Source: Aneurinibacillus thermoaerophilus (GTDB lineage: Bacteria; Bacillota; Bacilli; Aneurinibacillales; Aneurinibacillaceae). Taken from it: a DNA stretch of 49,729 nt. The translations under genes and the position numbers were made by a program. Position 1 is the first letter of the stretch. The number at the start of each line of letters is the position of its first letter. The stretch spans positions 1 through 49,729 of the forward strand of contig NZ_FNDE01000026.1 of NCBI RefSeq assembly GCF_900099925.1, given 5' to 3'. The notes under the pieces are model-generated. The model saw only the letters and a list, made by a program, of their open reading frames with translations, was not told where the DNA came from and did not search any database. Shown here one piece after another: positions 1 through 49,729 of the stretch.

Positions 1-1
1 T

Positions 2-409
2 ATGGGAATCGCCACGGTTGCCGGCTTTTTCGCAGAGGTTGGCGACTTGTCCAGATACCAGCACCCTCGTCAACTTCAAAAGCTGGCTGGTCTGAACCTT
101 AAAGAAAACCGCTCAGGAAAGCACCGAGGGAAAACCCGAATTACCAAACGAGGACGACCACAGCTTCGCGCACTTCTCTACAAAGTGATCCGACCCTTGG
201 TCGCCAAAAACCAGGCATTCAAGGCGCTGCATATGTATGATACGACCCGACAGCAGAATCCGCTCCGCAAGCAGCAGTCGTTGATTGCCCTGTGCTGTCG
301 TCTGCTTCGGATTATGTTTGTGCTGGCACGTAAAGAAGTCGATTTTGACATGAACAAGATGATGAAAGCTACGCCTTTATGTAGTCAGATCTTGCCTCTC
401 ACTGCATAA
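2..409 (+). CDS. IS110-family transposase, C-terminal part (cut by window edge)
   Basis: The frame is already open at the first base, so this is the 3' part of a longer gene. The visible 135 residues begin with a GIATVAGFFAEVGDLSRY-type segment and carry the basic block RSGKHRGKTRITKRG. Both are typical of the C-terminal Transposase_20 (IS116/IS110/IS902) domain, which contains the conserved serine region of these site-specific DNA-cutting enzymes. IS110 elements have a DEDD catalytic domain in the N-terminal half, which lies outside the window. Whether the whole copy is intact therefore cannot be judged. The frame ends normally at a TAA, and no internal stop is seen. It sits beside other mobile-element debris. 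Confidence 0.85.
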   Translation: MGIATVAGFFAEVGDLSRYQHPRQLQKLAGLNLKENRSGKHRGKTRITKRGRPQLRALLYKVIRPLVAKNQAFKALHMYDTTRQQNPLRKQQSLIALCCRLLRIMFVLARKEVDFDMNKMMKATPLCSQILPLTA

Positions 410-855
410 ATCTTTTAGTTGTTTCTTTTTGGCATACGTTCTTATTCGATACCTTGATTAAAAACGAAGCACGGAGAAGCCGGAATGATTTTCACCATGC
501 GGGCACTGACCCTGAAAAGGAGCATCTCTGGCCTCCACCTCATGGACAGGTTGAACGAAGGAAAGTAGGGACAGCAGATCCTGAGAGACATGGGAGGGTA
601 CACCACCATGAGTCTTGTGGAGATCCAATGTGCAACCATATTTTTCAAAAAGGCGATAGATCTCTGATAGGCTACGTCCTCCACTTCCAACATTTTTAAA
701 AGTTTCAAATGTCTAACTGAGACTTCGTTTATAAAAATCAAGATATCATGAGAATACGTGAGTATTCGTAAGAAAAACTTTAATTCATAGAGGGAGGTGT
801 ACGATCTAAAATTTGATTCGCAACAGTTGAACGCATCGCTTTTAAACTGCTTTTT
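410..855. other. 446-base stretch without a recognised gene
   Basis: No gene is assigned here. Several overlapping frames are open on both strands between about 440 and 740. The most protein-like is a minus-strand frame from 712 to 458 (84 codons, no good start), containing VGSGGRSLSEIYRLFEKYG. It looks like a decayed coding fragment, but I do not recognise the family. The stretch lies between an IS110 transposase and a relaxase remnant, so mobile-element debris is the most likely content. Confidence 0.4.
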
Positions 856-1254
856 TTACGCTTTCCACGATATTGTAAAAGATGCAGTCCACACTGGAGA
901 ACGCATCTCCTCTTTTTCAATCATTGCAGCCATCGCTTTACGTACCACATCTTTCATTTTCACTTCATTTAACCAATGCGTTTTTGAATCATATAGCCCT
1001 TGTTCTTCTAACCAATCATTGTCAAAGCTAACTACATCTTGCCACATTGGAGAACCTTTTTGTTCGGCTTCACTATACAACTTCGCAATCTCTTTCTTAC
1101 GATCCGTTGAAATATAATCATTGAATTCATCGAAAAGTTGTCCGTTCTTCTCTTCATCTCCCATGTAGTCCATGTAACGAAAATATACTCCTTCTTTTTT
1201 ATTTTCCATTGATGATTTCTCTTTTATTTTTGCATCTTCACTGTTAATGACATA
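856..1254 (-). pseudogene. MobL-type relaxase remnant, truncated at both ends
   Basis: The minus-strand frame contains FRYMDYMGD, KGSPMWQDVVSFDNDWLEEQ, GLYDSKT and SPVWTAS in the order found in the N-terminal region of MobL-type relaxases of Bacillota mobilisable elements. Those enzymes nick the transfer origin to start conjugative mobilisation. The related reading frame runs upstream of the apparent ATG (1209) to about 1254, where a TAG and then a transposon end interrupt it, so the true N-terminus is gone. After SPVWTAS (about 880) the expected HYNTDN metal-binding segment is replaced by unrelated sequence and a stop. The catalytic His cluster is therefore absent and the product cannot be active. 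The transposon end beside it suggests that insertion destroyed the gene. Confidence 0.75.
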
Positions 1255-1260
1255 CTATAT

Positions 1261-1324
1261 TGTCCATAACTTGACGGCGTTTGTTGTCCGAGCTTTGACG
1301 GAAATCTTGTCCAAATCTTATTTG
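1261..1324. repeat. Transposon end with tandem transposase-binding-type repeats
   Basis: Two 17-base direct repeats, TGTCCATAACTTGACGG (1261-1277) and TGTCCGAGCTTTGACGG (1285-1301), are followed by a degenerate third, TGTCCAAATCTTATTTG (1308-1324), with a period of 23-24 bases. Arrays of this type mark the ends of transposons that encode a DDE transposase plus an ExeA-like AAA ATPase. The remnant of such an ATPase lies directly beside it at 1339-1707. The outer edge near 1261 abuts the point where the relaxase remnant is broken. Confidence 0.65.
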
Positions 1325-1330
1325 AAAGAA

Positions 1331-1355
1331 AGGGAGAATCATGACAATTCTCCCT
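1331..1355 (-). terminator. Rho-independent terminator candidate after the ATPase remnant
   Basis: A perfect 9-base stem (AGGGAGAAT / ATTCTCCCT) with a 7-base loop is followed on the minus strand by TTCTTTC. It overlaps the end of the ATPase remnant. It is the first terminator-like structure downstream of sufB, so it may now end the suf transcript (inference). Confidence 0.5.
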
Positions 1356-1707
1356 CAACCACCCGTTTGACCATATGTTCATCTATGATGCGATGCCCGT
1401 TCTGTGCTCCATAAAGTAAACAGTGCGTGCACAGCTTGTTAATCAGCCTTGCGGCTCCTCCAGAAAAACGATGTATTTCATCGATCGCTCCATCAGAGAA
1501 TATTTGCTGACTAACTCCGGCATATTGAAGATGCTTTGTTACATACTCGCCTACCTGCGCACGATCAAAGTGGCCCAGCCTGCATTGGATATCGATCCTC
1601 TGCCGAATTGCGGTAAAATACTGTAAACGAAGGCGATCCACAAATCGACGAATCGTGGTTGTTTTGCCTGTACCACAATCACCTGTTAATACCGCAAACA
1701 AATAATG
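1339..1707 (-). pseudogene. ExeA-like AAA ATPase of a transposon, internally deleted remnant
   Basis: The frame encodes FAVLTGDCGTGKTTTIRRFV (Walker A) and then jumps straight to RLRLQ...TAIRQRIDIQC...GAIDEIHRFSGGAARLINKLC, the C-terminal part of the ExeA-like AAA ATPases that accompany DDE transposases. The middle of the ATPase domain (Walker B, sensor regions, normally well over 80 residues) is missing. The junction reads FVDRLRLQ, where the short motif DRL probably recurs in the parent and could have served as deletion microhomology. The N-terminus is also lost: recognisable homology begins right after the sufB stop codon. An ATG inside the sufB tail (1734) keeps the frame open, but that start lies in sufB sequence. 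Non-functional remnant. Confidence 0.75.
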
Positions 1708-1708
1708 G

Positions 1709-3109
1709 TTACCCGATACTACCTTCCATTTCAAACTGGATAAGACGGTTCATTTCTACCGCATATTCCATCGGCAGCTCTTTTGTGAACGGTTCAATGA
1801 AGCCCATGATGATCATCTGGGTTGCTTCGTCTTCTTTCAAACCACGGCTCATCAGATAGAAGAGTTGCTCTTCGCTCACTTTGGAAACGGTCGCTTCATG
1901 CTCTAACGTAATATTATTATTTAAAATTTCGTTGTACGGAATCGTATCAGAAGTGGAAAGTTTATCGAGAATGATCGTGTCACACTTTACGTTTGATTTA
2001 GAACCTTCGGATTTGCGTCCAAAGCTTGCAAGACCACGATATGTGACTTTACCTCCCTGCTTGCTGATACTCTTCGATACAATTGTCGAACTGCACTCTG
2101 GCGCCAAGTGAATCATCTTTGCGCCTGCATCCTGATGCTGCCCTTTACCCGCTACCGCAATAGAAATCACAACGCCTTTGGCACGCGGCCCTTTCATCAC
2201 AACAGCCGGGTATTTCATTGTCAGCTTGCTTCCAATATTGCCATCAATCCACTCCATTGTTGCATCTTCTTCCGCAACCGCGCGCTTCGTAACGAGATTG
2301 TATACGTTATTGGACCAGTTCTGAATCGTTGTATAACGGCAACGTGCACCTTTCTTAACAATGATTTCAACAACTGCGCTATGCAACGAGTCGGTGCTGT
2401 AAATCGGTGCCGTACAGCCTTCCACATAGTGAACAAAGCTACCTTCATCCGCAATAATTAACGTACGCTCAAACTGACCCATGTTTTCGGAGTTAATGCG
2501 GAAGTACGCTTGCAGCGGTGTTTCACATTTTACGCCTTTTGGAACATAAATGAAGCTTCCGCCTGACCATACCGCGCTGTTCAGTGCCGCAAATTTATTG
2601 TCCGTCGGTGGAATCACCGTGCTAAAGTATTCTTTGACAATTTCCGGATATTCCCGCACAGCTGTATCCATATCACAGAAAATAACACCCATTTCTTCGA
2701 GCTCTTTCTGCATATTATGGTATACCACTTCAGATTCGTATTGTGCGGATACGCCAGCCAAAAATTTCTGTTCAGCTTCCGGGATACCAAGGCGATCGAA
2801 TGTATTCTTGATTTCTTCCGGCACTTCGCTCCAGTCACGCCCTTTTTTCTCGGACGGCTTGACGTAATAGGTGATACTGTTAAAGTCGAGTTCCGTCAAA
2901 TCTCCGCCCCACATCGGCATCGGCATACTTTCGAAGATTTCCAGAGCTTTCAAACGGAAATCCAGCATCCATTTCTCTTCACCTTTAATACGAGAAATCT
3001 CCTCAACGATTTCTCTTGTCAAACCTTTTTTTGCACGGAAAACTGAAATATCTTTATCATGAAACCCATATTTATATTCTGAGGACAGCTCAGGTGCTTT
3101 TTTACTCAT
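1709..3109 (-). CDS. sufB: Fe-S cluster assembly scaffold subunit SufB
   Basis: SufB forms the SufBC2D scaffold on which iron-sulfur clusters are built in the cytosol. The protein (466 residues from MSKKAPEL) matches the usual length and has the diagnostic SufB core: [44 protein letters not shown] and the C-terminal [23 protein letters not shown]. An ATG six bases upstream (3115) is also possible, but the one at 3109 is 8 bases from GGAGG and fits family N-termini. It is the last gene of sufCDSUB, 38 bases after sufU. The normal C-terminus EMEGSIG is complete, yet the base right after the stop already belongs to a transposon remnant, so the original 3' flank of the operon has been replaced. 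Confidence 0.97.
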
Positions 3110-3147
3110 TTCCATCTCCTCCTTGCTAAGACGTGTTACGCCTGCTT

Positions 3148-6084
<2,937 letters not shown>

Positions 6085-6103
6085 TACTATGCTTCCTCCT
6101 AAC

Positions 6104-6892
6104 CTACGCTTCTGCGCCTACTGTTTCGTCCTTAATGCCAAGCTCCTCTTTAATCCAATCATATCCTTTTTCTTCAAGCTTGAGAGCCAATTCCGGTCCA
6201 CCGGACTTCACAATCCGTCCCTGCATCATTACGTGAACGAAATCCGGTTTAATGTAATTCAGCAAACGCTGGTAGTGCGTAATCATCAATACGCCCATTT
6301 CCGATCCACGCAGTTCATTCACACCGCGAGCAACAATTTTCAGCGCGTCAATATCAAGGCCGGAGTCGATTTCGTCAAGAATAGCAATGCTCGGCTTCAG
6401 CATCATCATCTGAAGGATCTCGTTACGCTTCTTCTCACCGCCAGAAAAGCCTTCATTTACATAACGATGGGAGAAGGACTGATCCATCTCTAAAATTTCC
6501 ATTTGCTTTTCCATTTGACGAATGAATTTAATGAGCGAAATTTCTTTACCTTCTTCCTGGCGCGCATTTAAAGCGCTACGCAAGAAGTCAGCGTTTGTTA
6601 CACCGCTGATTTCACTCGGATACTGCATCGCGAGGAACAGCCCTTTACGTGCACGCTCATCAACCTCCATCTCCAGCACGTCTTCGCCATTCAATGTAAT
6701 GGAACCACCAGTAACTTCGTACTTGGGATGTCCCATAATCGCGGAAGCTAGCGTCGATTTACCCGTACCGTTCGGGCCCATAATCGCGTGCACTTCACCG
6801 CCCTTAATTTCCAGGTTTAAGCCCTTTAGAATCTGTTTATCTTCGATTGCAACAGATAGATCTTTTATTTGCAAATGCGGTGTTCCTGCCAT
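6104..6892 (-). CDS. sufC: Fe-S cluster assembly ATPase SufC
   Basis: The ABC-type ATPase that drives conformational change in the SufBCD scaffold. Walker A is GPNGTGKST, the signature is FSGGEKKRNEILQ, Walker B is SIAILDEIDSGLDIDAL, and the switch histidine is in MITHYQR. I place the start at MAGTPHLQIKDL (6892), preceded by GGAGGG at 8 bases. An upstream in-frame ATG (6928) would add 12 residues without a ribosome-binding site. First gene of the operon. Confidence 0.96.
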   Translation of the reverse strand: MAGTPHLQIKDLSVAIEDKQILKGLNLEIKGGEVHAIMGPNGTGKSTLASAIMGHPKYEVTGGSITLNGEDVLEMEVDERARKGLFLAMQYPSEISGVTNADFLRSALNARQEEGKEISLIKFIRQMEKQMEILEMDQSFSHRYVNEGFSGGEKKRNEILQMMMLKPSIAILDEIDSGLDIDALKIVARGVNELRGSEMGVLMITHYQRLLNYIKPDFVHVMMQGRIVKSGGPELALKLEEKGYDWIKEELGIKDETVGAEA

Positions 6893-6981
6893 GAATTTTT
6901 CCCTCCAATTAGCTCTTATCGACTTCAAACATGACGTAAAATAGTCGCGTATAATAAACGATTTGTCTTCAATCTTCTTAT

Positions 6982-7011
6982 ATAATATAGTATATCATAG
7001 TTGGAAATCAA
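6982..7011 (-). promoter_or_regulatory. Candidate SigA promoter of the suf operon
   Basis: On the minus strand TTGATT (7006-7011) and TATTAT (6982-6987) are 18 bases apart, about 90 bases before sufC, in an AT-rich gap. The spacing is one base over ideal, and other AT-rich hexamers compete, so the placement is tentative. Confidence 0.35.
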
Positions 7012-7028
7012 GGAAAGACCTATATACA

Positions 7029-7058
7029 TACTTTTTAAACAAATTTGTTTAAAAAGTA
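7029..7058. repeat. 30-base perfect palindrome
   Basis: Positions 7029-7043 are the exact reverse complement of 7044-7058, with no loop (each arm reads TACTTTTTAAACAAA). It is AT-only apart from four G/C pairs and has no T-run of its own, so it does not look like a normal terminator. It lies just upstream of the suspected suf promoter and downstream of the gene ending at 7166. It could be a dimeric-repressor operator or a cruciform. No regulator is recognised. Confidence 0.6.
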
Positions 7059-7107
7059 CCTTTATCTCTATTCCATTAGAGTATCCAATTTCCAAAGAAT
7101 TTATTGG

Positions 7108-7150
7108 AAAAAAGAAAGCAACCCCACGATTTGCTGTATCGTTCTTTTTT
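7108..7150 (-). terminator. Possible terminator after the membrane protein gene
   Basis: On the minus strand an outer AAAAAAGAA/TTCTTTTTT pairing encloses an inner ACGAT/ATCGT stem just after the stop at 7166. The central part does not pair well, so this is a weak candidate. Confidence 0.35.
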
Positions 7151-7165
7151 CATTTTTTACAATTC

Positions 7166-7624
7166 TCAGGAGAAAAGGCCGGCTTTCCTAGCGCGTGAGG
7201 CAATAAATTCCGCTTTACGCGCGAATTGAAGTAACGGTTTTTCTCCAGCTCCTTTTATCGTTACATAAGCAGACTGCCCATTTCCCTCTTTTACCTGAAT
7301 GGACACACTGTGACGCTGATAATGCACCTTGATAATATCGCCTGCATGAATGCTAACAAACGGAAATCCTTGCGAAGCAAACCCTATAAAAATGCTTTTG
7401 CTGTACACAATGATATCCATTTCTGTGGCGTGCACGTTATCATTATGGATAACTTCCTTTACTTTTCCTCGCCAGATAGGTACATCAAAATATTCCGGAC
7501 CAATGACAGCCAGATCACTTTTATTTTCCTTTTTGCCTATTAGCGCATAAAACGCTAGGATAAACAGCAAAAAAGAAATTGACATCGCGGCGCTAATATA
7601 GAATAGAATCTCTTTCATACCCAT
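7166..7624 (-). CDS. Unknown protein with one N-terminal membrane segment
   Basis: A 152-residue product that I do not recognise. Residues about 6-29 (LFYISAAMSISFLLFILAFY) form a single membrane helix. The remainder is a soluble, probably beta-rich domain with the tract VPIWRGKVKEVIHNDNVHATEMDIIVYSK and then a second beta-rich part. The layout suggests a membrane-anchored small-barrel protein, but no catalytic motif is visible. GAAGGG lies 5 bases before the ATG. The gene is single, with the suf operon downstream in the same direction. Confidence 0.7.
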   Translation of the reverse strand: MGMKEILFYISAAMSISFLLFILAFYALIGKKENKSDLAVIGPEYFDVPIWRGKVKEVIHNDNVHATEMDIIVYSKSIFIGFASQGFPFVSIHAGDIIKVHYQRHSVSIQVKEGNGQSAYVTIKGAGEKPLLQFARKAEFIASRARKAGLFS

Positions 7625-7831
7625 TTCTTCCCTTCATAAAAGAACCTAAGAGCCTTCGCCTACAAGTGATATATTTCCAATCTTATCACTTTTCTTGCTT
7701 TCCACCATACGCGAACATGATTTTGAAACTTTCCTTTTGCTCCCTATAGCCATCTCCTGAAAATCCAGTGTTATTCATCAAAATTTTTTGTATAATATTA
7801 GTAACTAAAATCGTGAAAACGGGGTGATATA

Positions 7832-8110
7832 ATGGAGTTTTTCTGCCCTCCATGTCGGAAAGTTATCGATGATTCCCATCCCCTTTGCGATCAGGCACAA
7901 GCATGGTTTTACGAAGCGAGCGGCAAAAGATTGTGGCGCATTCGCCGGTTAAATGAATACGCGTATCAGTACGTGACAGATGAAGAATATAGTCGTCTAT
8001 GCGCCGAGAGGCCAATCATTCTTTCTGAGGCACGAAGTTGGGAGGACTTTGATTGCAGTTCTTATACGGGAATCGATTCACGCGGCGAACGTACCTCTAT
8101 TTTTGATTGA
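7832..8110 (+). CDS. Small unknown protein with an N-terminal CPPC motif
   Basis: A 92-residue acidic protein starting MEFFCPPCRKVIDD with a second cysteine in HPLCDQA and a third in RLCAERP, so metal binding or a redox role is possible. I do not recognise the family. A GGGGTGA ribosome-binding site precedes the ATG, and a TATAAT at 7791-7796 could be its -10 box, with no convincing -35. A strong terminator follows at 8135-8166. It is the only plus-strand gene in this part of the window. Confidence 0.65.
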   Translation: MEFFCPPCRKVIDDSHPLCDQAQAWFYEASGKRLWRIRRLNEYAYQYVTDEEYSRLCAERPIILSEARSWEDFDCSSYTGIDSRGERTSIFD

Positions 8111-8134
8111 ATGACTAAAATGCATAGCGTTAAA

Positions 8135-8166
8135 AAAGAACCGGTGCCATGCGACACCGGTTCTTT
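8135..8166. terminator. Bidirectional terminator between convergent genes
   Basis: A perfect 12-base stem (AAAGAACCGGTG / CACCGGTTCTTT) with an 8-base loop lies between the small plus-strand gene and the rsgI stop. A-runs and T-runs flank both sides, so it can serve both directions. Confidence 0.8.
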
Positions 8167-8190
8167 GCCCAAATTTTTTGTTGTTTAACG

Positions 8191-9483
8191 CTAATCATTT
8201 TCCTCCGCTTTTTTTCCGGACGACGGCTTCTTATTTTCTTCCGATTCGTTAATTGGAGGACGCGCAAAGTTTTGCTTGTTCTTTTGCTTTTCGCGTTCTT
8301 CTTTATATTTTTCGTTTCGTTCTTTTTCTTCCTCTTTAATTGCGCGTCCTCCCTGCTGATATTGCTGTTGTAGTTGACCGTATTCAGAATAGTAGCGTTC
8401 ATCTTCTTTCGTCCGATTTGCTTCTCTTTTCGTTTGCTGTTCGGCTTTCCGCTTCGTTTCGGCCGCAATGATTTTTGGCACGCCTTTTGTCTTATCCCTT
8501 TTTTCTTCTTCAGTCAATATATGCTGGCGTTTTCCAGCAGACGATTCTTCTTCCCGCTGAACGACTGTCGTCTCATGTTTTTTCTTTTCTTCTTTGGTGG
8601 CGTTAGCTTTATGGTTCGTCGCCATCCGTTGTTTTACATTTGAAGCAACGGGTTTGGTTACTTGAGCTGGTCGCCGCGCTTCCGGTTTTGCCGCCATTTT
8701 TTCCTTCGAATACTGAATGATGTTTGGAATATTTTCAAAGCCTCCGATAGCGGAAGATACTTCGCTAATGCTCAACGTCTGAATTTCCTTTTCACTAATC
8801 TTTTTATTTACTCGCTTCATGGAATCATAGAGCGTGTATTTTCCCGGGGAAATACCCAGCTTTTGCGCCTGCTTGCGCATTTCTTTCGTACTTTCCATTA
8901 AAGTGATGGTAAGCTCTCCCGCGCTGTTGCTGACAAGATGCGGTATTTCTTTTTTCATAAGCTGCAATAATTCCCGCGAAGCCTCCGGATTTTTCAACCC
9001 TACAGGTACAATAAGCACATCGTGGTTATTTTTTAAAAACCCGTGTACGCGCGCGTCCGTGAGAATATCTTTCGTTACTTCCAATAAAGGACGCTTTTCC
9101 CATTTAATATTCTTCAATATGCTTTCCGCATCCTGATTAAGTGCTGTGACGCTCGTTACTACATAGTTTTTATCAATTTCAAGTTCAAAGCTTGGATTAA
9201 TATCAATGGAAACGGCCGCGTAAGCAGAAGCAAAAACCATATTCCATAACGGCAGTGCAGTAATGAATAAAAGCAAACAAGCCGCCGCTACATATGTCCA
9301 GCCCTTCCAGCTGCGCTTGGCCCGTTGCGATGCTTTTTCTGCTTTGACCGTGCGTGTAAATTCCACCTCATCCCCTTCTGTAAGAGGTTTGTCCACAGGA
9401 GGGATTTTACAAAACTCCCCGTCGGACGTCATGACAATAAGATACTGATTCTGTATCTCCAGTACGATGCCCTTCCTTTTCAC
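8191..9483 (-). CDS. rsgI: Anti-sigma-I factor RsgI
   Basis: A membrane-bound anti-sigma factor that holds SigI inactive. From the GTG at 9483 it is 430 residues. Residues 1-50 form the RsgI_N domain (KGIVLEIQNQYLIVMTSDGEF). Residues about 62-88 form the membrane helix. The external domain begins AAVSIDINPSFELEID, with an Asn96-Pro97 pair where the RsgI family is reported to self-cleave. The last third is low complexity, rich in Lys, Glu and Gln. The GTG is preceded by AAAGGAG at 10 bases and matches RsgI N-termini. ATG codons further upstream lie in sigI and are unlikely starts. The gene overlaps the 3' end of sigI by 77 bases. Confidence 0.88.
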   Translation of the reverse strand: MKRKGIVLEIQNQYLIVMTSDGEFCKIPPVDKPLTEGDEVEFTRTVKAEKASQRAKRSWKGWTYVAAACLLLFITALPLWNMVFASAYAAVSIDINPSFELEIDKNYVVTSVTALNQDAESILKNIKWEKRPLLEVTKDILTDARVHGFLKNNHDVLIVPVGLKNPEASRELLQLMKKEIPHLVSNSAGELTITLMESTKEMRKQAQKLGISPGKYTLYDSMKRVNKKISEKEIQTLSISEVSSAIGGFENIPNIIQYSKEKMAAKPEARRPAQVTKPVASNVKQRMATNHKANATKEEKKKHETTVVQREEESSAGKRQHILTEEEKRDKTKGVPKIIAAETKRKAEQQTKREANRTKEDERYYSEYGQLQQQYQQGGRAIKEEEKERNEKYKEEREKQKNKQNFARPPINESEENKKPSSGKKAEEND

Positions 9484-10282
9484 GCGCAAGCTTCTCCTTT
9501 CCCTCTGTATCATCCACCTGAATGTAGGAGCGCAAATATTGATAGTTCTCAATAAAAATGAGTGTAATCGCCACAATATAATTTCGATTTCTTTCTACCG
9601 TCTTGCGTGAGAAAGAAATAAACTGCAGAAGATATTTGACAGGAATTTTCTTTTTCTCCAAAAATGCTTCGCGCAGCTTCTTGTTATCCGCGATCATCCG
9701 GGCGATGTGAATCATATTTTTTCGGGCATCTGCATGCCTTGGAGTGTATTCAGGAAGCTCTTCCAGCTCAATGTCGAATTCACGCAAACGTTCGCGATAA
9801 TGCAAAATTTCTTCTCGCCGCATCTCCGCGTCCTGCTTTGCTTGATGCTGTTCAATCGCCGCCTGCACATCCCAGACATTATACTCGGGTGATTCGGGGT
9901 CTGCTGTCTCATCTAACGAAACAAATAAAGCCCGTTGCTTGTTTTTACGAATAAAATCTATGACACGCCTGCGTATCACAAGATCAGCAAACGAGAGAAA
10001 GCTGCTTCCTTTATCGCTTGAATACTGTGATATCGCTTCGTTAAACGCTTCAAGTCCAACGCTGAATTCTTCATCATGGGTTTGGTGAATATATCGCTTG
10101 CACACTTTTGATACCGTCGTTCCGATAAAAGGACGGTACTGCTGAAGCAATTCATTGCGCAACGCATCTTCGCCCTGGTGTATTCTTTCAATCATTTGAT
10201 GAAGGTGTTCAGTCTCTTGCACCTGCAACAACTTTTCTCTTCGGCGCCACTTTCCTAGGAAAAGTGTAAGTAACAAAGACAT
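9407..10282 (-). CDS. sigI: RNA polymerase sigma factor SigI
   Basis: A sigma-70-like factor of the SigI type, linked in Bacillus to heat and cell-envelope stress. The core is recognisable through LRNELLQQYRPFIGTTVSKVCKRYI, EEFSVGLEAFNEAISQY, FADLVIRRRVIDFIRK and the region 4-like FISFSRKTVERNRNYIVA near the C-terminus. The product is 291 residues, about 40 longer than the Bacillus subtilis protein. The extra C-terminal tail after YLRSYIQ lies in the overlap with rsgI. The ATG at 10282 is only about two bases from GAGGTG. The TTG two codons later (10276) has better spacing and may be the real start. Confidence 0.88.
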   Translation of the reverse strand: MSLLLTLFLGKWRRREKLLQVQETEHLHQMIERIHQGEDALRNELLQQYRPFIGTTVSKVCKRYIHQTHDEEFSVGLEAFNEAISQYSSDKGSSFLSFADLVIRRRVIDFIRKNKQRALFVSLDETADPESPEYNVWDVQAAIEQHQAKQDAEMRREEILHYRERLREFDIELEELPEYTPRHADARKNMIHIARMIADNKKLREAFLEKKKIPVKYLLQFISFSRKTVERNRNYIVAITLIFIENYQYLRSYIQVDDTEGKEKLAREKEGHRTGDTESVSYCHDVRRGVL

Positions 10283-10302
10283 TCACCTCGCTTCATATGT
10301 AT

Positions 10303-10331
10303 TCGCGCCTTCTTGCTATTTTCAGGGGGGA
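10303..10331 (-). promoter_or_regulatory. Candidate autoregulatory SigI promoter
   Basis: On the minus strand a TCCCCCC tract (10331-10325) and a CGAA (10306-10303) lie 18-19 bases apart, just upstream of sigI. SigI promoters are described with a C-rich -35 (ACCCCC) and CGAA-like -10, and sigI operons are autoregulated. Match and spacing are suggestive only. Confidence 0.4.
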
Positions 10332-10369
10332 CGCACCCGTATTTATAAACTTATGACATATATAAACAA

Positions 10370-10413
10370 AAGAAAAGCCGCCTGTTTCTCTATTACAGCA
10401 GAGATTCTCCGGC
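10370..10413 (-). terminator. Imperfect terminator after the 141-residue gene
   Basis: On the minus strand GCCG...TCTCT pairs with AGAGA...CGGC around an internal loop, followed by TTTTCTTTTG. It lies between the stop at 10456 and the sigI promoter. Confidence 0.4.
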
Positions 10414-10455
10414 GACCGAACATAAAATACTCTTTTTTTCAATCTCTAGCTTGAG

Positions 10456-10881
10456 CTAAGGCAGCGTTTTGTTGCTTTGTGCTTCCCAACGGATCAGGCG
10501 TTTGCTTAGTTTATTTAAACGACGCTTCAATTCATTGCTCCATTCTTCATCATCCAATTGTTTGGCAACAGACATCAAATCAAGCGCATTATCAATCTGA
10601 CTGCGAAGAATATAAGAGATGTTGCCGTCGTCGATCGAAACGCAATTCTCAAAAATTCTCTCTACATGCTCTCCGGTCACATATTCGCGAAAGTCGACTT
10701 CGGGAGCTAAATCGGCCTGGGCGTATTCAGACAATATATCATACTCTTCCTCGATCTCAGGGTGAACATCAATACGATTGCATACAGGGCAGTACAAAAT
10801 CGGGACGTTATGAATTTGCGTCTTAACATGACGCAAACTACCAAGTGCTCCAATCATACTGGCTCCACAACAAAAGCTCAT
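10456..10881 (-). CDS. Unknown 141-residue cysteine-motif protein
   Basis: Start chosen at MSFCCGASM (10881) because GGAGGA lies 6-7 bases upstream. A longer reading to 11025 has no ribosome-binding site. The N-terminus has a CC pair (4-5) and a CPVC motif (31-34) in an N-terminal layout like a small zinc ribbon (ILYCPVCNRIDVHPEIEEEYD). The rest is acidic and probably helical (DLMSVAKQLDDEEWSNELKRRLNKLSKRL). Zinc binding is inferred; function unknown. A 67-base repeat element (11064-11130) lies upstream. Confidence 0.7.
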   Translation of the reverse strand: MSFCCGASMIGALGSLRHVKTQIHNVPILYCPVCNRIDVHPEIEEEYDILSEYAQADLAPEVDFREYVTGEHVERIFENCVSIDDGNISYILRSQIDNALDLMSVAKQLDDEEWSNELKRRLNKLSKRLIRWEAQSNKTLP

Positions 10882-11063
10882 CCGGACTCCTCCTTTATCA
10901 TCTATAGCAGCTACGCAACAACGTACAACTTCTATTGTAATGGTGTATATTTTGTTTTCCCATGCGTAAAATAATGGAACTTCCCTGAAAAAACTGCCTG
11001 CATTGCAATGGCTGAATTTTCTCACCTTTTTTCTATTATTCTACCACAAAACCCTCTAACCTT

Positions 11064-11130
11064 ACATGAGAAAAACTTGTAGGCGTTATCGATCCTTCTC
11101 TCTCCCCATGCCACATGCTCTACATGAGAC
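11064..11130 (-). repeat. Leader-like hairpin repeat, copy 1
   Basis: This element shares most of its sequence with 11582-11645, including TAACGCC(T/C)ACAAGTTTTT on the minus strand, a GAGAA-type central part and a pairing 5' arm (CATGTAG / CTACAAG, one mismatch). On the minus strand the 3' arm runs into TTTTTCT, as in a terminator or attenuator. It sits about 180 bases upstream of the gene starting at 10881. Confidence 0.55.
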
Positions 11131-11218
11131 GGGCAACGTTTGGCACACGCCTTGCCAGTGTTTCCTCGTTTACAAATGAAAAGATTCCTCATAAAAAGTA
11201 GATATGTCTGAAAGACTA

Positions 11219-11248
11219 TAAAAAAAGGGGAGCGGAAATTTCCGCTCC
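11219..11248 (-). terminator. Strong terminator after the 80-residue gene
   Basis: GGAGCGGAAA and TTTCCGCTCC pair perfectly over 10 bases, and on the minus strand C then TTTTTTT follows. It ends the gene that stops at 11267. Confidence 0.85.
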
Positions 11249-11266
11249 GAGCTTAAACGCTTTCGC

Positions 11267-11509
11267 TTAACACCATCCCATGTCACAATTATCAACATAG
11301 CTGGAAGGATGGACAGTGTCCGCCGAGTCAATGCGAAAAATTCTTTGCTGCTCTACCATGTATCCGGCATTCATCGTACAGGAGGCCGCGTCAAACGGAA
11401 TGTGTCCGATTTCTCGGCCATTCAGTGTCAGGACAATGCAATCCTCCGTCACTTCGCCACGCACTTGCTTCGTAACATCAATACGATTTACATCTGGCTG
11501 CTGTGACAT
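11267..11509 (-). CDS. Unknown 80-residue cysteine-ended protein
   Basis: Start at MSQQPDVNRIDV (11509), 7 bases after GGGAGG. An in-frame ATG at 11533 lacks a good site. The sequence looks like a small beta domain (DCIVLTLNGREIGHIPFD) with a C-terminal VDNCDMGWC. Cysteines at the extreme C-terminus are unusual. No family is recognised. It is flanked by the two copies of a hairpin repeat and closed by a strong terminator, so it is a separate transcription unit. Confidence 0.65.
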   Translation of the reverse strand: MSQQPDVNRIDVTKQVRGEVTEDCIVLTLNGREIGHIPFDAASCTMNAGYMVEQQRIFRIDSADTVHPSSYVDNCDMGWC

Positions 11510-11581
11510 CACAATCCCTCCCGATTTACACAAGAATACTTATAGTATGCCTAAGGAAGATATTTTTTACTCGTTTCTCAA

Positions 11582-11645
11582 ACATAAGAAAAACTTGTGG
11601 GCGTTAACCGCTCGTTCTCCGTTCCATACGCTCCACAAGTTTTCG
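11582..11645 (-). repeat. Leader-like hairpin repeat, copy 2
   Basis: An 11-base perfect stem (AAAACTTGTGG at 11590-11600 with its complement at 11633-11643) encloses a 32-base loop. On the minus strand the second arm continues into TTTTTCTT. It is closely related to 11064-11130 and ends about 73 bases upstream of the gene starting at 11509. It may be a leader attenuator, a small RNA, or one of a family of dispersed repeats. Confidence 0.55.
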
Positions 11646-11861
11646 CAATGAATGGTTTGCTTTTTCAAAGCCCTCTAATTTTATACAAAAACATCCTTCT
11701 TCTTGTGCTCCTTTTGTACAGTGACAATGTCGTTTAAAAATTGAACGATTCAAGTTATATATCCCTCTAGTTTCCATTTCATGTATAATAAACAGGAAAT
11801 TTCGATATTCGTTTATTTAAAATTCGGACAGTGTAGTCAAACGAACTGAAGTAAAAGTAGC

Positions 11862-12470
11862 ATGAATGAATTAACCTTAGTTGATACAGGCTATACCAAT
11901 TTTTTGCCTTTAATTGAAAAGGAGATTTTAAAAATTGGATATGACATGAAGAATTTAAAGAATATCATTATTACACACTGTGATGATGATCACATCGGTT
12001 CTTTATACGATTTCAAGGAAAAATATCCTTCAGTTACTATTATAGCTAGTGAAGTGGAAGCGAAATTCATTAGTGGTGAAGCGAAATCTGAGAGATTAGT
12101 TCAAGCTGAGGAAATGCTAAATAATATGCCTGAGGAAGAAAAAGAGTTTGGAAATTGGTTTATACAGCAATTAAAAATTTTAAGACATGTTTCAGTTGAT
12201 GAAACAGTCCATGATGGCCAATGGATTTTACATAATAAATGCAAAATTGTTGCAACACCAGGGCATACATCAGGCCATATTTCATTATATTTTCCTGAAT
12301 TAAGCAGTGTCATTACAGGAGATGCAGCAGTTAGAGAGGGGAATGAATTAGTGATAGCGAATCCACATTTTTGTTTAGATATTGAGAAAGCAAATCAGTC
12401 TTTGAATCGTTTAAAAAACCTTAAGGCTAAAGATTATTATTGCTATCATGGTGGAAAATTAACATTATAA
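11862..12470 (+). pseudogene. MBL-fold hydrolase lacking its N-terminus
   Basis: The 202-residue frame matches the metallo-beta-lactamase-fold hydrolases of Bacillales: LVDTGYTNFLPLIEKE, the metal-binding THCDDDHIGS, the second ligand region ATPGHTSGHISLYFP, the Asp ligand in ITGDAAV and the C-terminal CYHGGKLTL. Full-length relatives have roughly 25-30 more residues before LVDTGY, forming the first beta strands. Here a TGA lies six codons upstream of the first ATG, which has no ribosome-binding site. The gene is clearly more AT-rich than its neighbours. Most likely a transferred gene that has lost its 5' end. The remaining frame is intact, so expression from another start cannot be excluded. 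Confidence 0.65.
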
Positions 12471-12565
12471 TTGGGAAGCTATTATTCATTTTTCCACTTT
12501 CAAACTTAAACAACTTTATTCGTTCATTTTTGAAGCAATCATTCTTCCAAAACTTCACTTTTAAA

Positions 12566-12605
12566 TAACTTTAAAAGCCTTCCGAACATTTGATGCTGGA
12601 AGGCT
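12566..12605 (-). terminator. Terminator of the gcvH unit
   Basis: AGCCTTCC (12576-12583) pairs with GGAAGGCT (12598-12605). On the minus strand the stem is followed by TTTAAAGTTATTT. It lies downstream of the gcvH stop at 12679. Confidence 0.55.
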
Positions 12606-12678
12606 CCTGTATTTTAAAGATGAAGATGAAATGACTGTATTGTTTCTTTACACCTTTGACTTTCGACTCGGCAATTCT

Positions 12679-13059
12679 TTATTCCTTCACCATTTCTTCA
12701 TAAGCCGCCGCATCCATCAGCTTATTCAACTCGCTTGTATCGGACATCTCAACAACAATCATCCACGCTTTTTCATACGGTGATTCATTCACGAGTTCCG
12801 GAGAATCTTCCAGTTCACCATTCACTTCTACCACTTTTCCGCTTACTGGCGCATACAGTTCAGATACAGTTTTTACGGACTCTACGCTGCCGAACGGCTC
12901 ATCCTGTTTCACTTCATCGCCTACAGACGGAAGTTCGACAAACACGATATCTCCCAGTTCGGATTGCGCAAAATCAGTAATTCCTACGTACGCCTTATTT
13001 CCCTCGACGCGTACCCATTCATGCTCTTCGCTATACTTTAAATTCATCGGCAAATTCAT
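12679..13059 (-). CDS. gcvH: Glycine cleavage system H protein
   Basis: The lipoyl carrier that shuttles the aminomethyl group between GcvP, GcvT and the dihydrolipoamide dehydrogenase. In Bacillus it also relays octanoyl groups during lipoate assembly. At 126 residues it is the usual size. The lipoylated lysine is Lys63 in [17 protein letters not shown], preceded by [27 protein letters not shown] lies upstream of the ATG. It follows a thioredoxin-like gene by 33 bases and has no gcvT or gcvP neighbour here, as is common for Bacillales gcvH. Confidence 0.96.
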
Positions 13060-13092
13060 CTCGATCGAATCCTCCCTGTTATTCTTTCCGGA

Positions 13093-13548
13093 CTATTTCT
13101 CCGTTTCTTCTGGAGTGAGCACACGGTCCAAGCGCTTTTCAAGCATTTTTAGCCCTTTTTCGCCCGCCTGATAATGGCGCAACTTCAAATCTGCATCAAA
13201 CAAATAGTACGCCGGCACATACTGATTTTTGTAGGCGTCAACCAGCTTATAGCTGTTATCAATCGCGACAGGATGTGTTAGCTGGTACTTCTTAATCGCT
13301 TCCTTCACAGGCTCAATTTCCATATCCTTTTCCGAACGTGGCATGTGGATACTAACGACGCGCAAGCCCTGTTCTGCGTAGCGATCGCGCCATTCGTTCA
13401 ATTGTGGTAATGCTTCCTTGCATGTATGGCAGCTAATCGACCAATAATGAACAAGCACTGGCGCTCCTTTCAGGTCTTCCTTTTTCACTTCGCCATTAAC
13501 CCATTCGGTAATCCCTTCAAATTCAGGCATTTCCTCACGCAGTTTCAT
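13093..13548 (-). CDS. Thioredoxin-like thiol-disulfide protein (TlpA/ResA type)
   Basis: A 151-residue redoxin-fold protein with the active-site pair Cys40-His-Thr-Cys43 in SISCHTCKEALPQLNEW and the cis-Pro segment YVPAYYLFD. No signal peptide or membrane helix is seen, so it is probably cytosolic, unlike classic ResA. The start at MKLREEMPEF (13548) follows GGAGG at a good distance. A longer reading to 13737 would run back through the peroxiredoxin terminator. It sits between the peroxiredoxin and gcvH genes. The substrate is unknown. Confidence 0.85.
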   Translation of the reverse strand: MKLREEMPEFEGITEWVNGEVKKEDLKGAPVLVHYWSISCHTCKEALPQLNEWRDRYAEQGLRVVSIHMPRSEKDMEIEPVKEAIKKYQLTHPVAIDNSYKLVDAYKNQYVPAYYLFDADLKLRHYQAGEKGLKMLEKRLDRVLTPEETEK

Positions 13549-13628
13549 GCAACGCGCCTCCTTAATATAATAATTTCTTCCACTTCTACCCCCCGTCCGG
13601 TCAATATGCGCGAAACGGAGAAAATTGT

Positions 13629-13669
13629 AAAAAAAGGACCTAACACTTTTGCAAAAGTTAGGTCCTTTT
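13629..13669 (-). terminator. Terminator after the peroxiredoxin gene
   Basis: GGACCTAAC and GTTAGGTCC form a 9-base stem, and on the minus strand it continues into CTTTTTTT. It separates the peroxiredoxin gene from the thioredoxin-like gene. Confidence 0.8.
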
Positions 13670-13688
13670 CCGTACAAGCGAACAACGA

Positions 13689-14237
13689 TTACTTCGCTTC
13701 CAAGTGAGCTTGACCCGGACGCCAGTTTGCAGGGCACAAACCACCAGATTGGAAAGCTTGCAGCACGCGGAGTGTTTCGTCTACGCTGCGTCCAACATCC
13801 AAGTTATGAATTGCGGAATACATCAATGTGCCTTCCGGATCGATGATGAATAGACCGCGCAACGCAACACCCTTCTCTTCAATAAGCACACCATAGTCAC
13901 GGGATACTTTATGAGTAATATCGGAAGCGATCGGGAAGTTCAGTTTGCCCAGACCGTTTTCTTCACGCGGCGTGTTAATCCATGCACGGTGAGAGAACTT
14001 GCTGTCTGTGCTGACTGCCAGCAGTTCCGTATCCAGTTCTTTGAATTGCTCATATGCGTCGCTCATTGCAGTGATTTCCGTCGGGCATACAAAAGTAAAG
14101 TCCAGCGGATAGAAGAACATTACCAGCCATTTGCCTTTGTAGTCAGACAGCTTTGCAGTCCCGAAGTTCTCACCGTCACCCAGAGCTGTTTCCATTTCAA
14201 AATCTGGAGCTGGTAAACCTACTAAGCGTTCTGCCAT
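13689..14237 (-). CDS. 2-Cys peroxiredoxin (AhpC/Prx1 type)
   Basis: Reduces peroxides through a typical 2-Cys cycle. The peroxidatic cysteine is Cys51 in FTFVCPTE, the catalytic Thr/Arg context is PLDFTFVCP and the resolving cysteine is Cys168 in GGLCPANW. The 182 residues cover the full family length, including a C-terminal tail for the decameric form. AGGAGG precedes the ATG. A well-formed SigA promoter and a PerR-like box lie upstream, consistent with peroxide control. No ahpF reductase gene is adjacent. Confidence 0.95.
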
Positions 14238-14266
14238 ATGTAACTACCTCCTAATATTTATTCTAA

Positions 14267-14282
14267 TCCGGGCAAGCCCGGA
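14267..14282 (-). promoter_or_regulatory. 5' leader hairpin of the peroxiredoxin mRNA
   Basis: TCCGGGC and GCCCGGA pair perfectly around two bases, between the promoter and the ribosome-binding site. It probably lies inside the untranslated leader and may protect the mRNA 5' end. No T-run follows, so it is not a terminator. Confidence 0.5.
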
Positions 14283-14309
14283 ATAGTAAATGTTACCTTA
14301 TCTCTTTAC

Positions 14310-14338
14310 ATAATAGCAAGCCAAATGATAATAGTCAA
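14310..14338 (-). promoter_or_regulatory. SigA promoter of the peroxiredoxin gene
   Basis: Minus strand TTGACT (14333-14338) and TATTAT (14310-14315) are separated by exactly 17 bases. Transcription would begin about 70 bases before the ATG. Confidence 0.75.
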
Positions 14339-14345
14339 TACAAGA

Positions 14346-14360
14346 TTGTAATTATTCTAA
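14346..14360. promoter_or_regulatory. PerR-box-like operator
   Basis: TTGTAATTATTCTAA agrees with the described PerR box TTATAATNATTATAA at 12 of its 14 defined positions. It sits 7 bases upstream of the -35 of the peroxiredoxin promoter. PerR control of peroxiredoxin genes is established in Bacillus. Confidence 0.6.
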
Positions 14361-14429
14361 TTAAGATAGTTCAACTTTTTTCAAAATGAGCCTTATGATG
14401 GTCAGCACACATCATATAACATACACCGT

Positions 14430-15623
14430 TTAGGAAGAAAGTATTCCTGATTTCTTAATACGCAGAATCACTTCCTTTAAAACGTCAACAGGTTTTACCA
14501 GCGCAATGCGAACATACCCTTCCCCTTCAGCACCGAACGCATTGCCAGGAATCACCACGACCCCCGCCTTTTCCAACAAGGCAAAAGCAAACGTCTCGGA
14601 AGTCCACCCGTCAGGAACACGCGCCCAGACAAACATGGTCGCCTGCGGCTTCGGTATTGTCCATCCGTTGTCCCGAAGTCCGTCCAGCAGCACATCACGC
14701 CGTTTCTTATAAATGGCAGCATTGTAGTTTTTTCCTGGATTTGCAATATCGTACTCCATCGCCGCTACTGCCGCTTCCTGTACGGCGAGAAACACCCCAT
14801 AATCAATATTGGACTTAATGATGGCAAGCGGGCGAATAATATCCCTGTTACCTACAAGATAACCAACACGGCAACCAGCCATATTAAAGCTTTTGGACAG
14901 GGAGTTAAATTCGACTCCCACCTCTTTCGCTCCCGGCGTCATTAGGAAGCTCGGTGGACGGTATCCGTCAAACGCAAGCTCCGAATACGCCAAATCGTGC
15001 GCAACGATTAACTGGTTTTCCTTAGCAAACGAAACGACTTCTGCAAAAAATCCATCTTTTGCGATAGCGGTCACCGGATTGTTCGGATAATTGAGCACCA
15101 TCAGTTTAGCGCGCTTTTTCACATCATCCGGAATTTTCGAAAAATCAGGTAGAAAATCGTTCTCTTCACGCAATGGCATCGGATAAATCTCGCCGCCCGC
15201 AAGCGCTACACTTGCAAAATAAATCGGATAGCCTGGGTCCGGAACCAATACGATATCTCCTGGGTCGACCCATGCCTGAGCCAAATGAGCCAGCCCATCC
15301 TGTGAGCCCATAAGCGATAGCACTTCATGTTCAGGGTCCAATTCTACGCTGAAACGATGCTGATACCAACGCACAACCGTTTTCCGAAATGCAGGTGAGC
15401 CCTCCGAAGTCGGATAACCATAATTCCCCACATTCTGTACCGCGTGGGTTAACGCTTCGATAACAAAGGGAGGTGGCGGCTGATCGGGACTGCCAATACC
15501 AAGGTCAATAACCCGAACACCGCGCGCCTCTACCTCTTTTTTGCGCCGGTTCATTTCCGTGAAGATAGCCGACGTCAGCCCCTGAAGACGGCGCGAAGGC
15601 CGAATAGTAAGCAACCTTTCCAT
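14430..15623 (-). CDS. Class I/II PLP aminotransferase, LL-diaminopimelate type
   Basis: A fold-type I aminotransferase of 397 residues. Motifs seen are VIDLGIGSPDQPPP at the N-terminus, YGYPTSEGSPAFR, LNYPNNPVTA, the PLP lysine in NSLSKSFNMAGCRVGY and the C-terminal VRIALVK. This pattern is closest to LL-diaminopimelate aminotransferases and related PatA-like enzymes of Bacillales. In many of these genomes the dap route is acetylated, so the physiological substrate may be another amino acid. The start at MERLLTIRPS (15623) follows GGGAGG. It is 11 bases from the YusI-like gene and probably cotranscribed. Confidence 0.85.
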   Translation of the reverse strand: MERLLTIRPSRRLQGLTSAIFTEMNRRKKEVEARGVRVIDLGIGSPDQPPPPFVIEALTHAVQNVGNYGYPTSEGSPAFRKTVVRWYQHRFSVELDPEHEVLSLMGSQDGLAHLAQAWVDPGDIVLVPDPGYPIYFASVALAGGEIYPMPLREENDFLPDFSKIPDDVKKRAKLMVLNYPNNPVTAIAKDGFFAEVVSFAKENQLIVAHDLAYSELAFDGYRPPSFLMTPGAKEVGVEFNSLSKSFNMAGCRVGYLVGNRDIIRPLAIIKSNIDYGVFLAVQEAAVAAMEYDIANPGKNYNAAIYKKRRDVLLDGLRDNGWTIPKPQATMFVWARVPDGWTSETFAFALLEKAGVVVIPGNAFGAEGEGYVRIALVKPVDVLKEVILRIKKSGILSS

Positions 15624-15634
15624 ACGCGCCTCCC

Positions 15635-15994
15635 TTATTTCCACGCTTGCTCCATTTCGTCTTCTTTAAATCCGACCGTCACTTTACCATTTCCAATGAT
15701 AAGCGGACGCTTGATAAGCTTCCCATCAGAGGCGAGCAAATCCAGCATTTCTTCTTCTGACATATCCTTTAATCGGTCTTTTAGGCCCCGTTCACGATAA
15801 GATTGCCCGCTTGTATTAAAGAATTTCCTGAGATCGAGTCCGCTCTGCTGCCAATATGTACGAAGCTGCTCCTTGGTCGGTGGCTCATCCACAATCGGAA
15901 TTTCGCGGTATGTGATCCCGTTTTCGTCCATCCATTTTTTCGCTTTACGGCATGTGCCACATTTATTATATAAGTAAGCTGTAACTTCCGTCAT
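15635..15994 (-). CDS. YusI-like ArsC/Spx-family protein
   Basis: A 119-residue protein of the ArsC/Spx thioredoxin-fold family with Cys12-Gly-Thr-Cys15 (YLYNKCGTCRKAKKWMDE) and the family segment LIKRPLIIGNGKVTVGFKE. It resembles Bacillus YusI rather than Spx: it lacks the Spx RNA-polymerase-binding context. A true arsenate reductase role is doubtful. AAGGAGG precedes the ATG at 15994. An upstream ATG at 16036 is unsupported. Confidence 0.88.
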   Translation of the reverse strand: MTEVTAYLYNKCGTCRKAKKWMDENGITYREIPIVDEPPTKEQLRTYWQQSGLDLRKFFNTSGQSYRERGLKDRLKDMSEEEMLDLLASDGKLIKRPLIIGNGKVTVGFKEDEMEQAWK

Positions 15995-16066
15995 CCTGAT
16001 CCTCCTTTTTCTATAGCATAGCATAAGAAAAACCATGTGCGGAAGGTGCTAGAAACAAATTGCAGG

Positions 16067-16849
16067 TCAACTGGATCTTTCCAGCAAAATCTGAGGAAGG
16101 TGCAAATTCGGGTGAGTAATAACCAATGGTTTCACGCCATATACACCTGCCAGCAAATTGGCTTCTATTATCTCTTCCACACCGCCATATTGCGTAATTT
16201 TTCCGTTCTCCATAAGCAGCAGGCAGTCACAGTACTGGGCGGCCAAATTTAAATCGTGCAGCACAAGCACCGCGGTGCCTCCCGTTTCTTGCCGCCATTC
16301 GCGTACCACATCCAAAATTCCAATCTGATGGCCAATATCAAGATACGTCGTCGGCTCATCCAAAAGCAAAACTTCTGGCTCTTGCGCCAGCGCGCAGGCA
16401 ATAGCGGCGCGCTGGCGTTCTCCGCCGCTCAACTTTTCAAGCGGCTGATCAGCCAGCCCCGTAAGTCCTGTTCGCATGAGCGCACGCTGTATAGCTTCCG
16501 CATCTCGTGCTACATTGCTCCGGAACAAGCGATGATACGGGTATCTTCCCATCGCGACCGCTTCCCTGACGGTAATCGGCAGCGGGGCAAATCCTTCCTG
16601 GCTTACGACCGCCATTTTGCGTGCCAGCATCTTAGGAGAGTAGGCGGAGATCTCCCTGCCATCCACTGTTACCATTCCTGAAGAGGGGACAAGCAGGCGC
16701 GATATTACTTTTATCAACGTCGATTTGCCCGAGCCGTTCGGCCCGATAATGCCCAATATTTTACCTTTCTCAACGCAGAAATGAATATCGTGCAAAATTT
16801 CGTGCTGTCCGATCCGCAGGCTTATATCGCACACTTCGATCATGTTCAC
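16067..16849 (-). CDS. FecCD-type ABC transporter ATPase (BtuD/FhuC-like)
   Basis: The ATPase of a cobalamin/iron-siderophore importer. Walker A is GPNGSGKST (36-44), the signature is LSGGERQRAAIA, Walker B is VLLLDEPTTYLDIGHQ and the H-loop is VLHDLNLAAQYCD, all typical of FecE/BtuD ATPases. The GTG at 16849 is 9 bases after AAGGAGG. The ATG two codons later is also possible. It follows the permease gene by about 20 bases and is the last gene of the F-C-D operon. Confidence 0.93.
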   Translation of the reverse strand: MNMIEVCDISLRIGQHEILHDIHFCVEKGKILGIIGPNGSGKSTLIKVISRLLVPSSGMVTVDGREISAYSPKMLARKMAVVSQEGFAPLPITVREAVAMGRYPYHRLFRSNVARDAEAIQRALMRTGLTGLADQPLEKLSGGERQRAAIACALAQEPEVLLLDEPTTYLDIGHQIGILDVVREWRQETGGTAVLVLHDLNLAAQYCDCLLLMENGKITQYGGVEEIIEANLLAGVYGVKPLVITHPNLHLPQILLERSS

Positions 16850-16870
16850 CTATGCTTGCCTCCTTGTGCT

Positions 16871-17941
16871 TCATTCATGATACCACAAACCACGCCGTCG
16901 CTTACGCAATAAATACCCGAAGAAAGGCGCGCCCAAAAATGCGGTAATAACACCGATCGGAAGCTCTTGCGGCTCCATAATCGTCCGCGCCGCCGTATCG
17001 GCAATCATTAATAAAATCGCGCCCGCAATCGCTGATACCGGCAAAAGCACCCGATGATCCGAACCAACGAGCGATCGCATAATGTGCGGCACTACCAATC
17101 CAACAAAACCAATAACGCCGGAAACCGCTACCGCCGCTCCTGCGGTAAGGGAGGCCGCAAGCAATACGATAAGACGTGTTCGCTCTACATTCATCCCCAA
17201 ATGGTGCGCTTTTTGTTCACCGAGCGTCAGTAAATTCAACTCTCTCGCAAAAAGGAAAATTACGAGCGCCCCGCCTAGGACATACGGAACAATCACCATG
17301 CCAGAAGACCAATCGCTTAATGTCAAGCTTCCCATTAACCAGTACAAAATTGTTTGCATCTTTTCTCCAGACATCGACATAACTAGAGATAGACCTGCGC
17401 CAAGAAACGCCTGCACCACCACGCCCGCTAGCAGAAGTGTTTCCGGTTGGACTTTTCCACCGATATAAGCAAGACGATACACTACCAACAATGTACCCAC
17501 ACCGCAAATAAAGGCAATAAGCGGCAGTGTCCACCGGCCGGCAAACAAAAGCTCCTGCCCGAATAAAATAAAAGAAGCTGCTCCGAGCGAAGCGCCGGAA
17601 GACACTCCCAGCACATAAGGATCGGCAAGCGGATTGCGCAAAACACCTTGGTAAGCAACACCGGATACTGCAAGCGCCGCCCCGACCAAAACGCCCACCA
17701 AAATGCGGGGCATCCGAATATTCCATACGATAATCTCCGCCGAATTTGACCACTCTTTTGTAAATTCCGGCATAAACGGTACGTGCGAAAGAATAATTTT
17801 CCAAACCGTGCTGAAAGATAATCTAGCGCTGCCTAGCGAAACGCTGGCCACCATCACAACAAGAAGCACAAGAAGAAGGGGAAGCAGCCACAATCCTAGC
17901 TTCTTCCCCCAGCCCAATTGACCTTCTTTCAATTGCATCAT
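16871..17941 (-). CDS. FecCD-family ABC transporter permease (BtuC-like)
   Basis: A 356-residue membrane protein with about ten helices. The motifs RMPRILVGVLVGAALAVSGVAYQGVLRNPLADPYVLG, AVSGVIGFVGLVVPHIMR and RTIMEPQELPIGVITAFLGAPFF are diagnostic of FecCD/BtuC permeases. Two adjacent ATG codons (17941 and 17938) follow AAGGA very closely; the start could also lie slightly downstream. It begins three bases after the binding-protein gene. Cobalamin is the likely substrate given the cob operon in the window, but haem or siderophore import cannot be excluded. Confidence 0.92.
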   Translation of the reverse strand: MMQLKEGQLGWGKKLGLWLLPLLLVLLVVMVASVSLGSARLSFSTVWKIILSHVPFMPEFTKEWSNSAEIIVWNIRMPRILVGVLVGAALAVSGVAYQGVLRNPLADPYVLGVSSGASLGAASFILFGQELLFAGRWTLPLIAFICGVGTLLVVYRLAYIGGKVQPETLLLAGVVVQAFLGAGLSLVMSMSGEKMQTILYWLMGSLTLSDWSSGMVIVPYVLGGALVIFLFARELNLLTLGEQKAHHLGMNVERTRLIVLLAASLTAGAAVAVSGVIGFVGLVVPHIMRSLVGSDHRVLLPVSAIAGAILLMIADTAARTIMEPQELPIGVITAFLGAPFFGYLLRKRRRGLWYHE

Positions 17942-17944
17942 TCC

Positions 17945-18898
17945 TTATTTATGAAATAGTTCCGGGTGCAAATATTGCGCAATCTCTTTTAGCCCTTGCG
18001 TAATACGTGGTGCCGGTCGATTTACTACGTCCGAATCAAGCGAATACACCTGGCCGTTTCGTACCGCTTTTACTTGCTGCCATTTCGGCCGTTGCTTGAT
18101 TTTAACGGACGCGTCCTTGTTATAGTAACCGTATGTGTTTAGAATTACATCCGGGTTACGCTGTAGCACTTTCTCCTCCGATAGTTGCTTCCAGCCATCC
18201 AAATCAGCCGCAATATTGTTGCCCCCGGCCATCGTCACCATATCGTGCATAAATGTGCCTTTTCCTGCCGTAAATAAAGAAGGATCAACCTCAATCCAGA
18301 CATTCGGGCGCTTGTCTACGGGAATGTTTTTTACTTTTTCCTGAACTTCCCGCACATCATCTTTCATGCGCTTAATGACCTCAGCTGCTTTCACCTCATT
18401 GCCGGTGACTTTTCCTATCATTTCAATGGAATCATAAATCTCGTCAAATGTTTTCGCCCCCATTACTACGACTGGAAGACCGGTTTTGCGAAGCGCCTCA
18501 ATCGCTTCCCCATTTCCTGTATCTGCCAGGATAAGATCTGGCTCCAGCGATACGACTTTCTCAATGTTGACTTTCAGGTCTCCAACTTTTTCTTTTGTCT
18601 TTACTTCTTCCGGATAATTATCATAATTAGATACACCTACCACTTTATCGCCCGCGCCTACGGCATAAGCGATTTCGGTAGCGCTCGGCATAACGGACAC
18701 AATCCGTTCCGGTTTCTTTTCTAGTTTGACTTCCGTCCCTGTTTTGTCTGTAATACTCAGTGGAAACGCTCCCGCCTGCGCTTGCTGTTTCTTCTGTCCG
18801 GCAGAATCATTGCCTGAACTGTCGGACGCATTGTTACCACATGCGGCCAGCACAACCAGCAACATAATAGCTATCATGATCGATACACATTTTTTCAT
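17945..18898 (-). CDS. BtuF-like substrate-binding lipoprotein
   Basis: A class III periplasmic-binding-type lipoprotein for a BtuCD-type importer. The signal peptide ends in the lipobox LAAC (Cys20), followed by a Ser/Asn/Gln-rich linker. The domain starts at PERIVSVMPSATEIAYAVGAGDKVVGVSNYDNYPEE, a pattern typical of BtuF, then EPDLILADTGNG and the C-terminal QGLKEIAQYLHPELF. It is first in the operon with the permease and ATPase. The 110-base gap to the upstream diguanylate cyclase gene is too short for a full cobalamin riboswitch, and none is recognised. Confidence 0.92.
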   Translation of the reverse strand: MKKCVSIMIAIMLLVVLAACGNNASDSSGNDSAGQKKQQAQAGAFPLSITDKTGTEVKLEKKPERIVSVMPSATEIAYAVGAGDKVVGVSNYDNYPEEVKTKEKVGDLKVNIEKVVSLEPDLILADTGNGEAIEALRKTGLPVVVMGAKTFDEIYDSIEMIGKVTGNEVKAAEVIKRMKDDVREVQEKVKNIPVDKRPNVWIEVDPSLFTAGKGTFMHDMVTMAGGNNIAADLDGWKQLSEEKVLQRNPDVILNTYGYYNKDASVKIKQRPKWQQVKAVRNGQVYSLDSDVVNRPAPRITQGLKEIAQYLHPELFHK

Positions 18899-19010
18899 CT
18901 GCTTCTCCGCACCCCTTTCTGTACATCTATCCCTATTTATTTGTTCCTTACCATAGGTGATTATAGGCGGTTGTATCCCTTTTTACAAGGTGGTCGATAT
19001 TCTCTCCGGA

Positions 19011-20234
19011 TTACCGCTCATATAGCGTAACCGCATTTCGCAGCTTCTTGGATACATATAATGCCTGATCGGCGTGTTTCTTCAATTCTTCCGCATTTTT
19101 GGCAGACACAGGGTATGTATCAATACCAATACTAAGCGAAGCAGGTATCTTCATCTTGTTAATAACAGGAGGATACAGCCGTAAATGCTGCTGCATGGCC
19201 TTCGCTTTTTTCCGCGCTGTTTCTCCGTCTGCGCCTAACGCCAGCACAATAAATTCATCTCCTGCATACCGATATGCTTCTTCGCGTGGACCAAGACAAT
19301 AGTTGATGGATTCAGCTACACGATGCAACAGCAAATCCCCAGCATGGTGACCGTACGTATCATTTATTTCTTTCAAATTATCTGAATCAATCATTAGCAG
19401 GGAAAGCGGCTCACCGCGCAGATTCGCCTGACGAATTTTATCATGCAAATCAACCTGAAACGCGCGACGGTTTTTTAAGCCGGTAAGTTCATCCTTAATA
19501 GCAAGCTCCATCATTCGTTCATATAATTCTGTATTTTCAATCGCACTGGCCACCTGTGTACCAATAATACGCAAAAGCTCCTCATGCTCTTTTTTATAAG
19601 CGAACTCGCGATAGCTTTGCGCCGTAATGACCCCTTTCATCTTTCCTCGCAAAACCATCGGCACAAAAATGAGGGTTTTTGTATCCTGAGCGGGATTTCC
19701 CCAACAAATTTCCTCCTTTCTCTCCTGTTTTGCCCCTGCATGAATATGAATAGAACGGCCCGTTTTCAGCACTTCGGAAACAATCCCCTGACCGAACGGA
19801 ATCGTCCAACTTTCATAGCGAATACCGTTATCGATAGCAAACGGAATGTAAATATTTTCTTCCCCCTTGCGGTAAAAAGCGATGAAGAATGCGTCCACAT
19901 CCATTACGCGAGATACCAGCTCAAACGCTTTTTGATAAATTCTCTCTTTGTCAAACGTCTGGGTAAATGTCTGTTGCAAATCATGTAGAATTTTTAGATG
20001 CTCTGACATCCAGCTTAAATTTTCAAGCTTTCCCTGTACCCTGGCCAACCGCTCAATCATCCTGTAGTGTAACTCTTTCACCTCTTCCGGCACATTCGCG
20101 TCTTCAACCTTTCCCTTCATTCTAGAAAAATCTGCATGAGTCACTGTTTCTTCCTGCAACCATTGTAAAAGTTCGGCGTAATCATCAAGCATCCACACAT
20201 GAAACAAAAGCGCACGCTGCTTTTCTTCTTCCAT
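19011..20234 (-). CDS. Soluble GAF-GGDEF diguanylate cyclase
   Basis: A 407-residue protein. The N-terminal 75 residues are helical. A GAF sensor domain spans about 85-225 (FELVSRVMDVDAFFIAFY...VIAIENTELYER-type end). A GGDEF domain follows, starting KDELTGLKNRRAF and carrying the active-site variant AGDEF in YRYAGDEFIVLA. The first residue of the motif is Ala instead of Gly, a variant also found in active cyclases. The RxxD product-inhibition site is not visible at its usual place. No membrane helix. The start at MEEEKQRALL (20234) follows GGGGAG. The GAF ligand is unknown. Confidence 0.9.
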   Translation of the reverse strand: MEEEKQRALLFHVWMLDDYAELLQWLQEETVTHADFSRMKGKVEDANVPEEVKELHYRMIERLARVQGKLENLSWMSEHLKILHDLQQTFTQTFDKERIYQKAFELVSRVMDVDAFFIAFYRKGEENIYIPFAIDNGIRYESWTIPFGQGIVSEVLKTGRSIHIHAGAKQERKEEICWGNPAQDTKTLIFVPMVLRGKMKGVITAQSYREFAYKKEHEELLRIIGTQVASAIENTELYERMMELAIKDELTGLKNRRAFQVDLHDKIRQANLRGEPLSLLMIDSDNLKEINDTYGHHAGDLLLHRVAESINYCLGPREEAYRYAGDEFIVLALGADGETARKKAKAMQQHLRLYPPVINKMKIPASLSIGIDTYPVSAKNAEELKKHADQALYVSKKLRNAVTLYER

Positions 20235-20275
20235 GGTTCTCTCCCCACTATCTCCTAGATTAAGCATGCCAGACA

Positions 20276-20310
20276 AACAAAGAAAGAAGCAGACGGCTTT
20301 TCTATCTGCC
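20276..20310 (-). terminator. Weak terminator after the DUF2797 gene
   Basis: GCAGA and TCTGC pair around an 11-base loop, and on the minus strand TTCTTTCTTTG follows. It lies just after the stop at 20337. Confidence 0.35.
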
Positions 20311-20336
20311 TCCTGCTCCTCCTTCTTATCTCAAGA

Positions 20337-21128
20337 CTATCCGCTTATTTCCACCTGATATCCATAGTATTTACGTATATTTAACACACCATTCTCAAAA
20401 AGCAAATACTGTCCTTTCATTCCAATTAGCCGATCTTCGATTACAGGTTGCTTGTCTAGGTTATATGGTTTTACCTTCTGGACCTGTTCCAAAATTGGAT
20501 ATATAAAGTTCATCCATTCATCTTCTTCAATCATGTACTGTTTGTACTCTTCCGGAAAATATTCATATATTTTCTCGCGCAACCCAATCAGATCAACCGG
20601 CTCCACTTCACCTTTCAGCATTTTGCGCCAATCGGTTTTATCTGCCAGATACTGTGTAAGATATGCTTCCAATTCGCCTGCGATTTTCCGCGTAGGCACC
20701 TCAGCGATTGCGATCGCCTGCACCGCTCCCTGATCTACCCAACGTTTCTTTTCATTATTTTTTCTGGTCAATCCTACTTTAACGCCGCTGCTCACAGCCA
20801 GATAGACGTAATGGGGAACCATGCAGTGCGCCACTCCCCACTCAGAATCTCGGCACGTTCCCAAGTGGTAATGGCACTCATGCGGTTTTACGATACACAA
20901 ATCATTTTCCGGCAACTTGACAAAGCAGGGATAGCAATATCCGTTATTGTACGTCTTCTTTATGCTTCGTCCGCAATGTACACACTTTATATTGTCCAGA
21001 AACTCAACACGGATGCTTCTGCCGATCCATCCGTTCATCAGCACTTTCGCTTCATTAAGCTTCAATATATACTGTACTGGATTTTCATATTTGTGAACAA
21101 ATCCTTGCAAAAAACCTGTATGTTTCAC
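20337..21128 (-). CDS. DUF2797 protein with zinc-finger-like cysteines
   Basis: A 264-residue member of the DUF2797 family, whose role is not established. Cysteine pairs IKCVHCGRSIKK and NGYCYPCF look like a zinc site. The middle part, HYVYLAVSSGVKVGLTRKNN...RWVDQGA, resembles a GIY-YIG-like fold. The GTG at 21128 is chosen because VKHTGFLQGF aligns with family N-termini. Its own ribosome-binding site is missing: the nearest AGGAGG lies 27 bases upstream at the end of the GlnQ gene. It follows the glnQ-like gene by 19 bases and may be translated by coupling. Confidence 0.8.
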   Translation of the reverse strand: MKHTGFLQGFVHKYENPVQYILKLNEAKVLMNGWIGRSIRVEFLDNIKCVHCGRSIKKTYNNGYCYPCFVKLPENDLCIVKPHECHYHLGTCRDSEWGVAHCMVPHYVYLAVSSGVKVGLTRKNNEKKRWVDQGAVQAIAIAEVPTRKIAGELEAYLTQYLADKTDWRKMLKGEVEPVDLIGLREKIYEYFPEEYKQYMIEEDEWMNFIYPILEQVQKVKPYNLDKQPVIEDRLIGMKGQYLLFENGVLNIRKYYGYQVEISG

Positions 21129-21147
21129 AATATTTGTCTGTTCGATA

Positions 21148-21894
21148 TTAATGTGCCTCCTCGGAAATATCGATGACTTTGCGCAGAAACGCACGCGTGC
21201 GTTCATTCTTCGGATTCGTAAATACGTCTTCCGGCTTGCCCTCTTCTATAATAACACCCTGATCCATAAAGATGACACGATCGCACACATCGCGTGCAAA
21301 CCCCATTTCATGGGTAACCACTACCATCGTCATCCCTTCTTGGGCCAGCTCTTTCATAACCGCCAGCACCTCGCCTACCAATTCAGGGTCAAGTGCCGAA
21401 GTCGGCTCATCAAACAACATCACTTTTGGATTCATCGCCAGTGCCCTTGCAATCGCTACACGCTGCATTTGCCCCCCTGACAATTTCTCCGGATAAACCT
21501 CTGCTTTGTCACGCAGGCCGACTTTTTCAAGAAGATGCAACGCTTTTTCACGCGCTTTGTCAGGATTTTCTTTCAACACTTTCAACGGGGCAAGCATCAC
21601 ATTTTCCAGTACAGTTTTATGCGGAAACAGGTTAAAGCGTTGGAATACCATGCCCACTTCTATGCGCACCCGGTTCATATCAACTTTCGGATCGGACAAA
21701 TCATGCCCGTTAACGATAATCTGGCCGCTCGTTAATTCTTCCAATCCGTTCAAGCAGCGCAAAAACGTACTTTTCCCCGAACCGGACGGGCCAATCACGC
21801 TGACGACTTCCTTCTCATTAATGACGCAGTCGACGCCTTTCAATACTTCCAATGAACCATAATATTTATGCAAATCTTTAACTTGAATAATCAT
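21148..21894 (-). CDS. Amino-acid ABC transporter ATPase (GlnQ type), orphan
   Basis: The ATPase of a polar amino acid importer. Walker A is GPSGSGKST, the signature is [17 protein letters not shown], Walker B is [20 protein letters not shown] and the H-loop is [22 protein letters not shown]. These are the hallmarks of GlnQ/HisP. The start [13 protein letters not shown] (21894) follows GGGGAC at 8 bases. No permease or binding protein lies beside it. Neighbours are a DUF2797 gene and an MFS gene, so it must work with a membrane part encoded elsewhere. Confidence 0.92.
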
Positions 21895-21948
21895 GCTCCC
21901 GTCCCCTTTCCAACTGCCCTCCATCCTTTTTATTTTAAGAAAAAAAGG

Positions 21949-23133
21949 CTAATTTGTAAAACGGATTAACGATGTTTTTTCTTCCTGTTTGGTTCTCTGG
22001 AAAAAGAATCCTAAACCTATGAAAAGCAAAAACATACTACCAAGAAAATAAAACATGCTGCCCGGAGACACATATTGAATGCCGAGCCCGCCCAGATTCG
22101 GGCCAATAATGCTTCCTACGCTAAAATTAATGGAAGCGATGACGTTGGCTGCTGGCAGATACGCTTTCGGCACAAGGTCAGCCACATAAGCAAGGCCGAG
22201 GGAATAAAATGAACCGACCAGACCTCCTGCCGCAATAAACGCAAACAATATGCCCCATACATTATTGCCGAATAGCGGAACAGACAAAAAGGCCAGCCCA
22301 CCTGCGAATCCGGCCAGCATAAGCACTTGCTTTCGCCCTTTGCGGTCGCTCCATAATCCGAGCGGAATCTGCAAAATCAAGCTTCCAATACCGAAAGCAG
22401 GCAAAAGCACTGACACCCAGCTTTCGCTGAGCCCCATCCGCAGCCCATACACCGGAAAGTTGCTGTTCATGGACGATTCCATATACCCATAAAGAAGAGC
22501 CGGAAAAAGCGCGAACCAAGCGATTCGTATTGCCCCGATATAACGGCTTTTGGCAGGTGCATTCTTTTCTTCCCGTACCGGATATTCGTGCGGCATCTTG
22601 AGCAAAAGCAAAAGCGCAAGACCAAAACAGCCGCCGATCACAGCGAAAGGCACCCACACACCGAATGACATCAGATTGATGCCCAAAGGTCCGATACTAA
22701 ATCCAATCGCATACGCCATTCCGTAAATAGAAATATTGCGCCCTCGTTTCTCAGCCGGGCTTGTAGATGTAATCCACAGCTGTGACGAATAATGCAGCGC
22801 ACTGTCTCCCATTCCGACCAACATACGCAACGCAAACCAAAAGACAAGATTTTTCCAGAGGGGAAATAATAGCGTCGCCGCCATAACAAGCATAATTCCC
22901 AGTATGATGACCCTTTTATAGCCGAATTTACGCACTGGCTTTTCAATAACCAGCATGATAAGGAACATCCCGATATACAAGGCAACGGCATTCAAACCGT
23001 TCATGCCGGATGATACTCCTGATTTTTCCAAAAGAATCGTTAGGAGTGGAAGCAGTAACCCTTGGCTCAAGCCAGCAATGAGCACTACAAAGATTAAAAG
23101 CAAAAAACGGTATGATGACGAAGCGGTTCGCAC
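21949..23133 (-). CDS. MFS transporter
   Basis: A major facilitator with about 12 helices in some 394 residues. The loop 2-3 motif is weak (EKPVRKFGYKRVIILG), the symmetric one is stronger (GLWSDRKGRKQVLML). The segment RGRNISIYGMAYAIGFSIGPLG resembles drug or metabolite exporters. The substrate cannot be told. The start is probably the GTG at 23133, ten bases after AAGGGG. A GTG three codons earlier (23142) sits too close to the site, and the reading to 23220 is unsupported. Confidence 0.88.
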   Translation of the reverse strand: MRTASSSYRFLLLIFVVLIAGLSQGLLLPLLTILLEKSGVSSGMNGLNAVALYIGMFLIMLVIEKPVRKFGYKRVIILGIMLVMAATLLFPLWKNLVFWFALRMLVGMGDSALHYSSQLWITSTSPAEKRGRNISIYGMAYAIGFSIGPLGINLMSFGVWVPFAVIGGCFGLALLLLLKMPHEYPVREEKNAPAKSRYIGAIRIAWFALFPALLYGYMESSMNSNFPVYGLRMGLSESWVSVLLPAFGIGSLILQIPLGLWSDRKGRKQVLMLAGFAGGLAFLSVPLFGNNVWGILFAFIAAGGLVGSFYSLGLAYVADLVPKAYLPAANVIASINFSVGSIIGPNLGGLGIQYVSPGSMFYFLGSMFLLFIGLGFFFQRTKQEEKTSLIRFTN

Positions 23134-23234
23134 TTTCTTCACTCCCCTTCCTAAAAATAATAATGCTTGTCGGCAAACGGCTCCATGCGCATTTGTACCA
23201 ACAAGCTTACAATCCAACATCTATTGTACTGTAC

Positions 23235-23272
23235 AAAAAGAAAAAAGGCGACGAATTAATTCGACGCCTTTC
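23235..23272 (-). terminator. Terminator of the ger operon
   Basis: A long stem (GGCG-CGAATTAATTCG-CGCC with one T/T mismatch) is followed on the minus strand by TTTTTTCTTTTT. The stop codon of the germination permease gene (23256-23258) lies inside the stem. Confidence 0.8.
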
Positions 23273-24374
23273 CTTCTTCCAAACTATCCACATGATTAGC
23301 AGGCCCCTGCTTTCGTCGACGCAACCAGCTAACGACAAGGAGCAATGCAGGCAAAAGCAACATAAAAATAGGGGCAGTCACCACGCGAATATCATTATGA
23401 TACAAAGTAACATCATTTACATCATTAATAAAAATTTGTGATAGGCCAATAATCAGAAAACAGAGTGGCAACACAAGCGGATTGACACTTTTCGCTCCGG
23501 TAAGATGTGCCACTCCATGGACGAGCGTATAGAAAATAACGATAAATCTCATCAATATCATCATGATAAAGATTCCAAGGAGCAAAATATCAATCCGCTC
23601 GATAAACTCCCCAATCTTAACAAAGCGAATCGCTGTAATGTACGGATATGTGTTAGCCTGCGCTGTTCCCGGTCCAAGCACCCCAACGGTGATAATGATC
23701 TTATAGGCAATGTAGAGACCGCCCAGCACAAGCGCAATGACCGGAGAAAAAAATCGCTTATTCGATCTTTTCGTGTAAGGAAGAATACTCATGAAAAAAA
23801 TAATCTCTCCAAGCGGAAGAACGTAATGCAGATACGATGCATACAAAATCTCGCCCGGTGGATGATCCAAAAACGGTAGCACATTCTCCAGCCTAAACTG
23901 ACCGATCAGCAGCATATTGATAAAAACAAGCAAGATGAAATAAAAAGGAAACGCCATCTCTACGAATCGGCCAATTCCTTCTATTCCTTGGTATACCGCA
24001 TACGCTGCTACGATAACCATGCTAATAATGTATACACCAACCGGCAATTCAGGAGTTAATGTCGATACGACGAATTCGGCGACACTTCGAGACAGAATGG
24101 AGCAAACCTCCACTGCAAAACAGATATACAACAAACTTACCAATTTTCCCGGCCATTTCCCGAGGATGTCTTCCGCGTATTCAAACAGTATCTTTCCAGG
24201 ATGCCGCTTTTGCAGTTGTGCAAGCAAATAAAAGGTAAGGATGCTGGGCAAAATGGCAAACAAACTGGCAATTGCCCCATCCTGGCCCGCCATTATGGGG
24301 TTCTCCGAGCTTGTCATATAAATGACAATCAGGATAAACAATTGACTGGAAGAAATTCGACCTTTTTCATACAT
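23256..24374 (-). CDS. Spore germinant receptor B subunit (GerAB family)
   Basis: An endospore germination permease of the APC superfamily that forms the membrane core and germinant-binding part of Ger receptors in the inner spore membrane. About ten helices are visible. Family motifs are QLFILIVIYMTSSENPIMAGQDGAIASL at the N-terminus, PLGEIIFFMSILPY and the central YITAIRFVKIGEFIERIDILL. The ATG at 24374 is 8 bases after AAGGCGG and preferred over the GTG at 24383. Last gene of the A-C-D-B operon. The germinant is unknown. Confidence 0.92.
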   Translation of the reverse strand: MYEKGRISSSQLFILIVIYMTSSENPIMAGQDGAIASLFAILPSILTFYLLAQLQKRHPGKILFEYAEDILGKWPGKLVSLLYICFAVEVCSILSRSVAEFVVSTLTPELPVGVYIISMVIVAAYAVYQGIEGIGRFVEMAFPFYFILLVFINMLLIGQFRLENVLPFLDHPPGEILYASYLHYVLPLGEIIFFMSILPYTKRSNKRFFSPVIALVLGGLYIAYKIIITVGVLGPGTAQANTYPYITAIRFVKIGEFIERIDILLLGIFIMMILMRFIVIFYTLVHGVAHLTGAKSVNPLVLPLCFLIIGLSQIFINDVNDVTLYHNDIRVVTAPIFMLLLPALLLVVSWLRRRKQGPANHVDSLEEGKASN

Positions 24375-24389
24375 ATTTTTCACCGCCTT

Positions 24390-24632
24390 TTACATCTCAA
24401 TGCCAAAAATTGCAGGGAACACTCTGTGAGCAATCGGTCCAGTGATACTGTGTAAATAGCGGATAGGATAGCCAACGCCCCAGTTGAACATAAAGACTAA
24501 CACAAAATAACTAGCTATAACGCTGAGCACCACAAAAACAAACAAATCTTTCCATTCTTTATCTTTGCTGAACTGCCTTACTTTAACCACGAAATATACG
24601 ACAAACAAAAGACAAGCCAGAATCAAGATCAT
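24390..24632 (-). CDS. Small two-helix ger-operon D subunit
   Basis: An 80-residue membrane protein with two helices (ILILACLLFVVYFVV and DLFVFVVLSVIASYFVLVFMF) joined by a charged loop, ending YPIRYLHSITGPIAHRVFPAIFGIEM. Position and architecture match the small D proteins described in some Bacillus ger operons, which modulate receptor activity. The ATG overlaps the stop of the C subunit (ATGA), and the gap to the B gene is 15 bases, so it is clearly part of the operon. Confidence 0.8.
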   Translation of the reverse strand: MILILACLLFVVYFVVKVRQFSKDKEWKDLFVFVVLSVIASYFVLVFMFNWGVGYPIRYLHSITGPIAHRVFPAIFGIEM

Positions 24633-25828
24633 GACTGTTCACCTTTTTTTACCTGATTAATTAGCCCGGTACGGAACGTATTCCATGTAATGGATACATG
24701 AACAGGAATATTCGGATAAATAGTATCCCACTCCTTTCGATGCTCATGCCAGTACCGTTTATGCTGACGGTGAATCAAACTATTAAATTCAAAAATGTCG
24801 ACCTTTTTCTCTTTCTGCATTTTATGAAGCAGAGTGCGAATGTCACGTTGTATTCTTTCTTCCAATCGTTTTTTCAGCTTGGCCACCGTCACCTCCTTGT
24901 TAAAATCGGGTGAAGCGCCCGACTCTAAAACGGTAGCATCCAAGCTTAATTGCACATCAATTTTGGGAACTCCATTTGTTATGCTGCTTTTTTTCCTGTC
25001 TTTTATCTTAATCTGTACCGCGGTACTTCGTCTGTTGCTCCCCGCTTCGTTTAGCGGAACAGAAAAGACTATTTCCGGCTCCTGCTGTATCGTTTTGTTA
25101 AGAAAATGAAGCGTCCGAACCTCCTCTCTGGATAAATCCGTTACCAGTGTTTGATTACGAATTACGGAAGCGCCGGTAATCGCTATAATTTGTTTTTCCT
25201 TATCTTTGGAAAGATACTTGTGAACACGACCGGTGACAAATCCTTCGTACGGACTCGCATAGCTGTTAATGAGTTCACGTAGCATCACAACTGCCGTTCG
25301 GCCCCATTCCGCCTGATTGTTAATAATTCCGACCAGTTCCTCTCCCATTGTACTCTCGCCATTTGGCTCTGCTGTTACGATATCCTCCGCCGTTCCATTG
25401 GCGACAAGAATCCAGCTGGAATAACGAATTTCCCGATTTCGCGCAAAGAAATCCACCACTTCTTTCAGTACTTTCTGTTTTACTAACGTCTCCCCTAATA
25501 TGATGACCTTACTGTGAAACCAGACAAGCTTTCCGGATGTTTGAGCACGCAAGTTTTTTGAAGCTTCCATAATGGTGTCTCCTGTTGCTCTTGCCGTATA
25601 TGCGCTCTCTGGCGAAATGGCGACATTTTTTTCCTTCGCCGGTTTAAGAGACTGGATAGACAGAATAAATTTTTTATGCTTCGGATCATAATCTACCCCC
25701 GTGATCATTACGACATTTAACTGGTTTAATTCCCGGACAGCAATGCCGCCCGCTACTGTGCCACATCCCTGAAGAAAGGGGACGAACAAAAGGAAAAAGA
25801 AAGCAAATGAAAGCAGTTTTTTCTTCAT
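24629..25828 (-). CDS. Spore germinant receptor C subunit, Ger(x)C lipoprotein
   Basis: A 399-residue Ger(x)C-family protein with a signal peptide and lipobox LQGC (Cys22), anchored to the outer face of the inner spore membrane. Motifs are GGIAVRELNQLNVVMITGVDYD, SGKLVWFHSKVIILGE and SYASPYEGFVTGRVHKYL. The start overlaps the A-subunit stop (ATGA), and the end overlaps the D-subunit start. The length is typical. Confidence 0.93.
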   Translation of the reverse strand: MKKKLLSFAFFFLLFVPFLQGCGTVAGGIAVRELNQLNVVMITGVDYDPKHKKFILSIQSLKPAKEKNVAISPESAYTARATGDTIMEASKNLRAQTSGKLVWFHSKVIILGETLVKQKVLKEVVDFFARNREIRYSSWILVANGTAEDIVTAEPNGESTMGEELVGIINNQAEWGRTAVVMLRELINSYASPYEGFVTGRVHKYLSKDKEKQIIAITGASVIRNQTLVTDLSREEVRTLHFLNKTIQQEPEIVFSVPLNEAGSNRRSTAVQIKIKDRKKSSITNGVPKIDVQLSLDATVLESGASPDFNKEVTVAKLKKRLEERIQRDIRTLLHKMQKEKKVDIFEFNSLIHRQHKRYWHEHRKEWDTIYPNIPVHVSITWNTFRTGLINQVKKGEQS

Positions 25829-27426
25829 TCATGCGTTCCCCCTTCCTGCTCCGGAGGATTAGAAGCTACATCCATTCTCTTCAGGTCCTTTTTCTGCAAA
25901 TAATTTGGCCGCGATTTTCGTAGTGAAAATGGCAAAACGAACAGTTCGCTTATCCATGACCTAGGATGCGCCGGGGCAACCGGGGACATATACGGTACGC
26001 CAAACGTACGCAGCGAACACATGTGAATACCGAGCGCGACAAGCGCAATCGAAATGCCGTATATCCCCAGGCTCGCTGCAACAATCATCATCGGGAAACG
26101 CAGCAGGCGGGTAACCATAGCCAGATTAAAAGCAGGAATAGTAAAAGAAGCAATCCCTGTAAAAGCTACGACAATGACCATTGCCTGTGAAATGATCCCC
26201 GCTTCTACGGCCGCCTGCCCTACAACAAGCGCGCCTACTATACTGACCGCCGAACCGACCGGACGCGGCAGGCGCACACCCGCTTCCCGCAGTATCTCGA
26301 ACGAAATCTCCATAATTAACGCTTCAATTAACGCCGGAAACGGCACACCGACTCTAGCTGAAATAACCGTTAATAAAAGCGGGGTGGGGATAAGCTCCTG
26401 ATGAAATGTAGTAATAGCAACATAAAGGGACGGGCCTAGTAGCGCGGTAAGAAACGTAATGATCCGCAATAGACGAACCGCGCTGGGAAAGTAAAAACGC
26501 TGATAGTAATCCTCGCTAGCCTGCAAGAAATCATAGAAAACAGCCGGTATCAGCAGCACAAATGGCGTACCATCAACAATGACGGCTACCCGTCCTTCCG
26601 CCAGTCCCGATACTACTTTATCCGGTCGTTCAGTGGAAAGAATTTGTGGAAACGGCGAGTAGACACTATCCTGAATTAACTCTTCGAGCTCGGCGCTCTC
26701 CAGAAGAACATCCAGATCGATTTCTTTCAATCGTTTCCGCAACGTATTAAGGACATCTTCTTCTACAAGATCGCAAATATACATAAAGCAGACCACTGTT
26801 CGGCTACGATGGCCGATTTTAATCACTTCCGACTTCAAATCCGGCGTGCGTAACCGCTTGCGAATCAACCCTGTATTATCCTGTAGCTTCTCGGTAAAAC
26901 CTTCGCGCGGGCCCCGCACCAGCTGTTCAGCCTCTGGTTCGGAAACAGAACGGGTTGGGAGGTTCGGCGTAACCACCGCGACCGCATACGGCATATAATC
27001 GACATGAACGACAGCACAGCCGGCGGTAATCATCTCAATCATCGTTTTTAAATTATCAACCGGCATCAATTTTTTTGCCGTAATCACCTGATCTTCCACA
27101 TGACCGAGAAACGACTCCGGGCCCATTTCTAACAATGGCCGGATCACATGCTGGTCAAGAATCATTTCATTGACCAAGTCATCCAGAAAAAATACTGCCC
27201 CTTCCGGCATTCTTGCGTCATTTTTTGCGTTTGGAAATGTTAATAGATGCGTGACAAACACGTCCACATCTTTAAATATCGCTTGCAGCCGCGCGGCATT
27301 CACCGCTGTCATCGGATCAATGCCAATCTCTTCGAGCCTCTTCTGTTCTTTCACATCTTCTTTTGCCTGTCCCTGCACAATTTCTTCTAACGTTTTTGCT
27401 TTTTTCGGCTTTTTAAATTTCCCCAT
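25825..27426 (-). CDS. Spore germinant receptor A subunit (GerA family)
   Basis: The A subunit, with a soluble N-terminal half and a C-terminal half of several membrane helices. Diagnostic segments are RTVVCFMYICDLVEEDVLNTLRKR, the tract DSVYSPFPQILSTERPDKVVSGLAEGRVAVIVDGTPFVLLIPAVF (26551-26685) and RVGVPFPALIEALIMEISFEILREAGVRLPRPVG (26251-26352). The start MGKFKKPKKAKTLEEI (27426) follows GGGTGA. A longer reading to 27519 begins with TTG and has no site. The N-terminus is Lys-rich, as in relatives. Confidence 0.93.
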   Translation of the reverse strand: MGKFKKPKKAKTLEEIVQGQAKEDVKEQKRLEEIGIDPMTAVNAARLQAIFKDVDVFVTHLLTFPNAKNDARMPEGAVFFLDDLVNEMILDQHVIRPLLEMGPESFLGHVEDQVITAKKLMPVDNLKTMIEMITAGCAVVHVDYMPYAVAVVTPNLPTRSVSEPEAEQLVRGPREGFTEKLQDNTGLIRKRLRTPDLKSEVIKIGHRSRTVVCFMYICDLVEEDVLNTLRKRLKEIDLDVLLESAELEELIQDSVYSPFPQILSTERPDKVVSGLAEGRVAVIVDGTPFVLLIPAVFYDFLQASEDYYQRFYFPSAVRLLRIITFLTALLGPSLYVAITTFHQELIPTPLLLTVISARVGVPFPALIEALIMEISFEILREAGVRLPRPVGSAVSIVGALVVGQAAVEAGIISQAMVIVVAFTGIASFTIPAFNLAMVTRLLRFPMMIVAASLGIYGISIALVALGIHMCSLRTFGVPYMSPVAPAHPRSWISELFVLPFSLRKSRPNYLQKKDLKRMDVASNPPEQEGGTHE

Positions 27427-27459
27427 TTTTGTCACCCGTTTCTTTGCAGAATCTTTAGG

Positions 27460-27489
27460 TAGGTTGTGTAGAAACAGGGAAAATATACA
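27460..27489 (-). promoter_or_regulatory. Candidate SigG promoter of the ger operon
   Basis: Minus strand TGTATA (27484-27489) and CAACCTA (27460-27466) are 17 bases apart, against a SigG pattern of TGAATA and CATACTA. They lie 34 bases before the start of the A subunit. Ger operons are known forespore SigG targets, but two mismatches in the -10 leave this tentative. Confidence 0.35.
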
Positions 27490-27564
27490 GTCTGCATTTT
27501 TTTTCATATCACTTGACAATTGTGTAAAGGGTCTGCGATAATAAATTTCAAATCCAATGGTATA

Positions 27565-27819
27565 AAGATACGAACGTGTTGATGGGGATTAGTAGGGCAT
27601 ACGCCTGCGTTCAGAGAGCAAATCATACCGCTGCAAGATTTGCCGTACGGCCTGCCTGAACCCACCCCGGAGCGCCAGGGAATGAACCTGGCCAGGGTCC
27701 TCTCCCTGTTACCAAAGAGGTAAGCGGGCATGCGGCCAATGCCGCATCGCCAATAAAGGTGGTACCGCGGAAGCAATTTGCCTTTCGTCCTTTTGCAAAG
27801 GAACGAAAGGCATTTTTTT
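27565..27819 (+). ncRNA. Proline-specific T-box leader of proBAC
   Basis: The conserved T-box core AATAAAGGTGGTACCGCGG lies at 27752-27770. Upstream is a stem I with an AGTA bulge, the distal CAGAGAGC and GCTGCAAGA elements, and the specifier loop CTGAACCCACC. The specifier is CCC (27661-27663), a proline codon, which fits the proBAC genes that follow. Uncharged tRNA-Pro would pair with the specifier and the core and prevent formation of the terminator at 27780-27819, raising proline synthesis when proline is scarce. Confidence 0.92.
27780..27819 (+). terminator. T-box-controlled terminator
   Basis: GCCTTTCGTCC pairs with GGAACGAAAGGC (one bulged A), followed by ATTTTTTTG. It is the regulated terminator of the proline T-box, 75 bases before proB. 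Confidence 0.9.
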
Positions 27820-27893
27820 GTTAGATGGTCATGCAATGTCTGCGTGTTTTTCTTGTAATGAAGTATTTCTGAGAATAAAGGTGGAGTACAAGG

Positions 27894-29051
27894 ATGGATG
27901 CCAAAAGAAAACATCGTGTTGTTGTGAAAATCGGAAGCAGCTCACTGACAAACCCGACAGGCGGATTGTCCCGTCAAAAGCTGGAAGAGCATGTCTCCGC
28001 ACTAGCGGCGCTGCGCCGGGCGGGTCACGAGGTCATTCTCGTATCGTCCGGAGCTGTTGCGACCGGATTTACGCAGCTTGGGTATCCATCACGACCTGTT
28101 ACGCTGGAAGGCAAACAGGCGGCTGCAGCGGTCGGCCAGGGACTATTAATCCAGGCATATAATGATTCATTGCGGACATACGGGCTTTCAGGGGCGCAAA
28201 TTTTGCTTACGCGCGACGATTTTTCCAAACGTCATCGCTACCAAAACGCCCATAATGCATTGAACGAGTTACTGAAACGAGGGATTCTCCCGATTATTAA
28301 TGAAAATGACTGCGTAGCCGTCGATGAGCTTACATTCGGGGACAATGATATGCTTTCCGCGCTTGTGGCCGGCTTTTTGCGAGCGGATGATTTAATCATT
28401 TTGACTGATACGGACGGATTGTATGACGCTGACCCGCGCACAAATCCGCAGGCGAAAAAATTTACGCTCATTGAAGAGATTACTCCCGAGATTGAGGCCA
28501 TTGCCGGAGGAGCCGGCAGCCGCGTCGGCACCGGAGGCATGCGTTCGAAAATTAACGCTGCGAAATTTGCGCTTTCGCTAGGTATCCATGTTTTTATCGG
28601 TACAGGCAAAGGCGCAGGCAAACTGCTTGACATCTTGGCAGGAAAAGGGGAAGGCACATATTTTCGCAACGACATGAGAGCGCCTCTTAAAGCGCGTAAA
28701 CAATGGATCGCTTTTCACGCAGAAAGCGACGGACGCATCGTAATTGATAAGGGAGCAGCCCGGGCGTTGCTCTACGAAGGAAAAAGCCTGCTACCTTCCG
28801 GAATTGTTAGGGTATGCGGGGATTTTTCAGCCGGCCAAGTCGTGGAAGTAACCGATTTATCCGGCCGCTTGCTCGGGAAAGGGGAAGTCAACTACTCTGC
28901 GGCACAACTTGAACAGGTAAAAGGTGAATCCACTGCTGTTTGTCGCGAACAACTGGGCGTTCTCCGCGTAGAAGCAGTACACCGGGATAACTGGGTGACG
29001 TTATATATCAATGAGAATAAAGAGGAACATAAGGAGGAGATTATGCAATGA
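27894..29051 (+). CDS. proB: Glutamate 5-kinase
   Basis: Phosphorylates L-glutamate to glutamyl 5-phosphate, the first step of proline synthesis. The amino acid kinase domain carries [47 protein letters not shown] and [17 protein letters not shown]-terminal PUA domain starts near residue 280. At 385 residues it is the long, PUA-containing form. The ATG follows GGTGG and the T-box terminator. Its end overlaps the proA start (ATGA). Confidence 0.97.
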
Positions 29052-30295
29052 CACTGCTCGACAAGGCAAAACTGGCAAAACAGGCGGCAGCGCAAATGGT
29101 TACGCTGACCACCGAAGAAAAAAATCAGGCGTTGCTCGCAATGGCAGACGCGCTTGAAAACAACATGGCGCGCATTCTTGCAGCGAATGAAAAAGATATA
29201 GCGTCCGCCAAAGAAGCAGGCGTAACAGGCGCACTTATCGATCGCCTAATGTTGACGGAAATCCGCGTCCACGACATGGCAGAAGGACTGCGTCAAGTTG
29301 TCGAGTTGCCAGATCCTATCGGCGAAGTGATGGATTCGTGGGAAAGGCCGAATGGTTTGCGTATTACTAAAGTGCGCGTGCCGCTCGGTGTCATTGGCAT
29401 GATTTATGAAGCACGTCCGAATGTAACCGTGGACGCAACCGGACTTTGCCTGAAATCCGGCAATGCGGTCATTCTGCGGGGCAGTTCTTCCGCACTTCAT
29501 TCTAATCGGATACTCGTCACCATCCTGCGTGAAGCACTCCTGAGCACTCGCGTTCCGCAAGAGGCGGTACAATTGCTTGAAGAAGGCACACGCGAAGAAG
29601 TGAATCAGATGCTGAAAATGAACGATTATCTCGATGTTCTCATTCCGCGCGGTGGCGCGGGCCTTATCCGCTCGGTCGTAGAAAACGCCTCGGTTCCGGT
29701 GCTGGAAACAGGCGCAGGCAACTGTCATATATACGTTGACGAATCGGCAAAACCCGATATGACGCATGCCATCGTAATAAATGCAAAAACGCAGCGCCCG
29801 GCCGTATGCAACGCCGCCGAAACGCTGCTTGTTCACGAAGCTTGGGCCAAGAAACACCTCCCGGCTTTGTTGAGCGCACTAAAAGAGAAAAACGTCGAGC
29901 TCCGCGGCTGCGAACGCGTACGCGAATTGGCAAAGAATGTGGAGATCATTCCAGCAACGGAAGAAGATTGGCGCACGGAATATCTGGATTACACGATGGC
30001 AATCACCGTGGTTGAATCGGTCGACAGCGCCATTGAACATATTAACCGATACAGCACAAAGCACTCGGAAGCAATTATAACCGAATCGGAAGCAAGCGCG
30101 CGTAAGTTCCTCACTCGTGTGGATTCCGCCGCGGTTTACCATAATGCCTCCACCCGTTTTACAGATGGATTTGAGTTCGGCTTCGGGGCGGAAATCGGCA
30201 TCAGCACACAGAAACTGCATGCACGCGGACCAATGGGCCTGCCGGCTCTTACTTCTTCCAAGTATGTCATCTATGGCACGGGACAAATTCGATAA
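29048..30295 (+). CDS. proA: Glutamate-5-semialdehyde dehydrogenase (gamma-glutamyl phosphate reductase)
   Basis: Reduces glutamyl 5-phosphate with NADPH to the semialdehyde, in complex with ProB. It belongs to the aldehyde dehydrogenase superfamily: [46 protein letters not shown] and the catalytic Cys254 in [14 protein letters not shown]. The 415-residue length is usual. AAGGAGG lies inside the end of proB, and the start overlaps the proB stop, so the two are coupled. Confidence 0.97.
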
Positions 30296-30308
30296 AGGGG
30301 AGAATGCA

Positions 30309-31145
30309 ATGTCTAGCCTTAAGGATAAAACCATTTGCTTTCTCGGCGCTGGATCTATGGCGGAAGCAATGATTTCAGGATTGGTAAACAAAAATCTCCT
30401 TCCTTCCAAGCAGATCTGTGCACTAAACCGCAGCAATAGCACCCGCATCCGGGAATTAGCGACGCGCTATGGAATTTCTATATTAAGAAAAGAAGAAGCG
30501 ATTAGAACAGCGGATATTATCATCCTCGCTGTCAAACCGAAAGATATTGACGCAGCGATCGCAGAGATTCAATCATTCACCCGGCCGAAACAACTTTTTA
30601 TTTCTGTACTGGCCGGCATCTCCACGGATTATATTTCGCACCTGCTTGGCCACCAAGCCCCGGTTATCCGAACAATGCCAAATACTTCAGCGGCGGTCGG
30701 TTTGTCCGCTACAGCGATCGCTTCCGGCGCGTTCGCTACGGAAAAGGATATGGAACTTGCCATGCAAATTTTTCAAGCGATCGGTATTGTAGAAACAGTA
30801 AAAGAAAAAGACCTGCACGCCGTAACCGGTCTTTCCGGAAGCGGTCCAGCTTATGTATACTATTTGGTAGAAGCAATGGAAGCGGCCGGACGTGAAATCG
30901 GCCTTGCACCGGAAGTAGCCCGCCGCCTGATTCTGCAGACGATCATCGGCGCAGCGCATATGCTCCGCGACCGCCAAGAAGAACCGGCACTGTTACGCAA
31001 ACAAGTGACCAGTCCGAATGGTACGACCGCAGCAGGGATTGCCGTGCTCGAAGAACGCGGCTTCCAGGAAGCGATGCTTGCCTGCATCAAACGCGCGGCC
31101 GAACGATCAGCTGAAATGGGAAAACAATCAGTGTCTGCCTCCTAA
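30309..31145 (+). CDS. proC: Pyrroline-5-carboxylate reductase
   Basis: Last step of proline synthesis, reducing pyrroline-5-carboxylate with NAD(P)H. The Rossmann motif is FLGAGSMAEAMISGL, followed by VKPKDIDA, IRTMPNTSAAVG and the signature GLSGSGPAYVYYLVEAME...VTSPNGTTAAGI. 278 residues from MSSLKDKTI, with GGGGAG before the ATG. It follows proA by 13 bases, completing a proBAC operon under the T-box. An upstream in-frame ATG inside proA is rejected. Confidence 0.97.
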   Translation: MSSLKDKTICFLGAGSMAEAMISGLVNKNLLPSKQICALNRSNSTRIRELATRYGISILRKEEAIRTADIIILAVKPKDIDAAIAEIQSFTRPKQLFISVLAGISTDYISHLLGHQAPVIRTMPNTSAAVGLSATAIASGAFATEKDMELAMQIFQAIGIVETVKEKDLHAVTGLSGSGPAYVYYLVEAMEAAGREIGLAPEVARRLILQTIIGAAHMLRDRQEEPALLRKQVTSPNGTTAAGIAVLEERGFQEAMLACIKRAAERSAEMGKQSVSAS

Positions 31146-31180
31146 CAGTTGCTTCGAATTCGGCAAAGGAGACACGTAGT

Positions 31181-31993
31181 ATGGATGTTTACGCATTGTA
31201 CGGCCCAAGCGGAACAGGAAAAAGCTCAAGCGCCCTCGAGCTGGCGCATAAACATAAAATCAGTGCCATTATTGATGATGGCCTGCTTATTTATAAAGGG
31301 CGCAAAGTTGCAGGCACATCTGCCAAATACGAGCGCACAACGGTGCAGGCCGTCAAACGAGCGATTTTTTTCTATAAAGACCACGCGCAGGAAGTGCGAA
31401 AAGCGATCCATGAATACGAAATCGAGCGGATTCTCTTGCTCGGCACCTCACGCAAAATGGTAAACCGAATCGCGGACGCGCTTGAACTAGGGCCAATTTC
31501 CAAATATATCGCCATTGAAGATATCCGCTCTTCCAGCGAAATTAAGGCAGCGCTTTATACCCGGCGCACCGCCGGCAAACACGTCATCCCAATTCCTTAC
31601 ATTCAGGTGGAACAAGATTTCTTCCGCCGCCTGATCGCGCGCGGTAAAAAATTTTTTTCCGCCAAAAAAGAAGTAATAGGAGAAACGACAATCGTACAGC
31701 CGGATTTCGGTGGTGGACGCGTCCATGTCACGGAACATGTTTTGCGTAAGCTGATCACATTAAGTTGCCGCGATATGCAGGAAGTAACAAACATGACCAA
31801 AATTCATGTCATGCTAAACGATCTGCCTTTCGTCTCACTGGAAGTTCACCTAAACGTGCCGCGCGGAACTCCCTTAAGACAGGTGGCGCAGGAAATACAC
31901 CACCGCATCTATGATGCTTACGTCCGGCATCTGAACCTCGAACTTGACACCATCAATATCACGATTGGCAAACTTACAATGCCCGACGCGTGA
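31181..31993 (+). CDS. P-loop protein with an Asp23/Gls24-like C-terminal domain
   Basis: A 270-residue protein with two parts. Residues 1-175 form a P-loop domain with Walker A GPSGTGKSS (9-17) and later IERILLLGTSRKMVNRIADAL. From about residue 180 the sequence (VHVTEHVLRKLITLSCRD, then KIHVMLNDLPFVSLEVHLNV and YDAYVRHLNLELDTINITIG) resembles the Asp23/Gls24 envelope-stress fold. The combination suggests an ATP-dependent switch, but the function is unknown. AAAGGAGA precedes the ATG. It follows proC by 35 bases in the same direction. The stop codon lies in the terminator. Confidence 0.8.
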   Translation: MDVYALYGPSGTGKSSSALELAHKHKISAIIDDGLLIYKGRKVAGTSAKYERTTVQAVKRAIFFYKDHAQEVRKAIHEYEIERILLLGTSRKMVNRIADALELGPISKYIAIEDIRSSSEIKAALYTRRTAGKHVIPIPYIQVEQDFFRRLIARGKKFFSAKKEVIGETTIVQPDFGGGRVHVTEHVLRKLITLSCRDMQEVTNMTKIHVMLNDLPFVSLEVHLNVPRGTPLRQVAQEIHHRIYDAYVRHLNLELDTINITIGKLTMPDA

Positions 31994-32010
31994 ATGCGTC
32001 GGTTTTTTTT
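31983..32010 (+). terminator. Terminator of the pro operon
   Basis: CCGACGC and GCGTCGG pair around a 6-base loop, followed by eight T. The stop codon of the P-loop gene is inside the structure. Confidence 0.88.
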
Positions 32011-32058
32011 GTGCAAAATATGCATGTATAAATCCATATAATGAAAGGAGTTTATTCC

Positions 32059-32352
32059 GTGCAACAACAGCAACAAACACCCGGACAAATGCAGCAGGCA
32101 ATAATGATGACACCGCCAGCAGTCATGACGACAAAAGACGTACTCTATGTCAAAGATCAAATGAGCTGGCTGCTTGTCGCTATGAAAAAGTGTAGTCACT
32201 ATGCGCAAGAATGTGCCGATCCACAAATCAAGCAAATCATTGACCGCGCAGGCCAAATGCATCAACGCCATTACAATACGCTGCTTCAGCACTGCCAGAA
32301 CAACAATAATAGCGCTATGGGCAATATACCGACCAATATGTCTGCACAATGA
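32059..32352 (+). CDS. Small spore coat-type protein, Gln-rich (CotF-related)
   Basis: A 97-residue product from the GTG at 32059, which is 8 bases after AAAGGAG. The ATG at 32041 lies upstream of that site and is rejected. The N-terminus is Gln-rich (QQQQQTPGQMQQ) and the helical middle (DQMSWLLVAMKKCSHYAQEC, then QIIDRAGQMHQRHYNTLLQHC) has the ferritin-like helix pattern of CotF/YhcQ-type coat proteins. CATATAAT at 32035-32042 could be a mother-cell SigE/SigK -10 box. It pairs with the next gene, 15 bases downstream. Confidence 0.75.
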   Translation: MQQQQQTPGQMQQAIMMTPPAVMTTKDVLYVKDQMSWLLVAMKKCSHYAQECADPQIKQIIDRAGQMHQRHYNTLLQHCQNNNNSAMGNIPTNMSAQ

Positions 32353-32367
32353 TTAAGGAGGGATATT

Positions 32368-32715
32368 ATGCAAAATAACCAAATCGCAAATCCGACCGCA
32401 CCATTGCAAGGCGGCCAAATACAGCAAAGCCCGCAAATGACTGACCGCGACCGTCTAAACGATATCCTTGCAACTCAAAAATATCTGACCGACAATTTTA
32501 ACATTGCGGTGCGCGAAGCAAGCCATGATGCACTGCACCGCGATATACTGACTTGCCTGACTGAAACGCACCAGTGCGCGCGTGATATTTTCAACCTGAT
32601 GTTCCAGCAAGGTTGGTATAAGCTTGAAGCGGAAGAGCAACAGAAACTGGATCAGACATACCAACAGTTTAACGGTTATACCTCCCAATTCCCGTACACA
32701 GGACAAACTCAATGA
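32368..32715 (+). CDS. CotF-family spore coat protein
   Basis: A 115-residue protein with the CotF coat domain: MTDRDRLNDILATQKYLTDNFNIAVREASHDALHRDILTCL in spirit, ending HQCARDIFNLMFQQGWYKLEAEEQQKLDQ. The N-terminus is Gln/Asn-rich (NNQIANPTAPLQGGQIQQ). AGGAGG precedes the ATG. Cotranscribed with the similar gene upstream and closed by a strong terminator. Probably made in the mother cell late in sporulation. Confidence 0.85.
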   Translation: MQNNQIANPTAPLQGGQIQQSPQMTDRDRLNDILATQKYLTDNFNIAVREASHDALHRDILTCLTETHQCARDIFNLMFQQGWYKLEAEEQQKLDQTYQQFNGYTSQFPYTGQTQ

Positions 32716-32716
32716 G

Positions 32717-32754
32717 AAAAAGCTCGCGGGCTTATCCCCGCGAGCTTTTCTTTT
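32717..32754 (+). terminator. Terminator of the coat protein pair
   Basis: GCTCGCGGG and CCCGCGAGC form a 9-base GC-rich stem flanked by AAAAA and TTTTCTTTT. Confidence 0.9.
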
Positions 32755-32824
32755 CCAGATAAGCGGTTAACGATCCGAGTCTTACCTGCCAATACAGGTT
32801 TCAAACTTTTTATTAAGGGACTTG

Positions 32825-32833
32825 TGATATACT
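32825..32833 (+). promoter_or_regulatory. Extended -10 promoter before yfhH
   Basis: TGATATACT matches an extended -10 (TGnTATAAT type) about 55 bases before the yfhH-like gene. No good -35 is present at the expected place. Confidence 0.45.
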
Positions 32834-32887
32834 ACTAATCAAGTATAAAAAACAGGTGAACCATAGGTAGAAAGAGGTTATAAACGC

Positions 32888-33226
32888 ATGAAACGTTACA
32901 GCGAAATGACAAGAGAGGAATTGCAGGCGGAAATGCAGCGCCTGCGCGCGGAAAGTATGCGAAAATACCAGGCCGGATACATTTCTGAAGCATCGGTGCT
33001 CGAATCTAAATTTTTCATGGCCCGCTCTTATCTGCTTAACCCGGATCATTTTATGAGCGGACAGGAGTATGGGGTTATCGGATACGATGAACCGTTTTTT
33101 GTACGCTACTTAAACGGTGTAATGGCATGGGGGCATTTCCGCTCATCCACCGAAGAGCGTGCGTTCCCAATCGGCCGTCTCGAAGAATTAACACCGTTCT
33201 GCGGAAGCGGAAGCTGCGGTTGTTAA
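32888..33226 (+). CDS. YfhH-like DUF1811 protein
   Basis: A 112-residue protein of the YfhH/DUF1811 family. It opens RYSEMTREELQAEMQRLR, followed by VLESKFFMARSYLLNPDHF and the SH3-like FFVRYLNGVMAWGHFRSS. The C-terminus carries an extra Cys-rich CGSGSCGC not needed for the family fold. The function is not established. The stop codon shares the bases TTAA with the stop of the convergent acetyltransferase gene, so no terminator fits between them. Confidence 0.9.
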   Translation: MKRYSEMTREELQAEMQRLRAESMRKYQAGYISEASVLESKFFMARSYLLNPDHFMSGQEYGVIGYDEPFFVRYLNGVMAWGHFRSSTEERAFPIGRLEELTPFCGSGSCGC

Positions 33227-33768
33227 TCCCGTCGCCATTCGTTTTTTAACAGGCTATAAATATAGTGATCAACATAACGGTTATACAGCCACTCTCCCTG
33301 GCGGATTCTGCCTTCTCTTATAAAGCCGAGCCGCTCCGGTATGGCGCGGCTCTTCCGATTTTCCACCGCACAACGAATTTCCACCCGATTTAATCCCAAT
33401 TCGTCAAATGCGTATGTAATTAATCTTTTCACAGCAGCGGTCATAATGCCCTGACCTTCCATCCCTTCCGCAAGCCAGTACCCGATGCTTGTATGATGAT
33501 TCATCCAATCAATGTGGTGCAGATTGATGACACCGATAATTCTGCCCTCGTATCGAATCATATAAGTCACACCATTTTTCATTTGCTGGAGTTGCCTGCT
33601 TGCCGCAATAAAAGCCTCTGTGTCAGACACGCTTTGATTTGCGTCTACCCAGCCGAGAAACCTTCGCAAATGTTCCCGATTGGCATCTACCAGCGCGTAT
33701 AATTCGGCCGCGTCCTTATGTTCAATTTCCCTCAGTGTAATACGCTCATTCACCTTTAGTTCCATCAT
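33223..33768 (-). CDS. GNAT acetyltransferase, RimJ/RimL type
   Basis: A 181-residue N-acetyltransferase. Residues 10-80 carry RITLREIEHKDAAELYALVDANREHLRRFLGWVD, the usual opening of RimL/YdaF proteins. The acetyl-CoA loop is seen in GYWLAEGMEGQGIMTAAVKRLITYAFDELGLNRVEIRCAVEN. The family modifies ribosomal protein termini or small amines; the substrate is unknown here. GGGAGG precedes two adjacent ATG codons. Confidence 0.92.
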   Translation of the reverse strand: MMELKVNERITLREIEHKDAAELYALVDANREHLRRFLGWVDANQSVSDTEAFIAASRQLQQMKNGVTYMIRYEGRIIGVINLHHIDWMNHHTSIGYWLAEGMEGQGIMTAAVKRLITYAFDELGLNRVEIRCAVENRKSRAIPERLGFIREGRIRQGEWLYNRYVDHYIYSLLKNEWRRD

Positions 33769-33894
33769 CCATCTACCTCCCCTTTATTTTAAAGCAAGTA
33801 TATCCTATTTTTCCAATGGTTTCATGAAGGAAATGTTACCATTCTCCCCATACTATTGTTAGCTGTCCATCTTCCTTTATAAGGAGAAAATATT

Positions 33895-34353
33895 ATGCAT
33901 CGATATATGTTTCATATGATTTGCACACTTCTAACGCTGACGTTCATCATTCATGCATTTCTTTCCATCCCGAACGTAAAAACACAAAGCCGATCAATAA
34001 TCGAACAAATGCTGACACCTGCCAATCTTCCCGCAACAACCGGTCATAAAAAGCATCCAGACGGTAAGATAAATCCGCGTGGGACGCAAACGATCATTAT
34101 TAGTAAAAATGGCTTTGTACCTAACCGGATTGTATGTAAGCAAGGCGATACTGTTTCTTTTATCATCTATAACCTAGATGATAAAACGCATAATATTGTG
34201 TTGGCAAATTATCATATCTTCTCTCCTGATTTACGCAAAGGGGAGACAGCCAAAATCGAGTTTACTGCCGTCAAAAAAGGCACGTTTGCTTTCATCTCAA
34301 ACGTGCCCGGTTATCCGGAAATAGGATATAGAGGCATACTGGAAGTCAAATGA
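33895..34353 (+). CDS. Exported cupredoxin-fold protein without copper ligands
   Basis: A 152-residue protein with an N-terminal signal or anchor helix (MICTLLTLTFIIHAFLS) and a cupredoxin domain from about residue 65: TIIISKNGFVPNRIVCKQGDTVSFIIYN, DKTHNIVLANY, GTFAFISNVPGYPEIGYRGILEV. In related cupredoxins the last segment reads like FxCxxPGHxxxGMxG. Here the Cys, His and Met copper ligands are replaced by Ser, Tyr and Tyr, and only the first His (THNI) remains. It probably cannot hold a type 1 copper and may be structural. AAGGAGA precedes the ATG. Confidence 0.8.
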   Translation: MHRYMFHMICTLLTLTFIIHAFLSIPNVKTQSRSIIEQMLTPANLPATTGHKKHPDGKINPRGTQTIIISKNGFVPNRIVCKQGDTVSFIIYNLDDKTHNIVLANYHIFSPDLRKGETAKIEFTAVKKGTFAFISNVPGYPEIGYRGILEVK

Positions 34354-34433
34354 AGAAACCTCGCAGAGCTGTTGATGAACGAAAATTTAGGATGGTTCAC
34401 TTCAATAATAAAGTGAAAAGCGATATCTTCTCC

Positions 34434-34802
34434 TCAATCATTTACTATTGCAACTCTTTCCACAGCCCAGATACCGGTCGATCCCTGGCGCACAGGCTGG
34501 TACAATTCAATCAGAAACAGACAAGGCCCGTGCTGTGCCTGTACAAGTGCATAATTCAATCCTAAACTGTAATCCATATAATATCTCTGGAAACGAAAAA
34601 CATCTGTGGGAGCAAACCCTAGCTTCTCAATTCCTATCTGGCGCGCCGTTTGTACCGGGTTCAAGCGCCAAGGGTTCTCTCCGTTATCGGCTAACTGTTG
34701 AATCATAAGAAGGTCTTCTGAAATTGATACCTGCCCTTGCTTCACTCCCATACACGGATCCTGCTGCTGTTGCCGCCTTCCAAACAAACGTATCTTTCTC
34801 AT
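34434..34802 (-). CDS. Unknown 122-residue protein
   Basis: The start MRKIRLFGRRQQQQD (34802) is chosen because AAAGGTGATGTAGGA lies just upstream; a longer form to 34859 lacks a site. The protein has a basic, Gln-rich N-terminus and a domain with NPWRLNPVQTARQIGIEKLGF and ALVQAQHGPCLFLIELYQPVRQ. It resembles small DUF-type proteins seen in Bacillales (sporulation-related in some), but I cannot assign a family. It is convergent with the cupredoxin-like gene, with only 80 bases between. Confidence 0.7.
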   Translation of the reverse strand: MRKIRLFGRRQQQQDPCMGVKQGQVSISEDLLMIQQLADNGENPWRLNPVQTARQIGIEKLGFAPTDVFRFQRYYMDYSLGLNYALVQAQHGPCLFLIELYQPVRQGSTGIWAVERVAIVND

Positions 34803-34984
34803 TCCTACATCACCTTTTTTGACCAGTGTATGCGGAAAAAGCGGCAGAGTGTGTATCACGCTCCATTTCCAAACCGGGTCCGGATTTTCACTTTACAACT
34901 AAAACAAGCCGCTGATGCACATCGGTTCCCGCTTCAATAAAGCTCTCTTCATCCGTTCCAATTCCTTTCCGCGAATTTCATAAA

Positions 34985-35018
34985 AAATAGAGAAGGCAAA
35001 CCTACACAGGTTTGCCTC
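34985..35018 (-). terminator. Terminator after ispH
   Basis: AGGCAAACC and GGTTTGCCT pair around a short loop, followed on the minus strand by TCTCTATTTTTTA. It follows the ispH stop at 35036. Confidence 0.75.
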
Positions 35019-35035
35019 ACAGATTTGCCTCTTCA

Positions 35036-35974
35036 TTATCGTTTGTACGCCGGCAGGATTTTCTTCATATTAACCGTCCGCTTTTTCTCCCATGTTTCCG
35101 GCTTTGTTTCATCATACTGCTCCAAAAACGCGATGACTTCCTTGGTTAGCGGCGTCGGTGTAGAAGCACCTGACGTCACTGCTACCTTCTTCTTGCCTTT
35201 GAGCCATTCAAGGTTAAGTTCGCCCAAATCAGCGATACGGTATGCGGGCACACCCGCAATCTCTTCTGCTACCTGCGCCAGCCGATTCGAATTATTGCTG
35301 CGCGGATCACCAACAACAATAAGCAAATCAGCTTCACCCGCCTGTTCAGCTACCGCTTCCTGACGTACCTGTGTCGCCAAGCAAATCTCGTTATGAACTT
35401 CACAGTGCGGATACTTTTGAATGACTTTGTTCATGATATGCTTAATATCCCACTGACTCATCGTCGTCTGATTGGTAACAATTAACTTCTCAGACGGCAC
35501 GTCAAGCTTGTCGATATCTTCTTCTCTCTCGATTAGATGAACACGGCCAGGCGCAACACCCAATGCTCCTTCCGGCTCTGGGTGTCCTTTCTTACCGATA
35601 TAAATAACATGGTAACCTTGTGCGACTTTTTCCCGGATTAAATCGTGCGTCTTCGTCACATCCGGGCAGGTCGCGTCCACCACGGTTAACCCTTTTTCTC
35701 GGGCGCGCTCCTTCACTTGAGGCGATACACCGTGTGCGGTGAAAATTACCGTACCTTTATCTATTCTCTCAAGCATCTCCATCCGGTTTGGACCGTCCAA
35801 AGTGATGATGCCTTGCTCTTCAAACGCCTTCACCACATGGCTGTTATGCACGATCATGCCAAGAATATAAATCGGTCTTGGAAAATCAAAGTTTTGCGCC
35901 GTTTTCTGCGCCAGTACCATGGCATCCACGACGCCGTAGCAATAGCCGCGGGGCGAGATTTTGATAACTTCCAT
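35036..35974 (-). CDS. ispH: 4-hydroxy-3-methylbut-2-enyl diphosphate reductase
   Basis: Last step of the methylerythritol phosphate pathway, making IPP and DMAPP with a [4Fe-4S] cluster. The ligands are Cys12 ([10 protein letters not shown]), the cysteine in VVDATCPDV and the one in NEICLAT. HNSHVV, the AHG loop (TAHGVSPQV) and the PRSNNSNRL substrate motif are present. It starts at [10 protein letters not shown] (35974), about 9 bases after GGGGAGG. The reading to 35992 adds six residues without support. 312 residues, of normal length. Confidence 0.97.
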
Positions 35975-36033
35975 GTTGTGTTGCCTCCCCACTCTCGATT
36001 CAGGTAGCTTCCTATAATAGCTGCCGTCTTTTA

Positions 36034-36306
36034 TTATAACTCAAGCGGCAGCGCCAGCGCACCCCATTCCCGCAATTCCAGCGAGCGAGCACCTTCGACG
36101 ACAACCGGATCATTCTTCGCAAGTTCCATCGCTTCTTCGTATGTATCCGCAATATAAATCACCATGCCGCCCTTCCCATCAGTAAACGGGCCTGCGGCCA
36201 TTATTTTCCCTTCATGGTACAATTTATTGATATACGCGAGGTGGGCCGGACGGTATTGAGCATTCTTTTCCTGATCGATAATGGGCAAAAATGCGACATA
36301 TTTCAT
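36034..36306 (-). CDS. YciI-family protein
   Basis: A 90-residue YciI-like dimeric alpha/beta-barrel protein: [42 protein letters not shown] (36181-36303), then [23 protein letters not shown]. The conserved His-Asp-type pair of the family appears as RPAH...GPFTDG. Their reactions are unknown in most cases. The start MKYVAFLP (36306) follows GGGGAT. The gene sits between ispH and a small membrane protein gene, all on the minus strand. Confidence 0.88.
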
Positions 36307-36341
36307 TTTGATTATCCCCTTTTCCTCATAAAATTCCATGC

Positions 36342-36375
36342 AAAAAAGGGGCGTCCGCTCGTCCAACCCCTTTTT
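36342..36375 (-). terminator. Terminator after the small membrane protein gene
   Basis: AAAAAGGGG pairs with CCCCTTTTTT, with a 15-base loop between them. On the minus strand a T-run closes it. It lies between the stop at 36400 and the YciI gene. Confidence 0.7.
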
Positions 36376-36399
36376 CAAGCTTGTCTTTAAGCTTACATC

Positions 36400-36561
36400 T
36401 TAAGGCACCGCAAATCCAGTCGCCACAATTAAAACGTCGGCAAAAATGCAAACTGCCAACGCGATCGCCGTAAATACCATCCCAAACTTATTTTTCTGCT
36501 TCGTTACGTTCCGAAGACCCCACGCAACAAAAAATGTAAAGATGAACATAAGAATGTTCAT
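36400..36561 (-). CDS. Small two-helix membrane protein (DUF2759-like)
   Basis: A 53-residue protein from MNILMFIFTFF, with two helices (ILMFIFTFFVAWGL and FGMVFTAIALAVCIFADVLIV) joined by a Lys/Asn-rich loop NVTKQKNKF. The size, the two-helix layout and the K(Q)KNKFG loop recall DUF2759 proteins of Bacillales. The ATG at 36561 is 7 bases after GAGGGG. The ATG at 36567 and a longer form to 36612 are alternatives. Function unknown. Confidence 0.65.
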   Translation of the reverse strand: MNILMFIFTFFVAWGLRNVTKQKNKFGMVFTAIALAVCIFADVLIVATGFAVP

Positions 36562-36707
36562 CAACATGCCCCTCAACTCCTCCCATATAAAGCTGAAGTT
36601 ATTATTCCCCAAACACTTTTTATTTTACCAAAGTTAAACAATGACTGGCAAATAAAGTTTTCGTATTTTCACTCAATTCTTCCGGAGAAAGCGGGCAAGA
36701 AGCGCCG

Positions 36708-37370
36708 CTATTCGTCGTCTTCTTCAGGTTCTGTTTCCTGATCGATTTCAATATACACAAGATCGCCTGGCTTCCATTCCGCCTGGCCGTTTGTAAGGTT
36801 TGTGATCAATTGTTTGAGCGGTTCTTCTTCCCCTTCCTCTTCACCTACCGTCACTATCACTTTATCAAGATACTGAATGCCGACGATTTGAAAACCGCGC
36901 GCATTCAATTCATTTTCCACTTTGCCAAGAAACGTATAATCAAATGAAAAGTGATGCTCACGCGTTAAAATACGCTCCACGACACCAGCCGCATGCACGC
37001 CAGCGCTTGCCGATTTACCATATGCGCGGATAAGTCCTCCAGCACCGAGCTTAATGCCGCCGAAGTATCGAGTCACAACAATAGCTGTATCCTTCAGCCC
37101 TTTTTTCTTAATCACTTCCAAAATCGGTTTGCCTGCCGTGCCGCTTGGTTCCCCATCATCATCCATTTTCTGATGCTGGTCATGCTCACCCACAATATAT
37201 GCCGAGCAATTATGCGTAGCATCCCAGTGTTTTTTCTTGATTTCCTGAATAAAAGCAATCGCTTCTTCCTGCGTCTCTACCCGCCGTACGTAGCTAATAA
37301 AGCGGGAACGGTTTATCTCAATCTCAGTCTGGCCGCCTTCCGGCTTTACCGTTAAATACCGCTGCAACAT
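36708..37370 (-). CDS. YvyE/YigZ (IMPACT-family) protein
   Basis: A 220-residue UPF0029/IMPACT-family protein. The N-terminal domain carries INRSRFISYVRRVETQEEAIAFI, HWDATHNCSAYIVGEH, DDGEPSGTAGKPIL and VVTRYFGGIKLGAGGLIRAYG. A C-terminal DUF1949 ferredoxin-like domain starts near 140. YvyE has been linked to translation or proteolysis regulation in other bacteria, but its role is unsettled. The acidic tail (ETEPEEDDE) is unusual. AAAGGAAG precedes the ATG. Confidence 0.93.
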   Translation of the reverse strand: MLQRYLTVKPEGGQTEIEINRSRFISYVRRVETQEEAIAFIQEIKKKHWDATHNCSAYIVGEHDQHQKMDDDGEPSGTAGKPILEVIKKKGLKDTAIVVTRYFGGIKLGAGGLIRAYGKSASAGVHAAGVVERILTREHHFSFDYTFLGKVENELNARGFQIVGIQYLDKVIVTVGEEEGEEEPLKQLITNLTNGQAEWKPGDLVYIEIDQETEPEEDDE

Positions 37371-37521
37371 CCAACTACAACTTCCTTTCCGGTTTATCCA
37401 TTTTCTATCCGTAGGACGGTATATTTTTGGTAAAGAAGAATCGGGTCAAACATAGACCCATTTTGATTTTAGAGGATATAATAAGATAAATACATAATAT
37501 CACAGATAAGGTTGGTGTACG

Positions 37522-39048
37522 ATGACGTGGATTTTGTTTAGCGCCGTAATACCGGCACCTCTTCTGCTTGTCGCTGCCCCAGAAGAAGCGGGAGTTTCTT
37601 TCTGGCGGACGATTGAGCCTTATCTTACCTTTTTATTTTCATTGTCCGTATTCTTAATTGCATGCGTAATCGTGCTGGAAAACCGCAATCCTTCCCGCAC
37701 CGTGGCTTGGCTTATTGTTTTGAACTTTCTTCCAGTTGTCGGTTTTATTTTTTATATTTTACTGGGCAGGAACGTACGCAAGCGCAAATTATTCCGTAAT
37801 AAGTTCATTAGCAACGCGGAAGTCCTCAAAAAACTGGAAACCGTCCCAGCAGGTATGCTGGATGAAAACGATTTCTGGGACTATCCGCACCTTGCTTCCA
37901 AACGTCGGCTCCTTAATTTAATGATGAATGTCGCCGAATCACCATTTACATTAAATAACCGAAGCAAGATTCTTACCAATGGCGATGAGACGTTCCGCCA
38001 GATGATTCAGGATATGTCTGAGGCGAAAGACCATATTCATTTCCAATTTTATATTATCCGGCATGATACAACAGGTCAGCAATTCAAACAAGTACTTATA
38101 GACAAGGCGCGTGAAGGGGTCAAGGTAAGAGTCATTTATGACGGGGTCGGCAGCGTGCACTTGGATAAAAAATATATCGCCGAACTCAGGGAAGCAGGCG
38201 TGGAAGTCGTCACGTTCTTCCCGGTTATCCTGCCCTTTCTCAGCAACAAGCTCAACTACCGTAACCACCGTAAAATTATCGTGATCGACGGAAAAATTGG
38301 ATTTGTAGGCGGCCTGAACATCGGGGACGAATATCTCGGTAAAGATACCCGTTTTGGCTTCTGGCGCGATTCTCACGTACGCCTTGAAGGAGAATCGGTG
38401 TATCTGCTACAAAACATCTTCCTGAAAGATTGGTTCTTTGTCACGAATGAAAATATTAACGACGACCGCTATTTTCCACCGCTTACGGAATCACCGGGCG
38501 AAGAGTTGATCCAGATCGCCGCGAGTGGCCCCGATTCAGACTGGGAGTCAATCTGGCAGATGTATTTTTCCATTATCGCAACAGCACAAGAAAAAATCTA
38601 CATTACATCGCCCTATTTTATCCCGGACGATTCTATTAGTATGGCGCTTAAAACAGCAGCGTTAAGCGGTCTTGATGTTCGCATTCTCCTGCCGAGTCGA
38701 CCGGATCATCATACGGTATTTTGGGCTTCACGCTCGTATTTCCAGGAACTTTTGGAAGCGGGAGTGCGTTTCTACTTGTACCAGCCCGGGTTTGTACATG
38801 CCAAAATCCTGCTCGTCGATGGCGTAGTCGCTTCCATCGGAACGGCAAATATGGATATTCGCAGTTTTCAGCATAATTTTGAAGTTAATGCTATCATTTA
38901 TAATAGCAATTCCGTCTATAAGCTGGAGGAAGACTTCCTTAGAGATCTGGTGGACAGCAAAGAGCTTACGCTCGCAGAATACAACCAACGCCCCTGGCAC
39001 CACCGTGTGCTTGAATCGGTGGCGCGGCTTCTGTCGCCACTTTTATAA
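37522..39048 (+). CDS. cls: Cardiolipin synthase (phospholipase D family)
   Basis: Joins two phosphatidylglycerol molecules into cardiolipin at the membrane. Two N-terminal helices (about 30-90) are followed by two HKD motifs: NHRKIIVIDGKIGFVGG and FVHAKILLVDGVVASIGTANMD. The segments HFQFYIIRHD, TSPYFIPDDS and FQHNFEVNA fit bacterial Cls. It is 508 residues, of standard length. A TATAAT at 37477-37482 may be the -10 box. The gene is single and is followed by a strong terminator. Confidence 0.95.
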   Translation: MTWILFSAVIPAPLLLVAAPEEAGVSFWRTIEPYLTFLFSLSVFLIACVIVLENRNPSRTVAWLIVLNFLPVVGFIFYILLGRNVRKRKLFRNKFISNAEVLKKLETVPAGMLDENDFWDYPHLASKRRLLNLMMNVAESPFTLNNRSKILTNGDETFRQMIQDMSEAKDHIHFQFYIIRHDTTGQQFKQVLIDKAREGVKVRVIYDGVGSVHLDKKYIAELREAGVEVVTFFPVILPFLSNKLNYRNHRKIIVIDGKIGFVGGLNIGDEYLGKDTRFGFWRDSHVRLEGESVYLLQNIFLKDWFFVTNENINDDRYFPPLTESPGEELIQIAASGPDSDWESIWQMYFSIIATAQEKIYITSPYFIPDDSISMALKTAALSGLDVRILLPSRPDHHTVFWASRSYFQELLEAGVRFYLYQPGFVHAKILLVDGVVASIGTANMDIRSFQHNFEVNAIIYNSNSVYKLEEDFLRDLVDSKELTLAEYNQRPWHHRVLESVARLLSPLL

Positions 39049-39054
39049 ACACGG

Positions 39055-39086
39055 AAAAGAGCGGGTGATTTGCCCGCTCTTTTTTG
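39055..39086 (+). terminator. Terminator of cls
   Basis: AAAAGAGCGGG and CCCGCTCTTTT pair around a 6-base loop, then TTTTTTG. The convergent winged-helix gene ends at 39093 and can use the opposite strand. Confidence 0.9.
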
Positions 39087-39092
39087 CGCTTT

Positions 39093-39404
39093 TTATCGTG
39101 CAAGCGAATAGTCGCCCATCTTATCCTGCTGTATATTTTCTATTGGCAAAATTTCGTACCGATTCTTATTCTGGTATTTATGAATTTTAATAAGCTTCTT
39201 TTCTTCTAAACTCTTAATTTTTCTTTCTACCGTGTTCTTGTTCATATTGCACATCGCGGCAATTTTACGGATGGACGGCATCCATTTGCCTTCACTTCGC
39301 TGTACGATTTGCAACAGGAACACATAAATCATAAACTCAAACGGATCAAGGCCCAACGAGAATAAATCATTTGGCGAATGAAACATCTCATTTATTATAT
39401 CCAT
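39093..39404 (-). CDS. Small winged-helix DNA-binding protein
   Basis: A 103-residue protein with a winged-helix domain: EFMIYVFLLQIVQRSEGKWMPSIRKIAAMCNMNKNTVERKIKSLEEKKLIKIH. This form is common in plasmid/phage replication and DnaD-like regulators (the segment NKNTVERKIKSLEEKKLI is a textbook recognition helix and wing). No partner domain is present. The start MDIINEMF (39404) follows GAGGTGG. The AT-rich flanks and the helix-turn-helix type suggest possible mobile-element ancestry. The target is unknown. Confidence 0.8.
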   Translation of the reverse strand: MDIINEMFHSPNDLFSLGLDPFEFMIYVFLLQIVQRSEGKWMPSIRKIAAMCNMNKNTVERKIKSLEEKKLIKIHKYQNKNRYEILPIENIQQDKMGDYSLAR

Positions 39405-39613
39405 CGTTCCACCTCTCTTTACCCGCATTTGCTATCTTTATTATTTCTGATTTGTATTCGTGATTTCAAGTTTTTTAATATTTCTATATACATTTTCTTG
39501 CTTCTTCACTCTTCCCTCAAACCACGAAAGATAGCAATATATCAGGCTATATTTATATATAAAGTGCCAGAGAGACGTATTCTTCAACAATCTATGATTT
39601 ATGAAACATACCT

Positions 39614-40351
39614 TTATTTAAACGCTACATTCACCTGATAGCCCACCGGCTTGTAAATCTGCTGCAACACGCGCACCGCTCTGTCTTCTGCCGTTCGCAG
39701 CACGCCGCTACCTACCGCCTCCTGACGAAGTTTATCCTGTGCCCGAATCAAGAATTCCCGCTGCTCTTCGGGCGTCATCTTTTCCCGGAAAATCCCTTCA
39801 TCCGTAAATACTTTCACCTTATTGATGTCAATATTTGGAGCCTGTAGAAAATCCGCCCGCGGCAAAGTGATCGTAATCTGTTTGTTCGTCTCGTCAATTC
39901 TGATGTCGGACGGTGTAACCTTTTTCAAATCGATGCCAACCAATATCTTAGCCGGGACGTCAATGTGGAAAAAGCGCTTTGTACCCGGAAGTTCTATGTT
40001 ATAAAACCGATAAGCGTCCTCTCCTTCCAGGGTCGTCATCATCACCACTTCCGCCGTAGTTAAATATGATAGCTCCTGAATTTCCTGCACTACCGTTTGG
40101 CTAGTAACCCGCGAAGCGCCAAACATCCCGCTTCCCGCCCAAATGCCGCTTCCGATAATTATACAACCGAGAACAAAAAAAGCTACGATCTTCTTCCACT
40201 TATTCAGCCACTGCAACAAAGGGAACTTCAGACGGAAGCGCCCCTTTTGCTCAGGCTCTTTCTCCGCATATGGCAACCGATAGACAGTTGCCCCCCCACG
40301 CTCATTGACTGAATCGCGCGTCCGCTGTAAAATTTCGTCCTTGTTGTTCAC
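39614..40351 (-). CDS. DUF4230 membrane protein
   Basis: A 245-residue protein with a cytosolic N-terminus, one helix (KIVAFFVLGCIIIGSGIWAG) and an external DUF4230 domain: VQEIQELSYLTTAEVVMMTTLEG, DVPAKILVGIDLKKVTPSDIRID and ITITLPRADFLQAPNIDINKVKVFTDEG. The family function is unknown. The start is the GTG at 40351 (VNNKDEILQ), 8-10 bases after GGGAGG. The upstream reading to 40378 is unsupported. Confidence 0.85.
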   Translation of the reverse strand: MNNKDEILQRTRDSVNERGGATVYRLPYAEKEPEQKGRFRLKFPLLQWLNKWKKIVAFFVLGCIIIGSGIWAGSGMFGASRVTSQTVVQEIQELSYLTTAEVVMMTTLEGEDAYRFYNIELPGTKRFFHIDVPAKILVGIDLKKVTPSDIRIDETNKQITITLPRADFLQAPNIDINKVKVFTDEGIFREKMTPEEQREFLIRAQDKLRQEAVGSGVLRTAEDRAVRVLQQIYKPVGYQVNVAFK

Positions 40352-40671
40352 CGCTTCTTCCTCCCAATATAGATACAACTTATGATAGAGTCTACACCAA
40401 ACTCAATGCTTAACTTGAAAAGTAAAACAAGAGTATCCGCATCTTGATTCCCCCATGCGCACAATATAATCAATCTTGTCAAGGATATGTTTTAGTGTTG
40501 GGCTGAATGCCAAAAGCGATGTATATAAAACCTCTTCTATAAATAATTGGACGTCAAAACAACGAAAAAGTCGCTGAATAAAACAGGCGACTTTTTGTGT
40601 ATGATCATAGTACGAATAAATTGTCATATGGTTTCTATAATACTATACATCGTCGAAAAAAGAAGGGGCTG
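40352..40671. other. 320-base gap before the cobalamin operon end
   Basis: It holds the terminator at 40565-40596, which ends the cobalamin operon. I see no gene: a 74-codon minus-strand frame at 40403-40627 runs through the terminator and has no ribosome-binding site. The stretch upstream of the DUF4230 start is AT-rich and may contain its promoter, but none is clear. Confidence 0.5.
40565..40596 (-). terminator. Terminator of the cobalamin operon
   Basis: AAAAAGTCGC and GCGACTTTTT form a perfect 10-base stem around a 12-base loop. It lies 76 bases after the cbiB stop and works on either strand. Confidence 0.8.
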
Positions 40672-41643
40672 CTATATACTATACAACAACGCGACGAACA
40701 GTATGCTACCCAGACAAGCAAGCAAAAAGAAAAACGCTGTCCAATGCATGATGGCGACCGTTTCTTTTATATCTTCCGGAGCAATCGGACGTTCAGGATC
40801 ACCCATTTTCGCCCGATGCGAAGGAACACTCTGGTAATAGTTTGTTCCTCCGAGCTGAATGCCGAGCGCACCGGCAACACCCGCTTCCGTAAAACCGCTA
40901 TTCAAACTCGGGTGGAGCCTCGCATCACGCAAAATGACGACCGCGCACTTCCGCCAGTTCAGGCGCAGCACCCAACTAACCAATATAAGCGTAAGAGCTG
41001 CGAGCCGGGCCGGGATATAATTGGCGATATCGTCGAAACGAGCCGACGCCCACCCGAGATTGTAGTATTTTTCGTTTTTATATCCAACCATCGAATCAAG
41101 TGTATTGGCCGCACGGTACGCCATGGCGAGCGGTGCTCCTCCAATAGCAGCGTAAAATAACGGGGACAAAATGGCGTCCACAATATTTTCAGCCACTGTT
41201 TCCACCGCTCCTCGCGAAATCTCCCGCTCGTTTAAGGAATGTGTGTCCCGTCCTACCACCATTGCAAGCGCCTTTCGCGCTTCCTTGATTTTATCTTCTT
41301 TCAGCAAGCGATAAATTCCCATTCCTGCTTCCGCCAGCCCTTTGGTGGCGATCGTCGTCGAAATCAACCATGCCTCCACCGCCCACGCCAGCCATGGATG
41401 AACCAAGCGTAGCAATTCAAGCAGCATCCAGATGAGCAAAAAGCTACCGCCGACAAGCACAACCGGAAACAAAACACCCGCCTGCTTCAACTGTTCTTCC
41501 CGTGGAAACAGACGACGGATATAATTTTCCAGCCAAACAATTACGCGGCCCATATATACGACCGGATGAGTCAACCAACGCGGATCGCCAACAATGCGGT
41601 CGATAATATAGGCGGCAAGCAGAACTAACGCACGCGCCAGCAT
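40672..41643 (-). CDS. cbiB: Adenosylcobinamide-phosphate synthase
   Basis: Attaches aminopropanol (phosphate) to adenosylcobyric acid in the membrane. The CbiB pattern is DRIVGDPRWLTHPVVYMGRVI, the block ending VVGRDTHSLNEREISRGAVETVAENIVDAILSPLFY (positions 41166-41273), then RAANTLDSMVGYKNEKY and ASARFDDIANYIPARL. Several helices are visible. The ATG at 41643 is 7 bases after GGAGG and shares one base with the cbiZ stop (TGATG). Last gene of the operon. Confidence 0.95.
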   Translation of the reverse strand: MLARALVLLAAYIIDRIVGDPRWLTHPVVYMGRVIVWLENYIRRLFPREEQLKQAGVLFPVVLVGGSFLLIWMLLELLRLVHPWLAWAVEAWLISTTIATKGLAEAGMGIYRLLKEDKIKEARKALAMVVGRDTHSLNEREISRGAVETVAENIVDAILSPLFYAAIGGAPLAMAYRAANTLDSMVGYKNEKYYNLGWASARFDDIANYIPARLAALTLILVSWVLRLNWRKCAVVILRDARLHPSLNSGFTEAGVAGALGIQLGGTNYYQSVPSHRAKMGDPERPIAPEDIKETVAIMHWTAFFFLLACLGSILFVALLYSI

Positions 41644-42350
41644 CAAGGTTCCTCCTGTGTTGCAATCGCTTCGTATACAGCCTGATACACAAGCCGACCC
41701 ACGGTATTACCTATCGTTGTCGCCGTACCGGCAAACTGATGCGGCGCCCCGTACCGTATATTCTGACTTACAGCAAACACGACCGAATCGGTCGTTGTTC
41801 CGGTCGCAATATTCCCTTGCTCATCGATTATACCCAAATCCTGCAAAGCGGCTGCTTTGGCTTCCGTAGCCGTAATAATGCTGTTTACCATGGCGGCAGA
41901 CGTCAAATGCGCGTCCAACAGTAAAAAAATATTAATCGTGCCGCACTGATAGGCGGAAAACGTGCGGCGTGCTTTCCCCGCACGCGCACCGTTACTTGTT
42001 CCTGCCGTAGCACAGCAAATCATCCGGAAACGGTCTCCTTCTTCTTCCGTCACCGCGGCATGGGTCAACTTGGCTGCGGTCTGCAAGCCGATTGTCGATT
42101 CCGGGGGATACCCCCACGCCACCAATTGGTTCTGCGTCATCTGCGCCGGATCTTCACAGCGGTATGTAAGCGGTACTTTCCAGTTTACAAAATGGGTGGC
42201 CTTTGACAGCCCTCCCCCCCAGAGCGCACTGCTCAGCACAGTGAGCGGTTCAAAAGATCGCAAAAGAATATGATCTTCCTTATATTCAAGCGAAATATCA
42301 GTCCATATGGAAGATACGTACGATACGGAAGAACGAAACGGCTGGCTCAT
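41643..42350 (-). CDS. cbiZ: Adenosylcobinamide amidohydrolase CbiZ
   Basis: Cleaves the aminopropanol side chain from adenosylcobinamide (and, in some bacteria, from unwanted cobamides) to give adenosylcobyric acid that CbiB can use again. The 235-residue protein carries ALWGGGLSKATHFVNWKVPLTY, AGTSNGARAG and GTINIFLLLDAHLTSAAMVNSIITATEAKAAAL, with GTTTDSVV near the end, all typical of CbiZ. The start MSQPFRSSV (42350) follows AAGGGG and overlaps the pduX stop (ATGA). Confidence 0.93.
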   Translation of the reverse strand: MSQPFRSSVSYVSSIWTDISLEYKEDHILLRSFEPLTVLSSALWGGGLSKATHFVNWKVPLTYRCEDPAQMTQNQLVAWGYPPESTIGLQTAAKLTHAAVTEEEGDRFRMICCATAGTSNGARAGKARRTFSAYQCGTINIFLLLDAHLTSAAMVNSIITATEAKAAALQDLGIIDEQGNIATGTTTDSVVFAVSQNIRYGAPHQFAGTATTIGNTVGRLVYQAVYEAIATQEEP

Positions 42351-43216
42351 ACCACAATCCCCTTCTGGCTTCTTGCGACGGAAAACGTATAAACGGTACG
42401 GGGCCAGCCTTTCATTTTCTTCTGCAACATATCTACCTTTCTTTCGCACGAGGAAGAACTCGCATCCAGCAGAATTCCAGCAAGTGTTCCGCTGTGTGCC
42501 ACCACTACGCCAAGGCCGCCCGCTTCACGGCAAAGCGCTTTCAATTCTTCAAAGTCCGGATGCGCGAGACGTTTTTGGTGCATTTCTGCGCTGCGCGTCG
42601 CCACATATCCGATAAGCTCGCTATCCCCCTCACGAAAAGCTTCCTGAAGTTTCTGCAAAAGCCTATCATATTCTTTTTCTTCCTGGCACGTATATACAGC
42701 CAAGCGCTTGTTAAACGATACAGTATCCACCTTCCCACCGCGGTCCACGCCAATAATCCGCAGCGGAGGAAGATATCCCAAGCTCGTAATCACCCGGCCA
42801 TGATGATGTTGATAGGCAACCACTTCGTCGTACATAATCCCATCAGTCGGTTCAATTTGCACAAGTAATGAAGAAATATGCTGAGGCAAAAGACACAGCT
42901 TATATGCTTTGGATACCGCCCGACAAGCCGCTACCATATCAGCCGTACTTGTGGCGAATCCTTTGCTCTCAGGCAGCGTTTTCTCCAATAACAATGTTCC
43001 ATGAAGCGAAATCTTGCATTCATTCATCAAGCGCCGCAAAACGCGATATACTTTGACTTTTTGCGGCGAAGTCATCAACTCACCTGAAGTAGCCGGATAA
43101 AATGTTGCGTTTACATAGCTTTCAATCGGCAAGGAAACGAGAAAAGGGACGCCTTCTCTCTGTCCCTGCAGCAACTCGCCAAATGTGTGACATGCTGTGC
43201 CTGTAATAGCTTTCAT
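42347..43216 (-). CDS. pduX: L-threonine kinase PduX (GHMP family)
   Basis: Phosphorylates L-threonine to O-phospho-L-threonine, the substrate of CobD. GHMP-kinase features are GTACHTFGELLQGQREGVPFLVSLP at the N-terminus, the phosphate loop LPESKGFATSTADM and the C-terminal VVVAHSGTLAGILLD. 289 residues. The start MKAITGTACH (43216) follows GAGGAG at 7 bases; the longer form to 43237 is less likely. Its position next to cob genes supports the role. Confidence 0.9.
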   Translation of the reverse strand: MKAITGTACHTFGELLQGQREGVPFLVSLPIESYVNATFYPATSGELMTSPQKVKVYRVLRRLMNECKISLHGTLLLEKTLPESKGFATSTADMVAACRAVSKAYKLCLLPQHISSLLVQIEPTDGIMYDEVVAYQHHHGRVITSLGYLPPLRIIGVDRGGKVDTVSFNKRLAVYTCQEEKEYDRLLQKLQEAFREGDSELIGYVATRSAEMHQKRLAHPDFEELKALCREAGGLGVVVAHSGTLAGILLDASSSSCERKVDMLQKKMKGWPRTVYTFSVARSQKGIVV

Positions 43217-43261
43217 GATTTTCTCCTCTTTTCCCATCCGTCTATCTTTTCTGTTTTCTTT

Positions 43262-43849
43262 CTATAATGATCGTGCAATCCAGGTTTGTCCACACTTCTC
43301 AGCGATAAAAAATTCGCCGGGGCCGAGATTTTTCACAGACCAGAAACAAGCCGGGGTTTCCATGATCCAAGTGGCAAGAAACCAGCGAATCGGACCACCA
43401 TGGCTTACCAGCACCGCGATTTCCCTCGGATGCATCCGCTCTTGTAAGGCTAACAGCCAGCGATCTACCCGTTTTCCGAGCTCCTGTAAACTTTCACCTT
43501 CAGGAGGTGTAATAGTATACGGATCATTATACCATTCTTTAGCCAATTGTTTATCCCTTTGCATAATCTCTTCGTACGTCTTCCGATCCCACTTTCCAAA
43601 ATCTAATTCGCGCAATTCTTTAGCAACAAATGGATAGAGACCGTGAACGCGCGCGATAACCTCGGCCGTTTCCCGGCACCGTAGCAAATCGCTCGTATAA
43701 ATAAAATCAATTCGTTCCCCGCTGAGCCTCTCGGCCACAACTTCCGCCTGCCTTCGTCCGCGCGCGGTCAGCGGAGCATCGTAATGGCCAAGATAACGAC
43801 GCTCCCGATTTTCCTGCGTTTCGCCATGCCGTACCCAAATCCATCTCAT
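43262..43849 (-). CDS. cobC: Alpha-ribazole-5'-phosphate phosphatase CobC
   Basis: A histidine phosphatase that dephosphorylates alpha-ribazole phosphate or cobalamin phosphate. The active-site motif is WVRHGETQENRERRYLGHYDAPLTARG, then DLLRCRETAEVI, the acid in ELRELDFGKWDRKTYEE and the second His in VLVSHGGPIRWFLA. The start MRWIWVRHGE (43849) follows GGGAGG at 8 bases and overlaps the cobS stop. 195 residues. Confidence 0.9.
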   Translation of the reverse strand: MRWIWVRHGETQENRERRYLGHYDAPLTARGRRQAEVVAERLSGERIDFIYTSDLLRCRETAEVIARVHGLYPFVAKELRELDFGKWDRKTYEEIMQRDKQLAKEWYNDPYTITPPEGESLQELGKRVDRWLLALQERMHPREIAVLVSHGGPIRWFLATWIMETPACFWSVKNLGPGEFFIAEKCGQTWIARSL

Positions 43850-44589
43850 GCGCAAAACCTCCCGGCGATGACAATGCATACGAGAGTCACCGCTTCCGCC
43901 CATTCCACCTGGGCTCCGTAGCAATCGCCCGTAAGACCTCCAAGCCTTCGCGCCACCATGCGCAAAAACAGCCAGTCACATACTGCCACAACAAAAGACA
44001 CGAGCAATCCGGCTATGCCATACAACGCGAAAGCAAAACCGACAGCCAGTAGAAAACCAGAGGCGACCCGCCATTCGGTAAGCCCACCGCGCAGGCCTGT
44101 ACCCAATCCTTTTTCAGTTATGTACGGCCAGAACCAAATGGCGGCCGTAAGCCCAGTACGCGCCAACAACGGCGGAAGAATCAACCAGACAAGTAACCCC
44201 GAAGCGATAATCTCATAAAGCGCCGCCACCTTCACCATAAATAAAAGAATCGCGGCTGTCACTCCCATCGCACCGACGCGGCTGTCTTTCATAATAGCAA
44301 AAACCCTTTCTCTGTCACGGTAACTACCTAACCCGTCCGCCAGATCCATCCATCCGTCCAAATGCAAAGCGCCTGTGCTATAGACCCAGCCGACCAATAC
44401 GATGACAGCGGCCACCGGGACGGGCAATAGCCAGAAAGCAACAAACGCCGCTCCGCACAACAATATTCCCAAAAGCAAGCCAACCGCCGGATAAAACGCG
44501 ACGCTACGCTGCCAATCTTTCATATCATCCGTCAGTCTCGGAACCGGAATGCGCGTCAAAAAAGCGACTGCATGAAAAAAAGCGTTCAT
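43846..44589 (-). CDS. cobS: Adenosylcobinamide-GDP ribazoletransferase
   Basis: Cobalamin synthase: joins GDP-cobinamide to alpha-ribazole in the membrane. The hallmark STGALHLDGWMDLADGLGSY with DRERVFAIMKDSRVGAMG is present, and at least five helices surround it. 247 residues. GGGGGAG precedes the ATG, which overlaps the cobU stop. The gene is translationally coupled to cobU and cobC. Confidence 0.96.
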   Translation of the reverse strand: MNAFFHAVAFLTRIPVPRLTDDMKDWQRSVAFYPAVGLLLGILLCGAAFVAFWLLPVPVAAVIVLVGWVYSTGALHLDGWMDLADGLGSYRDRERVFAIMKDSRVGAMGVTAAILLFMVKVAALYEIIASGLLVWLILPPLLARTGLTAAIWFWPYITEKGLGTGLRGGLTEWRVASGFLLAVGFAFALYGIAGLLVSFVVAVCDWLFLRMVARRLGGLTGDCYGAQVEWAEAVTLVCIVIAGRFCA

Positions 44590-45134
44590 ATCCGCTCCCC
44601 CTTAATCTTGCACGGAATACCGGATATAACAGCGTATACCTCGTCCGCTTCCGCAGCAATCCGCTGATTGGCCCAACCCAGCATATCTTGAAACCACCGG
44701 CCTAACCGCGACATTGCCACACCTCCCAGACCGGCTTCACTCGAGACAACGATCATCGTTCCCTGGTATTGACGCACACCAGAAAGCCAGCGCTCAATCT
44801 TCCCTTTGATTTCTTCTGTCGCAGCCCCATCACGCCAGCGCCCCTCCGGAAACGTAAGCAGCAAATTGCTGAGCCATGTGGATACACAATCGAAAAGCAC
44901 GACCTCATAACCGCTATACTCAGAAACAAAAGCATCGGCGTCATACGGATGTTCGGCCACTTCCCATGAAGCAGGTCGACGTTCACGGTGCAAGGCAATC
45001 CGCTGTTCCATTTCTTTGTCGGTGGCAACGCCTGTCGCAACGTATAGTACGGACACATCCTTCTCTTTAGCCAGCTGCTCCGCGAACGCACTTTTGCCAG
45101 AGCGAACGCCTCCGGTAACAAACACGATGCTCAA
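44586..45134 (-). CDS. cobU: Adenosylcobinamide kinase/guanylyltransferase
   Basis: Phosphorylates adenosylcobinamide and transfers GMP onto it. The P-loop is GGVRSGKSAFAEQL (8-21), the guanylylated His lies in EQRIALHRERRPASWEVAEHP, and VLFDCVSTWLSNLL and the C-terminal SSEAGLGGVAMSRLGRWFQD fit CobU. The start is a TTG (45134) close after GAGAGGA; a GTG three codons on is an alternative. It overlaps the cobD end. Confidence 0.95.
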   Translation of the reverse strand: MSIVFVTGGVRSGKSAFAEQLAKEKDVSVLYVATGVATDKEMEQRIALHRERRPASWEVAEHPYDADAFVSEYSGYEVVLFDCVSTWLSNLLLTFPEGRWRDGAATEEIKGKIERWLSGVRQYQGTMIVVSSEAGLGGVAMSRLGRWFQDMLGWANQRIAAEADEVYAVISGIPCKIKGERI

Positions 45135-46237
45135 AATCCTCTCCCCCTTTTATCCAGAACTTCTGTAAGTGCCGCAAGCAACCGAGCATTGTCTTTGCGA
45201 TCACGCACGGCAACTCGGAAATCATGCGGCGTCAGTCCCGGATACATCGCACAGCTGCGAATGAGGATGCCGCGCTGGCCCAACTTTTGCTGCAATACCT
45301 GCGCCGTCATCGTTTCAGGCAAACGAACCAACAGAAAATTTGCTTGCCCTGGCCACACATAAAAACCAAACCGCTTCGCAAGATTTTCGCTTAGATACTG
45401 GCGCTCTCTAGCAATAAGCGCGCGCGTTTCACTTTCATATGCGCCTGTCCGACAGCACGCTTCACCCGCAGCTAGCGCCAAACGGTTCACGCTCCAAGGA
45501 ACTTGCTTCTCCCGCATCCGCTGAATAACCGCAGGATGGGCAACTGCAAATCCCAGGCGCAAACCAGGAATCGCGTAAAACTTGGTCAGCGACCGCAGCA
45601 AGATGACATGCGGATACGCCTGTAGTTCCGGGAGAAGCGTGGGTTGGGCCCCTTCAGGCAAGAAGTCAATAAACGCTTCATCGAGCGCCAGATAGGTTCC
45701 ACTTTCTTCTGCCCAGATCGCTAACTGATGCAGCTCTTCTTTTCCATACATCAGTCCTGTCGGATTGTTTGGATGCCCGATAAATAGCACATCCACCGCC
45801 TTCAGCAACGAACGTAAATCCTCCAGTGAAGGCAAAAAACCCTGTTCCTCCCTGCCAGTGCAACCGATAACCGAAGCGCCAAACCGGCGGGCCAACTGCT
45901 CATACTCAACAAACGAAGGATAAATCACACCGACCGTCTTCGGTGCAAGCGAAAGCAGCAGAAGCGCCATGCATTCGGCTGCCCCATTGCCTGCGAGCAA
46001 CATTTCTTCCGTCACTTGATACTTTTCCGCAAGCGCTCGCATGAACAAGCGATGCGCCGGATCAGGATAATGAACAATATTTTGCATCTCACGCTCCACT
46101 GCTTCCAATACGACGGGCGGGGGGCCAAGCGGGTTAATATTGGCACTAAAGTCCAGCAACTTCTCCGGAGTTACTCCAAACAAAGCGGAGGCTGTCAGCA
46201 AATCGCCGCCGTGCCCAAACTGTTCAAGGTACGCCAT
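45131..46237 (-). CDS. cobD: L-threonine-O-3-phosphate decarboxylase CobD
   Basis: A PLP enzyme, related to HisC, that turns O-phospho-L-threonine into (R)-1-amino-2-propanol phosphate for the linker. Motifs are HGGDLLTASALFG, LLDFSANINPLGPP, HYPDP, GNGAAECM, HPNNPTGLMY, DEAFIDF and the PLP Lys219 in LRSLTKFYAIPGLRLGF. 368 residues from ATG 46237, which overlaps the cobO stop (TGATG). Together with PduX it builds the linker from threonine. Confidence 0.95.
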   Translation of the reverse strand: MAYLEQFGHGGDLLTASALFGVTPEKLLDFSANINPLGPPPVVLEAVEREMQNIVHYPDPAHRLFMRALAEKYQVTEEMLLAGNGAAECMALLLLSLAPKTVGVIYPSFVEYEQLARRFGASVIGCTGREEQGFLPSLEDLRSLLKAVDVLFIGHPNNPTGLMYGKEELHQLAIWAEESGTYLALDEAFIDFLPEGAQPTLLPELQAYPHVILLRSLTKFYAIPGLRLGFAVAHPAVIQRMREKQVPWSVNRLALAAGEACCRTGAYESETRALIARERQYLSENLAKRFGFYVWPGQANFLLVRLPETMTAQVLQQKLGQRGILIRSCAMYPGLTPHDFRVAVRDRKDNARLLAALTEVLDKRGRGF

Positions 46238-46785
46238 CAAAACTCAATCCCCTGTACGGCCGGAATCCCTTCATCATAGTAATGCTTGATCGGCTTCATT
46301 TCAGTGACTAAATCGGCTTTGTCTAGCACTTCTGGTTTCGCGTTCCGGCCGGTAATCACCATGTGCATGCCGTACGGCCGCTTCTCCATAAGTTCCAGAA
46401 CTTCTGCAAGCGGCAATACATCATCAATAGGAAACGTATGAATAGCGAGCGCGTTATTTAACTCGTCCAAGATCACGACATCATATTTGCCGTTCATCAC
46501 TTTTTCTTTCGTGAACGCCCAGGCTGATTTTAACGCTTCCCGGTGTTCTTCAGGTGTCTTTAGCCACGTAAAGCCAACGCCTTTCTGATACATCTCAATA
46601 CCGAGCTTGTCAAATATAATTTTCTCGCCATATGTTCGCTCCGGCGATTTGATAAACTGAATCACCAGTACCCGTTTGCCGCGTCCCGCCGCCCGAACCG
46701 CCAAGCCGAGCGCCGCTGTTGTCTTCCCTTTCCCATCTCCCGTATAAACAAGCACAAGTCCGCGTTTTTTATCCGGTTGAGCCAT
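46237..46785 (-). CDS. cobO: Corrinoid adenosyltransferase (CobO/BtuR type)
   Basis: Transfers the adenosyl group of ATP to cob(I)alamin or its precursors. The P-loop variant is GDGKGKTTAALG (16-27), with VLVIQFIKSPERTYGE, WAFTKEKVMNGKYDVVILDELNNAL and VITGRNAKPEVLDKADLVTEMKPIKH, all of the CobA/CobO/BtuR type. The ATG (46785) shares one base with the bluB stop (TAATG). GGGGGA lies upstream. 182 residues. Confidence 0.96.
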   Translation of the reverse strand: MAQPDKKRGLVLVYTGDGKGKTTAALGLAVRAAGRGKRVLVIQFIKSPERTYGEKIIFDKLGIEMYQKGVGFTWLKTPEEHREALKSAWAFTKEKVMNGKYDVVILDELNNALAIHTFPIDDVLPLAEVLELMEKRPYGMHMVITGRNAKPEVLDKADLVTEMKPIKHYYDEGIPAVQGIEF

Positions 46786-47426
46786 TACGTATTCCCCCAT
46801 TGATTGTGATAGATTAACGTATCAAGATCTAGTCTTTTCTCCCATTTCTCTGTTTCCAAAATGGGAGCTTCCGGATACTGTTCTGTATAGCCCAGCGATA
46901 GAAGTGCCACCGGTTCTATGTGCGGTGGAATGCCAAGAATATCACGAACATCATTTTTTTTGTAGAAGCTTACCCAGCCCATTGCGATCCCTTCGGCGCA
47001 TGAAGCAAGCCACATGTTCTGAATGGCACACGCCGTGGACATGATGTCCGTCTCCGGAATGGAATTGCGACCAAGTACATGGGAGCCACCTCGCGTCGGA
47101 TCACACGTAACACAGATGGTAAGCGGCGCTTCCTGTAACCCCTCCACTTTCAGCTTAAGAAATTTCTCAGCCCGCTCCCCTTCATAATGAATAGCAAGGG
47201 CTTTCCGTTCTTTTTCCACCGCCCAAGCCAGACGCGCTTTCACTGTGGGAGACGTAATCAGGATATAATTCCACGGCTGCATAAAGCCAACGGACGGCCC
47301 GTGGTGCGCCGCCTCCAAAATTCGTCGCACCGCGTCTTCCGGTAAAGGATCCGGTAGAAACGAGCGAACGTCACGGCGTGTTTCGATCACTTTATATACG
47401 GCCTTTTTCTCCTGCTCTGTAAACAT
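46785..47426 (-). CDS. bluB: 5,6-dimethylbenzimidazole synthase BluB
   Basis: Oxygen-dependent fragmentation of reduced FMN to dimethylbenzimidazole, the lower ligand base of cobalamin. The nitroreductase fold and BluB-specific parts are present: RRDVRSFLPDPLPEDAVRRILEAAHHGPSVGFMQPWNYILI (in 47256-47378), GRNSIPETDIMSTACAIQNMWLASCAEGIAMGWVSFY (in 46956-47066) and the C-terminal ALLSLGYTEQYPE. 213 residues. GGGGAGAG precedes the ATG. It implies aerobic growth and true cobalamin as the product. Confidence 0.94.
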   Translation of the reverse strand: MFTEQEKKAVYKVIETRRDVRSFLPDPLPEDAVRRILEAAHHGPSVGFMQPWNYILITSPTVKARLAWAVEKERKALAIHYEGERAEKFLKLKVEGLQEAPLTICVTCDPTRGGSHVLGRNSIPETDIMSTACAIQNMWLASCAEGIAMGWVSFYKKNDVRDILGIPPHIEPVALLSLGYTEQYPEAPILETEKWEKRLDLDTLIYHNQWGNT

Positions 47427-47447
47427 ACTCTCTCCCCTTCCCTTTCT

Positions 47448-48095
47448 TCAAACCTTCCGACTTTCTATTGCCATAATTTCTTTAAATCTACGCCAGAGAG
47501 CAGCCGCATCTCCTTCCCTTGCATCGCGCAGGAATTGTTCATCCAAAAGCCGTTTGAACAATCGCTGACGCACGGACGGTTGCTCCACTTGTTGCAAAAT
47601 AACCGCACGGCTCTCAGCAAGAAAATCGGTATACAGTTCATACGCTTCATCGTATGTTTCCGTCAACTCCCCAATGATTTTGGACGCGAGCCCTGGACTT
47701 GCCCCTTCTGTAGCTGCGGCCAGAAGTAAACGTCCACGCCTTAGCTGCGCCGGTACAGTAAACATGCTCAAATCAGGTCTGTCTGCGATCGTAATCAGCT
47801 GTCCCGGCCCCAGCGCCCTATATACAGCCAGATTAATCTCCGGCTGGTTTGTCGCGGCGAATACAAGGAATGCACCCGCAATATCAGAAGGCTCAAATGT
47901 TTTCGCACACCAGACAATGCGCCCGGATTCCGCCAGCTCTTTTAGGGTCCAAGTTACTGTAGGACTTACCACCGTTACGGCAGCGGCCGCCTCAAGCAGA
48001 GCCAGCACTTTGCGCTCCGCTACGTTGCCGCCGCCCACAATAACGCACGGTTTGTCCTTTAGTTTCAATAATACAGGATATGAACGGTCGGCCAT
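47448..48095 (-). CDS. Precorrin-2 dehydrogenase (siroheme synthase N-domain)
   Basis: NAD-dependent oxidation of precorrin-2 to sirohydrochlorin. The protein is the CysG N-terminal/Met8-like type: YPVLLKLKDKPCVIVGGGNVAERKVLALLEA with the Rossmann loop, VVSPTVTWTLKEL, FAATNQPEINLAVYR, DRPDLSMFTVPAQLRRGRLLLAAATEGASPGLASKI. There is no methyltransferase or certain chelatase domain. 215 residues. The ATG at 48095 is 8 bases after GGAGG. In the cobalamin operon it probably feeds the early corrin route, but it could also serve siroheme. Confidence 0.93.
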   Translation of the reverse strand: MADRSYPVLLKLKDKPCVIVGGGNVAERKVLALLEAAAAVTVVSPTVTWTLKELAESGRIVWCAKTFEPSDIAGAFLVFAATNQPEINLAVYRALGPGQLITIADRPDLSMFTVPAQLRRGRLLLAAATEGASPGLASKIIGELTETYDEAYELYTDFLAESRAVILQQVEQPSVRQRLFKRLLDEQFLRDAREGDAAALWRRFKEIMAIESRKV

Positions 48096-48117
48096 CCGCC
48101 ACACCTCCTTGTTCCAC

Positions 48118-49629
48118 TTATTTGACCGGAAGCGAAAGATTCATGATTTCGTACAATTTTTTCATATCCAGATGTTGACGCACAAGCGCAGCCAGCGCCG
48201 CATAGCTCCCCTCCCTTCGCTCCGATTCGGTTTGCACTTCGGTGTCGACCAGCTTCATGCCTTTGCGCATCCGAATGTCGTTAAGCCATGCCCTTGTAAA
48301 CGCGCGGTTGTGAAACACACCGTGTAAATATGTCCCCCACACCCTTTCGTCATCGCTAATCGCACCATCCATATGCCCGTCCGCAATTTGCAACAAAGGC
48401 CGTCCTCCCGCTTCCCTTTCTGTCCGACCGAGATGGATTTCATATCCTTCTACCGTCTGACCGGAGGCGAAAGATGCGCCTGCAACGTTTCCATGAACAC
48501 GTACCGTTCGTTTTCCCGCGCGGAATGTCGTATGAATCGGCAAAAGCCCAAGCCCTTCGCTTTCCAGATGGTTCGACTCCACTCGGTCCGGATCAAACAG
48601 CTTTTTGCCAAGCATTTGATACCCGCCGCAAATTCCGACTACATGGGTTCCGCTTTGTGCTGCTTCGCAGATTAAATCAGCAAGTCCTGTTTGCTTAAGC
48701 CAGAGCAAGTCATCCGTCGTATTTTTTGTTCCTGGCAAAATCACAATGTCCGGGTGATTCCATTCCGCCGCTGAACCAATCAAACGCACTCTCACTCCCG
48801 GTTCATCATATAGCGGATCAAGATCTGTGAAATTAGAAATGCGCGGCAAACGGATAAATGCCACATCAAGCGATTCGCCGGTTTCATCCCGCTTTTTCAG
48901 CTTTAAATTCGACAGCGCAAGCGAATCTTCCGCTTCAATACCTGTATCGGCGTACGGAATCACGCCAAGCACCGGAATACCCGTATATTCCTCCAGCCAA
49001 TCCAATCCAGGTTTCAATAGAGAGAATTTTCCGCGAAATTTATTGATGATAAACCCTTTTACCCGCGCCCGTTCCGATTCATCCAGTAGCGAAAGCGTGC
49101 CGACCAGCGAAGCGAACACACCGCCCCGATCGATATCCGCCACCAACAAAACCGGCGCATCGGCCAGTTCCGCTACTTTCATATTGGCAATATCTCGATC
49201 TTTCAAATTAATTTCCGCCGGGCTGCCTGCACCTTCGATAACAAGCACCTCATATTCCGCTGCAAGCCGGTCAAGCGATTCGCGCAGAATAGGCAGCGCC
49301 GTGGGCACATAATCTTCCCGATACGCAGCTGCGCCCATGTCCGCGTAGTGCTCGCCCCGCACGATCACTTCAGCAATCATGTCTTTCTTGGGCTTCAGAA
49401 GAATCGGATTCATGTCAGCCGTCGCTTCGATCCGGCACGCTTCCGCCTGCACGCCCTGCGCCCGTCCAATCTCTTTGCCATCGCGCGTAATGTAAGAATT
49501 TAAAGCCATATTTTGTGATTTAAAAGGCGCCACTTTCCAGCCGTCCTCATAAAAGATGCGGCAAAGCGCGGTGCATAACACGCTTTTGCCAACATCAGAT
49601 GAAGTTCCCTGCAGCATGATCGCTTTCAT
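48118..49629 (-). CDS. cobQ: Cobyric acid synthase (CobQ/CbiP)
   Basis: ATP- and glutamine-dependent amidation of adenosylcobyrinic acid a,c-diamide at four positions. The N-terminal dethiobiotin-synthetase-like domain has GTSSDVGKSVLCTALCRIF, FKSQNMALNSYIT, EGAGSPAEINLKDRDIANM and VADIDRGGVFAS. The C-terminal class I amidotransferase-like domain has LPGTKNTTDDLLWL, the catalytic Cys in GICGGYQMLG, and GYEIHLGRTE. 503 residues. AGGAGG precedes the ATG. It is the first operon gene visible. No clear promoter or riboswitch lies in the last 100 bases, which reach the window edge. Confidence 0.97.
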   Translation of the reverse strand: MKAIMLQGTSSDVGKSVLCTALCRIFYEDGWKVAPFKSQNMALNSYITRDGKEIGRAQGVQAEACRIEATADMNPILLKPKKDMIAEVIVRGEHYADMGAAAYREDYVPTALPILRESLDRLAAEYEVLVIEGAGSPAEINLKDRDIANMKVAELADAPVLLVADIDRGGVFASLVGTLSLLDESERARVKGFIINKFRGKFSLLKPGLDWLEEYTGIPVLGVIPYADTGIEAEDSLALSNLKLKKRDETGESLDVAFIRLPRISNFTDLDPLYDEPGVRVRLIGSAAEWNHPDIVILPGTKNTTDDLLWLKQTGLADLICEAAQSGTHVVGICGGYQMLGKKLFDPDRVESNHLESEGLGLLPIHTTFRAGKRTVRVHGNVAGASFASGQTVEGYEIHLGRTEREAGGRPLLQIADGHMDGAISDDERVWGTYLHGVFHNRAFTRAWLNDIRMRKGMKLVDTEVQTESERREGSYAALAALVRQHLDMKKLYEIMNLSLPVK

Positions 49630-49729
49630 CTACGATTCCTCCTCGTATAGTATGTTTAAGCCCCTCAAAATCACGAATTTCCAGTTGAATTCGAGAGACT
49701 ATTAACCAAAAAACCAAGATATATTTTCC

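Follow-up and report, generated by a model that had tools for sequence, protein, structure and literature searches.

Two related elements in Aneurinibacillus thermoaerophilus are very probably decayed copies of a mobile DNA element with a hairpin core and a preference for terminators

Two related elements lie close together in the 49,729-nucleotide stretch of Aneurinibacillus thermoaerophilus DNA that we analysed (hereafter, the window), and both are very probably copies, now decayed, of a non-autonomous mobile DNA element. Element A occupies positions 11062..11184 of the minus strand and corresponds to a copy of a dispersed repeat that lacks the repeat's core. Element B, at 11582..11645 of the same strand, is a copy of which little is left beyond the outer stem. 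A sequence-only reading of this DNA had preferred to see in them a shared cis-regulatory RNA or attenuator, and offered a dispersed repeat family as its alternative. It is the alternative that the evidence favours, since tens of intergenic copies are found, in 10 of the 11 genomes of the family Aneurinibacillaceae that were searched. By themselves A and B are ordinary, being two fossils of a repeat; what is interesting is the family behind them.

On the minus strand both elements terminate in ACAAGTTTTTCT, at the places and on the strand that the sequence-only reading had given. That reading also held that the two share sequence and structure. The shared sequence is borne out, as A used as a query against its own genome recovers B (E 3.9e-4), with 84% identity across 37 nt. 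However, only B forms a convincing stem. Its region (11572-11655, minus strand) folds at -28.5 kcal/mol with a z-score of -4.0, which none of 200 shuffles equalled, and the hairpin is also present on the plus strand, at a z-score of -2.5; B could act as a terminator-like hairpin. The region of A (11055-11140, minus strand), by comparison, is no more stable than shuffled sequence (z -0.17, with 88 of 200 shuffles equally good).

We compared both elements by blastn with 100 fetched loci of the repeat family. A matched 34 of them (best E 3.7e-18), the longest alignments running from 11184 to 11062 (locus L171) and from 11178 to 11067 (locus L165), so the extent previously assigned to A, 11064-11130, was too short and represents its 3' part. 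B matched seven loci (best E 2.3e-6), with homology from 11618 to about 11582. No matches to the same 100 loci were obtained at the same cut-off with 40 base-shuffled queries. A is similar to short copies without a core, e.g., L165, L166 and L171, and judged by these alignments it is itself the core-less short form, a form that is present among other copies too. A covariance model of the core (R1, see below) detects no core in A or B. Its one match in the window, at 30799 with an E-value of 1.3, was taken as chance, and we dropped the idea of an intact core in either element on this account.

As the sequence-only reading had stated, each element lies upstream of a separate gene of little-known function. 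The gene downstream of A (10456..10881, minus strand) matches no Pfam and no NCBIfam family, and the one downstream of B (11267..11509, minus strand) is a DUF2553 gene (Pfam PF10830, E 2.8e-13); each is present in 10 of the 11 family genomes. A scan for terminator-like structures places the intrinsic terminator of the DUF2553 gene at 11229..11248 of the minus strand (8 pairs followed by CCTTTTTTTA), and by eye a terminator is in the same position in G001, G002, G003 and G005. A sits behind this terminator, although divergence prevents the assignment of the roughly 35 nt that separate its T-run from 11184. Between A and the gene starting at 10881 is a promoter-like block, TGGTAGAATAA (11030..11049, minus strand), and a second such block, GCATACTAT (11535..11552, minus strand), is located between B and the DUF2553 gene. 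Both were recognised by their conservation, which was judged by eye: they are kept in the window's own genome (G000) and in G001, G002, G003 and G005, among the eight genomes whose gaps were printed. A consensus promoter scan misses both blocks and reports a single promoter-like site, which lies on the opposite strand; shuffled sequence yields more. In these five genomes the order is the DUF2553 gene, its terminator, the block TGGTAGAATAA and the next gene. A is placed between terminator and block, and B is upstream of the block GCATACTAT.

The surroundings of these genes have some further features. Between gcvH and the DUF2553 gene is a gene of the metallo-beta-lactamase fold (11862-12470, plus strand; Pfam Lactamase_B), and the gap that holds it is about 1.2 kb here and short in several of the printed relatives. 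Downstream of the two genes is a sigI-rsgI pair (8191-10282, minus strand; models SigI and anti-sigma RsgI). The sole Rfam match in the window is a T-box leader at 27570-27795 of the plus strand (RF00230, 95.6 bits against a gathering score of 93).

The gaps corresponding to those of A and B were printed for 8 of the 10 genomes that have the DUF2553 gene. Among the seven relatives, A's gap is without a visible element in G001, G003, G004, G006 and G010. In G005, a near-complete copy lies directly behind the same terminator as A, which allows an occupied site, CTTCTTTTTTT-element-GCATAATGA, to be set against the empty site of G003, CTTCTTTTTTTGCATAATGA. G002, which belongs to the same genus as the window, has a different, core-bearing element at A's position, in a gap of 1101 bp. 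By eye, a decayed copy can also be seen in G005 at B's place. Because the site of A is common to G000 and G005, these may be old shared insertions as opposed to separate events.

These comparisons bear directly on the proposal that A and B are a shared leader RNA or attenuator regulating both downstream genes, which we consider very improbable. The proposal would explain why each element is upstream of a gene on the same strand, why in B a T-run follows a stable hairpin, and why G005 has copies at both places. However, a leader is expected between promoter and start codon, and here the promoter-like blocks, as inferred from conservation and with the consensus scan negative, stand between each element and its gene. 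A leader is also expected to be conserved before orthologous genes, and A is missing from five of the printed gaps despite the conserved gene downstream. In addition, A folds no better than shuffled sequence, the two genes have no family in common, and the tens of copies of the repeat adjoin unrelated genes. We reject the leader reading because of the position of the elements relative to the promoter-like blocks and because of their absence from most of the printed orthologous gaps. A and B are probably not leader RNAs, and no regulatory role at this locus is evident from the sequence for either. The sequence-only reading had itself named what would count against a regulatory RNA, namely copies at random places with no link to genes and no compensatory base changes. 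This is found in part: the copies show no link to gene function, but they are tied to terminators, and those with a core do carry compensatory changes.

Copies of the repeat are numerous, dispersed and intergenic, and their distribution among related genomes is patchy. With B as the query, matches were found in 6 of 61 genomes, the window's own included. Queries consisting of full copies found matches in 6 of 7 genomes of the genus and in 10 of the 11 family genomes that were searched, where a single genome can have as many as 70. Full copies are about 275 bp long in Aneurinibacillaceae and 330-347 bp long in a distant genome, G054. They are palindromes of a long, rod-like form, and their conserved hairpin core (GTCTC[C/A]C ... 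CCCAGATGTTT) is carried by covarying stems. In G008, copies at different places share as much as 98% identity. Searches of plasmids (two queries) and phages (one query) gave no match. In IMG/VR, 19 stretches fit the core pattern, of which by eye 17 are chance-like and two, L288 and L300, contain true cores; both are contigs classed as viral that carry core-bearing elements of the family. A second repeated module, GGGCAACTAAGGC ... CTTGGC...GCCAAGTTTTCTTTA, which has a terminator-like end, was seen by eye directly before the copies L130, L141, L198, L311, L313 and L314.

The core of full copies is an internal hairpin with the conserved loop CAAYTGTCTCC ... CCCRGATGTTTTG. We found the exact loop pattern in 11 genomes of Bacilli out of 299, the window's own not being among them, and a control in which the pattern was read backward gave none. 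The same loop is present in elements that differ elsewhere in sequence but are alike in predicted architecture, which comprises long arms on the outside and an inner arm, a bulge of 5 nt rich in A, a stem of 6 bp, the loop and, on the 3' side, a small side hairpin. We assessed covariation in 32 non-redundant elements and obtained a score of 0.589, compared with 0.209 after shuffling; none of 500 shuffles reached it. All 12 tested pairs in this set show two-sided changes, a result also reached by 30 of the 500 shuffles. In a set of 39 sequences from more lineages, the score was 0.667 versus 0.204 for shuffles (0 of 500 reaching it) and at most 0.255 for slid controls, and the 12 two-sided pairs of this set were also reached by 194 of 500 shuffles. 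Model R1 was applied to 398 Bacilli genomes, with at most 13 candidates scored in each, and 17 proved to carry the core. Besides the 11 genomes of the family, every one of which is positive, these are G036, G054, G107, G096 and G095, and G168 with one weak match. With a second covariance model, R2, applied to a sample of the phylum, 1 of 398 genomes was positive, namely the window's own.

The sequence-only reading did not recognise the elements as a known class, and our searches agree. Rfam has no match at E<=5 in 10880-11860, and in 14 loci no match at gathering score lies over an element; matches to c-di-GMP-I, tRNA and CRISPR in these loci are outside the elements only, and sub-threshold matches are weak, with a best E-value of 0.0099. 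Since the window's T-box lies elsewhere, a known Rfam class was excluded, as was a group II intron remnant, for which the 14 loci gave no intron match at E<=1. Two structural ideas were dropped on inspection by eye. One was a promoter inside the element's first hairpin, both of whose arms seem to vary in step; the other was a pseudoknot in which the core loop would pair with the 3' side hairpin, the partner sequence of which differs in the multi-copy family.

Where the copies lie is not arbitrary. We analysed 80 copies from six genomes of Aneurinibacillaceae, which were taken from the better matches and are not a random sample. At the left junction, 65 of the 80 have a terminator-like hairpin followed by a T-run, whereas the same is true of 4 of 80 right ends and of 55 of 359 positions behind other long ORFs. 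When the left junction is read on the other strand, 24 of the 80 reach the terminator score. A stricter count gives 54 of 80, compared with 9 of 795 random windows. An upstream ORF within 300 bp has the same direction as the element in 56 of the 80 cases and the opposite direction in 19, and is lacking in 5. Outside G054 no flanking duplication was found: none was detected in 31 representatives (29 of them from Aneurinibacillaceae), and the single one flagged among 11 further elements, at L367, was read as a tandem neighbour. Among the near-identical G008 copies L128-L147, the two to three bases that separate the T-run from the first conserved base were seen by eye to vary, as if they had been added or left over at insertion.

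A different arrangement is found in G054. This genome has 59 matches, whereas a search of 24 others in its genus gave a single match in one and nothing in the remaining 23. In 32 of the 48 G054 loci that were fetched, direct repeats with an aligned length of 14-38 bp flank the element, and the same score is reached by 1 of 2256 mismatched pairs of left and right flanks; the remaining 16 loci are without a duplication. Of the 32 repeats, 30 contain a stem of at least 7 pairs, compared with 185 of 640 shuffled repeats. Thirteen of the 32 loci have TTTT at the right-hand copy and 23 have AAAA at the left-hand one, both being counts without a control. Many of the G054 targets appear to resemble terminators on one strand or the other, not every one of them clearly on the strand of the element. 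At 30 single-copy loci the elements are 330-347 bp long, start near CAGACTGAAGACAAA and end near TTTGTCTACACGCTG, and these ends are imperfect terminal inverted repeats. Tandem arrays with a spacing of about 355-365 bp were also observed, with three copies at L397 (G054:C1 656475-657249) and two at L387 (891304-891733). As far as the flanks can tell, the G054 loci have the topology of a target-site duplication in which the unit is a hairpin.

We propose that the element is recognised by its folded core and moved in trans by an enzyme that would be aimed at hairpins, often those of terminators. The enzyme would read the folded DNA of the element, as a single-stranded hairpin or a cruciform, and would attack the base of the target hairpin. 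If staggered nicks were made on either side of the hairpin, repair would leave the whole hairpin duplicated, as in G054; insertion behind the T-run would leave no duplication, as in Aneurinibacillaceae. The dispersal of the family, its target preference and the conservation of its core are read from the genomes themselves. The enzyme, the folded-DNA intermediate and the nicking at the hairpin base go further, and we think them about equally likely to be right or wrong. Stems that are maintained as single-stranded RNA are expected to favour G.U pairs. In 45 elements, imperfect arm pairs comprise 87 G.T and 78 A.C (p 0.53), and the corresponding counts near the core are 6 versus 5 and 12 versus 16. 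This lack of a G.T excess favours a palindrome that is read as DNA, even though an RNA step could still have taken part. No mobiliser was found among the candidates considered, as the numbers of Y1_Tnp and RVT_1 genes do not track copy number in 11 genomes. Y1_Tnp is present in 10 of them, with one match each in the copy-rich G005 and G010 and two in the copy-poor G004, and RVT_1 genes are present in nine. We also saw no common neighbour gene at 17 loci whose proteins were read by eye.

It is necessary to consider more conventional explanations of the family. The elements might be an ordinary MITE, i.e., a deletion derivative of an insertion sequence that is present or has been lost, with the apparent targeting of terminators reflecting the space behind genes, where insertions are tolerated. 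Short length, inverted arms, high copy number and intergenic position all agree with this explanation, which we regard as possible yet unlikely. Terminal inverted repeats are present, imperfectly at the ends of the G054 copies and as long inverted arms in those of Aneurinibacillaceae, and G054 adds the flanking duplications. However, the tolerated space behind genes does not readily explain why position is tied to a hairpin with a T-run so much more often than behind other long ORFs. The duplications also vary in length, from 14 to 38 bp, and nearly all contain a stem. Moreover, the loop of the internal hairpin is conserved while the arms differ freely between lineages.

A still less probable explanation is a mobile RNA that is transcribed, folds and returns to DNA by means of a reverse transcriptase. 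The conserved loop with its compensatory stems would suit this explanation, as would the absence of RVT_1 genes from G004 and G006, both of which are poor in copies. There is also a parallel in group IIC introns, which according to passages of PMC3240598 insert just behind intrinsic terminators and recognise the stem-loop; the copies of Aneurinibacillaceae resemble them in lying behind terminators with no duplication. On the other hand, G.U is not in excess over A.C in arms or core stems, the 14 scanned loci have no group II intron match, and G004 and G006 still have 9 and 8 core matches, respectively, although old insertions could explain these. The elements further differ from group IIC introns in giving no match to intron RNA domains in these 14 loci, in their size of about 275-347 bp and in the flanking duplications of G054.

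Having weighed these explanations, we continue to prefer a DNA element moved in trans, and it is instructive to compare it with known systems. IS200/IS605-type elements and their palindrome-bearing derivatives have ends that fold as single-stranded DNA, and they insert beside a fixed short site with no duplication. Such duplication-free insertion resembles the junctions seen in Aneurinibacillaceae. However, Y1 transposase genes do not clearly track the copies here, G054 has duplications, and the core is internal. The repeats BOX, RUP and SPRITE of Streptococcus pneumoniae are, in the portions of PMC3049150 consulted, likewise small, dispersed, strongly folded and devoid of genes; BOX is modular, and SPRITE is terminator-like and enriched near the 3' ends of genes. 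By this description our family differs in having an internal core on covarying stems across several families, in copies that lie behind host terminators and in the hairpin-sized duplications of G054. The repeats bcr1-bcr18 of the Bacillus cereus group are also intergenic, multi-copy and from Bacilli, with bcr1-bcr3 described as MITE-like and bcr10 and bcr18 as having conserved secondary structure (PMC3446304, PMC2267715); the parts of these descriptions that were consulted mention neither the targeting of terminators nor the duplication of a hairpin. Prokaryotic MITEs in general, as introduced in part of PMC10969869, are also a near kind. Neither the family nor a hairpin-sized duplication was found in the portions of open-licence PMC papers that our literature search covered. 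As far as tested, the repeat family is undescribed, the comparison with BOX, RUP, SPRITE and bcr being one of descriptions.

We tentatively suggest, with slightly less than even confidence, that the family represents a new class of mobile element, in which a conserved DNA hairpin is the defining part and DNA shape is the target, in the form of stem-loops that are often terminators. In at least one lineage, cuts flanking the extruded hairpin would turn all of it into the target-site duplication. Most mobile elements read the sequence of their target, and few are known to read its shape. The family also carries a warning, as hairpins beside terminators in these genomes are easily taken for leader RNAs. 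If our proposal is true, a class that targets shape would imply a structure-specific recombinase acting in trans. An element that lands at terminators and duplicates hairpins would then illustrate how selfish DNA reaches sites where it does no harm, and would account for many of the intergenic repeats in a bacterial family.
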